A DNA stretch of 64,000 nucleotides from Betaproteobacteria bacterium. GTDB taxonomy: Bacteria; Pseudomonadota; Gammaproteobacteria; Burkholderiales; UBA3065. Under the pieces are notes generated by a model. That model saw nothing but the letters and a program-made list of their open reading frames with translations. It was not told the origin of the DNA and did not search any database. Shown one piece after another: positions 1 through 64,000 of this stretch; the first letter of the stretch is position 1, and every line of letters starts with the position of its first letter. A program made the translations under genes and the position numbers. The stretch is taken from NCBI GenBank assembly GCA_027490755.1, contig JAIXXL010000047.1, positions 124,001 to 188,000 on the forward strand, given 5' to 3'.

Positions 1-122
1 CTCACGGCACCGTTGCCGGACTTGCCCTCAACCTCGAGCGAGCCGAGTTCCTCCTGCGCGCGGTTCATCTTTTCCTGCATCTGCTGGGCCTGCTTCATCA
101 GGCCGGCAAGTCCGCCCTTCAT
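1..122 (-). CDS. ybaB: YbaB/EbfC nucleoid-associated protein (N-terminal part, runs off the window)
   Basis: The visible 40 codons start [19 protein letters not shown] and continue with an amphipathic, Gln/Glu/Lys-rich helix, the signature of the YbaB/EbfC family. These are small dimeric nucleoid-associated proteins of about 105-110 residues. The ATG overlaps the dnaX TGA by one base (TGATG), so the two are translationally coupled, and dnaX-ybaB is a very common bacterial pairing, often followed by recR. The rest of the gene lies outside the window. Family membership is clear; the exact cellular role is not settled even for the family. Confidence 0.9.
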
Positions 123-1816
123 CACGGTGACACCTCTCCCGGGTTACTGGTCTGGTTCTGCAGCGGCCGGATGCTGGCATCCAGCAACACGCCGCCCATC
201 TCGTCGATCAAACCGCGCACGAACGGGTCGCTGCGGATCGCTTCCACTGCTTGTGCCTGCTGCGCCGCACGCGCTGACTCGCGGCGGGCGATCGGCGTCT
301 CGGCGACGCCGCCGGTATCCAGCTCAACCACGGCGATCTCGATACGGACGCTGCGACCCAACGCGGCGCCCACTGCCTCGGCCAACTTGTCGCGGACGGC
401 CGCGTCGAACATGCGCCTGAACGCGGCGCCAAGTTCAAGCTTGATGCAGCCGGGGTCGTGAGACGCCACCACGCAGCGATCGGCGAGCATGCGCGTCTTG
501 CCGCCGAGACCCATCCGCTCGACCAAGGCCGGCCAGTTTCCATCAAATGTAGCCGCATCTGTCGGTCGCGCGCTCGGTTCCACCACAGCAGCGGCCTCCA
601 TGTGGGGCGGCTGTGCTGGCGCCGCTGTCGCGGATACCGCGCGAGCGATAGCCGGTGTCGCCGCTGCAGCGGGCTGCGCGACAGCGATGGCCGCGGCTGA
701 TGCGCGATCGGCGGTCGCCACTTTCAGGGGCTCGGCGCCAGGCCCGGCCAGCGCGATCATGCGCAACACCGCCATGACAAAACCGGACTCGGCATCCGGG
801 GCCCAGTCCAGTTCTGAGCGGGCGTGTACCGCAATCTGATAGAGCACTTGGAGATCGGTCGAAGACAGGCGCGAGGCTAGCTCGATGAGCCCTTCCTGCG
901 TGTCCGGTGCAGCCACCGGCAGGGCCTTGTACAAAGCTGCCTGACGGATCAGCCGCGCCAGCTCTTGCAGCGCACCGTCAAGCGCGACGCCCCTGCCGTT
1001 GAGTGCATCAGCCGCCGCCAGCGCGGCAGCAGCATCGTTGCGGCTCACCGCCTGCAGGATGGCGATCAGCGCATCGAGATCGGCCACGCCCAGCATCTCG
1101 GCAACCGCGCCAGCCGCCACCCGGCCGCCACCGAAGGCGATCGCCTGATCGAGCAGGGACAGGGCATCGCGCAGGCTGCCCTGCGCCGCTCGCGACAACA
1201 GTTCGAGCGCTGCGGGTTCGGCCTCGACGCCCTCCTCGGCCAGGATGTGCGTCATGCGTGCCGCGATCACCGCTGGCGCGATCGGTTTGAGGCCGAACTG
1301 CATGCAACGGCTCAAAACCGTCACGGGGATCTTCTGCGGGTCAGTGGTAGCCAGCACGAATTTCACATGGTCCGGCGGCTCCTCAAGTGTCTTGAGCATG
1401 GCGTTGAACGCGGAACCGGATAGCTGGTGTACCTCGTCGATCACATACACCTTGTAGCGCCCCACCGTCGGCGCATAGGTGGCGTTCTCCAACAGCTCCC
1501 GCATGCGGTCGACCTGCGTGTTCGAGGCCGCATCCAGTTCGATGAGGTCGACGAAGCGCCCCTCCTCGATGCCGCGGCACGCCGCACAGACGCCACAGGG
1601 GTCGGGCGTGACACCGGTCTCGCAGTTCAGTGCGCGCGCGAGGACCCGCGCCAGCGTGGTCTTGCCAACACCCCGGGTTCCCGTGAACAAGTAGGCGTGG
1701 TGCAGCCGCCCGCTCGACAGCGCATGCCGCAAGGCCTGAAGAACGTGCGTCTGGCCGACCACGTCTGCAAAGGAATTCGGTCGCCACTTGCGGGCGAGGA
1801 CGCGGTGCGCTTGCAT
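122..1816 (-). CDS. dnaX: DNA polymerase III subunit gamma/tau
   Basis: Clamp-loader ATPase subunit of the replicative polymerase. From the chosen ATG ([13 protein letters not shown], the usual family N-terminus) the protein is 564 residues. Visible landmarks are Walker A GTRGVGKT at 46-53, a four-cysteine zinc module (Cys65, 74, 77, 80), Walker B DEVH near 127-130, and SRC-type residues further on. The C-terminal third is Ala-rich and variable, as in tau proteins. An upstream in-frame start would add 25 residues that do not resemble the family, so 1816 is preferred. I saw no clear slippery A-rich frameshift site for making gamma. It lies downstream of ffs and pagL and overlaps ybaB by one base. 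Confidence 0.96.
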
Positions 1817-1879
1817 GCCCCGATTATGCACCCACGGCCGCAGCCGGACGACGCCAAGCCAGCCGCCCTGGCAGGATCG

Positions 1880-1912
1880 ATACAAAAGCAAGAAGGGGCG
1901 CCGCAGCGCCCC
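1880..1912 (-). terminator. Rho-independent terminator downstream of the PagL-like gene
   Basis: A perfect 7-bp G+C stem (GGGGCGC, loop CGCA, GCGCCCC at 1895-1912) is followed on the minus strand by a T-rich run (TTCTTGCTTTTG). It sits 24 bp past the stop of the PagL-like gene and just before dnaX, so it should end that transcript and separate it from dnaX. Confidence 0.75.
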
Positions 1913-1935
1913 CCGACGTCAAGACCCGGTGGGTC

Positions 1936-2475
1936 TCAGAAGCCGTACTTCAGTCGGACCTGGTGGAAGTTGACACCACCGTTGTTCTCGGAGATGCCGG
2001 CGTTCGAATAGTGCTGGAAGCGGTAGCCAAGGTCGTACCTGAGGCCTTCACCGAAGCGGAACCCAAAGCCGACGTGGTCGCCGAACTCGAAGGCGGTTCC
2101 CATCTTCTTTTCGTCGTTCAGCCGCACGCTGGAGAAGAGGTGAACACCCACACCTGCCTCAACGTAAGGGGCGACGCTGCCGGAATCGGAGCCGTAACGG
2201 AAAACCGGTGTGAATCCGATGCCGGCAATGCTGTTACCGCCCGGATCGTCGCCCTTCCAGTAGGACGCATCAGCTTCCCAATACCCGCCGAGCGACCAAT
2301 CCCCAGACTTGAACCACTGCTTATCCCAGTTCCAGACCAGGCCGATGGCGCCCATCTTTGCATCTTCACCGTTGCCACCGATCAGCGAGATACCGTCGAC
2401 AGCTGCGGCGGGGCCGGCGGCCAGCGCTGCGGCCAGGGCGAGTGCCGCCAAAGGGCTGCGATTCTGATTCTTCAT
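1936..2475 (-). CDS. PagL-type acyloxyacyl hydrolase (lipid A 3-O-deacylase), outer membrane
   Basis: This 179-residue protein has an N-terminal signal peptide (basic start, Ala/Leu core, AAA before about residue 26) and alternating aromatic/polar strands ending in LKYGF, typical of a small outer-membrane beta-barrel. The stretch FQHYSNAGISENNGG carries the PagL-family His-X-Ser pair (His155, Ser157) and the following conserved Asn/Gly residues. Family members remove the 3-O-linked acyl chain of lipid A and so alter outer-membrane charge and immunogenicity. The gene is followed by a strong terminator and preceded by the 4.5S RNA. The precise acyl position cut is an inference from the family. 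Confidence 0.85.
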   Translation of the reverse strand: MKNQNRSPLAALALAAALAAGPAAAVDGISLIGGNGEDAKMGAIGLVWNWDKQWFKSGDWSLGGYWEADASYWKGDDPGGNSIAGIGFTPVFRYGSDSGSVAPYVEAGVGVHLFSSVRLNDEKKMGTAFEFGDHVGFGFRFGEGLRYDLGYRFQHYSNAGISENNGGVNFHQVRLKYGF

Positions 2476-2529
2476 TGTTCTCGGACCTTTCCTCTAAACA
2501 ACAGGGGACTGCGTCTTGACTGCATGGGG

Positions 2530-2641
2530 TGGCGAGCCTTGCCCCCGGCACTTGCAACAAACGGCTGTGGCTGCTGCCTTCCGGCCCTGACCAGATTCAC
2601 CGCCGTGCAATGCGGGGAGGCCCGCCATGAATGGCAAGCCG
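2530..2641 (-). ncRNA. ffs: Signal recognition particle RNA (4.5S RNA)
   Basis: The minus strand contains the SRP domain IV signature GTCAGGGCCGGAAGGCAGC (around 2571-2592), with the GGAA tetraloop and symmetric internal loop that bind Ffh. The flanks pair to close the long hairpin: GGCTTGCC at 2640-2633 can pair with GGCAAGGC at 2543-2536, with one mismatch, and CCCCGCATTGCA with the TGCAAGTGCCGGGG side. The length of about 110 nt fits the small bacterial SRP RNA. The position just upstream of the dnaX-ybaB region is typical. The ends are approximate. Confidence 0.9.
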
Positions 2642-2787
2642 GCTCTAACAACAAGTGCGCGCCGGCCATGGCAGCCGCAACTGCTACCTGCAGACTTTAG
2701 CGTCCGCAAGGCCCCGATGTCCAGCGAGCGCAAGCTTTGGCAAGCTTTCAGCTGCGGCCTGCGTGGCGCCTGCGCCACAATCATGGC

Positions 2788-3933
2788 GTGAAATTTCGCA
2801 ACGTACCCAACGAGCGGGCGGCCTCAGACAGATCTGTCGACATCCCGGCGGTGGACTTTGCCGCAATGGTCCAGGATGCGGGGGAGGCCATAGTGACTCT
2901 CGACCTGGCTGGCCATGTCACCAGCTGGAACGCAGCCGCAGAGACACTGCTGGGTTACCGGGCCATCGATATACGCGGCCTGCCGGCACCCCACCTGCTT
3001 CCCGCTGGCCGTCTGCTGGCGGCGGGCCGACGAATCACCGTACGTCGGCATAGCAGCGGGCGCGCTGTGCAACTGGTCGCATCGGTCGCTGCCCTGCGCG
3101 ATGCCGAAGGTTCTGCCATCGGCTGGTCAGAGGTCCTGACCCGGCTGCCCGATGCCGCGGGCCCCGCGGTGCCCGACGATGCGGAACTCGCACCGGCGCT
3201 CGCCCACGCGCTGGAGCAAGGCCAACTGCATCTGCTTTATCAGCCGATCTTCCGCCTGTCGGACCGCTGCGCCGTTGGCGTCGAGGCCCTGCTGCGCTGG
3301 CACACCGGGGGCGACTCGCATCTTCTGCCAGGCCAGTTCATCCCGTGTGCTGAACGCGAGGGCCTGATCGGCCCGATCGGCCTCTTCGTCTTGCGTAGCG
3401 CCTGCGCGCAGATCGCTACCTGGATGCGCAACGGCGGTCGCGTCTTGCCGGTCTCTGTCAACGTCTCGGCGCACCAGTTCCGTCTGCCCGACTTCGCTGC
3501 GGCGTTCGCGGAGGCTATCGAACAGTCTGGCATCGACCCACGCTGGCTCAAACTGGAGGTCACCGAATCGGCGATCGTGGAGGACCCCGATACCGCGTCG
3601 GCACAGCTCGACACGCTGCGCGCGCTCGGCGTCAGCATCGCCATCGACGATTTCGGCGTCGGCTACTCGTCGCTGTCGCGCCTGCGGCAGTACCACATCG
3701 ACACCCTAAAACTCGACCACAGTTTCGTTCGCGACATCGCCGACGATGCCATCGCGCGCGAGGTCGCCGGAACCGTCATCCGGCTGGCGCATCGGCTGGG
3801 CATGACAGTAGTGGCGGAAGGCGTCGAGACCGAAGCACAGTACGAAACCTTGCTCACGTTGGGCTGCGACTATGGGCAGGGCTTCCTGCTCGCGCGCCCC
3901 CTCTCCGAGAGCGAGATCCCTGCGCTGGCGTGA
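2788..3933 (+). CDS. PAS-EAL protein, probable cyclic-di-GMP phosphodiesterase
   Basis: The predicted protein is 381 residues from the GTG at 2788 (an upstream in-frame start at 2737 is less likely). Residues about 25-115 form a PAS fold (QDAGEAIVTLDLAGHVTSWN...LLGY). Residues about 133-375 form an EAL domain with the catalytic set intact: EALLRW, the Asn of VSVNVSAHQF, the Glu of LEVTES, DDFGVGYSSL, the Lys/Asp of LKLDHSFV, and AEGVETEAQ. It should therefore hydrolyse c-di-GMP to pGpG in response to a signal sensed by PAS. There is no membrane segment and no GGDEF. It converges on dxs with one base between the stop codons, at the left edge of the PGC. Signal and cofactor are unknown. Confidence 0.88.
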   Translation: MKFRNVPNERAASDRSVDIPAVDFAAMVQDAGEAIVTLDLAGHVTSWNAAAETLLGYRAIDIRGLPAPHLLPAGRLLAAGRRITVRRHSSGRAVQLVASVAALRDAEGSAIGWSEVLTRLPDAAGPAVPDDAELAPALAHALEQGQLHLLYQPIFRLSDRCAVGVEALLRWHTGGDSHLLPGQFIPCAEREGLIGPIGLFVLRSACAQIATWMRNGGRVLPVSVNVSAHQFRLPDFAAAFAEAIEQSGIDPRWLKLEVTESAIVEDPDTASAQLDTLRALGVSIAIDDFGVGYSSLSRLRQYHIDTLKLDHSFVRDIADDAIAREVAGTVIRLAHRLGMTVVAEGVETEAQYETLLTLGCDYGQGFLLARPLSESEIPALA

Positions 3934-3934
3934 A

Positions 3935-5908
3935 TCAGGCTGTTGCGGCTTCGGCCCCGAGCAGAAGGCGTACGCTACCCTCGATCCCCGGCCCATCCAA
4001 GCCTTCCATGGCGAGCAGCGTGGCGTGATCGCCGTGGTCGATGAAGCGGTCCGGCAAGCCCAGGTGATGGATCGGCACCATGGGAATGCGGTTGCCCAGC
4101 GCCACCAGCCCCTCGGCGCAAGCCGAACCGGCACCGCCCTGGATCACGTGCTCTTCAACGGTGACGAGAAGGTCATGGTTGTTCGCCGCCCACGCCAGGG
4201 CATCCAGGTCCAGCGGCTTGACGAAGCGCATGTTGATCACCGTGGCGTCGAGCGCCTCGGCCGCCTTGAGCGCTTGCGTGACCATGGAGCCGAACGCCAG
4301 GATGGCGACGCGCCCACCCTTGGCAGCGCCGCTGGTCCTTAGCGTCTCTGCCTTGCCGACCGGGAGCGGCTCGAGTGTGTCGGTCGCATCCACACCGGTG
4401 CCGGCGCCACGCGGGTACCTGATCGCACTGGGGCCCTCGTAGGCCAGACCGGTGCTGAGCATGCGCCGGCATTCCAGTTCGTCCTTGGGCGCCATCACCA
4501 CCATATGCGGGATGCAGCGCAAGAAACTGTAGTCGTAGATGCCGGCATGAGTGGCGCCATCGGCACCCACCAGACCGGCCCGGTCCAGTGCAAAAACCAC
4601 AGGCAGCTTCTGCAGGGCCACATCGTGGATCAGCTGGTCATAGGCGCGCTGCAGGAAGGTGCTGTATATCGCCACCACCGGCTTGAGGCCCTCGCAGGCG
4701 ATACCGGCGGCGAAAGTCACCGCGTGCTGCTCGGCGATGCCAACATCGTGGTAGCGGTCGGGGAATCGCTCAGCGTATTCGACCATGCCCGAGCCTTCGC
4801 GCATGGCCGGCGTGATGGCAACCACCCGTTGATCGGCCGCGGCGGCGTCGCACAGCCACTTTCCGAAGACTTGTGAATAGGTCGGCTTGGCCGGGGTCAC
4901 AGCCGGCTTGATGCCGGCCGCCGGATCGAACTTGCCGGGCCCGTGATAGAGGATCGGGTCGGCTTCGGCGCGGTCGTAGCCCGCGCCCTTGCGCGTCACG
5001 ATGTGCAAAAACTGCGGGCCCTTCAGGCGGCGCAAATTGATCAGTGTCGGCACCAGCGCTTCAAGGTCGTGGCCATCGATCGGGCCGACATAGTTGAAGC
5101 CGAACTCCTCGAACAGAGTGCCGGGCGTGACGAAGCCCTTCGCAGTCTCCTCGACGCGGTGGGCAAGCTCACGCATCGACGGCAGGCCGCTGAGCAGCTG
5201 CTTGCCAAGCTCCTTGGTGCTTGTGTAGAGCCGTCCGGAGAGCAGGCGTGTGAGGTACTTGGACAGCGCCCCGACCGGCGGGCTGATCGACATCTCGTTG
5301 TCGTTGAGGATCACCAGAAGGTCGATGTCACGCTCGATGCCGGCGTTGTTGAGCGCCTCGAAAGCAAGGCCGGCGCTCATCGCCCCATCACCGATCACAG
5401 CCACATGGCGGCGGCGACCAGCCCCCTCATGCTCACCCTTCTGGCGCGATGCGATAGCCATGCCCAGCGCGGCGGAGATGCTGGTCGACGAGTGGGCGGT
5501 ACCGAAATGGTCGTAGTCGCTCTCGCAACGACGCGGGAAGCCGGACAAGCCGTTGAGCTGGCGCAGGCTGCCCATGCGTTCGCGGCGCCCGGTCAGGATC
5601 TTGTGTGGGTAGCTCTGGTGCCCCACGTCCCAGATAAGACGGTCGTAGGGCAGGTTGAACACGTGGTGGATGGCCACGGTGAGCTCGACAGTACCGAGGT
5701 TGGACGAGAGGTGTCCGCCGGTGCTGGCAACCGACCGCAGCAGGAACTCGCGCAACTCGCCCGCGAGTTGCTTGAGTTGCGCACGGCTGAGCGCACGCAC
5801 TTGGGCCGGCGTGTTAACGCTATCGAGGATCGGTTCCAGATCATCCATGGACGCGAATTGTGCGCCATCCAGACGGGTGAATGTTGCAGCGCGCTGGAAT
5901 GAGTTCAT
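3935..5908 (-). CDS. dxs: 1-deoxy-D-xylulose-5-phosphate synthase
   Basis: First enzyme of the MEP isoprenoid pathway: thiamine-PP-dependent condensation of pyruvate with glyceraldehyde-3-phosphate. The 657 residues show the TPP-binding block [18 protein letters not shown], the substrate region [17 protein letters not shown], and the pyrimidine-binding [15 protein letters not shown]. The start at 5908 is preceded by a strong GGAGGTG and overlaps the puhE stop as ATGA. A later Met (codon 21) is possible but loses that coupling. As the last gene of the bchF-puh operon it would raise precursor supply for the bacteriochlorophyll tail and carotenoids when pigment genes are on. Confidence 0.97.
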
Positions 5909-6705
5909 GTCACCTCCATACCCAAAGTGGTGCGCGCCGCACGATCAGCGCGCGCACCGATACCCCACTGCCAGAGCCTCTCGAAAGGGATCGGCAGCAC
6001 CATGAACCAGTGTTCGAGGATGGCGAGGCTGAGCAGCATCGACGCCAAAGAGGCCGCAACCGGCTGAAAATCGCCGGCCCTGTGGGCCCACGCGAACTCC
6101 CAGCCTGCGATCGCAGCCGCTGTGGCAAGCGTGACCACCAATGGGAACAGCGGGTTGATCGGCTTGCGCTGGAAGTAGGTCGGCAGATAACGCAGGTGTG
6201 CCGGCAGGAAGGTCTCGGAGAGATTGCGCACACCAAGGAAGATGTTGAGCTTGGCACTCTGGCGCATCACCCAGAAGATCAGATAGGTGCAGAGCCCGAC
6301 ACGGTTGCTGCCGCCCGCGGTGGCGAGGAACACACCCAGGCCGAGCACGACCAGCGCGATCTCGTGGTGCAGCACCACCTGCAAGGCGAAACCGGCGCGC
6401 TTCCAGCCGCGCGAGCCGACCGGCAGGTCGATGCGACGGGGTCCGGTCACATAACCCAGCAGGAATGCGATCTCTTGCCATGCCCAGATCAGCAAGGCGC
6501 AACTGAAGGCGCAGTAGGCGCCAGCCTCGGTCGCGATATTGCGCGACGCAGCCAGCCCCCAGAAAGCCACCACCGCGAGCCAACTGGCCAGCGTGAACGT
6601 CAGGCGGTAGGTCGATCGCGGCAAGCGGTTGAGCCAGATGATCACGCCCGTACCGATCCACCATGCGAACACGGTGAACACGGCTGGCAGCAGGATATTG
6701 CTCAT
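5905..6705 (-). CDS. puhE: Putative photosynthetic complex assembly protein PuhE
   Basis: A 266-residue integral membrane protein with about seven hydrophobic segments, starting [18 protein letters not shown]. It matches PuhE in size, hydrophobic pattern and position next to acsF in puh operons. In Rhodobacter, PuhE (ORF274) modulates bacteriochlorophyll synthesis and reaction-centre/LH1 assembly; the molecular mechanism is not established. The ATG at 6705 was chosen because the reading frame upstream is not membrane-like and runs into acsF. It lies 43 bp after acsF and overlaps dxs by 4 bases (ATGA). Confidence 0.88.
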
Positions 6706-6748
6706 CGGCTCGGGGCCCTCTCTACCCGTCCAGCGACTCGCCGGGCCC

Positions 6749-7834
6749 TCACCACACCGGCTCGAGGCGGGGATCGGCCGGCAACTCGTGGCTCTTCGCC
6801 GGAAGCATGAACATGCGAACGAAAGTGGCGCCGGCAACCAGCGCCAGGCCCGCACGTCGCACGCCATTCCACAGCCCGCCAGCCTTGCGCGCCTCGTCCA
6901 TGGCCTCGGCGACGGCCAGCATCTTCTCCAGGCCGGCACGGAATGCCGGGGCCTCGAAGTCGAGCGTGACGGGGAACACCTGGCGCGAGATCTCGCGGGT
7001 GACCCGGAACACTTCCATGTCGTAGTCCTTGGGGTTGAGGCCCAGCGACTTGTGGAATACCGGCCGCGCGTGGTCGCGCACGTACATGGTGGCGAATACA
7101 GCCAGCGTGAAGAAACGGATCCACAGGCGGTTGATGCCGCTGGTCAGCTTGGGGTCGGCGCGCATGAGCAGGGCAAAGGCCTCGCCATGGCGAAACTCGT
7201 CGTTGCACCATTCGCGGAACCACTTGAAGATCGGGTGGAAGCAGAGCTCCGGATGCCGCTCGATCTGCCGGTAGATGGTGATGTAGCGGGCATAGCCGAT
7301 CTTCTCGGACAGGTAGGTCGCGTAGAAGATGTACTTGGGCTTGAAGTAAGTGTACTTCTTGGCCTTGACCAGAAAGCCCAGGTCCACCCCGATGCCGAAG
7401 TCCTTCAGCCACTGGTTGATGAAGCCGGCGTGGCGCGACTCGTCGCGGGCCATGTAGCCGAACAGGTCCTTCATGTCGGGGTTCTTTACCCGGCGACGGA
7501 TCTCGGCATAGAGCACACAGCCGGAGAACTCGGCAGTGACCGAGCTGATCATGAAGTCGACGAACTCCTGATAAAGCTCGTCGGGGAGGTGCGAGTAGTC
7601 TTTGCCCAGCATGTCTACCGGCCGCTCGAAGTGGCCGTTGTTGGGGTCGTCCTTGAACTCGGCCATCAGCGCATCCCATTGTTCGCGGACCGAGCTGATG
7701 TCGATGCGGTCCATGGCGTCGAAATCGGTGGTGTAGAAGCGCGGGTCGAGGATGGTGTTCTTCTGCGCCTGCCGGGTCGAGTCGTTGATGTCCGCGGCGG
7801 TCTCGAGTTGCTGGGTCTCGGTCATGGCGTTCAT
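6749..7834 (-). CDS. acsF: Aerobic Mg-protoporphyrin IX monomethyl ester cyclase
   Basis: Forms the isocyclic E ring of (bacterio)chlorophyll from Mg-protoporphyrin monomethyl ester using O2, through a carboxylate-bridged di-iron centre. The 361-residue protein carries both E-x-x-H iron motifs, DESRH (131-135) and DEFRH (212-216), plus Glu102/Glu111. The sequence ([34 protein letters not shown]) is typical of bacterial AcsF. The start MNAMTETQQ has GGAGG 9 bases upstream and overlaps the stop of the preceding gene (ATGA). No gene for the anaerobic radical-SAM cyclase BchE is in the window, so this is the only E-ring route visible here. Confidence 0.97.
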
Positions 7835-8202
7835 GGCTGCTGGCCTCCGTGTGGCGCTACTGCTGGGTTGGCGGACATCATCGCGGCATGCGGCCGCGGG
7901 TACTTCCGCGCTGATGAAAAACGTCGCTCCGAGAAGCTCACCTCGTACAGCAGGTCGAGTTCGAAGCGCGAGAGTGCGTAGATCTTGAAGCGCTCCCACC
8001 AGGACGCGCGGGATACGGTGGCCTTGCGATCCACGGCGTAGCGCTCGCCCCAGGTGATGCGGGTCGGTGGGTTGTGCACCAGCACCTCGTCACCGGGACC
8101 GACCTCGACATCCTCAAGGATGACGTGGGCGTAGCATTCGTCAGCGGTGTGGGCCAGCTCTACCCGGCAGGGCACGGTGGCGGAGCGCGGGACCCGGTTC
8201 AT
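7831..8202 (-). CDS. Conserved PGC protein of unknown function between puhC and acsF
   Basis: 123 residues, soluble-looking, no signal or membrane span, no cysteine cluster that I recognise as a cofactor site (one Cys each at 12 and 23). It is joined to both neighbours by 4-base ATGA overlaps (puhC stop/its start, its stop/acsF start), so it is certainly translated as part of the puh operon. Residues 33-60 ([22 protein letters not shown]) suggest a small beta-rich fold, and the C-terminal half contains [14 protein letters not shown]. An unnamed gene of similar size occupies this slot in related betaproteobacterial PGCs as far as I recall. A role in the cyclase step or RC assembly is an inference from position only. 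Confidence 0.8.
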
Positions 8203-8768
8203 GGTGAAACCCCCGTCGAGGTTGCAAGCTGCGGCTCGATCAGCATCCGGGCAAAGGCTCCGGCGTTGGTCTGCCCGAATGCCGTGAGTTCGATTTGCCC
8301 GCCAGTCGCGAGGTCGCGCAGGGTAAGCAGCCCGTTTTCCCGTACCAACTCGAACGGCTCTTCCGCGCTCTTGCCCAGTCTGCGGCGCTCTCGCGCCAGG
8401 CCGCGCAGGATTCCGCGGATAAAACCAGCCTCGCCGGTGACACGGTAGACCTCTGCACCGCTTTCGGCATCCAGCACACTTACAGACTTGTCCGCGGCAT
8501 CGACAAAGCGCAGACGGCGGCGGTCGAGGGTCTTCGCTGGGGGCACCGGCTGAGCCACAGCAGGCTGCGCGGCGATCTCAGCCGCACCAGTTGCCGAGGT
8601 TGGGGACCCCTTCAACTGCAGGCCCAGCCAGAACCCGCTGGCGGGCAGAAGCATCACCGCAACGATCAGCCAGCTTGGGATGACGCCGATCAGCGGATAG
8701 CGCTTGGCGATGCGCGTGCGCCAGTCACGGCTGGCGCCCATGTTCAGGGCCCCGGCCAGGCGGTTCAT
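8199..8768 (-). CDS. puhC: Photosynthetic complex assembly protein PuhC
   Basis: The 189-residue protein has one N-terminal membrane span (about 28-50, IPSWLIVAVMLLPASGF) and a periplasmic beta-rich domain with the family pattern LRFVDAADKSVSVLDAESGAEV and ...GFIRGILRGLARERR. PuhC is required for efficient assembly of the RC-LH1 core in Rhodobacter capsulatus. The ATG at 8768 overlaps the puhB stop (ATGA), and its own stop overlaps the next start. The order puhA-B-C supports the assignment. Confidence 0.92.
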   Translation of the reverse strand: MNRLAGALNMGASRDWRTRIAKRYPLIGVIPSWLIVAVMLLPASGFWLGLQLKGSPTSATGAAEIAAQPAVAQPVPPAKTLDRRRLRFVDAADKSVSVLDAESGAEVYRVTGEAGFIRGILRGLARERRRLGKSAEEPFELVRENGLLTLRDLATGGQIELTAFGQTNAGAFARMLIEPQLATSTGVSP

Positions 8769-9460
8769 GCGCGCCCCGTTGCGGCGAGCACTTCGACGCC
8801 CGTGCCCGCCAATGGCGCGCTTGATCGGGTGGTGATGGCGGTAGCCTCCTGCTGTTGCGCCAGGGCCCAGGCATCGTTCAGCCGCTCGGCGACCGCGGCG
8901 ACATCCGGCAGGCAGCGCAGTGCCGGCTCTGGACGTGCCAGACGCCACGGACGGGCGTGCGGCCAGAGATGCGCGTAAGCGATGCGCTGTCCGGCAACCA
9001 GGCTCAGGCAGAGATCCCCCGTGCCGTCGCCATCACGCCGCATGTCGGCTGCCGCAATCTGACGCAGCGGTATGTTGTACGTGACCGAGAGCACCATGCC
9101 GATGCGCATCACGATGCGCTTGTCGGTGAGCGTGTACAGGGTGGTTCGAGCCACAACCACGGCCAGGCCATAAAGGATGAGAAGACCGAGCAGCGGCAGT
9201 GGCGCCACCTGCAGCGTGGCTAGGAGTGCCTCGCCAAAACTGACCCCGTCATGCCAATCGGCAAACAGCTTCCACACCAGCAGCAGACCGAAATAGGCGG
9301 TCACGGCGCGGACGTGGAAGATCCGCCGTGCCACCGCAACAGCATCCGGTGCACCCTGCCAGAGTTGCGTCTCGCCGGCTGGGAGTTGCTCGGGCAGCCC
9401 GGGTTCGGGCTCCCAGCCGTGTTCCGGGCCGGCGAAATGCTTGTGGTCGAGTCCGCTCAA
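8765..9460 (-). CDS. puhB: Photosynthetic complex assembly protein PuhB (TTG start)
   Basis: From the TTG at 9460 the protein is 231 residues. It begins MSGLDHKHFAG and contains the PuhB feature EPEPGLPEQLPAGE near the N-terminus, then two to three membrane spans and a PH-like domain (YTLTDKRIVMRIGMVLSVTYNIPLRQI). PuhB is an RC assembly factor. No ATG exists near the expected N-terminus. The TTG overlaps the puhA stop as TTGA, copying the ATGA couplings of the rest of the operon, which decides the start. Confidence 0.92.
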   Translation of the reverse strand: MSGLDHKHFAGPEHGWEPEPGLPEQLPAGETQLWQGAPDAVAVARRIFHVRAVTAYFGLLLVWKLFADWHDGVSFGEALLATLQVAPLPLLGLLILYGLAVVVARTTLYTLTDKRIVMRIGMVLSVTYNIPLRQIAAADMRRDGDGTGDLCLSLVAGQRIAYAHLWPHARPWRLARPEPALRCLPDVAAVAERLNDAWALAQQQEATAITTRSSAPLAGTGVEVLAATGRA

Positions 9461-10224
9461 ATCAGTGGCTCCGCACGGCCCGGCTCGGCGTACAGGAGGC
9501 CGCCGCCGAGATAGCCGAAGATCTTCTCTTCCTCGAGCCAAGTCACCTGTTCAGCGCTGGCGGTGCGCGGGATAGCGGCGATCTGGCCGCCAAGGATCGC
9601 GCGTACGGTCACGCGGTCGCGCTCGACCCGGCAGAGATTCATCGGCACCAGCACGTGGTGGCCGCCGGCGTCGACCTCGACATAGCGGAACAGGTGCTCG
9701 GAGCGGTCGACCCAAAGGTCGGTCACCTTGCCGCCAACCACGCCATCGTCACCGACGATGTCGAATCCGCGCGGATCCGTCTCGCCATGGTCGATGGCAA
9801 AGCCTTCGGGCTCGGCCACCCGCAGCGGGACGATGCGGGCCTTGCCCTCGAAGGTCATGTCGGGGCGGTCGGCACGGGCTGTCCAGGCGCCGGGGCCGAT
9901 GCCGTCATGCATGGGATTGCCAGTCGGCTCGATCGGTGCGCCGGGGAAACCGGCGATGGCCTTGGCGGCCAGAGGCGGCTGCTCCCAATCGCGCATGTGC
10001 GGTGCCCAGTACTCGCTGCCGTCCTGCATGACGTAGCGCTTGGGCTTCGGCATGAACAGGATGCCGGGGTCACGACGACCATTGCGCAGGCCCGAGTCCA
10101 GAGGGAAGCCTTCGCGCTTGCTCTCGTAGATCAGGTAGTAGCAAAGGCCAAAGAAGAACAGCCAGAACATGTAGATCGCCAGTTGGGCCACATCGAAGTA
10201 GCCGAGGATCGCTCCGTTTCCCAT
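9457..10224 (-). CDS. puhA: Photosynthetic reaction centre H subunit
   Basis: The 255-residue H subunit caps the L/M heterodimer on the cytoplasmic side and shapes proton delivery to QB. There is a single N-terminal membrane helix (about 10-31, FDVAQLAIYMFWLFFFGLCYY), then the soluble PRC-barrel domain with PKRYVMQDGSEYWAPHMRDW and the barrel strands KVTDLWVDRSEHLFRYVEV. The strong AAGGAG lies 8 bases before the ATG, 22 bp after lhaA. The stop overlaps the puhB TTG. Confidence 0.98.
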   Translation of the reverse strand: MGNGAILGYFDVAQLAIYMFWLFFFGLCYYLIYESKREGFPLDSGLRNGRRDPGILFMPKPKRYVMQDGSEYWAPHMRDWEQPPLAAKAIAGFPGAPIEPTGNPMHDGIGPGAWTARADRPDMTFEGKARIVPLRVAEPEGFAIDHGETDPRGFDIVGDDGVVGGKVTDLWVDRSEHLFRYVEVDAGGHHVLVPMNLCRVERDRVTVRAILGGQIAAIPRTASAEQVTWLEEEKIFGYLGGGLLYAEPGRAEPLI

Positions 10225-10246
10225 CGTTTTTCTCCTTGTCTTCCGG

Positions 10247-11680
10247 TCAGCCGGGGAATTCGGCCAGACCGAACTTGCCTACAGCGGAAACCCTTGGCAC
10301 CTGCCGGTTGCGCACCAGGGGACCGATCACAACCAGACCACCAAACAACAAAAGCAATTCAAGCCCGTAGACCGTGCCGTAGCCGGTCGAAGGGTGGTTC
10401 ATGGCCTCGCCGAGCACGCCCGTTGTGGCGACCGCCGAGACCCAGTCGCGCAGCGCGCCGCCGATGGCGATGGCAAGGCCCATGCAGGTCGCCTGCACCG
10501 CGCCCCAGGCGCCCAATGCCATGCCGGTGAAACCGGATTCCTCCAGCCCCATCGCGGCGGTCAGGGTGCCGACCGAGAAAAGTCCTCCGCCGAAGCCGAT
10601 CAGGGTCACGCCGACGCGGAACAGAGCCGGGGAGTCGAGCGGATCGGCGAATATCACCGCAGCGAAGGCCCAGAGGCCACATACCAGGCCGAGGGCCGCG
10701 ATACGGTGTGCGTTCACGCTGGCGGCCAGCATGCGGGCCGCCACCATGAAGGCAAGCAGCGCGCCGCCAGCCATGAGGGCGGTGAGAGCCGAGGTGGCGC
10801 TGACCGAGAGCCCGAGGATCTGTGCGCCGTAGGGCTCCAGCACGATGTCCTGCATGTTGAACGCGGCGGTGCCCAGCCCGAGCGCGACAAGGAAGCGCAG
10901 CGTCGAGGGGTTCTGCGCGAAGCCGCGCCAGCTGTCCGAGAAAGCCGGCCGCGCGAGCGAGGGGTGGGTCAGGTGGGGCTGACGCGGCTCCTGCTTCCAC
11001 AGCGCGATAAGGTTGAGCGCCAGCGTGAAGGTCGCGGCACCCTGTACCACCTTGATCAGCAGTACCTGGCTGAAATCGGCCAGCAAAAGCCCGAACGTGA
11101 TGCCGCTCGCGACCATTCCGACCAGCAGCATGGTGTACATTAGGGCAACCACCCGCGGACGGGTCTTCTCGGCGGCCAGATCGGTGGCCAGAGCGAGGCC
11201 GGCGGTCTGCGTCGTCTGCACGCCCATGCCGACCAGCAAAAAAGCGAGCGCCGCAGATGCTTGGCCGAACCAGAGCGGCCAGTGCGTATCGCCTGACAGC
11301 AGGATCAATGCAAACGGCATGATCGCGAGGCCACCGAACTGCAGGATGGTGCCAAGCCAGATGTATGGCACACGGCGCCAGCCCAGCACCGAACGGTGCA
11401 CGTCCGACCGGAAGCCGACCAGTGCGCGGAACGGCGCCGCCAACAAAGGTACGGCCACCATCAGCGAGACCAGCCACGCACCCACACCGAGCTCGACGAT
11501 CATGATTCGGTTGAGGGTGCCGACCAACAGCGCCGTGACCAACCCTACCGAGACCTGGAACAGCGACAGGCGCAGAAGACGCGCCAGCGGCAGATCCTCG
11601 CTGGCAGCATCGGCGAACGGCAGCAGCCGCGGGCTCATGCGCAACCACATCTGGCGGGCATCGCGGGCAAAGGGGTTCAT
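10247..11680 (-). CDS. lhaA: LH1 assembly protein LhaA (PucC/MFS family)
   Basis: A 477-residue polytopic membrane protein with about twelve spans and the PucC-family loops TLNRIMIVELGVGAWLVSLM and DVHRSVLGWRRVPYIWLG. LhaA (ORF477) delivers or shields bacteriochlorophyll/LH1 polypeptides during LH1 formation in Rhodobacter. The location between bchM and puhA is the canonical one. The start overlaps the bchM stop (ATGA). Confidence 0.95.
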   Translation of the reverse strand: MNPFARDARQMWLRMSPRLLPFADAASEDLPLARLLRLSLFQVSVGLVTALLVGTLNRIMIVELGVGAWLVSLMVAVPLLAAPFRALVGFRSDVHRSVLGWRRVPYIWLGTILQFGGLAIMPFALILLSGDTHWPLWFGQASAALAFLLVGMGVQTTQTAGLALATDLAAEKTRPRVVALMYTMLLVGMVASGITFGLLLADFSQVLLIKVVQGAATFTLALNLIALWKQEPRQPHLTHPSLARPAFSDSWRGFAQNPSTLRFLVALGLGTAAFNMQDIVLEPYGAQILGLSVSATSALTALMAGGALLAFMVAARMLAASVNAHRIAALGLVCGLWAFAAVIFADPLDSPALFRVGVTLIGFGGGLFSVGTLTAAMGLEESGFTGMALGAWGAVQATCMGLAIAIGGALRDWVSAVATTGVLGEAMNHPSTGYGTVYGLELLLLFGGLVVIGPLVRNRQVPRVSAVGKFGLAEFPG

Positions 11681-12405
11681 CGCCGAGTCAGCTCCAGGGC
11701 CTGCGAGATGTAGAAGCCGCGCGAGACCTTGACGGTCCGGCCGACCTGCCAGTGCCGCATGGCGGGGTCGCGCTCGATCAGGGTGCGCAGCGTGGCCTCG
11801 CGCACCGGGTAGATGGCCGGCGAACGGTCGCTGCGCGGGAAGAACTTGCCGACCCCGAACATCAGGAAAAGGAACAGGTTCTGCGGGGCAAAGGTGAAGA
11901 CCAGACTGCGGCGACAGCGCGTGCCGAGCCCCTCCAGCACGCGGATGACATCGTTGCGGTGGTAGTGGATCAGCGCGTCCATCGAAACCACGTAATCGAA
12001 GGTGCCAAGTTGCGGGCTGAGCATGTCGCCGGCACGGAACTCGACGGAACCGGAACCGAGGTCGGTCGGGGCACGGTCGCGGGCCAACTGGATGAGGGTC
12101 GGCGACAGGTCGATCGCCACCACGTCAGCACCGCGGCGAGCCATCTCCACGGCCATTGCACCGGTACCGCAGCCGGCATCGAGGATGCGGCAGCCGCTGA
12201 GGTCGGCCGGCAGGTAGGAGAGGATGTGTTCGCGCATGCTCTGGCGGCCAGCGCGTACGGTTGCGCGTATGCCGCTCACGGGCGCGGTGGAGGTCAGACG
12301 TGCCCAGGCCTCGACCGCAGTACGGTCGAAGTAGTGCTGGATCATGCGGCGGCGCTCCCGGTACGAGGGCGCCTCCTGGATCAGCGGTTCCTTGACGATG
12401 TGCAT
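11677..12405 (-). CDS. bchM: Mg-protoporphyrin IX O-methyltransferase
   Basis: Transfers a methyl group from S-adenosylmethionine to the C13 propionate of Mg-protoporphyrin IX, the substrate of the cyclase. 242 residues; SAM motif ILDAGCGTGAMA at 74-85, then VVAIDLSPTLIQLAR and the methyltransferase core FDYVVSMDALIHY. The family-specific ending VGRTVKVSRGFYISQALEL is present. The start at 12405 follows a GGGAGG with 5-base spacing. It lies 17 bp after bchL. Confidence 0.97.
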   Translation of the reverse strand: MHIVKEPLIQEAPSYRERRRMIQHYFDRTAVEAWARLTSTAPVSGIRATVRAGRQSMREHILSYLPADLSGCRILDAGCGTGAMAVEMARRGADVVAIDLSPTLIQLARDRAPTDLGSGSVEFRAGDMLSPQLGTFDYVVSMDALIHYHRNDVIRVLEGLGTRCRRSLVFTFAPQNLFLFLMFGVGKFFPRSDRSPAIYPVREATLRTLIERDPAMRHWQVGRTVKVSRGFYISQALELTRR

Positions 12406-12422
12406 CTGGCCTCCCTGCCCGC

Positions 12423-17104
<4,682 letters not shown>

Positions 17105-17144
17105 ATCGGGCTCCGCTGTCCGTTGTTCTGGCTGTGGTCGAGAC

Positions 17145-18764
17145 CTAGCGCCCGAAGTGGGCCTTGGCCTCGTAAAGGGTTTCGACGGTGATCAGTGCAA
17201 CGCCCTGCTCGCTGGCATAACGCTCGGTATTGCGTCGGGCTTTGCCGCGCACGAAGAAGGGGATCTTCCCCAGCTCCTTCTGCGCATCATTGGCCCAGAC
17301 CGGCTCGCTGCTGGTCGGCTCGCCAGCGGCCGACGACACAGCCATGCCAGCGGCGGCCACGGCGGCCTCACCGACGGCGATGGCCGCTGCCGGCTGCGGC
17401 GGTTGCGAGCGCGCGCTGCCGTGGCCCAGATGCGAGGCGGCAGCGCCGTCGTGGAACTCGAAGTCCTCGCGGAACATGCCAAGCAGGTGCTCCTCGAGGC
17501 CCATCATCAGCGGGTGGACCCAGGTGTCGAACAGCACATTGGCGCCCTCGAAGCCCATCTGCGGGGCGTAGCGGGCCGGGAAATCCTGAACGTGCACGGG
17601 CGCCGAGATGACCGCGCAGGGCACGCCCAAGCGCTTCGAGATGTGGCGCTCCATCTGCGTCCCCAGCACCAGTTCGGGCTGCAGTTCGGCGACACGTGCC
17701 TCGACCTCGAGGTAGTCGTCAGTGATCAGTGCCTCGACGCCATACTTCTCGGCGGCGGCGCGAACTTCGCGCGCGAACTCGCGGCTGTAGGTGCCGATCC
17801 CGACCACGTTGAAGCCGAACTCTTCGGCGGCGACGCGTGCAGCTGCAACGGCGTGGGTTCCATCACCAAACACGAACACGCGCTTGCCGGTGAGGTAGGT
17901 CGAGTCGACCGAACGCGAATACCAGGGCGCACGCGACCCGCCGGCGGCCTGCGCGGCTTCGGGGTCGATGCCAGCCAGCGTAGCAACCTCGGTGATGAAC
18001 TCGCGGGTGGCGATCGCGCCGATCGGGATGACACGCGTATACGGCTGGCCAAACGAGCGTTGCAGCCAGTTGGCAGCGCTCTGTGCGGTCTCCGGGTAGA
18101 GCACGACGTTGAAGTCGGCATCGCCAAGGCGCGCCAGATCGGCGGCGGTGGCACCCTGCGGTGCGACCACGCGCACCTCGATACCGATCGCCTCGAGCAG
18201 GCCACGGATCTCGCGAATATCGTCGCGGTGGCGAAAACCCAGTGCCGTAGGGCCGAGGATGTTGCATGACGGCCGTGAATCCGGAGCACGGACTGGACGC
18301 GGCGTGCCCGGAGCCGGTACGTGCGGACCGGCAAGGCCGCGCACCATCTGGTAGAAGGTCTCGCCGGCGCCCCAGTTCTCTTTCTTCTGGTAAGACGGCA
18401 ACTCGAGCGCAACCACCGGGATCGGCAGATCGAGCGCGGCGGCAAGCCCACCCGGATCGTCCTGGATCAGTTCAGCCGTACAAGAAGCGCCGACCATCAT
18501 GGCGGCCGGCTTGAAGCGCTCATGTGCTTCACGCGCGGCGGTCTTGAACAACTCCGCGGTGTCGCCGCCGAGGTCGCGGGCCTGGAACGTTGTGTAGGTC
18601 ACCGGGGGCCGCTTCGGCAGGCGCTCGATCATGGTGAAAAGCAGGTCGGCGTAGGTATCGCCCTGCGGCGCATGCAGCACGTAATGCACATCCTCCAGCG
18701 CAGTTGCGACGCGCATCGCACCAACGTGGGGTGGGCCTTCGTAGGTCCAGAGCGTGAGCTGCAT
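17145..18764 (-). CDS. bchB: Light-independent protochlorophyllide reductase subunit B
   Basis: NifK-like subunit (539 residues) of the BchNB catalytic component. Asp36 (APQGD), the unusual aspartate ligand of the NB cluster, and Cys95 (GASCTAEL) are both present. A C-terminal domain after a Pro/Ala-rich linker (about 420-480) ends with the expected small basic POR-type segment ([18 protein letters not shown]). The start [10 protein letters not shown] is 2 bp after the bchN TAG. Confidence 0.98.
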
Positions 18765-18766
18765 GG

Positions 18767-20696
<1,930 letters not shown>

Positions 20697-20773
20697 TCTA
20701 CTGTTATTTACATTGTTGGATCAATGTCTTCTGTCCTGCCGGGCCGCGCAGATCATTCGAGACTGCCTCCAAA

Positions 20774-20811
20774 TGTGCAGATCGGACGACAAGTGTCAGG
20801 CACGCGAGTCA
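20774..20811. promoter_or_regulatory. Pair of PpsR/CrtJ operators in the bchF-aerR intergenic region
   Basis: A perfect TGT-N12-ACA lies at 20774-20791 and a one-mismatch copy (TGT-N12-TCA) at 20794-20811. They sit between bchF and aerR-ppsR, 120-160 bases upstream of aerR, so the regulator genes are likely controlled by their own product. Confidence 0.6.
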
Positions 20812-20931
20812 CTTTTGGCGTCTCGACGGTTGACATTGGTGGGGTCGCGGGGTGACCATGAGCACACAAGAAAAGCGGTAATAGAAAAACAGACGTCCGG
20901 TATCACTCACAACTAACCGGAGGGAGTGCCC

Positions 20932-21834
20932 ATGAGCGCAATGTCCATGTCCTTGGGGCATGACGCCGGCGATTCTTCGGATGCCGATTCGGCAGACGGC
21001 GAGAACTGGTCCGGCGCACAATCGTGGCGAGTCAGCACGGATGAATCCGGGCGGGCTGGTCACGAGACCCGCCAGACTCTGATGCAGACGCTGAACGCCG
21101 ACATCATTCCGCGACTCCTGAGGACCCACCGGCCAGAGCCGGTAGATTTTCCTCACCACATCCCGACCCCGATCTCGGATGCCGACCTCGAGCACTTCGT
21201 GCAGGTCTGCATAGATCGCGACCCGGATAGCCATGAGCGCGCCTTCGACGGATTCCGTGCGGATGGACATGAACTTCCGCACCTGTATCTAAACCTGCTG
21301 GCGCCGGTGGCGTGCCGCATCGGCAGGCTCTGGGAAACCGACGACTGCACCTTCCCGGAAGTCACGCTGGGCCTTTACCGCCTGCAGCGCCTCTTGCACG
21401 GCTTGAGCGAAGAGTTCTGCGCGAACCCGGTATACCGGCAGCCGCAGCACCGCATCTTGCTGGCGCCCATGCCTGGCAGCCATCACACATTCGGCTTTTA
21501 CATGCTCAGCCAGTTCTTCCGCAGGGATGGCTGGAACGTCTGCAGCGCGCTCGAGTCCGAGCCCTCAGCGCTGGTGGCGGCCGCAAAAGCCGACTGGTAC
21601 GACGTCATCGCCTTGTCTGTGAGTTGCAGTGGCGATATCGAGGTGCTCAAGACGATGGTCCACGAGATCCGCTGCGCCTCGCTGAATCCGCGCGTTGGAA
21701 TCATGGTCGGCGGCCCGCTCGGTCTGGACGAAAAAGTACGCACGCTGCTTGGTGCAGAGGCCTACTCGGGCGACGCCGTTGAGGCGTTGCGGACGGCCGA
21801 CCGTCTTGTCCGCGAGCGGGAGCGGCCCAATTGA
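20932..21834 (+). CDS. aerR: AerR/PpaA, cobalamin-binding anti-repressor of PpsR
   Basis: 300 residues from the ATG at 20932, which follows GGAGGGAG. The C-terminal half is a B12-binding (Rossmann-like) domain with the family signatures GRLWETDDCTFPEV (about 131-144) and PGSHHTFG (His185 region; this histidine coordinates cobalamin in Rhodobacter AerR). In Rhodobacter capsulatus and R. sphaeroides AerR/PpaA binds B12 in a light- and redox-affected way and modulates CrtJ/PpsR. The gene precedes ppsR and shares a TTGA overlap with it. Residues 1-40 are acidic/Ser-rich and probably disordered. Confidence 0.93.
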   Translation: MSAMSMSLGHDAGDSSDADSADGENWSGAQSWRVSTDESGRAGHETRQTLMQTLNADIIPRLLRTHRPEPVDFPHHIPTPISDADLEHFVQVCIDRDPDSHERAFDGFRADGHELPHLYLNLLAPVACRIGRLWETDDCTFPEVTLGLYRLQRLLHGLSEEFCANPVYRQPQHRILLAPMPGSHHTFGFYMLSQFFRRDGWNVCSALESEPSALVAAAKADWYDVIALSVSCSGDIEVLKTMVHEIRCASLNPRVGIMVGGPLGLDEKVRTLLGAEAYSGDAVEALRTADRLVRERERPN

Positions 21835-23267
21835 AGAACCCTTCGGGCCATATGCAGCAGATCGGTTACCCCGACGCCAGCGAGGTCGTGGGCTCGGTCG
21901 AGCCCTCCATTGCTGCCTCTCTGCTTTCTGCTGCTTCCGACATCTCGCTGGTGCTGGACGCCGAAGGCCGTGTCCTGCGGGCTCGCCTGAGCCAGCCGGA
22001 CTCGCAACTCGAGCAGTCGCAAAACTGGATCGGCCGCATGCTCACGGATGTCGTGTCGATCGAGTGCCGCGAAAAGGTCCAGGCGCTGCTGGAGGATGCG
22101 CTCAGCGGCCGGCCACGCAAATGGCGGCACCTGAACCATCCCGACCGTGAAGGCCGGATCGTACCGATCCAATACAGCGCGATTCGTCTCGCTGACGGCC
22201 AGATCCTCGCTTTCGGGCGCGACCTTCGCAGCGTCACCGAACTGCAGAAACGTCTGGTGGAGTCGCATCAGGCCATGGAGCGCGACTATCAGCGCATGCG
22301 CCAGATGGAGGCTCGGTACCGGTTGCTGTTCGAGACCGCGCCCGAACCCATGCTAGTGATCGACGCCTCGACCCGGCGCATCCTTGAGGCCAATGCCACC
22401 GCCGAGCGGGCCCTCGGCAGCCAGGCCCGCAAGCAGGCGGGGCGGCTGCTGACCGACTGTTTTGATACCAGCGAACGCGCTGAACTTGACGCGCTGATGA
22501 CCAGCGTCCTCAGCGCGGGGCGGGGCGAGACCGCCCGCGCACGCATGGCCGGCGCCGGCAGCGAAACAGCCATCGCGATGACGCTGTTCAGGCACGATAA
22601 CCAGAGCCTGTTCCTGGTCCGCATGAGCAATCAGGGCCTCGCCTCAAGCGAGAGTGCCGAAGACAACCGCGCGCTCACGCTGGAGGCGCTCGGCCAATCA
22701 CCCGACGGTTTTGTCGTCACTGATGCGAGCGGAACGGTCATCACGGCCAACCAGGCCTTCGCCGACCTTTGCCAGGTGGGCCATCCCAATGCCCTGCTGA
22801 GCGAATCCCTGGACCGCTGGCTCGGCCGCTCGGGCGTCGACCTCTCGGTGCTGCTGGCCAATCTGCGCCAGCGCGGCTCAGTGCGCCTGTTCGCGACCAC
22901 GCTGCGTGGCGAGAATGGTCTGCAGACCGAGGTCGAGATGTCGGCGCGCTCGCTGCAGGTGGCCGGCCGACATTATCTGAGCTTCAGCGTACGTGATGTC
23001 GCGACTCGCCTCGACGAGCAGAGCACACCCGACGGGCTCACTCGCAGCGCCAGCCAGCTGACCGAGTTGGTCGGCCGCGTACCGCTGAAGGACATCGTCG
23101 GTGAAACCGCCGAGCTGATCGAGAAGCTTTGTATCGAGGCCGCTCTCGACCTCACCCGCGACAACCGCGCCAGCGCTGCCGAGATGCTCGGCCTGTCGCG
23201 CCAGAGCCTGTACGTGAAACTGCGTCAGTACGGCCTCGGCGACCTGGGTGAACGCGCGGACCGCTGA
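21831..23267 (+). CDS. ppsR: PpsR/CrtJ, PAS-HTH repressor of photosynthesis genes (TTG start)
   Basis: 478 residues: N-terminal PAS, a Q-linker coiled coil (about 135-160, RLVESHQAMERDYQRMRQMEARY), two more PAS domains, and a C-terminal Fis-type helix-turn-helix (NRASAAEMLGLSRQSLYVKL, about 445-464). Cys434, just before the HTH (KLCIEAALDL), matches the position of the redox-reactive cysteine of CrtJ; further cysteines occur within the PAS region. It represses bch, crt and puc genes under oxygen in Rhodobacter by binding TGT-N12-ACA. The TTG at 21831 overlaps the aerR stop (TTGA) and has GGGAGCGG upstream; an ATG seven codons in has no good ribosome site. Confidence 0.95.
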   Translation: MKNPSGHMQQIGYPDASEVVGSVEPSIAASLLSAASDISLVLDAEGRVLRARLSQPDSQLEQSQNWIGRMLTDVVSIECREKVQALLEDALSGRPRKWRHLNHPDREGRIVPIQYSAIRLADGQILAFGRDLRSVTELQKRLVESHQAMERDYQRMRQMEARYRLLFETAPEPMLVIDASTRRILEANATAERALGSQARKQAGRLLTDCFDTSERAELDALMTSVLSAGRGETARARMAGAGSETAIAMTLFRHDNQSLFLVRMSNQGLASSESAEDNRALTLEALGQSPDGFVVTDASGTVITANQAFADLCQVGHPNALLSESLDRWLGRSGVDLSVLLANLRQRGSVRLFATTLRGENGLQTEVEMSARSLQVAGRHYLSFSVRDVATRLDEQSTPDGLTRSASQLTELVGRVPLKDIVGETAELIEKLCIEAALDLTRDNRASAAEMLGLSRQSLYVKLRQYGLGDLGERADR

Positions 23268-23269
23268 AC

Positions 23270-24004
23270 ATGAGCGGACCCGCGGGCAAAGGCGCTGCGA
23301 CGCTTGAGACCGCACTGCCCGAGCAGCCGGTCGCCACGCTCATCCTGGTCGACATCGCAGAAGGCTCGAGAGTCTGGGGCTACTCGCGCTTCGTCATGGG
23401 CGGGTTAGGCACCGGGTCCATTCCGGGACTACGCACATACAAGGTGCTGGGCAGCGGCCACGACGGCGGCTTCGGCCTGCGACCGAGCCCGACCCGACAG
23501 GGCCTCTTCTGCGTCTTCGACGACGACAGTACGGCTCGAGATTTTCTGACTGGCAACCCACTGGTGGAACGCTACCGCGGACATGCCCGCGAGTTCTTCA
23601 GCGTCCGCCTGCACACCTATTCGTGCAAGGGGGCATGGTCAGGGCTCAGCCTGCCGGCGGTCACAGCCACGCCCGAACGCGGACCGATCGCCGCACTCAC
23701 CCGCGCCTCGATCAAGCCGTCCCAGGCCGCCGCGTTCTGGCGCAAGGCACCGCCCGCCCAGGCCGACCTTGAGCATGCGGAAGGCTGCCTGCTGGCTGCC
23801 GGACTCGGCGAGGCACCACTGCTGCGACAAGCCACCTTCAGCGTCTGGTCGGGGGTCGACGACATGGACCGTTACGCCCGGCGAGGCGCCCACCTGGACG
23901 CCATCAAAGCGGCCCACCATCACGGCTTCTTCTCGGAATCGATGTTCGCGCGTTTTGTGCCGGTGGATATGCGCGGGACCTACAAGGGCCGGGTCTACGG
24001 ATGA
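23270..24004 (+). CDS. crtA: Spheroidene monooxygenase
   Basis: Oxygen-dependent insertion of the C2 keto group into spheroidene-type carotenoids (spheroidene to spheroidenone). 244 residues with the family stretches YSRFVMGGLGTGSIPGLRTY, MLGSG-like KVLGSGHDGGFGLRPS, and RASIKPSQAAAFWR. The ATG is 2 bp after the ppsR stop and crtD overlaps its end by ATGA, so the ketolase is probably cotranscribed with the regulators. Confidence 0.93.
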   Translation: MSGPAGKGAATLETALPEQPVATLILVDIAEGSRVWGYSRFVMGGLGTGSIPGLRTYKVLGSGHDGGFGLRPSPTRQGLFCVFDDDSTARDFLTGNPLVERYRGHAREFFSVRLHTYSCKGAWSGLSLPAVTATPERGPIAALTRASIKPSQAAAFWRKAPPAQADLEHAEGCLLAAGLGEAPLLRQATFSVWSGVDDMDRYARRGAHLDAIKAAHHHGFFSESMFARFVPVDMRGTYKGRVYG

Positions 24005-25551
24005 GGCCTCCAGATACGGATCATCGGGTGGTGGTCGTAGGCGGCGGCGTGGGCGGCCTTGCTGCGGCTGCCGACCTGGCCCGCCAGGGCCTTGACGTGA
24101 CGCTGCTCGAACGGGCACCCGCGGTTGGTGGAAAGTTGCGCCAAGTGTCCGCCGGCGGATACCCGGTGGACGCCGGGCCGACCGTATTCACCATGCGCTG
24201 GGTGTTCGAGGGTCTTTTCGGCGAGTCGGGCTTGCGCCTCGAGGACGAACTCTCGCTGCAACCCGTTGAGGTCCTGGCGAGGCACGCTTGGGGCAGCGGC
24301 GGAACACTGGACCTGTATGCCGACCCCCAGCGTTCTGCCGATGCCATCGGCGCTTTTGCCGGAGCGGCCGAGGCACGCCGCTACCGCGCGTTCTGCGCGC
24401 AGACGCGCGAGGTCTACGCCGCGCTCGAAGGGCCGTATATCCGTTCGCAGCGCCCGACCCTACCCGGGATGATGGCCGACCTCGGCTGGAGTGGCTCGAA
24501 GGCGCTGCTCGGACTGGGCCTTTTCAGCGACCTCTGGGGTTCGTTGGCGAGGCACTTCCGCGACCCGCGCCTGCAACAGTTGTTCGGGCGCTATGCGACC
24601 TACTGCGGCTCGTCGCCTTTCGATGCGCCGGCAACACTGATGCTGGTCGCGCATGTCGAGACGCAGGGCGTTTGGACGGTGCGTGGCGGCATGGTCGAGG
24701 TTGGACGCGCGCTGGCACGGCTGGCCGAGCGCAACGGCGCGACCATCCGCACGGGTGCGCATGTGGAGAACATCGAGGTTCGCCAGGGCCGTGTCTGCGG
24801 CGTACGCCTGGCTGGCGGCGAGACGCTGCCGGCCGATTCGGTGGTATTCAACGGCGACAGCCAGGCACTGGCACGCGGCCTGCTCGGCGACGATGTGCAA
24901 CCCGCCGTGGAGGCGATCAAACCGCAAGAGCGGTCTCTGTCGGCGATGACCTGGTGCATGCACGCAAGGGCCACCGGTTTCCCACTGGTGCACCACAACG
25001 TGTTCTTCGACGACGACTACCGCAGTGAATTCCGGGACATCTTCGGCCACGGCCGACTGCCCGACAAAGCCACCGTCTATCTGTGTGCGCAAGACCGGCA
25101 CGATGATGATGCCCCCATGCCTGAAGGCGAACGCCTGCTGGCGCTGGTCAATGCCCCTGCGATCGGGGACCTGCGCGACCTGGACCCCGAGGAGATCGAA
25201 CAATGTCACGCCAAAGCCCTGGAACTGATGCGCCGCTGTGGACTGGAACTGGACTGCGACCCGTCGCGGTCGGTGCTGACGGGGCCTCAGGGCTTCGAGA
25301 CGCTGTTCCCGGCGACCGGAGGGGCCCTCTATGGGGAGGCATGCCACAGCTGGATGGCCTCCTTCAGACGACCCGCGTCGTGGACGCGGATACCAGGGCT
25401 TTACCTGGCGGGAGGCAGCGCCCATCCGGGCCCCGGGGTTCCCATGGCCACCCTGTCGGGCCGATTGGCGGCCGCAACCCTGATGGCTCACCTCGGTTCG
25501 ACCAAGCGGTCGGCGAAGGTGCATATCTCTGGTGGTATGTCGATGCCCTGA
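24001..25551 (+). CDS. crtD: Carotenoid 3,4-desaturase (methoxyneurosporene dehydrogenase)
   Basis: FAD-dependent desaturase of 516 residues. The N-terminal dinucleotide fold is VVVVGGGVGGLAAAADLARQG (residues about 10-30, quoted in part: GGGVGGLAAA). The C-terminal FAD/membrane motif LYLAGGSAHPGPGVPMATLSGR is typical of CrtD/CrtI enzymes. It introduces the C3-C4 double bond in the hydroxylated end group during spheroidene/spirilloxanthin synthesis. CrtD rather than CrtI is assigned because a full-length crtI lies nearby and because it sits between crtA and crtC. The stop is embedded in crtC. Confidence 0.9.
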   Translation: MRPPDTDHRVVVVGGGVGGLAAAADLARQGLDVTLLERAPAVGGKLRQVSAGGYPVDAGPTVFTMRWVFEGLFGESGLRLEDELSLQPVEVLARHAWGSGGTLDLYADPQRSADAIGAFAGAAEARRYRAFCAQTREVYAALEGPYIRSQRPTLPGMMADLGWSGSKALLGLGLFSDLWGSLARHFRDPRLQQLFGRYATYCGSSPFDAPATLMLVAHVETQGVWTVRGGMVEVGRALARLAERNGATIRTGAHVENIEVRQGRVCGVRLAGGETLPADSVVFNGDSQALARGLLGDDVQPAVEAIKPQERSLSAMTWCMHARATGFPLVHHNVFFDDDYRSEFRDIFGHGRLPDKATVYLCAQDRHDDDAPMPEGERLLALVNAPAIGDLRDLDPEEIEQCHAKALELMRRCGLELDCDPSRSVLTGPQGFETLFPATGGALYGEACHSWMASFRRPASWTRIPGLYLAGGSAHPGPGVPMATLSGRLAAATLMAHLGSTKRSAKVHISGGMSMP

Positions 25552-26411
25552 GCGACTGCGGACAATACGGGCTCACCGTCATCGCCTTCGTCGGCAGCGT
25601 CTTCTCGTCTTACTACCACTGGGCAAAGAAGCGCGGCCGCGGCGACCCCGAGAATCACTGTTGCATCAATGTCTGCCTTTATGGGCCAGGCGTGCGCCGT
25701 TGGACCATGACGGAACGCTCGCGGGCGAGCGTGTCGAGAGGCGTGGATCACTTTGCCGTCGGCCCCAGCAGTTTGCGGTGGGATGGTGACGCGCTGACCA
25801 TCGAGGTGGACGAGTGGGCAAACCCGCTGCCGCGACCGGTGCGCGGGACCATCCGCGTCCACCCCAGATCGCTGTCGGCGCACACCTGGGCGCTCGACGA
25901 TGGTGGCCGCCATCAATGGGGCCCGCTGGCGCCCTCGGCGCGGGTCGAGGTGTCCCTCAGCCAACCCGACCTGGGCTGGTCTGGTGCCGGCTACTTCGAT
26001 TCGAACGAGGGCAGCGAACCGATCGAGACGCCGTTCTCAAGCTGGGACTGGTCCCGCTCGATCTTGGCCGATGGTGGCAGCGCGGTGATCTACGACGTTC
26101 GCCAGAAGACCGGCGATGACCGCCTGCTTGCCTTGCGCTTCGGCAGCGACGGCACCGTTACCGACTTCGAAGCAGACCGGCGCCACACCCTGCCCCGCAC
26201 CTTCTGGCGCATCCCGCGGCAGATGCGCAGCGCCCAACCGCCGCGCCTGGTCGAGACGCTCGAGGACACGCCCTTCTACCAACGGGCAGTGCTTGAGGCG
26301 ACGCTGGCGGGTGAGCGTGCGCTCACATTCCACGAGAGTCTTGACGTCGAGAGATTGGAGCGCCTCAGCACGCGGCTGATGTTGCCCTGGCGCATGCCGA
26401 GGGTACGCTGA
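25380..26411 (+). CDS. crtC: Carotenoid 1,2-hydratase (hydroxyneurosporene synthase), start uncertain
   Basis: Adds water across the C1-C2 end-group double bond of acyclic carotenoids. The conserved N-terminal family block (EGAYLWWYVDALSD, GLTVIAFVGSVFSSYY) begins near 25512, and the domain continues to WRMPRVR at the end (FSSWDWSRS, TFHESLDVERL). No ATG, GTG or TTG lies in frame between 25380 (GTG) and the conserved block, so the true start is either this GTG, the ATG at 25341, or a rarer codon such as ATT at 25464. The gene overlaps the crtD 3' end by up to 172 bp in another frame. It converges on crtB with 4 bp between stops. Confidence 0.88.
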   Translation: MDADTRALPGGRQRPSGPRGSHGHPVGPIGGRNPDGSPRFDQAVGEGAYLWWYVDALSDCGQYGLTVIAFVGSVFSSYYHWAKKRGRGDPENHCCINVCLYGPGVRRWTMTERSRASVSRGVDHFAVGPSSLRWDGDALTIEVDEWANPLPRPVRGTIRVHPRSLSAHTWALDDGGRHQWGPLAPSARVEVSLSQPDLGWSGAGYFDSNEGSEPIETPFSSWDWSRSILADGGSAVIYDVRQKTGDDRLLALRFGSDGTVTDFEADRRHTLPRTFWRIPRQMRSAQPPRLVETLEDTPFYQRAVLEATLAGERALTFHESLDVERLERLSTRLMLPWRMPRVR

Positions 26412-26415
26412 GGGG

Positions 26416-27471
26416 TCAGCGCAGCACCATTGCCCGCTGCTGGCGTTCGCGCACTGCCACCCGCTCGAACATCTGCACGATAGCCACAGTACGCTCGACG
26501 AAGGACTGAGGCGACTGAAGGTGCGGCTGGTCGTCGGTCACCGAATCGACGAGGAATCGCACCGCGGGCGGCACCGGCAGATGCTCGGTGGCGCGGGCGG
26601 CCACCGCACCAGCCAGACTTGCCCGCAGCAGCAAAGCGAACTTGCGGCGACCCGACACCACCGCCCGGCCGCTGATCGAATCGCACCCGCGTCGTTCCAC
26701 CTCACGGCCGATCTCGGCGTAGACCAGGCGCGCCGCCATCATCGCCGGCCGACAGTTGCGCGGCAGGTCGGCGATGCCACTCTGTGCGCGCTCATAGTGG
26801 CGATCGGCTTCCCTGAGCAGTCGGGCGGTGACGGCTCGAACGGCGGGCAGAGGCTGCGGATCGGCCAGCCATGCATCGAGGTCGACACCCGCCTCTCGCA
26901 GCCATTGCAGGGGCAGATAGACGCGGCCGTTGCGCGCGTCCTCGCCGACGTCACGGGCGATATTGGTGAGCTGCATGGCCAGGCCGAGTTCGCAGGCCCG
27001 GGCCAGCGTCTGCGGCGCGCGGGCGCCCATGATCAGCGCCATCATGGCGCCCACAGTGCCGGCGACACGCGCGGCATATTCGAGCAACTCATCGAGCGTC
27101 TCGTAACGACGACCCACAGCATCCCAGGCGAAGCCCTCGAGCAGCGCCTGCGGTAGCAGCCGCGGAATGCCGTAGCGCGCCACCACGGGCGCGAAGGCCT
27201 GATCAGCCACGGCCCGGAACGGCTCACCGGCGTAGATGGCATCGAGCCGGCGGCACAACCCGGCAAGTGCCTCGTGCGGGTCATCGGCAAAGTCGATGGC
27301 ATCGTCTGCCACCCGGCAGAAGGCATACAGCGCCGTTGCTGGCTCGCGGTACACAGGCGCCAGCAGACGCGAGGCAGCGAAGAAGGATTTCGAACCGCCA
27401 CGCAGCATCTCGGTGCAGGTGGCGTCCTCCGAATAATGCAGCGTCGCTGCGGGCAGATCCTCACGCCTCAT
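26416..27471 (-). CDS. crtB: 15-cis-phytoene synthase
   Basis: Condenses two geranylgeranyl-PP to phytoene. 351 residues with both Mg-binding aspartate motifs, DDAID (56-60) in RVADDAIDFADD and DVGED in NIARDVGEDARNGRVYLP, plus GGSKSFFAASRLL at the start. The ATG overlaps the crtI stop (ATGA), so crtI-crtB are coupled. It ends 4 bp from the crtC stop on the other strand. Confidence 0.97.
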   Translation of the reverse strand: MRREDLPAATLHYSEDATCTEMLRGGSKSFFAASRLLAPVYREPATALYAFCRVADDAIDFADDPHEALAGLCRRLDAIYAGEPFRAVADQAFAPVVARYGIPRLLPQALLEGFAWDAVGRRYETLDELLEYAARVAGTVGAMMALIMGARAPQTLARACELGLAMQLTNIARDVGEDARNGRVYLPLQWLREAGVDLDAWLADPQPLPAVRAVTARLLREADRHYERAQSGIADLPRNCRPAMMAARLVYAEIGREVERRGCDSISGRAVVSGRRKFALLLRASLAGAVAARATEHLPVPPAVRFLVDSVTDDQPHLQSPQSFVERTVAIVQMFERVAVRERQQRAMVLR

Positions 27472-29018
27472 GCGCGGCCCTCCAGTATCGCGGCCGGCTC
27501 CGGCAGCACGGATTCAAGCGCCTTGGCCGACGCCAGCACACCCGGCATGCCTGCGCCCGGATGGGTGCTTGCGCCGACCATGTACAGGCCACGGATGTCC
27601 TCGCTGCGGTTGTGCGGGCGGAACCATGCGCTCTGCGTCAGCACCGGTTCGAGACCGAAGGCCGCGCCCTTGAACGACAGCAGGCGGTCACGGAAATCCA
27701 GCGGCGTGGTCACGAATGAGGTGACCACATCCTTCTCGAAGCCAGGAAGCACAGTGGCGTCCAGGTGCTTGGCAACGGCCTGACGATAGGTCTCGGCAAA
27801 CGCCTTCCAGTCGGTACCGCTGTCGAGGTGAGGCACTGGCGAGAGCGCGTAGAAAGTGTCGCAGCCCGGCGGTGCCATCGACGCGTCGGTCGCGGTCGGC
27901 CGGTGCAGGTAGAGGCTGAAGTCCTCGGCCAGGTGATGGCGCTTGAAGATGTCGGTGAGCAGGCCCTTGTAACGCGGGCCCAGCACCATCATGTGGTGGG
28001 GCACGTCGGGAAACTGCCGCCGGGTACCGAAGTACCAGACGAACAGGCTCATCGAATAGCGGCCACCCTCGACGCGGCGGTCGGTCCAGTGCCGGCGGTG
28101 CTCGGGCTTGATCAGGTGCCGGTATGTCCAGGCGGTGTCGGCGTTGCTGACGACGATGTCGGCCTGCAGATGCTGACCGCTGGCCAGACGCACGCCGGTG
28201 GCGCGGCCCTTGTCGACCGTGATCTCGGCAACCTCAGCATTGCAGATGAGGGTGCCGCCCTGGCCCTTGAGCAGGCCCACAAGCCCCTTGACCAGCGCAC
28301 CGGTGCCGCCCATGGCCCAGTGCACACCGTGACGCTTCTCCAGCGCCGTGATGAGGCTGTAGACCTGCGTCACCGAGAACGGGTTGCCGCCGATCAGCAG
28401 CGGATGGAGGCTCATGACCACGCGCAGCTTGGGGTCCTTCAGGTGCTTGGCGGCGAGGCTGTAGAGCGTCTTCCAGGCGCGCATGCGGACCATCGCCGGC
28501 AGCGCGGCCAGCAGGTCAGCGATGCTGTCGAAAGCTTTATCGCTGAGGCCGAGGAAGCCCAGGCGGTAGCAATGCTCGGCGTCGGCGAGGAAGCGGCGGT
28601 AGCCGGCCACATCACCCGGGCTGAAACGCGCCACTTCCGCGATCATCTGCTCCTCATCACCGCGATAATCAAACCAGGTGCCGTCATCGAAGCGGACGCG
28701 GTAGAAGGGATCCATCAGGCGCAAATCGATGTCGTCGGACATCTTTTTTCCGCACAGCGTCCAAAGTTCTTCGAACAGGAAAGGCGCGGTGACGATAGTG
28801 GGGCCGGCATCGAAGACGAAGCCGTCACGGCGATGGACGTAGGCGCGGCCACCAGGCGCGTCGAGTTTTTCGAGCACAGTGACCTGATAGCCGCGATTGG
28901 CCAGGCGGATCGCCGCCGCGAGGCCGCCAAAACCGCTACCGATAACCAGAGCGACCGGCTTTCGCGGTGCACCTTCGGCGGCGTTCTCCGGGATGACCGG
29001 TCTTGATTCCATCAGCAT
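27468..29018 (-). CDS. crtI: Phytoene desaturase
   Basis: FAD-dependent desaturase (516 residues) that converts phytoene to neurosporene and/or lycopene. The N-terminal FAD motif VIGSGFGGLAAAIRLA is followed by GGRAYVHRRDGFVFDAGPT. The C-terminal signature is YMVGASTHPGAGMPGVLASAK. The start MLMESRP follows GGAGG with 9-base spacing; an upstream in-frame extension lacks this. Whether it performs three or four desaturations cannot be read from sequence. The promoter region shared with bchG contains two PpsR-like sites. Confidence 0.96.
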   Translation of the reverse strand: MLMESRPVIPENAAEGAPRKPVALVIGSGFGGLAAAIRLANRGYQVTVLEKLDAPGGRAYVHRRDGFVFDAGPTIVTAPFLFEELWTLCGKKMSDDIDLRLMDPFYRVRFDDGTWFDYRGDEEQMIAEVARFSPGDVAGYRRFLADAEHCYRLGFLGLSDKAFDSIADLLAALPAMVRMRAWKTLYSLAAKHLKDPKLRVVMSLHPLLIGGNPFSVTQVYSLITALEKRHGVHWAMGGTGALVKGLVGLLKGQGGTLICNAEVAEITVDKGRATGVRLASGQHLQADIVVSNADTAWTYRHLIKPEHRRHWTDRRVEGGRYSMSLFVWYFGTRRQFPDVPHHMMVLGPRYKGLLTDIFKRHHLAEDFSLYLHRPTATDASMAPPGCDTFYALSPVPHLDSGTDWKAFAETYRQAVAKHLDATVLPGFEKDVVTSFVTTPLDFRDRLLSFKGAAFGLEPVLTQSAWFRPHNRSEDIRGLYMVGASTHPGAGMPGVLASAKALESVLPEPAAILEGRA

Positions 29019-29119
29019 TCGGCACGGCCTCCGGCAGGGATTGGGGACTGCCACGCGGCGCGCCGGGAAAAACCCGGTATCGCACCGTCGGATCGCGCTT
29101 GCACCCGTAGACCGGGATG

Positions 29120-29161
29120 TGTCACGCGGCAGTGACGCTTGACTGTAAATTGCGATTGACG
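29120..29161. promoter_or_regulatory. Tandem PpsR-like operators between crtI and bchG
   Basis: Two TGT-N12-ACG palindrome-like sites, 29120-29137 and 29144-29161, lie 6 bases apart in the 173-bp divergent region. Each matches five of six bases of TGT-N12-ACA. Tandem arrangement with a short gap is the usual layout for PpsR/CrtJ targets. A TTGAC element (29139-29143) lies between them and TTGACG (29156-29161) in the second. Confidence 0.55.
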
Positions 29162-29191
29162 GTGGAAAATGTCAAGTGTGAGAATGAGTCA

Positions 29192-30103
29192 ATGAGTGCT
29201 GCGACCCATGCCTACCCGGCTCCCTCGGCGGTCGCCGAGCTGCTGAAGCCGATCACCTGGTTCCCGCCGATGTGGGCGTTCGCCTGTGGCGTGGTGGCAT
29301 CCGGGCAGCCGTTTGCCGACCACTGGGCGCTGATCGTCACCGGCGTGTTGCTGGCCGGCCCACTGGTATGCGCCACCAGCCAGGCAGTGAACGACTGGTT
29401 CGACCGCCACGTCGACGCCATCAATGAACCGCAGCGGCCCATCCCGTCCGGTCGCATCCCGGGCCGCTGGGGCCTCTACGTCGCCATCGCCTGGACCCTG
29501 CTCTCGCTTCTGGTCGCCAGCAGTCTCGGCGACTGGGGCTTCCTGGCTGCGGTGCTGGGCCTGGCGCTGGCTTGGGCCTACAGTGCACCGCCGTTGCGGC
29601 TCAAACAGAATGGCTGGTGGGGCAACGCCGCCTGCGGTCTCTGCTACGAGGGCCTGGCTTGGGTCACCGGCTCGGCGGTGATGGCCGGCGGCGCCATGCC
29701 AGACCCGCGCTCCTTGCTGCTCGCACTGCTGTACAGCATCGCCGCGCACGGCATCATGACCCTCAACGATTTCAAGTCGATCCAGGGTGACCGGCAAATG
29801 GGTGTGCGCTCGCTGCCGGTGCAATTGGGCGCTGATGGCGCCGCCCGCTCGGCCTGCTGGACCATGGTATTGCCGCAGTTGGTCGTCATCGCACTGCTGC
29901 TGCAGTGGGACGCGGTCGGCCACGCCGTCGCCATCGCCGGGCTGATCGCCGGGCAGTTGCTGATGATGCGCTGGTTCGTCGCCAAGCCGGTCGAGCGCGC
30001 CCTCTACTACAGCGGCTTCGGCGTACCCATCCTGGTCAGCGGCATGATGGTCGCGGCCTGGGCGCTGCGCGGTGCATCGACGATCCCGGGAGTGACGCCA
30101 TGA
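29192..30103 (+). CDS. bchG: Bacteriochlorophyll synthase (geranylgeranyl/phytyl transferase)
   Basis: UbiA-family membrane prenyltransferase that esterifies bacteriochlorophyllide a. 303 residues with about eight to nine spans; first Asp-rich motif NDWFDRHVDAINEPQRP with IPSGRIPG, second motif NDFKSIQGDRQMGVRSLP. The ATG at 29192 gives the usual MSAATHAYP-type start; an upstream in-frame ATG at 29117 would put the PpsR sites inside the gene and is rejected. The stop overlaps the next ATG (ATGA). Confidence 0.96.
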   Translation: MSAATHAYPAPSAVAELLKPITWFPPMWAFACGVVASGQPFADHWALIVTGVLLAGPLVCATSQAVNDWFDRHVDAINEPQRPIPSGRIPGRWGLYVAIAWTLLSLLVASSLGDWGFLAAVLGLALAWAYSAPPLRLKQNGWWGNAACGLCYEGLAWVTGSAVMAGGAMPDPRSLLLALLYSIAAHGIMTLNDFKSIQGDRQMGVRSLPVQLGADGAARSACWTMVLPQLVVIALLLQWDAVGHAVAIAGLIAGQLLMMRWFVAKPVERALYYSGFGVPILVSGMMVAAWALRGASTIPGVTP

Positions 30104-31521
30104 GCCCTGAAAAACTCGACCCGGGCAAGGCGCCACGCCTGCTTGGCTGGACCGGCATCGTCCGGCTCGGTCTGGTGCAGGCGTGCATCGGTGCCATCGT
30201 CGTCCTCACCACGTCAACGCTCAACCGCGTCATGGTGGTCGAACTCGCGCTCCCGGCGCTGCTGCCAGGACTGCTGGTCGCCATCCACTACGCGTTGCAG
30301 ATCCTCCGGCCGCGAATGGGCTTCGGCTCGGACCAGAGCGGCCGCCGAACGCCGTGGATCATCGGCGGGATGTTGGTGCTGGCCACCGGCGGGGTGGTCT
30401 CGGCGCTGGCCACCGCGTGGATGGCGACTGCGCCAACGCCCGGACTGCTGCTGGCGGTATTGGGTTTCACCCTGATCGGCATCGGCGTCTCGGCGGCCGG
30501 GACCTCGCTGCTGGTGCTGTTGGCCAAGTCGGTGGCGGACCATCGGCGCGCGCCGGCCGCGACCATCGTCTGGATCATGATGATCGCCGGCTTCGCGGTG
30601 ACGGCCGGCGTGGCGGGAACGCTGCTGGATCCTTATTCGCCGGAGCGGCTGGTCGAGGTGGCCAGCAGCATCTCCGGCATCGCCGTGATCACGACCCTGC
30701 TCGCGCTTTTCCGCCTGGAGAGCGACAGCGCTCCGGCGGCGGCAGAGGACCGCACACCCTTCCTGCAGGCGCTGCGACGGGTCTGGGACGAACCCGATGC
30801 GCGCCAGTTCACCGTCTTCATCTTCGTATCGATGCTGGCTTTCTCGGCACAGGACCTGATCCTCGAGCCGTTTGCAGGTCTGGTGTTCGGCTTTACCCCC
30901 GGCGAATCGACGCGCCTGTCGGGGGTGCAACACAGCGGCGTGCTGGCGGGCATGATCCTGGTCGCGCTGGCGGGCAGCCGGCGCGGTCGCCCAACCAGCG
31001 AGACACTGCGCAACTGGACAGTGGGCGGCTGCATCGCCTCGGCCATCGCACTGCTCGGCCTGGTGGCGGGCGGCTTTACGGGCGGCGACTGGCCGTTGAA
31101 GGCCAACGTCTTCTTGCTGGGAGCGGCCAACGGCGCGTTCTCGATCGCCGCCATCGCCTCGATGATGCAACTCGCCGGACGCGGCGAGACCGGCCGCGAG
31201 GGTGTGCGCATGGGCCTCTGGGGCGCTTCCCAGGCGATCGCCTTCGGCCTCGGCGGGCTTGGCGGCGCAGTCGCCAGCGATCTGGCGCGGCAGCTCATCG
31301 ACGACGCAGGACTTGCCTACGCGAGCGTGTTCTTTGCCGAGGGCTTGCTGTTCATCGCCTCGGCGCGATTGGCCGCAAGCATCTCGACCCGACCAGTGAT
31401 GCCTGTCGAGTCAGCACCCGATATCCGCGATACGGCCTCCCGTGCCGATAAGCGACCTGCCGCACAACAGAACGACCAGGCTGCGACCTGGAAAGGGGGA
31501 GAGTGTCATGAGCCAGCCTGA
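30100..31521 (+). CDS. PucC-family transporter-like protein of the bchG-bchP locus (Bch2/ORF428 type)
   Basis: 473-residue, about 12-span MFS protein of the BCD/PucC family (STLNRVMVVELALPALLPGLL, HYALQILRPRMGFGSDQSGRR). The gene between bchG and bchP is known as bch2/ORF428 in Rhodobacter. Family members act in antenna assembly or pigment delivery, though a direct transport activity has not been shown. It is paralogous to lhaA in this window. The C-terminal 40 residues are polar and poorly conserved, and the 3' end overlaps bchP by 14 bp. Confidence 0.9.
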   Translation: MSPEKLDPGKAPRLLGWTGIVRLGLVQACIGAIVVLTTSTLNRVMVVELALPALLPGLLVAIHYALQILRPRMGFGSDQSGRRTPWIIGGMLVLATGGVVSALATAWMATAPTPGLLLAVLGFTLIGIGVSAAGTSLLVLLAKSVADHRRAPAATIVWIMMIAGFAVTAGVAGTLLDPYSPERLVEVASSISGIAVITTLLALFRLESDSAPAAAEDRTPFLQALRRVWDEPDARQFTVFIFVSMLAFSAQDLILEPFAGLVFGFTPGESTRLSGVQHSGVLAGMILVALAGSRRGRPTSETLRNWTVGGCIASAIALLGLVAGGFTGGDWPLKANVFLLGAANGAFSIAAIASMMQLAGRGETGREGVRMGLWGASQAIAFGLGGLGGAVASDLARQLIDDAGLAYASVFFAEGLLFIASARLAASISTRPVMPVESAPDIRDTASRADKRPAAQQNDQAATWKGGECHEPA

Positions 31522-32701
31522 AACCTATGACGTGGTGGTGATCGGTGGTGGCCCCGCCGGCTCCACTGCCGCCGATGACCTCGCGCGCGCCGGACGCAGC
31601 GTCCTGCTGCTCGACCGCGCCGGACGCATCAAGCCCTGTGGCGGCGCCATTCCCCCACGGGCGATCAAGGATTTCGACATCCCTGACGAGTTGCTGGTCG
31701 CCAAGGCGCGCTGCGCCCGGATGATCTCGCCCAAGGACGAGAAGGTAGACATCCCCATCGAGGGCGGTTTCGTCGGCATGGTCGATCGTGAACAGTTCGA
31801 TGAGTGGCTGCGCCAGCGTGCCGCCTCGCACGGCGCCGAGCGCCGTACCGGGCTTTACCGCCGGATCGAGCGTGCAAGTGATGGTGTTGCGCAGGTCTTC
31901 TTCGCTGACAAGGAAGAGGACGGCATCGAACATTCGGTGAGGGCGCGATGCGTGATCGGCGCGGACGGCGCGAAGTCGCAGGTGGCACACCAAGAGGTGC
32001 CGGGTGCCGAGAAGACCAAGTACGTTTTCGCTTACCACGAGATCCTGCGCAAGCCGCAGAACACCACCGCCGATTACGATGAGTCACGCTGCGATGTCTA
32101 TTACCGCGGCAGCCTCTCGCCGGACTTCTACGGATGGGTGTTTCCCCACGGCGACACGCTCAGCGTCGGTCTGGGAAGCGCAGAGCGCGGCTTCTCCCTG
32201 CGCAAGGCCACCACCCGGCTGCGTGAGGCCGCGGGCATGACCGACTTCGAAACAGTTCGCCAGGAGGGCGCACCGCTGCCACTCAAGCCCCTGCCGCGCT
32301 GGGACAACGGCCGCGACGTGGTGTTAGCCGGTGATGCTGCAGGTGTAGTCGCGCCCTCCTCCGGCGAAGGCATCTACTACGCCATGCTTGGCGGACGACT
32401 GGCCGGCGAAGCCGCAGCCGAGTTCCTGCGCACCGGCAAGGCATCCGCGCTGGCTACGGCTCGCAAGCGCTTCATGAAGCTGCACGGCCGCGTGTTCTGG
32501 ATACTGGCGATGATGCAGCACTTCTGGTACTCCAGCGACAAGCGGCGCGAGAGCTTCGTCAAGATCTGCCGCGACAAGGACGTGCAGAAGTTGACCTTCG
32601 ACGCCTACATGCACAAGGAACTGCAGCGCCGTGACCCCATGGCCCACGTACGCATCTTCTTGAAAGACATGGCGCATCTGCTAGGGTTGGCTAAAGCCTG
32701 A
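31508..32701 (+). CDS. bchP: Geranylgeranyl reductase for bacteriochlorophyll tail
   Basis: FAD-dependent reductase (397 residues) that converts the geranylgeranyl tail to phytyl. FAD fold VVVIGGGPAGSTAADDLA at 9-26, then KPCGGAIPPRAI, second FAD motif VVLAGDAAGVVAPSSGEGI, and the C-terminal helix FVKICRDKDVQKLTF typical of BchP/ChlP. The ATG at 31508 follows a GGGGGAG and overlaps the end of the preceding gene. Confidence 0.96.
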   Translation: MSQPETYDVVVIGGGPAGSTAADDLARAGRSVLLLDRAGRIKPCGGAIPPRAIKDFDIPDELLVAKARCARMISPKDEKVDIPIEGGFVGMVDREQFDEWLRQRAASHGAERRTGLYRRIERASDGVAQVFFADKEEDGIEHSVRARCVIGADGAKSQVAHQEVPGAEKTKYVFAYHEILRKPQNTTADYDESRCDVYYRGSLSPDFYGWVFPHGDTLSVGLGSAERGFSLRKATTRLREAAGMTDFETVRQEGAPLPLKPLPRWDNGRDVVLAGDAAGVVAPSSGEGIYYAMLGGRLAGEAAAEFLRTGKASALATARKRFMKLHGRVFWILAMMQHFWYSSDKRRESFVKICRDKDVQKLTFDAYMHKELQRRDPMAHVRIFLKDMAHLLGLAKA

Positions 32702-32719
32702 CGCCACCCGGCACATCCA

Positions 32720-33196
32720 TTGTCACTACGCCAGCAAAGTCTTGCCGCAGCCGCCATCGCAATCGCCACCGCCGCCACCGGCGGTGCGCTGACGCCCCTC
32801 GACAGCTGGTACTACGGGCTTCAGCAGCCCTGGTTCAAACCGCCTGACTGGGCCTTTGGCCCGGCGTGGACGACCATCTTCACCCTCACCGCCATCGCAG
32901 GCGTTCTGTCGTGGCGGGCTGCGCGTGAGCCGCGCCTGCAGCGCATCGTGCTCGGACTCTTCCTGGCAAATGCGGCGCTCAACGTGCTGTGGAGTTACCT
33001 CTTCTTCTGGTGCCAACGTCCTGACTGGGCCCTCGCCGAGGTTGGCGTACTCTGGTCGTCGGTGGCGCTGCTGGTGTTTGCCGGAAGTCGTCTGGATTAC
33101 CGCGCTGGCGCCCTTCTGACGCCCTATCTGGCGTGGGTCTCGCTGGCCAGTCTGATCAACCAGCAGGTGGTCGCCCTCAACGCACCGTTCCACTGA
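32720..33196 (+). CDS. tspO: TspO/MBR family protein (tryptophan-rich sensory protein)
   Basis: 158-residue five-span membrane protein with the hallmark WYYGLQQPWFKPPDWAFGP motif and a second Trp-rich WSYLFFWCQRPDWALAE. In Rhodobacter sphaeroides, TspO (CrtK) binds tetrapyrroles and negatively affects photosynthesis gene expression in oxygen. A TTG start at 32720 is assumed; no strong ribosome site is visible, and it lies 18 bp after bchP. It is the last gene of the bchG operon, ending at a bidirectional terminator. Confidence 0.9.
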   Translation: MSLRQQSLAAAAIAIATAATGGALTPLDSWYYGLQQPWFKPPDWAFGPAWTTIFTLTAIAGVLSWRAAREPRLQRIVLGLFLANAALNVLWSYLFFWCQRPDWALAEVGVLWSSVALLVFAGSRLDYRAGALLTPYLAWVSLASLINQQVVALNAPFH

Positions 33197-33209
33197 GACC
33201 GCATGCGGG

Positions 33210-33245
33210 AAAAAGAAAAAGGCACCTCGCGGTGCCTTTTTCTTG
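33210..33245. terminator. Bidirectional terminator between tspO and pufC
   Basis: GGCACC (33221-33226), loop TCGC, GGTGCC (33231-33236), flanked by A-run on the left and T-run on the right so the stem extends through the A/T tracts and works on both strands. It separates the convergent bchG-tspO and puf transcripts. Confidence 0.88.
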
Positions 33246-33304
33246 TCGCTGCCAAGAGCCGGTGGTGCCGCCCGAAGCGTCAGCCCGGAACCCTGCCGGC
33301 CGGA

Positions 33305-34408
33305 CTATCGCGCCAGTGCCGCGACCTTCTCCTCGGCAGCCGGCTCGCCCTCGAGCGGATGCAGGGGCTTGCCGTCAGTGGTCGGCCTGGCGAGCTCAGG
33401 GAAATCCTTGAGCATGCTCTGGCCGTACAGCGGCTTGTAAGCACCCTTGTGACACGTGGCGCAGAAAACCTTGGGCGCGTCGCCCTTGGGGCCGAGATCA
33501 TCCGTGTCGTAGACCGGCTTGAGCGGACCCAGGAACTGGTTGTTGAGGTCGCGGGCCATGCGAATGCCATACCAAGCGGTGACCCGCTGCGGCGAGCTCT
33601 GCGGCCACGATGAGAACGCGCGACTGTTGTGGCAGTAGTCACAGTTCACGCCGAGCGACTTCGACATGTGAATCATCAGACCGTAGGTCCATTCGGTGTT
33701 CTTGATGTTCTGCTTGTTGTCGCCCATCGGAAGTGCGTGCTGGCTTTGCACCCGGATGTTTTGCGAACCCATCAAGAACGGCGAGAACGGATCATTGGGC
33801 AGAGAGGATTTGGCGACGCTGTACGCCGGCTCGTTCTGGCCGTCGCGCCAACCGAGCATGCCCCCCTTGTGGGCCGGATCCCCGGCCGAGTACCAGTAGG
33901 CTTTCTGGCCGTTCTGGTCTTGCGGATTGGGATGGCCGCGGTGGCAAGTATAACAAGTCACGCCAGTCTCGGCGACGTGCTGGGTCCAGTTGGCGTTGAC
34001 GTACTGCGTCATCTGGATCATGCGACGCGCCACCACCTTGGTGTACTTGCTGTCCTCGGCAAAGTTGGCCGGGTTGTGGCAGTAGACGCAACCTTGCTGA
34101 GGCGCGACCCATTGCGTGATCGAAGCCATATGACGCGTGAACTGCGCGACCGACAGGTCACCCAGGACTTGGACGTTCTTGTAGATGTCCTTGGCCTTCG
34201 GGCCCTCGTCAGGGGCCGCAGGAAGAGCAACGGGCACCGTGTTGATATCGGCCTGCTTGGCGAGTGTCCGCGGGTTGTAGACCTGGGCCATGCCGGTACC
34301 ACGGTAGCCGTGCTGGACCATGTCGACGGGCGGTCGCTCCCAACAACCAGCCAGCAACGAGGCCGCACCGGCGACAAGACCGAACCTGATGATTTGATGG
34401 ATCTTCAT
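33305..34408 (-). CDS. pufC: Reaction-centre tetraheme cytochrome c subunit
   Basis: Re-reduces the photo-oxidised special pair on the periplasmic face. 367 residues; lipoprotein signal peptide with lipobox LLAGC (Cys22), so probably lipid-anchored. Four c-type heme sites CxxCH: 107-111 (CVYCH), 152-156 (CYTCH), 256-260 (CDYCH), 316-320 (CATCH), the normal number. It is the last gene of the puf operon, 11 bp after pufM, with a bidirectional terminator beyond. Confidence 0.98.
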   Translation of the reverse strand: MKIHQIIRFGLVAGAASLLAGCWERPPVDMVQHGYRGTGMAQVYNPRTLAKQADINTVPVALPAAPDEGPKAKDIYKNVQVLGDLSVAQFTRHMASITQWVAPQQGCVYCHNPANFAEDSKYTKVVARRMIQMTQYVNANWTQHVAETGVTCYTCHRGHPNPQDQNGQKAYWYSAGDPAHKGGMLGWRDGQNEPAYSVAKSSLPNDPFSPFLMGSQNIRVQSQHALPMGDNKQNIKNTEWTYGLMIHMSKSLGVNCDYCHNSRAFSSWPQSSPQRVTAWYGIRMARDLNNQFLGPLKPVYDTDDLGPKGDAPKVFCATCHKGAYKPLYGQSMLKDFPELARPTTDGKPLHPLEGEPAAEEKVAALAR

Positions 34409-34419
34409 TAAGGTTCCCT

Positions 34420-35409
34420 TCAGTTGGCCGGGGCGGACAGGGTGGCGGGGTCGACCAGCTTGGCCGGGTCCCACACATCCGGATAGGCCGGAGCGACGTG
34501 GTGCTTGACCGCCCACAGGTACCAGTTGTCGACCACCGTACCGGTCAGCAGGATGCCGATGCCGCCTGTGACACAAGTGAGCACGGCGAACCACCAGGCC
34601 CAACGGTGTACCGATTCCATCGTGGCGTTGAAGCCCATGGTCCAGCGCCAGAACAGTGCCGCGCGCTCCGAAGCGGTACCACGGTCAACGATCTGCTCGA
34701 TCTCACGCTCGCCACCGTAGCGGCTCACCGCGAGGATGGTCGCACCGTGCATTGCGAAAAGCAGCGCTGAACCGTAAAGGAAGGCGATCGAAAGCATGTG
34801 GAACGGGTTGTAGAACAGGTTGCCGTAACGGATCGAGAAGGCGGCCGTCCAGTCGAGGTGCGGGAAGATCCCGAACGGCGGCGCCTCGGACCAACTGCCC
34901 AGCAGGACCGGACGGATTAAGCCTAGTACAAGGTAGAGCCAGATGGCAGCCGCAAATGCCCAGGGCACATGGGTGCCCATTCCCAAGGCCTTGGCGCGAC
35001 GGTACATGCGAAGCCACCAGAGCAGGATCGAGGCGGTGATGAACATGCCGGCGATATTCCACCAGCCACCCTCATTGAGCGGGGCGAGACGCAGACCGTA
35101 CTCGGGCTTGGGCGGTTCCAACGCCAGCCAGAACAGCTGACGGATGAACTGGATCGGGTCGTAATCGACCTGCACCAGCATATTGAAGCCGATGGTGGTG
35201 AACCCGATGATGAAGCAGAACACTGCCGCAACACCGAGGAAACCGAGGTAGATCGGACCGATCTGTGCGTTGCCGAACCAGCCGAGCAGCTTGACGTGGG
35301 CCGGGGTGCCGATGCGCTCACGGGTATCGCGGTCGCGGTCCAGCGGGACGCCGGGATAGCTCGGCGCGTGGGCCTGCACCTGGGTGAAGATGTTCTGATA
35401 TTCAGCCAT
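34420..35409 (-). CDS. pufM: Reaction-centre M subunit
   Basis: 329-residue, five-helix core subunit binding half of the special pair and QA. The conserved residues are in place: His204 (NPFHMLS, special pair), His221, Glu236 and His268, which with two L-subunit histidines bind the non-heme iron. These correspond to R. sphaeroides M202, 219, 234 and 266 with an offset of two. Upstream spacing to pufL is 18 bp. Confidence 0.99.
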
Positions 35410-35427
35410 TTTTATTCTCCCAGACGC

Positions 35428-36252
35428 TCAGGACCAGATCGGAATGTTGAGCCACCAGTCCCACCACTCCGGCCAGCCACGTGTCCAGAAGGGTCCGCTG
35501 ATGACGATACAGACGGCGCTGAAGAACACGGCGCCAAGTGCGAGGAACAGGCCCAGACGGTGGATGCCGAGGGTGCCGATGGAGTAGCCGATCGTGTCGC
35601 GGAAGAAGGTGTCCTCATGCTCCGGGGTCTTGACCGGTTGGCCAGGTGCCGGATTGGTCGCGGACAGGATCAGCGAACCATGCAGCGCCAGGGCGAACGC
35701 ATTGCCGAAGAACAGGCTCACCGCGATCATGTGCGCCGGGTTGTAGTGGAAGTGCAGGTACTGGTACCCGACGTTCGACACCCAGTCCAGATGGCTGAGG
35801 ATGCCGTACGGGAAGCCGTGCCCCCAAGCCCCAAGCAGCAGCGGGCGGATGACCACCAGCGTGACGTAGGCGAGGATGGCGAAGCTGAAGGCGAAGGGCA
35901 CGTGCAGGCCCATGCCGAGCTTGCGACTGATTTCGACCTCGCGCAGAGCCCATGAGCCGAACGCGCCGATGGCGCAGACGGTGATGACCTGCCAGAGGCC
36001 GCCCTTCATCAGTGGCGCCAACCCGAGACCGTACTCGAGGTTTGGCGGCGCGATGTTGATCGTCCACGGGTTGAAGACCCCGGCCTGCGAGGTGCCGTAG
36101 AAGATCAGCGCGGTGCCGATGAAGGCGAAGAAGACGGTGGTGAGTCCGAAGAACCCGACGTAGAAGGGCCCCACCCAGAAATCGAAGAGGTCGCCGCCGA
36201 CCAGGGTGCCACCCCTGACTCGATATTTTTTCTCAAAGCTGAGCATTGCCAT
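35428..36252 (-). CDS. pufL: Reaction-centre L subunit
   Basis: 274-residue L subunit. His154, His174 (NPAHMIA, special pair), His191 and His231 match the canonical L153, L173, L190 and L230 after removal of the initiator Met. The start [15 protein letters not shown] follows GGGAG with 7-base spacing; a TTG two codons earlier is less likely. A 139-bp leader separates it from pufA and contains a strong hairpin. Confidence 0.99.
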
Positions 36253-36311
36253 TTTCAATCTCCCGGGCCGGATAAGGAAGGTCGGTCCTTGGTTGAAGCC
36301 AGTTTGCTGAA

Positions 36312-36349
36312 GTGGGCGAGGACAGGACCACGGTCCCGACCTCGCCTAC
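36312..36349 (-). other. Intercistronic RNA hairpin between pufA and pufL
   Basis: GTGGGCGAGG (36312-36321) pairs with CCTCGCCTAC (36340-36349) with one G-T pair, and an inner GGAC/GTCC stem (36325-36336, loop CACG) stacks on it. In Rhodobacter a hairpin at this place protects the upstream pufBA mRNA from 3'-exonucleases and gives a high antenna-to-RC ratio. The same role is inferred here. Confidence 0.7.
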
Positions 36350-36391
36350 CCTTGCTGCGTTTGCTGCGGCTAAGGCGCGCCTGAAGACTGC

Positions 36392-36583
36392 TCAGGACTC
36401 CGAAGCGGCGGCCGGCGGGGTAGCCGAGGCACCCATCACCTGCGCCTGGCTCTTGCCATCCAGCCAGTTGAAACGGTCCGTGCTGAGCAGGATGAGATGG
36501 ATCATCGCTGCCAAACCGAACAGAAAAACGCCCTGGGCAACCATCGCCCGCAGCGGGTCGTACAAACGCCAGATTCTCCACAT
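36392..36583 (-). CDS. pufA: LH1 antenna alpha polypeptide
   Basis: 63 residues: N-terminal [18 protein letters not shown], one membrane helix, and the bacteriochlorophyll-ligating His in [12 protein letters not shown] followed by FNWL, all classic LH1 alpha features. The C-terminal extension ends in [15 protein letters not shown] precedes the ATG and overlaps the stop codon of the 74-codon gene upstream. It is not adjacent to pufB as is usual; see that gene. Confidence 0.98.
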
Positions 36584-36595
36584 GGTTCCAAACTC

Positions 36596-36820
36596 CTAAG
36601 TGAGGTACGACATAAACGTGTACACGGCGGACCGAACATCGCCGACCAGCGTCTGACCGCCCTCGGCACCCGGAAACCAGGTGCGCCACTGCAACGGAAG
36701 AAGCTGAACGATGATGGCTACGGCCAGAAATACGGCGAAACTCACCGCATAGATGCCGCGAAACGTAAACGAGTCACGCTTCAAGGTTTCCTGCAACGCG
36801 TTGCCTGAATTGCTAGCCAT
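36596..36820 (-). CDS. Unrecognised 74-residue single-span membrane protein between pufB and pufA
   Basis: A good ribosome site (AGGGGG) precedes the ATG by 6 bases, the gene begins 23 bp after pufB, and its TAG is merged into the pufA Shine-Dalgarno, so it is clearly a working puf-operon gene. Residues 1-21 are polar with Lys/Arg (ETLKRDSFTFRG), 22-42 form one membrane helix (IYAVSFAVFLAVAIIVQLLP), and the C-terminus (WRTWFPGAEGG...VYTFMSYLT) would be periplasmic by the positive-inside rule. There is no His or Cys, so it cannot ligate bacteriochlorophyll like PufA/PufB. Size and topology recall PufX, PufQ or other small RC-LH1 subunits, but I see no convincing sequence match to any of them. 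Confidence 0.85.
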   Translation of the reverse strand: MASNSGNALQETLKRDSFTFRGIYAVSFAVFLAVAIIVQLLPLQWRTWFPGAEGGQTLVGDVRSAVYTFMSYLT

Positions 36821-36843
36821 GGCATCCCCCTTGTAAACGTGGC

Positions 36844-36993
36844 TCAGTGGAACCAGGGACGCCAGGCCCAGACGAGGATGTGTGCGATCACCGCGATGGC
36901 GGTGAAGCCCACCAGACCCTGCATGTAGAACTGGTGGAACTCCTGGGCTTCCTGGTCAGTCAGGCCGGAAATCGAACCCGATTGCTGTGCCAT
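36844..36993 (-). CDS. pufB: LH1 antenna beta polypeptide
   Basis: 49 residues with the beta-chain pattern [17 protein letters not shown], a single helix, the bacteriochlorophyll-binding His in [14 protein letters not shown], and the usual WxW/RPW end. The ATG at 36993 is preceded by AAGGAG that overlaps the stop of the 43-codon frame upstream. Confidence 0.98.
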
Positions 36994-37006
36994 AGGATGA
37001 CTCCTT

Positions 37007-37138
37007 CTACCAAGTGGCCTTACGGCCGTTACCGCGCAAAGCCCGCGCGGCGTGGGCAGCTGCCACGAATGTGACAACACCTTTAGACGGCTGCTGTTCG
37101 GCAGCCGTCGTGTTGGGATCGCGGGCGATGGCGCTCAT
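37007..37138 (-). CDS. 43-residue ORF between bchZ and pufB (possible leader/PufQ-position gene)
   Basis: Its ATG (37138) overlaps the bchZ stop as ATGA and its TAG (37007-37009) abuts the pufB ribosome site, so ribosomes leaving bchZ should translate it. The product starts [20 protein letters not shown] and ends NGRKATW; it is basic, Ala-rich and lacks a full membrane span. This is the slot of pufQ and of the tiny translated pufK in Rhodobacter, but no similarity to PufQ is apparent. A 9-bp perfect hairpin (37086-37109) lies within it. Confidence 0.6.
37086..37109 (-). other. Perfect 9-bp inverted repeat inside the bchZ-pufB gap
   Basis: GACGGCTGC (37086-37094) and GCAGCCGTC (37101-37109) with a 6-base loop. 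There is no T-run after it on the minus strand, so it is not a typical terminator. It could be an RNA stability or processing element at the 5' side of puf mRNA. Confidence 0.5.
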
Positions 37139-38622
37139 GCCACCACCCCGCTTCGAAGTGCTGCGGTCGCGGCGACGACACGAGCAGCGTTGACGCGCTC
37201 CTCGCCGGCCTGGCGGGCGTCGCGCTCGGCGCGGTCCCGCAGACGCTTGGCCGCCGAGATCTGTACCAGTACCGGTTGGCTCTGCACCCATTGATTCATC
37301 AGTTGCTGCGCGTCGAGGTCCCACTCCAGCGTGTCGGACTTGTCGTCGGCGCCACGCGTCAAGGTCTGCTCGACGCGGTCCATGTCGGTGGCCAGCGGGA
37401 GGATGTGGAACAGCGCGTCGAACAGGCCGTTGCAAAACTCCTGGACGATGTAGGTGGCGCCGGAATAACCCATGTAGGGCGACCCGGTGTGGCGGCGTAC
37501 GATGGCGCCGGGCAGGGATGCCGGAATGTAGGTGGCACGTCCGCCAACCTCGGCCAGGTACATGCGCTCGTTGTAGGAGCCGAACAGCACCAGCGGCGTC
37601 TTGGTCTGCACCATTTCCCGGATAGCGGCGTTGTCGGTCTTTTCGCCGGGCTTGCGCGACACCGAGAAGTTGCAGGGCATGCCCAGCTCGTCCTCGAGGA
37701 AGCGGCGCACGCCGCGTGCGTAGGTGTCGTTGGCGACGATGGCGAAACTGGCGGTGCCGAAGAAGTCCTGGGTCACGGATCGCCAAAGGTCCCAGATCGG
37801 CTTGATCGTGGTGTTCTTCTCGCGCTCGATGAACGGCTCCGGGTCGAGCCCGAGCAGCGTGCCGAGTGTGCGCAGGAAGCGGGTGGTGTTGTGCAGCCCG
37901 ATCGGCGCCTGCAGGTAGGGGCGCTCGAGTGCCTCGCAGAGCATGCGTCCGAACTCACGGTACAGGCAGATGTTGACGTCGGCCTCGACCAGTCGTGACA
38001 CCTCGGACAGATGGCTGCCGAGTGGGAAGACCATGTTGACCTCGGCGCCGATGCCCTCCACCAGGCGGCGGATCTCGGCGAGGTCGCTAGCCATGTTGAA
38101 GACGCCGTAGGACGGGCCGATGATGTTGACGCGCGGCTTCTCGTCAGCTGCGCGCTCTTCCAGCGGCTTGCGCGCCGGGATCTTCTTCATGCCGTATTCC
38201 GACCACAGCCAGTACATGGCGCGGTTGGCGCACTGCCACTGGTCTTCGTCGATGGTGCGCGGCAGGAAGCGCTGGATGCCGGTGCCTTCGGGGGTCACAC
38301 CGCCACCGATCATCTCGGCGATGGAGCCGGTGACGACCACTGCCGGGAGGTCCGGGTCGAGCACGCTATGGGCACGCTTCATGGCGCCCTCGGTGCCGTG
38401 CTGCCCGAGCTCTTCTTCGGCCAGGCCAGTGACGACGATGGGCAACTCGTGTGGCGGCAGGGCGTCGGTGTAATGCAACACGCTGGTGACCGGCAGGTTC
38501 TCGCAGCCTACGGGGCCGTCGATGACCACCTGCAGGCCCTTGATCGCGGTGAAGACGTAGACCGCGCCCCAGTAACCACCCGCGCGGTCGTGATCGAGAA
38601 CGAAGTTGGGAGTCGCGCTCAT
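37135..38622 (-). CDS. bchZ: Chlorophyllide a reductase subunit Z
   Basis: NifK-like subunit (495 residues) of the BchXYZ reductase that reduces ring B to make the bacteriochlorin. The family N-terminus [18 protein letters not shown] is present, as are Cys in GPVGCENLP and the block [20 protein letters not shown]. The C-terminal helix is [16 protein letters not shown]. It overlaps bchY (ATGA) at the start and the 43-codon frame at the end. Confidence 0.98.
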
Positions 38623-40157
38623 GAGCCCATCGCCTCGTTCTCAAGCTTCTTCTGGAGCCGGATGATCTTCTTGCGGGTCTGCTCGCGGAACTCGGGGTGC
38701 GGCAACGGTACGCCTTCCCAGACACCCGCCTTGTCGCCGCTGCCGACGTCGCCGAAGAACGCCTTCATGGTGTCGAATCGACCCTTGTTGGCGATCGCGG
38801 CGTTGACGACCTGCGCCAGCGAACCGGCACCTGCCGGTCCCATGAGCGGACGCGCCGAGATGAGGTTGGTGAAGTAGAGCGAGGGGATACTGGCCTGCTT
38901 GGCGGCCTGTACCACCGGCGTGGTGCCGATGGCCAGATCGGGACGGAACTCGTCGACGGCGGCGAGATCCTGCTCCAGCGAGGCGCGGAACTGGACCCTG
39001 ACGCCCTTGGCCTCGAGCCACTCGCGGTCGGCATCGCTCCAGACGGTGCGTGGGCAGGCGCTGCCGACGTAACGCACATCGGCACCCGATTCGACCAACA
39101 GACGTGCCACCAGCAACTCTGAACCTTCGTAGCCGGACAGGGTGATACGACCCTTTACAGGTGCCTTCGACAGCACCGCGCGGATCGCCGGCAGCATCGC
39201 GTTCTTGGCGGCGTCGATGCGCGCCTGAGGCACGTTGGCTGCAGCGCCGATGGCCTGCAGCCAGGCCTCCGTGCCCTCGTAGCCGACCGGGGCGGAGCCG
39301 ACAATCGGCCGAACGGCAGCCTCGAACTCACGGATGCTGGCGGTGTAGAAGGGGTGGATGGCGGCGACCGCTGCGCAGTCGAGCGCGGCGTAGAGTTCAC
39401 GCCACTCGCGGGTGGGCACCACCGGCCCTGCGGCCAGGCCCATGGGCGCGAGCATCATGCCGATGCCGACCGGATCGGCCGGGAACATCTCGCCGAGCAG
39501 TGTGACGGTGGGCAGTTGTGCGCGACCATTGCGTGGCGCGGCAACCGGGCCGGCCTGCACTTCCTCGCGGGCATAGCGCAGCATCGCGCCGGCCAGCACG
39601 TCTTTGGCCTCGGCGTGGGTCGGCACGCCAAACCCAGGCACATCGATGCCGATGATGCGGACGCCGTTGATCTCCTTCGGCAGCAGCTGCAGCGGAACAC
39701 CGCTGGCGGTCGGCACGCAGAGATTGATGATCACGACGGCGTCGTATTTTTCCGGGTCGGCTTCCTTGTAGACCGAGTCGCGGATGTCCTCGAACAGCTT
39801 GCCGGTGACCAGCGTCTCGGAATTGAACGGGACGTAGCCGACGCTCCGCCGCGCACCGTAAAAGTGGCTGGTGAAGGTGAGTCCGTAGACGCAACAGGCC
39901 GAGCCAGACAGGATGGTCGCGGTGCGGCGCATGCGCAGACCGACACGCAGCGAGCCGAACGCCGGGCACATGCTCTGCGGCTGGTCGTGAGGGCCGGCAT
40001 CAGGGGCCAGCGGATAGTCGCGGGCATATTGCTCAAGGACCTCGCTCTTGCCGGCCTGTTGGGCAGCGGCCAACATCTCGGCCTTGCCCGAATGGCATCC
40101 CACGCCGTCGCCCTGAACGGCATCTGGTTTGAACTCGGGCGGGCGCGAATCGTTCAC
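38619..40157 (-). CDS. bchY: Chlorophyllide a reductase subunit Y (GTG start)
   Basis: NifD-like subunit (512 residues) of BchXYZ. Landmarks: [33 protein letters not shown] and [16 protein letters not shown], which carry the cluster cysteines. The start is the GTG at 40157, 2 bp after the bchX stop, with GAGG 8-9 bases upstream inside bchX. No ATG fits. Confidence 0.97.
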
Positions 40158-40159
40158 GG

Positions 40160-41176
40160 TCAGGCCTCGTCGTAGATCACTTCGAGGGACTCGCGGACCA
40201 CATCCTCGCGACCGAGCATGTCGGTCACGGTGGCCGGCTGCAGCACGACATCGCGTCCGGTGTGGGATGCGGAGAACAGGCCGAGCAACTCGTCCTGGGT
40301 GAGCGGCGTCGGGCGCTGCGGAGGCGCCTCGGCGACGTTGCTGGCGAGGCCGGCGAACAGGGGGCCCCACTCGCCATCAGGCTTGCCGATGATCTCGTAG
40401 CTGGCGCTCTTGCGACGGATGTCTTCGTGGGCCGGGATCGACGCAAGCACCGGGATGCCGGCGCGATCGGCAAAGGCTTGCGCCTCACCGGTGCCGTCGT
40501 CCTTGTTGATGACCATGCCGGCGACGCCGACGTTGCCGCCAAGCTTGCGGAAATACTCGACCGCGCTGCAGACGTTGTTGGCGACATACAGAGACTGCAG
40601 GTCGTTGGAGCCGACGACGATGACCTTCTGGCACATGTCACGGGCGATCGGCAGGCCGAAGCCACCGCAGACCACGTCACCGAGGAAGTCGAGCAGGACG
40701 TAGTCGAAGCCCCAGTCGTGGAAGCCCAGCTTTTCGAGTGTCTCGAAGCCGTGGATGATTCCGCGCCCGCCGCAGCCGCGGCCGACCTCGGGACCGCCCA
40801 GCTCCATGGCGAACACGCCATCGCGCTTGAAGCAGACGTCGCTGATGGTCACCGTCTCGCCGGCCAGCTTCTTCTTCGAGCTGGTCTCGATGATGGTCGG
40901 GGTGGCCTTGCCGCCGAACAGCAGGCTGGTGGTGTCGGACTTGGGGTCGCAACCGATGAGCAGGACCTTCTTGCCCTGCTGCGCCATCATGTAGCTGAGG
41001 TTGGCCAGCGTGAAGCTCTTGCCGATGCCGCCCTTGCCGTAGATAGCGATGATCTGGGTCTCGCTCTTGACCTCGCCGGTATGGACGGGATCCGGCTCGA
41101 CCGCTGCTTCGGCGCGAAGCGCCTGCTTGTTGAACTGCACCGGTGATACGGCGCCGGTTGCGCAGGATTGGCTCAT
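40160..41176 (-). CDS. bchX: Chlorophyllide a reductase iron protein X
   Basis: NifH-like ATPase (338 residues) supplying electrons to BchYZ. P-loop GKGGIGKSF at 47-55; cluster cysteines 135 (GRGCGG) and 170 (DVVCGG). It is distinguished from BchL by the N-terminal extension and the SFTLANLSYMM helix. The ATG overlaps the bchC stop (ATGA). Confidence 0.98.
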   Translation of the reverse strand: MSQSCATGAVSPVQFNKQALRAEAAVEPDPVHTGEVKSETQIIAIYGKGGIGKSFTLANLSYMMAQQGKKVLLIGCDPKSDTTSLLFGGKATPTIIETSSKKKLAGETVTISDVCFKRDGVFAMELGGPEVGRGCGGRGIIHGFETLEKLGFHDWGFDYVLLDFLGDVVCGGFGLPIARDMCQKVIVVGSNDLQSLYVANNVCSAVEYFRKLGGNVGVAGMVINKDDGTGEAQAFADRAGIPVLASIPAHEDIRRKSASYEIIGKPDGEWGPLFAGLASNVAEAPPQRPTPLTQDELLGLFSASHTGRDVVLQPATVTDMLGREDVVRESLEVIYDEA

Positions 41177-42129
41177 TGCAGGTTTCTCCAGTCGAGGACC
41201 ATCTTCAAGCAGTCGGGATCGCCGAACGCCATGCTGTAGGCGTGTTCGGCGCGGTGCGGGGCACTGCGGTGGGAGATCAGGCCGTCAAGCGACAGGCGGC
41301 CTTCGGAGACCATCTCGCGAACCTTGACCAGATCGGCCGGTTGCCACTGCGCGGCGATGCGCAGACGCGCCTCGCGCATGAAGGCGGGCGGGAAGGTGAA
41401 ACTGAGCGGCTGGTCGTAGAAGCCGGCGAGCACCACCTCGCCGCCGGGAGCAAGGCGGGAAACAAGGGTGTCGAGCAGGTCTACGGCACCACTGACGTCG
41501 CAGATGCTGCGGTAGTCGCGGCGGGTGTCTTCGGCGGGATCGAGGACGCTATAACCGGCGGAGCCTTCGCGACGCTTGGCGTTGGTCTCCCAGACCACCG
41601 GGCTGGCGCCGTAGGCGACGGCGATGCGGGCGATCATGCGGCCGAGCACACCATGGCCGACGATGAGGTCGGGCTGCACCGCACCCGGCACGTTGGTGAC
41701 GTGCAGCGCGGTAGCGGCCAGCGCGAATAGGACGCCGCGTTCGCCGAGGCCTTCGTCGATGGCGAGGATGCGGTCACCAGGAACCACAACCCGCGAGGCC
41801 GCGCCGCCGAAAAGGCCGCGCACATCGCCGTAGCACTTGGCGCCGGGCACAAAGACGCTCTGGCCGACCTGGAAACCCGACTCGCGGCCGGCGCTGACGA
41901 CGGTACCAACCGACTCATAGCCAGGTACCAGCGGGTAGCCCATCCCCGGGAACTGCGGCATGCGACCGGTCCACAGGAGCTTCTCGGTACCTGTGCTGAT
42001 GCCGCTGTAGGCGATGTCGACCACCACGTCCCGCTCGGTGGCGGGCGTAAGCGCCAGACGGCTGAGGACCACCCTTTCGGGTTGCTCCAGCACGACGGCG
42101 GTGGTGTTCAGCGCTACTTCGGATGTCAT
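41173..42129 (-). CDS. bchC: Bacteriochlorophyllide a dehydrogenase
   Basis: Oxidises the C3 hydroxyethyl to acetyl, finishing the chromophore of bacteriochlorophyllide a. 318 residues of the zinc-less MDR family: N-terminal SGISTGTEKLLWTGRMP, MDR core GYPLVPGYESVGTVV, and Rossmann-type GHGVLGRMIARI. A conspicuous ribosome site is lacking (CCAAAAAG before ATG). Its own promoter region with a PpsR operator lies in the 110-bp gap after crtF. Confidence 0.96.
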   Translation of the reverse strand: MTSEVALNTTAVVLEQPERVVLSRLALTPATERDVVVDIAYSGISTGTEKLLWTGRMPQFPGMGYPLVPGYESVGTVVSAGRESGFQVGQSVFVPGAKCYGDVRGLFGGAASRVVVPGDRILAIDEGLGERGVLFALAATALHVTNVPGAVQPDLIVGHGVLGRMIARIAVAYGASPVVWETNAKRREGSAGYSVLDPAEDTRRDYRSICDVSGAVDLLDTLVSRLAPGGEVVLAGFYDQPLSFTFPPAFMREARLRIAAQWQPADLVKVREMVSEGRLSLDGLISHRSAPHRAEHAYSMAFGDPDCLKMVLDWRNLQ

Positions 42130-42149
42130 CTTTTTGGTACCGGTTTGGT

Positions 42150-42188
42150 TGTCAGGCTACGTTGACATATGTCAATCGTATGCCTACA
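42150..42188. promoter_or_regulatory. PpsR operator and palindrome at the bchC promoter
   Basis: A perfect TGT-N12-ACA lies at 42150-42167, followed two bases later by TGT-N13-ACA (42170-42188). Between and overlapping them is the perfect palindrome TTGACATATGTCAA (42162-42175), which reads as a -35-like TTGACA on both strands and differs from an FNR box (TTGAT-N4-ATCAA) at one base per half. This fits the internal bchC promoter of the crtEF-bchCXYZ-puf superoperon known in Rhodobacter. Confidence 0.65.
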
Positions 42189-42239
42189 GGCGGGTGAGTC
42201 AAGAAAAATCTTTTTGAATTCTTCAAGGTTCTTTTGCCA

Positions 42240-43373
42240 TCAAGGCCTTGCGATAAGCACCCGGGTCTGCAGCGGAAGGTGCGTGGACAGGATGCGGAGC
42301 CGGGAGAAGCCGGCCTGACGCAACAGGGCGCCCAACTGTTCGGGGGTGCGCGCTTCGCCCTTGCCCATCGCCAGCAGGTAGAAACCGAAGTAGGCGTCGC
42401 CCATGGCTTCGGCACCTGGCGTGCCGGCCATCGGCTCGGCGAGGATCAGCGTGCCGTCCTCGGGCAAGGCGCGACGGACCGCGCGCAGGATCCGCAGGGC
42501 ATGGGCGTCGTCGTGGTCGTAGATGACGCGGACCAGCGAGGCGATGTCGGCACCGGTAGGCAGGGCGTCGTCGAAGAAGCTGCCACCGTGCGCCTCGGCG
42601 CGGTGGGCGATGCCTTGCGCTTCGAAACGCTGGCGGCCGCGTTCGGCCACCGCCGGCAGGTCGAACAGGCGCAACTGCAGGGCTGGCACGCGGCGCGCCA
42701 CGTGGCAAAGGAAGGTCCCCTCGCCGCCGCCGACATCCATCAGGCAGCGGTGCCGGCCGAGGTCGTAGGCGTCGATGATCTGGTCCGCCACCAGCGGCTG
42801 AGAGGCCGACATCAGTGCAGAGTATTCGGCGACCTGTTCGGCGGTGAGCTGCCGCGCAACTTCGCTGCCCTCGTCACCGGCATAGGCCCAGTAGCCCGCC
42901 AGATGTGTCGGCGAGTCACGGCGCAGCAGCGCCACTGGATCGGCGAGGTCGAGGTAGACCGAGGCGTGGTGCTCGACCATCGCGGCAACGGCGCGGTTGC
43001 CGACCATCACCGCGCCCAGCTGGCCGAGCGCGTAGCGGCCATCGGCGCGACGCGCCAACAAGCCGAGCGAGGCCGCAGCAGCCAGCAGGCGCTGCGCCGA
43101 GTTCTCGGACAGCTCGAGGCGGTGGGCGAGCGTTGTCACGCTCTGCGGACCCTCGGCAAGCATCTCGAACACACCCATGCGGACACAGGCCAGCAACACC
43201 TGGCTGTAGACGAAGCCCGCGACGAGGTCGAACAGCTGCGCCGCCTGACGCCGGGCGATCGGGCGCGTGAGCGGAAACGCTGCCGCCCAACGCTGAAACA
43301 CCGGGTTGGCGACGACGCGATCGCGCCAGGCAAAGAAGCGGTCGGTCAGGGAGAGGGTCATCGTCTCGGCCAT
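42240..43373 (-). CDS. crtF: Demethylspheroidene (hydroxyneurosporene) O-methyltransferase
   Basis: SAM-dependent methylation of the C1 hydroxyl of acyclic carotenoids. 377 residues; N-terminal dimerisation/winged-helix region (VTTLAHRLELSENSAQRLL), SAM motif CLMDVGGGEGTFL near 210, and LVRVIYDHDDAHALRIL, matching CrtF. It lies downstream of crtE with a 36-bp gap. Confidence 0.95.
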   Translation of the reverse strand: MAETMTLSLTDRFFAWRDRVVANPVFQRWAAAFPLTRPIARRQAAQLFDLVAGFVYSQVLLACVRMGVFEMLAEGPQSVTTLAHRLELSENSAQRLLAAAASLGLLARRADGRYALGQLGAVMVGNRAVAAMVEHHASVYLDLADPVALLRRDSPTHLAGYWAYAGDEGSEVARQLTAEQVAEYSALMSASQPLVADQIIDAYDLGRHRCLMDVGGGEGTFLCHVARRVPALQLRLFDLPAVAERGRQRFEAQGIAHRAEAHGGSFFDDALPTGADIASLVRVIYDHDDAHALRILRAVRRALPEDGTLILAEPMAGTPGAEAMGDAYFGFYLLAMGKGEARTPEQLGALLRQAGFSRLRILSTHLPLQTRVLIARP

Positions 43374-43409
43374 CGTGGGTCTCCAGGACCTTCTAGAGCG
43401 GGTGGGGGC

Positions 43410-44312
43410 TTAGCCGCCGACCTGCGCCGGGACAGCCTGCCCCGAGCGGATACGGCTGACCCAGGACTTGGGCACCAGGCGCTCGGATTCGGACTGCACC
43501 AGCGCGCGCAGGGCCGCGGCACCGCGACAATCGGGGATCGAGCGGGTGGCCTGGTCGAGCAACTCGTCGAAGTGGGCAACGGCACCGGCAAGGCCGAGCT
43601 CACGCGCCGAACTCATGCGGTCGAGGTCCTCATCGCGGCCGATCGGCTTGCCGAGCAGGGCCGGGTCGGCCATCACATCGCGGATGTCGTCAGCGACCTG
43701 GTAGGCCTCGCCCAACCAGTCACCGAGGCCGCGCCAGGCATCGGGGTCGTGGCCCGCCGCCTGGGCGCCGGCGGCTGTGGCGGCGGCGAACAGTGCGCCG
43801 GTCTTGGCACGCTGGTAGGTGGCAAGGTCGGCCTTTGGTTCACACTCCCAGGCCTGACCGGCGACGATGCCTTCGGGGGCGCCAACACCATCGGCCACGG
43901 TGGCAACCAGACGCCCAAGCCGCTCCGGCGCGTGGCGGCCGGCCTCGGCGAGTGCACGGAAGGCGAGGACGATGAGCGCATCGCCGACCAGAACCGCCAG
44001 ACGCTCGCCGAAGGCCGCGTGCACCGAGGCCTGCCCGCGGCGCATCGCGGCAGCGTCAAAGCAGGGCAAGTCATCGTGGACCAGCGAGGCGCAGTGGAGC
44101 AGTTCGATGGAGACGGCTGCCGCGTCGGCCAACGCCGGACGGTCGTCACCGCAGGCCCAAGCCACCGCCAGACAGAGACGCGGCCGGATGCGCGCACCGC
44201 CCGGGAATACCGCATGGCGCGTGGCGGCCACCAGGCGCGGTGGCGCTGCCTTAGACTCGCCGAGCCGCAAAGCAGCGTCCAGCGCCTGCTCGATCCGCAG
44301 TTGTGCATCCAT
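43410..44312 (-). CDS. crtE: Geranylgeranyl diphosphate synthase
   Basis: Chain-elongating prenyltransferase (300 residues) making the C20 precursor of carotenoids and the bacteriochlorophyll tail. First Asp-rich motif DDLPCFD (80-86) with MRRG after it, second motif DDIRD in YQVADDIRDV. The ATG at 44312 follows the family N-terminus; upstream in-frame sequence is the promoter. First gene of the crtEF-bchCXYZ-puf superoperon. Confidence 0.97.
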   Translation of the reverse strand: MDAQLRIEQALDAALRLGESKAAPPRLVAATRHAVFPGGARIRPRLCLAVAWACGDDRPALADAAAVSIELLHCASLVHDDLPCFDAAAMRRGQASVHAAFGERLAVLVGDALIVLAFRALAEAGRHAPERLGRLVATVADGVGAPEGIVAGQAWECEPKADLATYQRAKTGALFAAATAAGAQAAGHDPDAWRGLGDWLGEAYQVADDIRDVMADPALLGKPIGRDEDLDRMSSARELGLAGAVAHFDELLDQATRSIPDCRGAAALRALVQSESERLVPKSWVSRIRSGQAVPAQVGG

Positions 44313-44351
44313 GCTGCCCTCCGCGCTGCCGACCGCTGATTCGCGACGGCG

Positions 44352-44394
44352 TGTAAGTTTGTTCTGACCCAGCAAGTGTCAGTCACAATAGACA
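44352..44394. promoter_or_regulatory. Tandem PpsR operators between crtE and bchO
   Basis: TGT-N12-ACC at 44352-44369 and a perfect TGT-N12-ACA at 44377-44394, spaced by 7 bases. The second extends to GTGTC-N10-GACAC. The pair lies over and downstream of the predicted crtE -10 box and within the divergent bchO promoter. Confidence 0.75.
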
Positions 44395-44413
44395 CCTGAC
44401 TTGTCCGAGTCAA
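44385..44413 (-). promoter_or_regulatory. Candidate sigma70-type promoter of crtE
   Basis: On the minus strand TTGACT (44413-44408), a 17-base spacer and TATTGT (44390-44385). The predicted start near 44378 gives a leader of about 66 bases. The -10 box is inside the perfect PpsR operator. Confidence 0.6.
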
Positions 44414-44432
44414 CCGACAACCCGGAAACCCC

Positions 44433-45305
44433 ATGACAAAAAGCCCCGCCCACGACATCCCGGCCGACTGGCCGAACCGCGACTGCAGCCAACGGGTGCA
44501 GGCGGCCGGCCTCGAATGGCACGTGCAGATCGACGGCGAAGGTCCGCTGGTGGTGCTGCTGCATGGGACGGGCGCCTCGGCGCACAGCTGGGCTCCGATG
44601 TGGCCGCTGCTGACACCGCACGCGCGGGTGGTCGCGATGGACCTGCCCGGTCACGGCTTCACCCGTGGCGCGGATTACGAGCAGCTCGATCTGGCGAGCA
44701 TCGCGCAGCAACTCGACGAACTGCTGGAGGTACTGGGCCTCGGCGCGCCAGCACTGGTCGCCGGGCATTCAGCAGGGTTTCCGCTGGCGCTGCGCTGGTC
44801 ACTGCTCGGACGCCACCGCGCTGGGTCACTGGTCGGGTATGCGCCCTCGCTGGTGCCGCCACCGCCGGCATACGCGCTGTTCCTGGGGCCGCTGGTCAAC
44901 CCGCTGGCGACCTCGGGGCCGATGGCCTCACTGCTGGCAGCGACCATCGGCCCATCGGGCATGGTCGACCGGCTGCTCGACTCGACCGCCTCGATACTGA
45001 CCGAGGCGCAGCGTCGGCGTTACCGAACGCTGTTCTCCGAGAGCGCGCACGTGCGCGGCGCGATGAACTTCATGGCGGCCTCGGACCTTCCGGTGCTGCT
45101 GGAAGATGCTGCGGGACTTTCACAACCGATGAGACTGGTGGTGGGAGATCTGGACGCCTGGGTACAGCCCGAACCTCTGATGCAGGTGATCCGGCGCTAC
45201 CTGCCGCAGGCGCGGGTCGAACGCTGGAACGCTGGCCACCTGATGCATGAGATCGAGCCGGAGCGCGCGGCGCGGATCATCCTCGAGATGATCCGCGAGG
45301 CTTAG
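44433..45305 (+). CDS. bchO: BchO, alpha/beta-hydrolase of the bacteriochlorophyll cluster
   Basis: 290 residues of the alpha/beta-hydrolase fold: oxyanion region VVLLHGTGASAHSW, nucleophile elbow GHSAG in LVAGHSAGFPLAL, and a terminal histidine in NAGHLMHEIEPE. BchO is annotated as a Mg-chelatase-associated accessory protein, but its reaction is not established. It is divergent from crtE with shared PpsR sites. Its last 29 bp overlap the end of nnrE on the other strand. Confidence 0.92.
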   Translation: MTKSPAHDIPADWPNRDCSQRVQAAGLEWHVQIDGEGPLVVLLHGTGASAHSWAPMWPLLTPHARVVAMDLPGHGFTRGADYEQLDLASIAQQLDELLEVLGLGAPALVAGHSAGFPLALRWSLLGRHRAGSLVGYAPSLVPPPPAYALFLGPLVNPLATSGPMASLLAATIGPSGMVDRLLDSTASILTEAQRRRYRTLFSESAHVRGAMNFMAASDLPVLLEDAAGLSQPMRLVVGDLDAWVQPEPLMQVIRRYLPQARVERWNAGHLMHEIEPERAARIILEMIREA

Positions 45306-46011
45306 CGTCAGGCCCGACGGCAGAGGCGGCCCGGCAGCCGAGCCATTCGGTCACAACCACACCGGCGCAAGCCGGCCCGTCGCCGCGATGCAGGCCCAAC
45401 TTGTCGCCGAGGAAGGTGACCGTGCGCTGCGCGCGGATCGCTGGCTCGAGTGCGACGCCCGTATCGGCGTCAAGCCCACTGGGCACGTCGATGGCCAGAA
45501 CCGGGGCACCGCTGGCATTCGCCTTGCGGACAAGGCTGGCGATCGCATCCGCCGGGGCGCGGCTGATACCAATACCTAGAAGGCCGTCGATGATGAGGTC
45601 GGGCGTGGCCAGCGACCACTCTGCGGCAAGGCTGCCACCTGCGGCGAGCCAGTGTTCGAGTGCGCGACCGGCATCGGGCGGGAGCCGGGCAGGGTCGCCG
45701 GCAAGCATCGTGCACACAATCACCCCTGCAGCGCGCAGATGACGCGCCGCGACCAGTGCGTCGCCGCCATTGTTGCCAGGCCCGGCGAGGACCAGCACGC
45801 GGGCCGACGCAGCCGGCTGCTCTGCAGTCTCGGTGGCGATTCCCGCTCCGTGGGTGGGTGCCACTGCCGCTTCGGCAAGCATGCCAAGCGCCTGCTCGGC
45901 CACCACGCGGCCAGCGCGCTCCATCAAAGGCGGTTGCGGCGAGGTGGCTTGCGCGGCGGCCTCGATCGCGCGGACCTGCGCAACGCTGAGCAGAGGCTCC
46001 GAGGGCTGCAT
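45277..46011 (-). CDS. nnrE: NAD(P)H-hydrate epimerase (YjeF N-terminal domain protein)
   Basis: 244 residues covering the YjeF_N fold only: VLVLAGPGNNGGDALVAARHL (quoted core GPGNNGGDALVAARHL), DLIIDGLLGIGIS and LAIDVPSGLDADTG. It epimerises damaged R-NAD(P)HX so that the dehydratase can repair it. The C-terminal dehydratase domain (NnrD) found fused in many bacteria is absent. It begins 12 bp after bchD and so probably belongs to the bchID transcript. Confidence 0.88.
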   Translation of the reverse strand: MQPSEPLLSVAQVRAIEAAAQATSPQPPLMERAGRVVAEQALGMLAEAAVAPTHGAGIATETAEQPAASARVLVLAGPGNNGGDALVAARHLRAAGVIVCTMLAGDPARLPPDAGRALEHWLAAGGSLAAEWSLATPDLIIDGLLGIGISRAPADAIASLVRKANASGAPVLAIDVPSGLDADTGVALEPAIRAQRTVTFLGDKLGLHRGDGPACAGVVVTEWLGCRAASAVGPDAKPRGSSRG

Positions 46012-46022
46012 CCGGCCAGGCC

Positions 46023-47894
46023 CTATGCGGCGCTGAGGGCCCTGACGCTGGCGCCGATGCGCGCGCCCAGGGTGCGCGTGTCAGCGTAAGGCAGCGGTTG
46101 ATAGAGTGCCCCGAGTTCAGCCGCGAGGCGCTGCCCGTGGAGCGCCGGCTGCGGCGAGGTATCGACCAACACGCTGGCCATGCCACTGAGGCGCGCGCGC
46201 CGCGCGGCGGCCATCGCATCGGCCTCGGCCTGAGCACGTCCAGGCTTGCCCGCACGGTCCAGATTGCCGCGGCCGTCAGTGAGCAGCACCACGACCACGC
46301 TGTCGCCGCGGCGCGAGAGTTGCTCATAGAGTTGGTGAGCCGACTCGATGGCGGTGGCCATCGGCGTGCCACCACCACCCGGGAGGCCGGCGAGGGAGCG
46401 TTTTGCCCGCGTGAGCGAACGCGTCGGTGGCAGGATCAGGTCGCAGCCCTTGCCGCGGAAGGCCATCAGCGCGACGCGGTCACGACGCACGTAGCAGTCC
46501 GCCAGCAGCAACTCGACCGCGCCCTTGGCCTCGGCGAGCCGGTGCAGCGCGGCCGAACCGCTGGCATCGACCACGAACAGCGTGGTGGTCTCGCTGCGTT
46601 GCTGGTAACGCGTGACGTGAAAGTCGTCGGGACGGATCAGTACGCGGCCGTGCGCGACCTGCCCGGCCGCCTCACGCTCGCGGCGCCGCAGCGGCTGCCA
46701 GGGCGCGGCGTTGCGCAGCGTGTCGATGACGTTGAGGCGGATACCGGGGCGCAGGCTGCCGCGCCGCGACCCGGTGGGCCGGCCACGCCGGTAGTTGGTC
46801 TGAGCGGTACCGGACTTGCCGTTGCTGCGGCTGCGGCCCATCAGCAGCGATGCCTGCAGCATGGCGAGGAGGCCCAAGGGGATGGCAGCCTCGGCGGCCT
46901 CAAGGACGGTGTCCTCGAGCGGCTTGTCGGGGATATTGTCGGGGTCATCCTCCGGTGGGTCCTGCTCCGGCGGCGGTTCCTGGTCGTTCGGCGGTTCGGG
47001 GGGCTGTTCCGCTGGCGGCTCCTCGCTCTGCTGCGGCGGCAGGCGTGTGGCGCGCGGGGCGATGACCAGACGCGCGGCGAGCGTGCAGTCGTCGCCGTCG
47101 ACCTCGTCACGGCCATCGAGCGCGGCCACCATGCGCGCCAGGTTGAAAGCAGCGAGTCCGAATCGCGGCGAATCGACCCCCAGCGCAGCGGCGGTGGCGC
47201 ACAGCGCGCGCAGGACCTCGTCGTCGTGGCGCACGTCTCGCCAGACGCTGCGGGCAGCAAGGATGTCGCGCCGCCAGCTGCGCAACTCATCGACTGGCGG
47301 CACCTCGCACTGGCTCGGCAGCAGGCCGTCGAGCACCAGGAACAGGCCGAGCCGCTCGGTCAGCACGGTGGCAGGCGGTTCGTCATCGCTGGCCGCCTCG
47401 TCGAGCGCGATGACGCCGACGCGGGCTGGCAGCCGGCTGTCGATGCCGTCGCGGGCCACCAGCACCTCACCGCTATCCAGCACCTGCGCCAGACGGGTGG
47501 CGGTGGCGGCGGACACCCGCTCCGCCATGGCCAGCGTCACCACACCGCCATGGGCCTCGGCGAGCACCCCGCGCTGCGCCACCGGCCGGCCCGCGCCCAA
47601 GGTCGCGGCCAGGTCCAGCCCGCCGAGCAAGCGCTCATCCGGGATGTTGAGAGGGATGCGCCGGCGTGGCGTGTCGTCTGGCAGCAGGGCATCGAACAGG
47701 GCCAGCCAACGCTCACGCACCGGGCCGGCGCCGGCCTTGAGCCAGATGCCGCCGAGGACGGCCGGCTCGATGGCGAACAGTGCCGCCGCCTGCATGGCGC
47801 GGCCCCAAACCTCGGCAGCACGGACCGCCGGGTCGGCGGTGTCGGCCGGACCCGGCTGACGCTCGAGTTGCGCAGCCTCGCTCAAGGCGTTCAC
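46023..47894 (-). CDS. bchD: Magnesium chelatase subunit D
   Basis: 623 residues: an N-terminal AAA-like module without a working Walker A; a highly acidic, proline-rich linker (about 290-335, PPAEQPPEPPNDQEPPPEQ and more); and a C-terminal von Willebrand A domain with MIDAS residues (VVDASGSAAL, GGGGTPMATAI, LLTDGRGNLD). It pairs with BchI in an ATPase ring that drives Mg insertion by BchH. The start overlaps the bchI stop (ATGA). Confidence 0.97.
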   Translation of the reverse strand: MNALSEAAQLERQPGPADTADPAVRAAEVWGRAMQAAALFAIEPAVLGGIWLKAGAGPVRERWLALFDALLPDDTPRRRIPLNIPDERLLGGLDLAATLGAGRPVAQRGVLAEAHGGVVTLAMAERVSAATATRLAQVLDSGEVLVARDGIDSRLPARVGVIALDEAASDDEPPATVLTERLGLFLVLDGLLPSQCEVPPVDELRSWRRDILAARSVWRDVRHDDEVLRALCATAAALGVDSPRFGLAAFNLARMVAALDGRDEVDGDDCTLAARLVIAPRATRLPPQQSEEPPAEQPPEPPNDQEPPPEQDPPEDDPDNIPDKPLEDTVLEAAEAAIPLGLLAMLQASLLMGRSRSNGKSGTAQTNYRRGRPTGSRRGSLRPGIRLNVIDTLRNAAPWQPLRRREREAAGQVAHGRVLIRPDDFHVTRYQQRSETTTLFVVDASGSAALHRLAEAKGAVELLLADCYVRRDRVALMAFRGKGCDLILPPTRSLTRAKRSLAGLPGGGGTPMATAIESAHQLYEQLSRRGDSVVVVLLTDGRGNLDRAGKPGRAQAEADAMAAARRARLSGMASVLVDTSPQPALHGQRLAAELGALYQPLPYADTRTLGARIGASVRALSAA

Positions 47895-48934
47895 GCCGCC
47901 GCCGTCTCCACCCCGAACAGGTCTTCGATGGCGCGTTCGACGCGCACACCCGAACCGGTCTCGTCGAGCGGATCACGCCGCAGGCGATGCCTCAGGACCA
48001 TGGGCGCGATAGCCAGCAGGTGTTCGATGCGGACAGTTCTGGCTCCCGCCAGTGCGGCGCGCGCCCGTGCCGCACGCATCAGCGTGAGCTCTCCGCGCAG
48101 TCCGTCGGTACCCAGGCGCGAGCAGAGTGTCGCTGCAGCCTCCAGCACCGCGTCGGGCACCTCGAGCTTCTCAAGCCGCTTGCGCGCCTTGAGGATGGAA
48201 TCGCGGATGGCCGCGTCGGCGGCGTCCCATGCGGCGAGGAAGGTCCCGGGGTCGCGTTCAAAGGCGTCGCGGCGGCGGATCACCTCGATACGTTGGGCGA
48301 GGTCGGTGGGCGTGCGGACGTCCAGCGAAAGACCGAAACGGTCGAGCAACTGCGGGCGCAGCTCGCCCTCCTCCGGATTGCCCGAGCCGACCAGCACGAA
48401 GCGCGCCGGATGACGTACCGACAGCCCCTCGCGCTCGACGACGTTCTGGCCGGACGCGGCAACGTCGATCAGCAGGTCGACCAGATGGTCCTCCAGCAAG
48501 TTGACCTCATCGACATAGAGGAAGCCACGGTTGGCGCGCGCCAGCAGGCCAGGCTCGAAGGCCTTTTCGCCGGCGGTGAGCGCGCGCTCGAGGTCGAGGG
48601 CGCCGACCACGCGGTCCTCGGTGGCACCGAGCGGCAGGTCGACCACTGGGACTGGCCTCTCGATGCTCTTGGCCTTGCCTCCGGACGAGCCAAGCGCCGC
48701 GCAGGACGGGCAGTTGCCACCGATGCCCGAGGGATCGCATCCGTAGACGCAGCCTTTGACGACGCGGATGGGCGGCAGGATGGCAGCAAGCGCGCGCACC
48801 GCGGTGGACTTGCCGGTACCGCGATCGCCAAGCACGAGCACGCCACCGATGCTCGGATCGACGGCTGCCATCAGCAGGGCCTGTTTCATGTCGTCTTGGC
48901 CGACGATGGCCGAGAACGGAAAGGCACGACTCAT
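47891..48934 (-). CDS. bchI: Magnesium chelatase ATPase subunit I
   Basis: AAA+ ATPase (347 residues): PFSAIVGQDDMKQALL, Walker A GDRGTGKS at 36-43, Walker B YVDEVNLLEDH, sensor VLVGSGNPEEGELRPQLLDRFG. It is the motor of Mg-chelatase. It follows a small membrane protein gene by 17 bp and is coupled to bchD. Confidence 0.98.
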   Translation of the reverse strand: MSRAFPFSAIVGQDDMKQALLMAAVDPSIGGVLVLGDRGTGKSTAVRALAAILPPIRVVKGCVYGCDPSGIGGNCPSCAALGSSGGKAKSIERPVPVVDLPLGATEDRVVGALDLERALTAGEKAFEPGLLARANRGFLYVDEVNLLEDHLVDLLIDVAASGQNVVEREGLSVRHPARFVLVGSGNPEEGELRPQLLDRFGLSLDVRTPTDLAQRIEVIRRRDAFERDPGTFLAAWDAADAAIRDSILKARKRLEKLEVPDAVLEAAATLCSRLGTDGLRGELTLMRAARARAALAGARTVRIEHLLAIAPMVLRHRLRRDPLDETGSGVRVERAIEDLFGVETAAA

Positions 48935-48951
48935 ATGAATCCCTTACATAT

Positions 48952-49248
48952 CTACCCGGAGACCCGCCCCGCACGCCGGCGCGAACGCCGCCAGTTGCGT
49001 TTGAGGTCCCAGGCGTGAAGAAGCCCGGCAGCGAGGAGCCACGGCATGACCTGCGGCACGTTGCCCCCCAGCCCGAGGCTGAGCATGCCGGCGAGCAGGC
49101 ACACGCCGGAGGCCCAGTTGAGCAAGAACACCCGCGACGGCAACCCGCGACGCGTCACGCGGTCATAGGTCCACAGTCCCAGACCTTCGACCACAGTCAG
49201 CGCAAGGATCGCGCCGATCAGCCAGTTGAGCAGGGCGGACCCGCTCAC
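48952..49248 (-). CDS. Small membrane protein of unknown function upstream of bchI (GTG start)
   Basis: 98 residues from GTG 49248 (AGGGG 8-9 bases before it). Three hydrophobic segments (about 6-23, 38-58, 62-78) are followed by a very basic C-terminus (KRNWRRSRRRAGR). No family that I recognise. A longer reading from 49344 would place the PpsR operator inside the gene and is rejected. As the first gene of the bchI-bchD-nnrE unit, under a PpsR-type operator, it is probably a photosynthesis-linked membrane protein. That role is inferred from position. Confidence 0.7.
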   Translation of the reverse strand: MSGSALLNWLIGAILALTVVEGLGLWTYDRVTRRGLPSRVFLLNWASGVCLLAGMLSLGLGGNVPQVMPWLLAAGLLHAWDLKRNWRRSRRRAGRVSG

Positions 49249-49292
49249 CGGCCCATCCCCTGCCCCACCATCGTGGATGCCGCCGCCAAATG

Positions 49293-49335
49293 TGTCATAA
49301 CGAACTGACAAAATCGAATGTCCGTCCAGATTACA
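49293..49335. promoter_or_regulatory. PpsR operator pair between the bchI operon and the SOUL gene
   Basis: A perfect TGT-N12-ACA lies at 49293-49310 and TGT-N11-ACA at 49319-49335, separated by exactly 8 bases (49311-49318), the classical spacing of PpsR/CrtJ tandem sites. They lie in the divergent 108-bp region, so either or both transcripts may be controlled. Confidence 0.65.
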
Positions 49336-49356
49336 TGAGCCCATGCAGGAGGCAAG

Positions 49357-50001
49357 ATGCGTTTTATCAGTCTAATGCTGGCCGGACTCCTCGGCCTGGC
49401 TCTAACAGGGGGTGCAATGGCCGTTGAACAGCCGCGTTACACCGTTGAACGCAGCGAGTCGGGCATGGATCTGCGCCACTACCCCGGCTTTGTGGTGGCG
49501 GAAACTTTGGTGCAGGGCGATTTCGATGGCGCTGGCCGCATCGGCTTCCGCCGCATCGCCGGCTACATCTTCGGCAAGAATGTGTCGCGGCGCGGCGAAG
49601 CCGAAAAGATCGCGATGACCGCCCCGGTGACCATGGAGCCGACCAGTGAGCGCATCGCCATGACCGCGCCGGTGACCATGGAGGAGGCGAACGCCGAGGG
49701 CTGGCGCGTGCACTTCGTGATGCCGTCGGCGTATCGACTGGCCGACCTGCCGAAACCGCTCGACCCCTTGGTAACGCTGCGTGAAGTACCGGCGCACCGG
49801 GTCGCCGCCATCACCTTCAGCGGCTGGACCACACGCGGCAGCATCGCCGAGAACACCGCACGTCTGCAGGCGTGGATGGCGGCGCAAGGACTGGCTGCCG
49901 CCGGCAAGCCGCAGGTGGCGCGCTACAACGACCCATTCACGCTGCCATGGAACCGCCGCAACGAGATCCTGATCGAGGTGGCGGCAGCAGATGCACGCTG
50001 A
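49357..50001 (+). CDS. SOUL-family heme/tetrapyrrole-binding protein, exported
   Basis: 214 residues with a signal peptide (LMLAGLLGLALTGGAMA) and the SOUL fold: YTVERSESGMDLRHYPGFVVAE, two KIAMTAPVTME-type repeats around 85-108, FVMPSAYRLADLPKPLDP, and VAAITFSGWTT. SOUL proteins bind heme or porphyrins; bacterial functions are poorly known. GGAGG lies 5 bases before the ATG. It is divergent from the Mg-chelatase operon and shares its PpsR sites. Its end overlaps the next gene by 11 bp. Confidence 0.88.
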   Translation: MRFISLMLAGLLGLALTGGAMAVEQPRYTVERSESGMDLRHYPGFVVAETLVQGDFDGAGRIGFRRIAGYIFGKNVSRRGEAEKIAMTAPVTMEPTSERIAMTAPVTMEEANAEGWRVHFVMPSAYRLADLPKPLDPLVTLREVPAHRVAAITFSGWTTRGSIAENTARLQAWMAAQGLAAAGKPQVARYNDPFTLPWNRRNEILIEVAAADAR

Positions 50002-51685
50002 GTTACCGCTGATCGTCACTCTAGCCAGCGCCTTCGGGTTGGCGCTGGTGTTGGGGTTTGCGGCCACTCGGGCCCGTCTGCCGGCGCTGGTCGGTTATCT
50101 GGCGGCCGGTGCCCTGATCGGACCCCATACACCGGGATTCGTGGCCGACACCGACCTCGCGATGCAACTGGCGGAGGTGGGAGTGATGCTGCTGATGTTC
50201 GGCGTTGGGCTGCACTTCTCAATCGAGGACCTCCTCTCGGTCAAGCGCATAGCGATCCCGGGCGCAGTCGTGCAGATGGGGGCGGCCACTGCGCTGGGCG
50301 CAGGACTCGCACTAGCCTGGGGCTGGACGTTGACGGCCGCCCTGGTCTTCGGGCTTGCCCTTTCGGTGGCAAGCACCGTGGTGCTACTGCGCGCGCTGGA
50401 GGCGCGTGGCTCTCTCGACACGCCAAACGGCAGGATCGCAGTGGGCTGGCTGGTGGTCGAGGATCTTGCCATGGTCTTGGTGCTAGTCTTGCTGCCGGTT
50501 CTGGCCAGCGGCGAAGCACCGCTCGATGCAGGCAGTGGATCCATGGGCCTCGGAGCAACGTTGTTGCTGGCGCTGCTCGAGGTCAGCGCATTTGTGGCGG
50601 TGATGTTGCTGGCCGGCCGGCGCGTGCTGCCGTGGATCCTGATGCAGGTGTCGGCCACCGGCTCGCGCGAGTTGTTCACGCTGTGCGTGGTGGCGCTGGC
50701 GGTGTCGATCGCGTTCGGTGCGGCGGCGCTGTTCGGCGTCTCGGTGGCGCTGGGCGCGTTCTTTGCCGGCCTGGTGCTGCGCGAATCCGAGTTCAGCCAG
50801 CGCGCGGCCGAGGAGTCGCTGCCGTTCCGCGATGCCTTTGCGGTGCTCTTCTTCGTCTCGGTGGGGATGCTGTTCGACCCGGCGGTGCTGTTGGAGCGGC
50901 CGCTGCAGGTGGTGGCAACAGCGGCGATCATCATCGTCGGCAAGTCGGTGGCGGCGGGCGCGCTGGTGCTGGCACTGCGCTACCCGCTCGGTACCGCGCT
51001 CACCGTATCCGCCAGCCTGGCGCAGATCGGCGAGTTCTCATTCATCCTCGCCACGCTCGGCAAGAGCCTGGGGGTGCTGCCGGACGAGGCGGCGAGCCTG
51101 ATCGTCGCCGGAGCGATCGTATCGATCGCGCTCAACCCCTTGCTGTTCGGCACCATCGAGCCGCTGCGGCGCTGGGCGCTGGCGCGGTCGTCGTTGGCGC
51201 GCGAGCTCGATGCGCGCAGTGACCCGCTCTCCGCCCTGCCGATCTCGACCGAGGCCACGTATCTGGGGGACCAGGTGGTGCTGGTCGGCCACGGCGTGGT
51301 CGGGCGGCAGGTGGCGGCGGCGCTCGAGGCGAGCGGCACGCCGTTCGTGGTGGTGGAGGAGGACCGCAATATGGTCGAGTCGCTGCGGTTGCGCGGCTAC
51401 AAGGCGGTGCTGGGCGATGCCCGTGACCCGGTGACGCTGGTGCAGGCGCATGTGGCAACAGCGCGTCTGCTGGTGCTGGCGGTGGCCGACCCGACGATGA
51501 CCGCGACTGCGTTGCGCACCGCGCGTCGGTTGCGACCCGACCTGCCGGTGCTGGTGCGCACGGCAGACGCCGACGAGGCAGAGGGGCTGCGCAAGGCCGG
51601 CGCTGCCGCGGCGGTGGATCCGCGCCATGCGATGGGCGATGCGATGGCACGAGAGGCGTTGGCGCTGCTGGGGGACATGTCCTGA
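49991..51685 (+). CDS. KefB/YbaL-type monovalent cation:proton antiporter with RCK domain
   Basis: 564 residues: about 12 membrane spans of the CPA2 family (LVGYLAAGALIGPHTPGF, VGVMLLMFGVGLHFS, LSVASTVVLLRAL, LGAFFAGLVLRESEFS), then a cytosolic TrkA-N/RCK domain (VVLVGHGVVGRQVAAALEASG in part, ending with RADADEAEGL-like VRTADADEAEGLRKAG). It probably exports K+ or Na+ in exchange for H+, gated by nucleotide or glutathione-type ligands; substrate unproven. It overlaps the SOUL gene by 11 bp. Confidence 0.88.
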   Translation: MHAELPLIVTLASAFGLALVLGFAATRARLPALVGYLAAGALIGPHTPGFVADTDLAMQLAEVGVMLLMFGVGLHFSIEDLLSVKRIAIPGAVVQMGAATALGAGLALAWGWTLTAALVFGLALSVASTVVLLRALEARGSLDTPNGRIAVGWLVVEDLAMVLVLVLLPVLASGEAPLDAGSGSMGLGATLLLALLEVSAFVAVMLLAGRRVLPWILMQVSATGSRELFTLCVVALAVSIAFGAAALFGVSVALGAFFAGLVLRESEFSQRAAEESLPFRDAFAVLFFVSVGMLFDPAVLLERPLQVVATAAIIIVGKSVAAGALVLALRYPLGTALTVSASLAQIGEFSFILATLGKSLGVLPDEAASLIVAGAIVSIALNPLLFGTIEPLRRWALARSSLARELDARSDPLSALPISTEATYLGDQVVLVGHGVVGRQVAAALEASGTPFVVVEEDRNMVESLRLRGYKAVLGDARDPVTLVQAHVATARLLVLAVADPTMTATALRTARRLRPDLPVLVRTADADEAEGLRKAGAAAAVDPRHAMGDAMAREALALLGDMS

Positions 51686-51707
51686 CCCTGTTCCGGGGCG
51701 CAGGGTC
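51684..51707. terminator. Weak inverted repeat after the antiporter gene
   Basis: GACCCTG (51684-51690) and CAGGGTC (51701-51707) could pair around a 10-base loop, between the convergent antiporter and bciB genes. No clear T-run follows, so terminator function is uncertain. Confidence 0.3.
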
Positions 51708-51769
51708 TCCCCTATGCGGTGGGCCTCAGAGCCTCCGCCGGCCTGAGCGCATCTGCCCTTGATGGCCCC

Positions 51770-52963
51770 TCAAGACTCGCGCGTCTCGCCTGGCCGCGGC
51801 TTGAGCCCGTAGGGTTCGACCAGGCGCCAGACGTGAGCCGGAACCATCGTCTTGATGCGCTCGGGCGCCTCACGGCGGAGGTGGATGACAGTCTCTGCGG
51901 CCTTCATCTCGACGCGCGTGCGCGCAAATTCCAGCCCGCGCGGACCGACCCGCGGCATCAGCCAGCCCATGATCGGGCGCAGCCAGTCGGGCATGCGGCG
52001 CAGCGGCAGCCCACCAGCGGCGCGCTCGACGTTGCCGATGAAGCCCTTGACCGCGGTGCTGCGCTTGCCGGCGTCACCGGGCGCCTCCAGCTCGACCTCG
52101 TCACCCAACAGATCAAGGATCTGCTGGCCGCGTTCGTTGCGGACCAGCAGCCACTGACGCCCCTGCCCGCCCATGTAGCCGACCGTGATGTCGGCCAGCA
52201 CATTGGTGTAATCCACACAGGTACGGCAGGTGAGCGGGAAGAAATCCGGCCGCAGCTGCGACAGCGGCAGCTGCAGGAAGGGGATGGTGCGGACGCGGCC
52301 ATCGGTGTGGCGCAGTTCGACGTGGTAATCGGCGCGGAACTCGAGGTAGGTCACGCTCTCCGGCGCGGGGTCGATCAGCGCCAGGAATTCGTGGAAGTTC
52401 TCGGTGCTGGTGTTGTCGGAACAGGGCGTGCCGACCACGTAGAGCTCTTCGAGACCAAGCTCTGCCTGCAGCGCACGCAGCGCGTAGACCTGGCAAGGGA
52501 TGCCGATGACGGCGATGCGCGTGTGCCCGGCTGCGATGGCGGGCTCGAGCAGCTGCAGTAAGGGCGCGTAGCCCATGCGCATGCCACGGCAGGCGGCCAT
52601 GTCCTGCGCCCGGGTGACGAGGACTGGCTTGGGCCTCCAGCGGTCGTCCGGGTCAGCGGTCATGCACAGCACGGCGCTGACCAGGCCGGACTCCAGCAAC
52701 CTCTCCCCCAGCCGAGTGGTGATACCGGTCCACTGCGCGCCCTCACGGGGCTGCCTCAAGGCCGCGCGGTACATTGCCTGGTAGGGGCCGAAGAAGCCCT
52801 CGTCGGCCTTGGCCGGGTCGCGGACACGGCCGTGCGCGGCCGCCTCAAGGCGCGGGTAGTCGGGCGCGATGAACTGGCAGGCGCGGCCGCAGCGTTTGGG
52901 GTCCTCGGTACGGCTGATGCCGCAGTCGGTGCAGAGATTTCGGAAAGGCGCTTCGGCGGTCAT
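51770..52963 (-). CDS. bciB: 3,8-divinyl (proto)chlorophyllide a 8-vinyl reductase, BciB type
   Basis: 397 residues of the F420-hydrogenase beta-subunit/FrhB family. The N-terminal cysteine cluster NLCTDCGISRTEDPKRCG..C (Cys11, 14, 25, 29) and a second set in PLTCRTCVDYTNVLAD are the [4Fe-4S] ligands typical of BciB. An internal IPCQVYALRALQ also fits. It reduces the C8 vinyl to ethyl with ferredoxin, giving the monovinyl pigment. It substitutes for bchJ/bciA, neither of which is seen here. It lies just outside the core PGC. Confidence 0.9.
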   Translation of the reverse strand: MTAEAPFRNLCTDCGISRTEDPKRCGRACQFIAPDYPRLEAAAHGRVRDPAKADEGFFGPYQAMYRAALRQPREGAQWTGITTRLGERLLESGLVSAVLCMTADPDDRWRPKPVLVTRAQDMAACRGMRMGYAPLLQLLEPAIAAGHTRIAVIGIPCQVYALRALQAELGLEELYVVGTPCSDNTSTENFHEFLALIDPAPESVTYLEFRADYHVELRHTDGRVRTIPFLQLPLSQLRPDFFPLTCRTCVDYTNVLADITVGYMGGQGRQWLLVRNERGQQILDLLGDEVELEAPGDAGKRSTAVKGFIGNVERAAGGLPLRRMPDWLRPIMGWLMPRVGPRGLEFARTRVEMKAAETVIHLRREAPERIKTMVPAHVWRLVEPYGLKPRPGETRES

Positions 52964-53153
52964 GGCCGGAGTATGCCGGAGGGCCCGACCGATCCGTTCG
53001 AGGGATCGTGGCCAGGTGCTGGCTGGCCCGCCTAAGGCAGCCCGTCACCAGTCCACGCTGACCCTGCTCTTCCAAACGTAGACCGACACAGTGAATCACG
53101 CGCAAATTTTTACCCTTTCCCATCAGCTCGATGTGAATTCCAATAGAGCCCTC

Positions 53154-53175
53154 GGAGACCCAAAGGAGACCCAAA
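53154..53175 (+). repeat. Tandem 11-bp duplication of a ribosome-binding site before the CDGSH gene
   Basis: GGAGACCCAAA occurs twice back to back (53154-53164, 53165-53175) immediately before the ATG at 53177. Each copy carries a Shine-Dalgarno-like GGAG; the second one is at 8-base spacing and is the functional candidate. Confidence 0.8.
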
Positions 53176-53176
53176 A

Positions 53177-53416
53177 ATGAGCGAAGCCCACGTTGCACAG
53201 AAAGCCCCGTACCCGGTGACCGTCGAAGCCGGAAAGAGCTACTGGTGGTGCTCCTGCGGCCGCAGCAAGAACCAACCCTTCTGCGATGGCTCGCACCAAG
53301 GCAGCGGCCTGAGCCCCGTCGAGTACAAGGCCGCGCAGGACGGGACCGTTTACTTTTGCGGCTGCAAGCACAGCGGCAAGGGCTCGCTGTGCGATGGCAG
53401 CCACCAGAAGCTCTGA
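53177..53416 (+). CDS. Double CDGSH-type iron-sulfur protein
   Basis: 79 residues with two CDGSH [2Fe-2S] motifs: Cys25, Cys27, Cys36, His40 and Cys61, Cys63, Cys72, His76 (three-Cys-one-His each). No membrane anchor, so a soluble mitoNEET-like protein. Family members may carry electrons or clusters; function in bacteria is unclear. It is divergent from bciB (213-bp gap) and followed by a pirin at 4 bp. Confidence 0.92.
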
Positions 53417-53420
53417 GCAG

Positions 53421-54272
53421 ATGAATCCTCGCCACATCGCCCGGGTCGTCACCGGAATCGAGACCTCGGACGGCGCGGGGGTCCGCCTGCGCCGATCTAT
53501 CGGGTCGCAGCGCGGCCTGTATCACGACCCCTTCCTGATGCTCGACGAGTTCGGCACTGACAAGCCCGAGGAGTACATCGCCGGCTTCCCGCCGCACCCG
53601 CACCGTGGCTTCGAGACTGTGACCTACATGCTCGAGGGACACATGCTGCACGAGGACCACATGGGCAACCGCGGCGAACTGGGGCCCGGCGGGGTGCAGT
53701 GGATGACCGCCGGACGCGGCGTGATCCACTCGGAGATGCCGCAGCAGCAGGAGGGCCGCCTACGCGGCTTCCAGTTGTGGATCAATCTGCCGGCGGCGGA
53801 GAAGATGAAGCCGGCGGCCTACCGCGACATCCCGGCGGCGGAGATACCCTTGGTCCGGTTTGAGGGCGGCCAGGTCAGGCTGGTCGCGGGTCGGCTAGCG
53901 CTGGGTAGCAGCACGCACGAGGGCGCCGTCCACGGTATCAGCCGAGAGCCGCTGTTCGCCGACGTGCACCTGGAGGCTGGTGGCGTGGTGACGATCCCGG
54001 TGGACGCCGGGGCCAGCGCGCTTGTGTACCTCTACGAGGGCTCGGCGCGACTTGGCGGCGATGATGTGCCGCCACGCTCGGCGGCCCTGCTCGGTGCGGG
54101 CGATTCGGTCACGCTGCACGCCGGCGCATCGGGCGCGCGGATGCTTCTGCTCGCGGCGCAGCCGCTCAACGAAGCGGTGGTGCAGTACGGACCGTTCGTG
54201 ATGAACACGCGCGAAGAGATCGAGCAGGCGCTGGCGGACTACCGCAGCGGGCGGCTGACAGAAACGGCCTGA
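53421..54272 (+). CDS. Pirin-family protein
   Basis: 283 residues of the bicupin pirin fold. The metal-binding N-terminal cupin motifs are present: FPPHPHRGFETVTYMLEG and GGVQWMTAGRGVIHSEMP with its conserved His and Glu. The C-terminal cupin follows (LLAAQPLNEAVVQYGPFVMNT). Pirins are iron proteins with quercetinase or regulatory roles in different species; the role here is unknown. The ATG at 53421 is chosen over an upstream in-frame Met inside the CDGSH gene. Confidence 0.92.
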   Translation: MNPRHIARVVTGIETSDGAGVRLRRSIGSQRGLYHDPFLMLDEFGTDKPEEYIAGFPPHPHRGFETVTYMLEGHMLHEDHMGNRGELGPGGVQWMTAGRGVIHSEMPQQQEGRLRGFQLWINLPAAEKMKPAAYRDIPAAEIPLVRFEGGQVRLVAGRLALGSSTHEGAVHGISREPLFADVHLEAGGVVTIPVDAGASALVYLYEGSARLGGDDVPPRSAALLGAGDSVTLHAGASGARMLLLAAQPLNEAVVQYGPFVMNTREEIEQALADYRSGRLTETA

Positions 54273-54281
54273 CGGGGCTGA

Positions 54282-54860
54282 CTAGAGACCGAAACCGCTG
54301 CCGGCGCCGAGCAGCGTCGCCACACCGAGCAACGCGAAGATCGCCGCCGCCACCCCATGCACAAGGCGCATGGGGATGCGGGCCGAGAGCCGGTCGCCGA
54401 GGAATACCGCCGGCACGTCGGCGATGAGCATGCCCAGCGTGGTCCCTGCCACCACCAGCAGCGGGTCGGCGTAATGGGCCGCCATGGCCACCGTGGCCAC
54501 CTGCGTCTTGTCGCCCATCTCGGCCAGGAAAAAGGTGATCAGGGTGGCGCCGAAGACACCGAAGCGCGCCGCGATCTGCGTCTCCTCGTCCTCGATCTTG
54601 TCCGGGATCAGTGTCCAGGCCGCCATGCCGAGGAACGAGAGCCCGAGCACCCAGCGCAGGATCTCCGGGCTTACGGCGGCGGTGACCCAGGCGCCGAGCG
54701 CGCCGGCGAGGCCGTGGTTCACCAGTGTGGCGACAAGGATGCCAAGGACGATCGGCAGCGGGCGCTTGAAGCGTGCTGCGAGCAGGAAGGCAAGCAGCTG
54801 GGTCTTGTCGCCGATCTCGGCGAGGGCGACCACGCCGCTAGAGACGAGGAAGGATTCCAT
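54282..54860 (-). CDS. GDT1/TMEM165-family cation exporter (probable Mn2+)
   Basis: 192 residues, six spans, with the two family signatures E-x-G-D-K-T: ALAEIGDKTQLLAF and LAEMGDKTQVATV. The family exports Mn2+ or Ca2+ (bacterial MneA and relatives). The ATG is one base or less from the ssrA terminator T-run, so the leader is made of that hairpin; its GGGG arm is the only Shine-Dalgarno-like sequence. Confidence 0.9.
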   Translation of the reverse strand: MESFLVSSGVVALAEIGDKTQLLAFLLAARFKRPLPIVLGILVATLVNHGLAGALGAWVTAAVSPEILRWVLGLSFLGMAAWTLIPDKIEDEETQIAARFGVFGATLITFFLAEMGDKTQVATVAMAAHYADPLLVVAGTTLGMLIADVPAVFLGDRLSARIPMRLVHGVAAAIFALLGVATLLGAGSGFGL

Positions 54861-54889
54861 AAGAAAACCCCGACCGTCACCGGTCGGGG
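54861..54889 (-). terminator. Rho-independent terminator of tmRNA
   Basis: CCCCGACCG / CGGTCGGGG (54868-54876 and 54881-54889, loop of 4) followed on the minus strand by TTTTCTT at 54867-54861. Very strong stem, 8 bp after the mature 3' CCA end, abutting the next gene's ATG. Confidence 0.9.
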
Positions 54890-54897
54890 CCTTTGAT

Positions 54898-55258
54898 TGG
54901 TGGAGCCGGCGGGAATCGAACCCGCGTCCGCAAGCCCTCCACAAACAGTTCTACATGCGTAGCCGAGTCGTTTGATCTAGCCCTGCAACCGCCGACGGGC
55001 AGGCTGAGGCAGGGCGATCCGCTTGATTTTCGTGATGTGCCGCACGGCCAGACACACCCTTATTTCTGCTGTTAATGACGCTGCGACCAGTTGCCTGGCC
55101 CGACCCGCAGACCGATCGGTGCAGCGCCTAGCCTTAAGCGGCTAGGGCGAAAGATTCGTCGTTGGCGACTATCTATTTTTCGGATGGATTTACGAGGTCA
55201 ACCGATCCTCGGCATGCCCTGCTTGCTTCGCAACCCACGTCGAAACCAGGTCGGCCCC
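54898..55258 (-). ncRNA. ssrA: Transfer-messenger RNA
   Basis: 361 nt. The 5' end GGGGCCGACCTGG and the 3' end with T-arm GGGTTCGATTCCCGCC and CGGCTCCACCA form the tRNA-like acceptor, with CCA encoded. The tag frame (55166-55134) encodes ANDESFALAA followed by TAA, preceded by the usual TAGTC resume signal. It rescues stalled ribosomes by tagging unfinished proteins for proteolysis. It is followed by its own terminator. Confidence 0.97.
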
Positions 55259-55288
55259 GATTTCTCTGCAGTAAGACAAGTATACCCC

Positions 55289-55957
55289 TTAGAGGGTCAG
55301 GACCCCGCCAAGTTCACCCGGGGTGCGGGCCAGATGATCCGCCCCCCACGCCTCGGGCGGGTCGGCCTTGCCGTTATAGCCGTAGGACACGGCAACGGTA
55401 CGCATGCCCGCAGCGCGCCCGGCCTGAACATCGCGCAGGTCGTCACCGACATAGACGCAGCGCCCGGCCACCACCCGCGCCACATCCGCGGCATGCAGCA
55501 GGGGCGCCGGATGCGGCTTGGTATGGGGCGTGGTATCGCCGCCCACCACCGCCGCAGCGCGACCCTCGATCCCCAAGGCCCGGCACAAGGGCGCAGCGAA
55601 ACGCATCGCCTTGTTGGTGACGATGCCCCAGGACAAGCCCCTCGCCTCGAGCGCGTCCACCACCGGCCAGAGTCCATCGAACACCACCGTGTGCACGCAC
55701 AGGGCGGCTTCGTAGCGTTGCAGAAAGATATCGACCGTTGCAGCGTAGGCAGGATCGTCCGGCGTCATGCCGAGCGCCTCGCCGAGCATGCCGCGCGCGC
55801 CGTGCGAGGCCATCGGCCGCAAGCGCTCCAGCGGCAGCGGCTCAAGGCCGCGGTCCGCGCGCAGGCTGTTGGCGGCCGCGGCGAGATCAGGCGCGGTGTC
55901 GGCAAAGGTCCCGTCGAGGTCAAAGAAGACCGCCTCGATACCCGACAGCGGGCTCAT
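55289..55957 (-). CDS. gph: Phosphoglycolate phosphatase (HAD family)
   Basis: 222 residues with HAD motifs: [15 protein letters not shown] (nucleophile/acid), IVTNKAMRF, and [15 protein letters not shown]. It removes phosphate from 2-phosphoglycolate. The start overlaps the ubiG stop (ATGA), the usual ubiG-gph pairing. Confidence 0.92.
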
Positions 55958-56661
55958 GCCGGGCGCACCGTATGCATGAGGTAGTTGACATCGGTATCGC
56001 TCGGGTTGAGCGCGTAGACCCGCGTCAGGGGGTTGTAGGTCATGCCGTTCATGCTGCCCACCTCCAGCCCGGCCCGCCGCGCGAAGCCGGCCAGCTCGGA
56101 CGGCGTGATGAACTTGGCGTACTCGTGGGTGCCACGCGGCAGCAAGCGCAGGACGTATTCCGCACCAACGATGGCGAACAGCCAGCTCTTGGGGTTGCGG
56201 TTGATGGTGGAAAAGAACACCGAGCCGCCCGGCTTTACCAGGCGCGCGCAGGCGGCGACGGTCGAGGCAGGGTCGGGCACATGCTCGAGCATCTCCATGC
56301 AGGTCACCACGTCGAAGCTGCCCGGCGCCTCGGCGGCCAGATCTTCTGCCGAGATGGCGCGGTAGTCGACGCTGCGACCCGACTCGAGCAGGTGCAGCTT
56401 GGCGACCTTGAGCGACTTCTCGGCGAGGTCGATGCCGGTCACCGTAGCGCCGTGCTCGGCCATCGCCTCGGCCAGGATGCCGCCACCACAGCCGACATCG
56501 AGAACCTTGCGACCGGCCAGCGGCGAGAGTTGGTCGATCCAGCCCAGTCGCAGCGGGTTGATGGCGTGCAGCGGTGCGAATTCGGAGTTGGGGTCCCACC
56601 AGCGACTGGCCAGCGCGCTGAATTTGGCGATCTCTGCGGGATCTACGTTGACGGTGCTCAT
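55954..56661 (-). CDS. ubiG: Ubiquinone biosynthesis O-methyltransferase
   Basis: 235 residues, SAM motif [16 protein letters not shown], and family stretches [23 protein letters not shown] and [11 protein letters not shown]. It catalyses both O-methylations of the ubiquinone ring; ubiquinone is also the RC QB acceptor. It overlaps the TRZ/ATZ gene stop and the gph start (both ATGA). Confidence 0.97.
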
Positions 56662-58013
56662 GAACGGGTTCGGCCTCGTTGGTTGTCCGGTGACGGGCGG
56701 TCGGCGGCGATGCGCAGCTGCCAGTCAGTGGCCAGCGCGATCAACTCCGCCGCGTCATCGGTCTGCAGACAGCCGCCAGTGACCCGGCGTTCCCCTGCAA
56801 CCCAGACATCGCTGACCTGCTCGCGGCCGGCAACGTACACCAGTTGCGAGACCGGGTCGTAGAGCGGACGCGAATCGGCACCGCCGAGGTCGACGGCAAG
56901 CAGGTCCGCCGCCTTGCCAGGCTCGAGGGAGCCCGTCTCGGCGCCGAGACCCAGCGCCGTGGCACCACCCAAAGTAGCGGCGTGCAGGGCCTGACGAGCC
57001 GGCACCACCGACGCGTCGCCCGAGACACCCTTGGCCAGCAGAGCCGCCATCCTCATCTCGGCGAACAGGTCGTGGCGGTTGTTGCTGACCACGCTGTCGC
57101 TGCCGAGCCCCACCGGGATGCCCGCCGCGAGCCAATCGGCGAATCGGGCAACGCCGCTGCCAAGCTTGAGGTTGGACACCGGACAATGCACCAGCGCCGC
57201 ACCGTGCTCCGCCAACAGGGCGATCTCGGCATCGGCCAGGTGCACCGCGTGCACGCCTATGAGCTCCGGCCCCAGCAGCCCCAGCCGCCGCAAGCGTGCC
57301 AGCGGCCGCTCGGCATTCTGCGCGAGGCCCTGCTCGATCTCGTCGCGCGTCTCGTGGACATGAATGTGCACGCGCAGGTCAAGCTGCGCGGCGTAGGTGG
57401 CAACCTGCGTGAAGGTGTCATCGGACACGGTGTAGGGGGCGTGTGGCGCCAGAGTGAAGTGCAGGTTGGAGGCGCCGGCCCAGCGGTCGCGCGCCGCCAG
57501 ACCCTGGTGCAGATACGCGGCGGCATCGCGGGCGTAGGCGGTGGCGAACTCCAGCAGGACCAGACCAGCGACCATGCGGATACCGGCGCGCTGCGCCGCC
57601 GCGATCGCCGCGTCGGGAAAGAAATACATGTCCGAGAAGGTGGTGACGCCGCCGCGAAGCATCTCGGCGCAGGCCAGACGGGTGCCATCGCGCACGAAAT
57701 CTGGCGCCACCCAGCGTGCCTCCGCGGGCCAGACGCTCTCCTGCAGCCAGCGCATCAGCGTCAGGTCGTCGGCATAGCCACGCAGCAGGGTCATGCCGGC
57801 GTGCGCGTGTGCGTTGATCAGGCCGGGCATGAGCGCGTGTTCGGGTAACCGGGTGACGCGGCTGGCGGCGACGCGGGGTGCCAGTTCGGCCGCCGTTCCG
57901 ATGGCGACGATACGGCCATTGCGCACCGCCACCGCGCCATGCTCGATGACCTGCCAAGGCTGCACCGGCAGCACCCAGCGCGCTTCGATCAGCTCGTCGG
58001 CAACGATATCCAT
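56658..58013 (-). CDS. TRZ/ATZ-family amidohydrolase (probable MTA/SAH or nucleoside deaminase)
   Basis: 451 residues of the metal-dependent amidohydrolase fold: metal motif [37 protein letters not shown], and [11 protein letters not shown] (metal/acid Asp). Relatives next to ubiG-gph are 5-methylthioadenosine/S-adenosylhomocysteine deaminases (MtaD). Coupling to a SAM-dependent methyltransferase gene fits that role, but substrate is inferred. The start [10 protein letters not shown] at 58013 was chosen by family alignment; upstream codons overlap the terminator region. Confidence 0.85.
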
Positions 58014-58029
58014 GGCGGAACCATAGCCG

Positions 58030-58060
58030 AAAAAGAAAACGCCCCGCTCGGGGCGGGGCG
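58030..58060 (-). terminator. Rho-independent terminator downstream of ompA
   Basis: GCCCCGC/GCGGGGC stem (58041-58047, 58053-58059) with T-run GTTTTCTTTTT on the minus strand (58040-58030). It separates ompA from the amidohydrolase operon. Confidence 0.85.
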
Positions 58061-58087
58061 CTGGATGCTGCGGACCAGGGCTGCTGG

Positions 58088-58780
58088 TCAGTTGCCGGTC
58101 TCGCGCTGGACGGCGATCTCGATGACCACGCGGCGGTTGGGCTGGAGGCACTGCACCAGCGCCTTGTTGGAACCGCTCTCCTTGCCCTTGACGTTGCCGC
58201 AAGCCACCACCGGCTCCGACTCGCCGCGACCCACAGACTGCACGCGGCTGCCATCGACGCCCTTGTTGACCAGGTAGTTGCGCACCGAAGAGGCACGGCG
58301 ATCGGACAGCTTCTGGTTGTAGGCGTTGGTGCCGATGCGGTCAGTGTGGCCGGTGACGACGATCAACTCGACCTCGGGGTACTTCTGCATCTTGGCGACG
58401 ACGTCGTCGAGGATGGCCGAGGCGTCCGAACGGATGTCGGCCTTGTCGAAGGCGAACAGGGTCTCGGCGCTGAAGGTGAACTTCTCGAAGGCCGGCTTCT
58501 GCGGGCCAACAGGTGCCGGCGGGGTCGGAGCAGGCGCCTCGGCGGCGGGGGCAGCGGGCTGAGGGGCAGGCTCAGCGGGCTTTGCCACCAGGTCCGGGTC
58601 GCACTCGGCGATGGCGAGTGCCGGGGTCCAGTAACCGGCACGCCAGCAGAGGTCGTAGCCACTGCGCCATACGGTGCCCTCCGAGTTCACCCAGTAGCCA
58701 GACTTGTCCTCCGCGGCAGCGGCGGAGGCTGCGGCGGAGGCAAGCAGGACGGCGGCAAGGACAAGAAGACGCGATTTCAT
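58088..58780 (-). CDS. ompA: OmpA-family outer-membrane protein
   Basis: 230 residues: signal peptide (ending AAAAEDK), a short domain with WRSGYDLCWRAGYWTPALAI and a Pro/Ala-rich linker (about 70-95), then the peptidoglycan-binding OmpA C-terminal domain (VVTGHTDRIGTNAYNQKLSDRRA, in part). Two cysteines near the end resemble the betaproteobacterial form. It tethers the outer membrane to the wall; no full beta-barrel is present. It is divergent from gyrA. Confidence 0.9.
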   Translation of the reverse strand: MKSRLLVLAAVLLASAAASAAAAEDKSGYWVNSEGTVWRSGYDLCWRAGYWTPALAIAECDPDLVAKPAEPAPQPAAPAAEAPAPTPPAPVGPQKPAFEKFTFSAETLFAFDKADIRSDASAILDDVVAKMQKYPEVELIVVTGHTDRIGTNAYNQKLSDRRASSVRNYLVNKGVDGSRVQSVGRGESEPVVACGNVKGKESGSNKALVQCLQPNRRVVIEIAVQRETGN

Positions 58781-59029
58781 ATTTTCGGAGGCTCCGTTTT
58801 TGGTTTTTTGGCGGGGCAAAAGGCGGGCTGTCAGCGCACGACACTGAAAGCCGATTTCGCGGCTTTTGATTGGCGCTGAGGATACCCTAAACGTGGCACC
58901 CGCCTCAAGGTTGCGGGCCGGCTTGGTGGGGGTCACATGATAGAATCGTGATTTTGGTCAAGTCTCCGGACACCCGCCCCGCCGCGCCTGCGGCGGACCC
59001 GACAGAGCACTCCGACAGAGCCCGACACG

Positions 59030-61579
59030 ATGGACCCGTTTGCCAAAGAAACCCTCCCAGTCAGCCTAGAGGAGGAGATGCGCCGGTCCTATCTGGACTA
59101 CGCCATGAGCGTGATCGTCGGGCGGGCTCTTCCGGATGTTCGGGATGGCCTGAAGCCGGTGCACCGTCGCGTGCTGTTCGCCATGCACGAACTCTCCAAC
59201 GACTGGAACCGCCCTTACAAGAAATCGGCGCGGATCGTCGGCGACGTCATCGGTAAGTACCACCCGCACGGCGACACCGCCGTTTACGACACCATCGTTC
59301 GTATGGCGCAGAACTTTTCGCTGCGCTACATGCTGGTCGACGGTCAGGGCAACTTCGGTTCGGTCGACGGCGACAACGCCGCGGCGATGCGGTACACCGA
59401 GATCCGGATGTCGCGCATCGCGCACGAGCTGCTCGCCGACATCGACAAGGAGACGGTCGACTTCGGGCCCAACTACGACGGCTCGGAGCACGAGCCGCTG
59501 GTGCTGCCGGCGAAGATCCCCAACCTGCTGATCAACGGCAGCTCGGGTATCGCCGTGGGCATGGCGACCAATATCCCGCCGCATAACCTGAACGAGGTGG
59601 TCAGCGCCTGCCTGGCGCTTCTGGCCAACCCTGAGCTGACGGTGGATGATCTGATCGAGTACATCCCGGCGCCCGACTTCCCCACCGCCGGCTTCATCTA
59701 CGGCGTCGAGGGCGTGCGCGAGGGCTACCGCACCGGGCGTGGCCGTTGCGTGATGCGCGCCCGCACCCACTTCGAGGACATCGGCAAGGGTGAGCGGCAG
59801 GCGATCATCGTCGACGAGCTGCCCTACCAGGTGAACAAGAAGACGCTGATCGAGAAGATCGCCGAGCTGGTCAACGACAAGCGCATCGAGGGCATCTCCG
59901 ACCTGCGCGACGAGTCGGACAAGTCCGGCATGCGCATGGTCATCGAGCTCAAGCGTGGCGAAGTGGCCGAGGTGGTGCTCAACAACCTCTACAAGCACAC
60001 GCAGCTGCAGGACAGCTTCGGCCTGAACATGGTGGCGCTGGTCGACGGCCAGCCGCGCCTGCTCAACCTGAAGCAGATGCTGGATGCGTTCCTGCGCCAC
60101 CGGCGTGAGGTGGTGACACGGCGTACCGTGTTCGAGCTGCGCAAGGCGCGCGAGAAGGCGCACGTGCAGGAGGGCCTGGCCGTGGCTCTGGACAACGTCG
60201 ACGAGATCATCGCCATGATCAAGGCGGCGCCGACCCCGGCCGACGCCCGCGAGGGGTTGATGGGCCGCGCCTGGCCCTCGCCCACCGTCGCCACCATGCT
60301 GGCGCGCGCCGGTTCGGACGCCAGCCGCCCAGACGGCGTCCCGGCTGGCCTCGGGCTGGGCGCAGACGGCTACCGTCTGACCGAGACCCAGGCCCAGGCC
60401 ATCCTCGACCTGCGCCTGCAGCGTCTGACCGGCCTTGAGCGCGACAAGATCGTCAACGACTACCGCGAGCTGTTGGACCGCATCGCCGACCTGCTCGACA
60501 TCCTTTCGCGCCCTGAGCGCGTCACCTCGATCATCGGCGATGAGCTGACCTCCATCCGCGACCAGTTCGGTGACAAGCGCCGCAGCGAGATCGTCTTCGC
60601 CACCTCCGAACTCGGCATCGAGGACCTGATCACGCCGATGGACATGGTGGTCACGCTGTCGCACGCCGGCTACATCAAGTCGCAGCCACTCGACGACTAC
60701 CGCGCGCAGAAGCGGGGCGGCCGCGGCAAGCAGGCGGCGGCGACCAAGGAAGACGACTTCATCGACCGGCTGTTCATCGCCCACACGCACGACTACATCC
60801 TCTGCTTCAGCAACCGCGGGCGGATGTACTGGATCAAGGTCTACCAGGTGCCGCAGGGCTCGCGCATCGCGCGCGGCAAGCCGATCGTCAACCTGCTCCC
60901 CCTGCAGGAGGGCGAAAAGATCACCGCCCTGCTGCCGGTCAAGGAGTTCGATGACGGCCACTTCGTGTTCATGGCGACCCGCCGTGGCGTGGTCAAGAAG
61001 ACGCCGCTGTCAGACTTCAGCCGGCCGCGCCCCTCGGGGATCATCGCCGTCGGCCTTGACGAGGACGACTTCCTGGTTGGCGCGCAGGTCACCGATGGCA
61101 ATTGCAATGTGATGCTGTTCTCCGACGCCGGCAAGGCGGTGCGCTTTGCCGAGGGCGACGTGCGGCCGATGGGCCGTGGTGCGCGCGGCGTTCGCGGCAT
61201 CAAGCTGGGCAGCGGCGGCGCGGTGATCGCGATGCTGGTGGCCGAAGACGAATCGATGTCGGTGATGACTGCCACCGAGCGCGGTTTCGGCAAGCGCACC
61301 GCGCTCTCCGAGTACCCCCTGTACGGCCGTGGCACTCAGGGCGTGATCGCCATCCAGACCTCGGCGCGCAACGGCAAGGTGGTTGCCGCGCAACTGGTGA
61401 CCAAGGAAGACCAGATCATGCTGATCACCACCGGCGGCGTCCTGATCCGCACCCGGGTGAAGGAGATCCGCGAGATGGGCCGCTCGACCCAGGGCGTGAC
61501 GCTGATCAACCTGGACGATGGCGAGCTGCTGGCTGGCCTGGAAAAGGTCGTCGAGACCGGCGACGAAGACGAGGAATAA
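59030..61579 (+). CDS. gyrA: DNA gyrase subunit A
   Basis: 849 residues of the type II topoisomerase breakage/reunion subunit. The catalytic Tyr122 (AAMRYTE) and the quinolone-determining region [17 protein letters not shown] are present. The residue at the E. coli Ser83 position is Thr (as in wild-type Pseudomonas aeruginosa) and Asp87 is kept. The C-terminal beta-pinwheel with GyrA-box-like QxRGGRGK (RGGRGKQA) is complete. It is preceded by the 249-bp ompA-gyrA spacer. Confidence 0.98.
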
Positions 61580-61589
61580 GGGGGCCACG

Positions 61590-62681
61590 GTGTCAGACCC
61601 GCTCGCCAGCCTGCGCGGCCAGATCGACGCGCTCGACGACGAGATCCTCGAGCGTCTCAACGCCCGTGCCCGCCTGGCTCGGCAGATCGGCGAACTGAAG
61701 GCCGACGGCGCGGCGGGCGACGCCGGCAAGGTCGCCATCTACCGGCCGGAGCGTGAAGCGCAGGTTCTGCGGCGCCTCAAGGCGGCAAACCCGGGACCGC
61801 TCTCCGGCGAGGTGGTGGCGCGGCTGTTCCGTGAGGTGATGTCGGCCTGCCTGGCGCTGGAGAAGCCGCTGTCGATCGCCTGCCTCGGCCCACACGGCAC
61901 CTTTAGCGAAGCAGCCGCGATCAAGCAATTCGGACACGCCGCCGCGGTGAACCCGCACGCCACAATCGATGACGTGTTCCGCGCCGTGGAATCGGGCGCC
62001 GACGACTACGGCGTGGTGCCGGTGGAGAACTCCACCGAGGGCGCGGTCGGCCGCACCCTCGACCTGATGACCGGCAGCTCGCTGTCGGTGTGCGGCGAGG
62101 TGGTGCTGCGCGTGCAGCAGCACCTGATGCGCCACGCCAGCGGCACCGCCCCCGTCGAGCGCGTCTATTCGCACGCGCAGTCGCTGGCGCAGTGCCACGA
62201 GTGGCTCAACCGCGAACTGGCCTTGGCGCAGCGTATCCCGGTGGCAAGCAACGCCGAGGCCGCGCGCCGGGCCGCCGAAGACCCGGGCAGCGCTGCCATC
62301 GCCGGCGAGCTCGCCGCCGAACGCTATAACCTGGTCATCGCCCACCGCAACATCGAGGACGAACCCAACAACACGACGCGATTCTGGGTACTTGGCCGCC
62401 ACGCCGCCGGCCGCTCTGGCCATGACAAGACGTCGCTGGTTGTCGGCGCGCGCAACCGGCCGGGCGCGGTCCACGAGTTGCTCGGGCCGTTGGCGCGACA
62501 CGGCGTGAGCATGACACGGCTCGAATCGCGGCCGGCACGCACCGGTCTGTGGGAGTACGTGTTCTTCGTCGATCTAGAGGGTCATCGCGACGATGCGGGG
62601 CTTTCGGCGGCGCTGACCGAACTCGAGCATGTCGCGGCGTTCGTGCGCGTACTCGGCGCCTACCCGGTGGCGGTGCTCTAG
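61590..62681 (+). CDS. pheA: Bifunctional chorismate mutase/prephenate dehydratase (GTG start)
   Basis: 363 residues: chorismate mutase domain (SLRGQIDALDDEILERLNAR in part, 5-80), prephenate dehydratase domain (LGPHGTFSEAAA, VPVENSTEGAVGRTLDL, NNTTRFWVLG), and a C-terminal ACT domain with the Phe-sensing ESRP motif. It makes phenylpyruvate from chorismate and is feedback inhibited by Phe. The GTG at 61590 follows AAGGGGG. It lies 10 bp after gyrA; serC, usual between these two genes, is absent. Confidence 0.95.
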   Translation: MSDPLASLRGQIDALDDEILERLNARARLARQIGELKADGAAGDAGKVAIYRPEREAQVLRRLKAANPGPLSGEVVARLFREVMSACLALEKPLSIACLGPHGTFSEAAAIKQFGHAAAVNPHATIDDVFRAVESGADDYGVVPVENSTEGAVGRTLDLMTGSSLSVCGEVVLRVQQHLMRHASGTAPVERVYSHAQSLAQCHEWLNRELALAQRIPVASNAEAARRAAEDPGSAAIAGELAAERYNLVIAHRNIEDEPNNTTRFWVLGRHAAGRSGHDKTSLVVGARNRPGAVHELLGPLARHGVSMTRLESRPARTGLWEYVFFVDLEGHRDDAGLSAALTELEHVAAFVRVLGAYPVAVL

Positions 62682-62707
62682 GTGGCAGCGCTCCGACTGG
62701 CGGCACG

Positions 62708-63838
62708 ATGAACGACCGGCTCGCACCCGGCGGCTGCGACAGCCTCGCGCTGGAGAGTGTGCGCGGCATCGCGGCGTATCAGACCGGCAAGCCGATCGCC
62801 GAACTGTCGCGCGAGACCGGCATCAGCGAGGCCGACATCGTCAAGCTGGCGAGCAACGAGAACCCGCTCGGTATGAGCCCGTCGGCCATCGCCGCGGCCG
62901 CCGGCGCGCTCGGCGAGCTGGCGCGCTATCCCGACGGCGCGGGCTTCGACCTGAAGGCGGCGCTGTCGGCCAAGTTCACCTTGCATCCCAGCCAGATCGT
63001 GCTCGGCAACGGCTCCAATGACGTTCTGGACATCGTCGGACGGGTCTTCCTGGGCCCGGGCAGCAGCGCTGTCTACAGCCAGCACGCCTTCGCCGTGTAC
63101 GGACTGGTGTGCCAGACCGTCGGCGCGACTCGCATCGAGGTGCCGGCGCGCGATTACGGCCACGACCTGGACGCCATGCGCGCCGCCATCCGCCCTGATA
63201 CACGCGTGGTGTGGATCGCCAACCCGAACAACCCCACCGGCACGTTGCTGGCACCGGACGCCGTGCGCGAGTTCATCTTCTCGCTGCCAGAGCATGTGGT
63301 GGCGGTGCTGGACGAGGCCTACACCGAGTATCTGGAGCCGTCGCAGCGCAGCGACAGTCTGGCCTGGGTCAACGAACACCCACGCCTGCTGGTTACACGC
63401 ACGTTGGCCAAGATCTATGGCCTGGCAGGTCTGCGCGTCGGCTTCGGCGTGGGCGCCCCGGTGCTGATCGACCTTTGCAACCGCGTGCGTCAGCCATTCA
63501 ACGTCAACAGCATCGCGCTGGCGGCGGCTGTGGCGGCACTTGGCGATGACGACTTTGTTGCGCGCAGCGCAGCGGCCAACCGTGAGGGCATGGCACAGAT
63601 GCGCGCCGGCCTTGACGCGCTGGGCGTGCCGTACATCCCCTCAGCGGCCAATTTTGTGGCGGTCGAAGTGGGCGATGCCGCTACCGTGAACGCCGGGCTG
63701 CTGAAGCACGGTGTGATCGTGCGGCCGGTGGCTGGTTACGGAATGCCACGGCACCTGCGCGTGTCGATCGGGCTGCCGCACGAGAACCAGCGCTTCCTCG
63801 ACGTTCTGGCCACCCTGCTCGGTCGCGCCCAGAACTAG
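62708..63838 (+). CDS. hisC: Histidinol-phosphate aminotransferase
   Basis: 376-residue PLP aminotransferase of fold I: KLASNENPLGMSPSA, NPNNPTGTLLAPD, and the Schiff-base Lys in TRTLAKIYGLAGLRVG, typical of HisC (also able to act on aromatic keto acids, hence its place beside pheA). It starts 26 bp after pheA. Confidence 0.95.
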   Translation: MNDRLAPGGCDSLALESVRGIAAYQTGKPIAELSRETGISEADIVKLASNENPLGMSPSAIAAAAGALGELARYPDGAGFDLKAALSAKFTLHPSQIVLGNGSNDVLDIVGRVFLGPGSSAVYSQHAFAVYGLVCQTVGATRIEVPARDYGHDLDAMRAAIRPDTRVVWIANPNNPTGTLLAPDAVREFIFSLPEHVVAVLDEAYTEYLEPSQRSDSLAWVNEHPRLLVTRTLAKIYGLAGLRVGFGVGAPVLIDLCNRVRQPFNVNSIALAAAVAALGDDDFVARSAAANREGMAQMRAGLDALGVPYIPSAANFVAVEVGDAATVNAGLLKHGVIVRPVAGYGMPRHLRVSIGLPHENQRFLDVLATLLGRAQN

Positions 63839-63866
63839 CAACCGCGGCTGGCAGCGGCCGACCGGG

Positions 63867-64000
63867 TCAGGTGGGTTCGGCTGCGCTGACGGCTGAGTCT
63901 GCTGCGGCTGCACGGTGGTCGCGCCGGCAGATGCCACGCGCGTGGCAGTAGCGACACGCAGCGTCGTCACCCATCGCCCGCAGCGCCTCTCCGGCAGCGG
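63867..64000 (-). CDS. C-terminal fragment of a PD-(D/E)XK/AddB-like nuclease
   Basis: Only the last 43 residues are in the window. They contain C-x2-C-x5-C (CRYCHARGIC) followed by RRDH, the terminal iron-sulfur cysteine set and CRRD tail seen in AddB-like helicase/exonuclease proteins. The rest runs off the right edge. It is convergent with hisC. Confidence 0.6.
   Translation of the reverse strand, partial: AAGEALRAMGDDAACRYCHARGICRRDHRAAAADSAVSAAEPT

Follow-up and report, generated by a model that had tools for sequence, protein, structure and literature searches.

The window analysed here, a 64,000-nt stretch of DNA, carries a puf operon in which the genes run in the order pufB, ORF74, pufA and then pufL, pufM and pufC, with bchC-X-Y-Z upstream (Table 1). 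pufB and pufA are separated by 260 bp, and the interval is occupied by ORF74, which starts 23 nt past pufB and stops 12 nt ahead of pufA. The original prediction had placed a 74-codon gene here, with a good ribosome-binding site of its own and a stop codon built into the Shine-Dalgarno sequence of pufA; its position is confirmed exactly, on the minus strand, as are its translation signals. The product has one transmembrane helix at approximately residues 20–45, followed by a conserved C-terminal tail (residues 50–74), and its sequence contains neither His nor Cys. Its N-terminus, which had been called basic, is weakly so in the window copy (net charge ∼+1), whereas the family mean is close to 0. 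The window PufB retains the bacteriochlorophyll-ligand His and ends without a C-terminal extension.

Table 1. Genes and other features of the puf region, in window coordinates
Feature	Position	Strand	Details
pufM	34420..35409	minus	Pfam
pufL	35428..36249	minus	Pfam
pufA–pufL intercistronic region	36250..36391	minus	Strong hairpin (GGCGAGGUCGGGACC..GGUCCUGUCCUCGCC), z −2.15
pufA, LH1 alpha	36392..36583	minus	63 aa, His present; passes Pfam LHC; NCBIfam pufA E 4.4e-19
pufA Shine-Dalgarno region	36584..36598	minus	Overlaps TAG stop of ORF74 (ctcacTTAGGAGtttgg)
ORF74 (ORF2), very probable His-less LH1-beta paralog	36596..36820	minus	ATG to TAG, 74 aa, MASNSGNALQETLKRDSFTFRGIYAVSFAVFLAVAIIVQLLPLQWRTWFPGAEGGQTLVGDVRSAVYTFMSYLT
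pufB–ORF74 spacer	36821..36843	minus	Shine-Dalgarno AAGGGGG; no stable hairpin
pufB, short LH1 beta	36844..36993	minus	49 aa; Pfam LHC E 2.1e-13; NCBIfam pufB E 2.9e-24

Contrary to the original prediction, the gene is not new. The puf operon of Rvi. gelatinosus was described with two ORFs of unknown function, of which ORF2 lies upstream of pufA (PMC12817894, December 2025), and ORF2 of Rubrivivax gelatinosus is traced, by way of the citation in that paper, to Nagashima 1994. ORF2 was compared there with the alpha (PufA) polypeptides, and such an origin was rejected on account of low identity and the missing His (PMC12817894). In Roseateles depolymerans, ORF74 (RD2015_RS05155) is located between pufB (RS05150) and pufA (RS05160), shares a 1-kb mRNA with pufBA and is one of the three genes with the largest response to carbon starvation, being strongly induced (PMC10037100). 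From position and length we infer that Rvi. gelatinosus ORF2 and Roseateles ORF74 belong to the same family as the window gene. Both are Burkholderiales genes located upstream of pufA, the Roseateles one being placed between pufB and pufA by its locus number, ORF2 likewise lacks the bacteriochlorophyll His, and the Roseateles name agrees with the 74-codon length of the window gene. The published comparison of ORF2 was with alpha only, and kinship with beta is added by the present analysis. We found no published identification of ORF74 as a beta paralog in the literature covered, to which the original descriptions of 1994 and 2002 do not belong; what is new is its assignment to LH1 beta as a paralog lacking the His, the gene itself being already known.

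A total of 399 Burkholderiales genomes were scanned with the pufM family, and 47 scored over the cut-off; the DNA upstream of pufM was examined, and the pufB–pufA interval was readable in 43 of the 47, including the window's own. An ORF of 73–79 aa fills this slot in 35 of the 43 readable operons. Five others (G032, G253, G283, G179 and G166) have no ORF74, with pufB and pufA 11–12 nt apart and a PufB of 76–78 aa, and the remaining three (G071, G219 and G188), all from one genus, have a short PufB and a 73-nt gap without an ORF. Named carriers found in the contig scan are Rivibacter subsaxonicus, Rubrivivax pictus, Rubrivivax rivuli, strains AAP51 and AAP65 and Comamonadaceae MAGs, and within the window's genus the gene occupies the same slot in four other genomes at 80–91% identity. 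All 50 distinct homologs (73–79 aa) are located between pufB and pufA, with the stop 10–22 nt from pufA and, in 35 of the 50 loci, overlapping the pufA Shine-Dalgarno sequence. Outside Burkholderiales, a profile search of class and phylum samples revealed no ORF74 in the pufB–pufA slot, these samples being so poor in phototrophs that absence is not proven; the matches there were His-bearing PufB proteins, mostly extended, and proteins encoded in the pufQ slot. A MAG contig titled Klebsiella pneumoniae (L031, CAMDGF010000001.1) carries a photosynthesis operon whose ORF74 is 89% identical to that of the window, and the title is almost surely a mislabel.

ORF74 is under purifying selection. Its pN/pS is 0.24 within the genus and 0.18–0.44 across nine groups, compared with 0.00–0.27 for pufB and 0.09–0.32 for pufA in the nine groups, and by this measure it evolves 1.2 to 5 times faster than the neighbouring pufA in eight of the nine. 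Amino-acid conservation together with pN/pS rules out a chance or non-coding ORF.

Profile comparisons make it nearly certain that ORF74 is a divergent paralog of a C-terminally extended LH1 beta polypeptide. A phmmer search of the PDB with the window protein returned antenna chains only, of beta type where named, the best being 7xxf_B, the LH1 beta of Rhodopila (E 1.7e-9, residues 13–73). With the ORF74 profile, the matches included 8z81_B (2.6e-15), 7xxf_B (9e-13) and 9m8m_B (7e-12), and every significant match was an antenna protein of beta type. In hhalign, ORF74 aligned with short PufB (97.3%, E 2.5e-11) and gave no match to PufA, which, together with a shuffle control, rules out kinship with PufA. 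Among groups defined by gene position and protein length, the closest was the extended PufB of Burkholderiales (E ∼1e-25 over 76 columns), ahead of the extended PufB of other classes (2e-17), PufQ-slot proteins (2e-14) and short PufB (6e-9). The extended PufB of Burkholderiales was also closest in both halves of the protein, at E 4e-16 for the transmembrane part and E 1e-16 for the tail, each taken alone. The score of ORF74 against extended PufB was 139, compared with at most 25 for shuffles of columns that preserve hydrophobicity, and over four group comparisons all shuffles scored 29.2 or less against observed values of 139, 95, 79 and 51. The Pfam LHC family (PF00556) matched one of 20 ORF74 members scanned over the cut-off; the Rivibacter homolog passes it at 27.2 against 23 bits, and the window copy has no match over the cut-off.

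In a tree of 59 columns whose bootstrap had not settled, ORF74 forms one clade (99/95) next to extended PufB, and the PufQ set forms a separate clade (95/95); a single origin of ORF74, which the tree suggests, rests on it. An AlphaFold model of ORF74 had a mean pLDDT of 64, with a helix at approximately residues 20–40 (pLDDT 80–84) and a second helix at 56–73 of low confidence; a Foldseek search of the PDB with this model gave no match, and the PDB copy searched contained no chain identified as ORF74. The extended beta proteins, comprising PufB of the five Burkholderiales operons with a 76–78-aa form as well as 7xxf_B, 8z81_B and 9m8m_B, are homologous to ORF74 over both helix and tail and share with it a W-R-x-W-(L/F)-P-G motif and the tail sequence G-V-K-A-A-V. 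Unlike ORF74, they retain the conserved histidines, and the PDB entries show them as the ring polypeptide, present in many copies, whereas ORF74 is devoid of the ligand and is accompanied by a short, His-bearing PufB.

In the ligand column of beta, His is present in none of the 50 distinct ORF74 proteins versus 58 of 58 PufB. Gln is found in 32 (Gln39 in the window copy), Ser in seven, Thr in four, Glu and Ala in two each, and Gly, Leu and Cys in one each. The original prediction of a protein free of His and Cys holds for the window copy but not for the whole family, since some relatives carry His elsewhere, never in the ligand column, and one has Cys there. The second conserved beta His is gone in 47 of the 50 and kept in three. 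The Trp at +6, a residue that in LH1 beta contacts the bacteriochlorophyll acetyl group, is present in 49 of 50, as is the next Arg; the Pro of WRPW is replaced by Ser or Thr in 47, and P50, G51, V62, V66, Y67 and S71 are invariant. Considering that the ligand His is absent while Trp, Arg and tail are conserved, the pigment site would be gone and the interface and tail kept. Since the ligand His is missing from all 50, we class ORF74 as a beta paralog and not as a working antenna beta. The earlier picture of a real single-helix protein tied to the LH1 genes, encoded in the antenna part of the operon and devoid of a bacteriochlorophyll ligand, is upheld, and the protein is conserved.

The tail is distributed between the two genes in a reciprocal manner. 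PufB ends one to three residues past W-R-P-W in every ORF74 locus, and tail-bearing PufB is found in five of the eight operons without ORF74, these counts not being independent events given shared genome ancestry and operon transfer. Among matches in the other classes sampled, extended PufB is the common form. The three genomes of one genus that have a short PufB and no ORF74 indicate that neither tail nor ORF74 is indispensable. Their operons (L094, L098 and L102) represent a natural absence of both. Genus g29 holds both forms, extended PufB without ORF74 (L083, L089 and L091) and short PufB with ORF74 (L079–L081, L112 and L116). In a PufL tree with several open forks, the extended-PufB operons of g29 group with alphaproteobacterial ones, suggesting that this form of the operon was acquired by transfer. 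Because of operon transfer, the PufL tree leaves the distinction between a single and a multiple split blurred at the operon level.

Strong RNA structure lies 3′ of pufA at every one of the 50 related loci; beside ORF74 there was none, but the spacers there are short, so that the lack of structure is partly trivial. The strong hairpin past pufA would place ORF74 within a probable hairpin-protected antenna segment of the mRNA, and the pattern at the 50 loci fits a stabilised pufB-ORF74-pufA message. An equal mRNA level of ORF74 and the antenna genes does not show equal protein. An Rfam search gave no credible match, and a promoter and terminator scan gave none.

As to function, the sequence evidence tips slightly in favour of ORF74 being a structural subunit of RC-LH1. 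An ancestral extended LH1 beta may have been duplicated and one copy become ORF74; PufB would then have kept the pigment and dropped the tail, and ORF74 would have kept the tail and dropped the pigment. Through a beta-like helix face, ORF74 would pack against an LH1 alpha, with its N-terminus inside and its tail on the periplasmic surface, and would work as a pigment-free structural subunit of the core, either capping or interrupting the LH1 ring to leave a quinone opening or acting as a strut at the ring edge. Because it would be unable to complete a bacteriochlorophyll pair, a cap or interruption would be the most likely of these arrangements; the ring-cap position specifically is proposed tentatively. 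Equally tentative is the broader idea that many phototrophic Burkholderiales use a pigment-less beta-type subunit, derived from a split extended beta, to open or cap the ring for quinone exchange, as a solution independent of PufX, protein-W and gamma.

PufX, protein-W, protein-U/Y and LH1 gamma are small pigment-free membrane proteins of RC-LH1, PufX being encoded in the puf operon, and the original prediction had likened ORF74 to PufX and other such subunits. By sequence this kinship is not borne out, ORF74 being by all indications an LH1 beta paralog; it differs from all of them in its gene position and probable beta derivation, and no sequence match to them was found. For PufX, ORF74 had no Pfam family match, and neither the single-sequence nor the profile matches in the PDB included a chain of PufX, LH1 gamma, protein-W or protein-U. 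Kinship with PufX was rejected on the lack of a sequence match and on the placement of the ORF74 gene before pufA.

Alternatively, ORF74 could act outside the mature complex as an assembly or biogenesis factor, either PufQ-like, binding ferrochelatase and steering porphyrin flux, or as a helper of LH1 assembly. We regard this as rather unlikely, although several observations speak for it. PufQ sets porphyrin flux from inside the puf operon (PMC5725709), the Pfam PufQ family (PF05398) found no protein over the cut-off in any of 23 Burkholderiales searched, and in the window operon no PufQ is encoded upstream of pufB, where pufQ usually lies. PufQ and the PufQ-slot proteins resemble ORF74 in size (∼74 aa), single transmembrane helix and conserved tail, and the alpha- and gammaproteobacterial PufQ-slot proteins are related to it by profile (hhalign E ∼1e-15, with shuffles far lower). 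However, PF05398 gave no match to the window copy even with an E limit of 10, nor to any of 20 members at 0.01, and the similarity to annotated Rhodobacterales PufQ is marginal (E 1e-4) and covers the transmembrane part only. With its tail alone, ORF74 matches the PufQ set at E 2e-5, much more weakly than it matches extended PufB, and the tree likewise separates it from the PufQ set. The PufQ tail, ITPxIFSA in Rhodobacterales, is predicted to be cytoplasmic, whereas a beta-like tail would be periplasmic. ORF74 is located downstream of pufB and not in the canonical PufQ position between bchZ and pufB. A displaced PufQ, an identity raised by the profile match to PufQ-slot proteins, was rejected on the basis of Pfam, the tail comparison, the clade and the comparison with Rhodobacterales PufQ. 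A clear match to a known PufQ or PufX family, the possibility that the original prediction had named against itself, was found neither in Pfam nor in the PDB nor with Rhodobacterales PufQ.

The PufQ-slot proteins have ties of their own. Annotated Rhodobacterales PufQ links to them (E 3e-7) and not to beta, and those of alpha- and gammaproteobacteria (L127, L134, L157, L159 and L161) are related to extended LH1 beta (hhalign E ∼1e-11 to 1e-18, with shuffles far lower); one PufQ-slot protein (G423) has His at the ligand column. PufQ-slot proteins thus appear to share a wider family with extended beta, and PufQ may be of common descent with LH1 beta.

Less probable than an assembly factor is a peripheral strut resembling the gamma polypeptide, with many copies placed between the betas outside the LH1 ring, where they would close pores and lend the ring stability, as in Blastochloris and Rhodopila. 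A single helix that has no pigment ligand and is encoded at the antenna mRNA level would suit such a role, and in Rhodopila 11 of the 16 pores are closed by gamma-like peptides (PMC9640540); but the Rhodopila peptide is no longer than 22 residues, and gamma peptides run in the opposite orientation to beta. ORF74, in contrast, is in all probability a beta homolog with a conserved tail, and its PDB matches include no gamma chain. It is more doubtful again that Gln39 takes over from His as bacteriochlorophyll ligand, making ORF74 an antenna beta that gives a second LH1 spectral form. Gln is able to ligate chlorophyll in plant antennas, it predominates in the ligand column, and Trp +6 is kept; yet the other 18 homologs have seven different residues there and the second beta His is mostly gone, and a conserved ligand would not vary in this way. 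That the reading frame is mainly a spacer separating translation of pufB and pufA, its product being unimportant, is scarcely credible, since the tight coupling to pufA that favours it is outweighed by amino-acid conservation and pN/pS, and Rhodobacterales pufB and pufA are adjacent (∼10–20 nt) with no spacer.

As a putative structural subunit, ORF74 makes a good candidate for a component of the photosynthetic core complex that has yet to be characterised in Burkholderiales. A conserved, co-transcribed puf gene of cultured betaproteobacteria has been on record since 1994 as an ORF with no assigned function, and its probable identity as a beta paralog leads to a concrete question, namely how the LH1 ring is shaped and quinones are let through in these common freshwater aerobic phototrophs. 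It would also offer a case of gene duplication after which one protein retained the pigment and the other the tail.

A further small ORF of 43 aa (window 37007–37138, minus strand) is located directly upstream of pufB, with its ATG overlapping the bchZ stop. Its position corresponds to that of ORF1 in Rvi. gelatinosus, its C-terminal end recurs in relatives, and the RNA around it folds unusually well (z −3.3).
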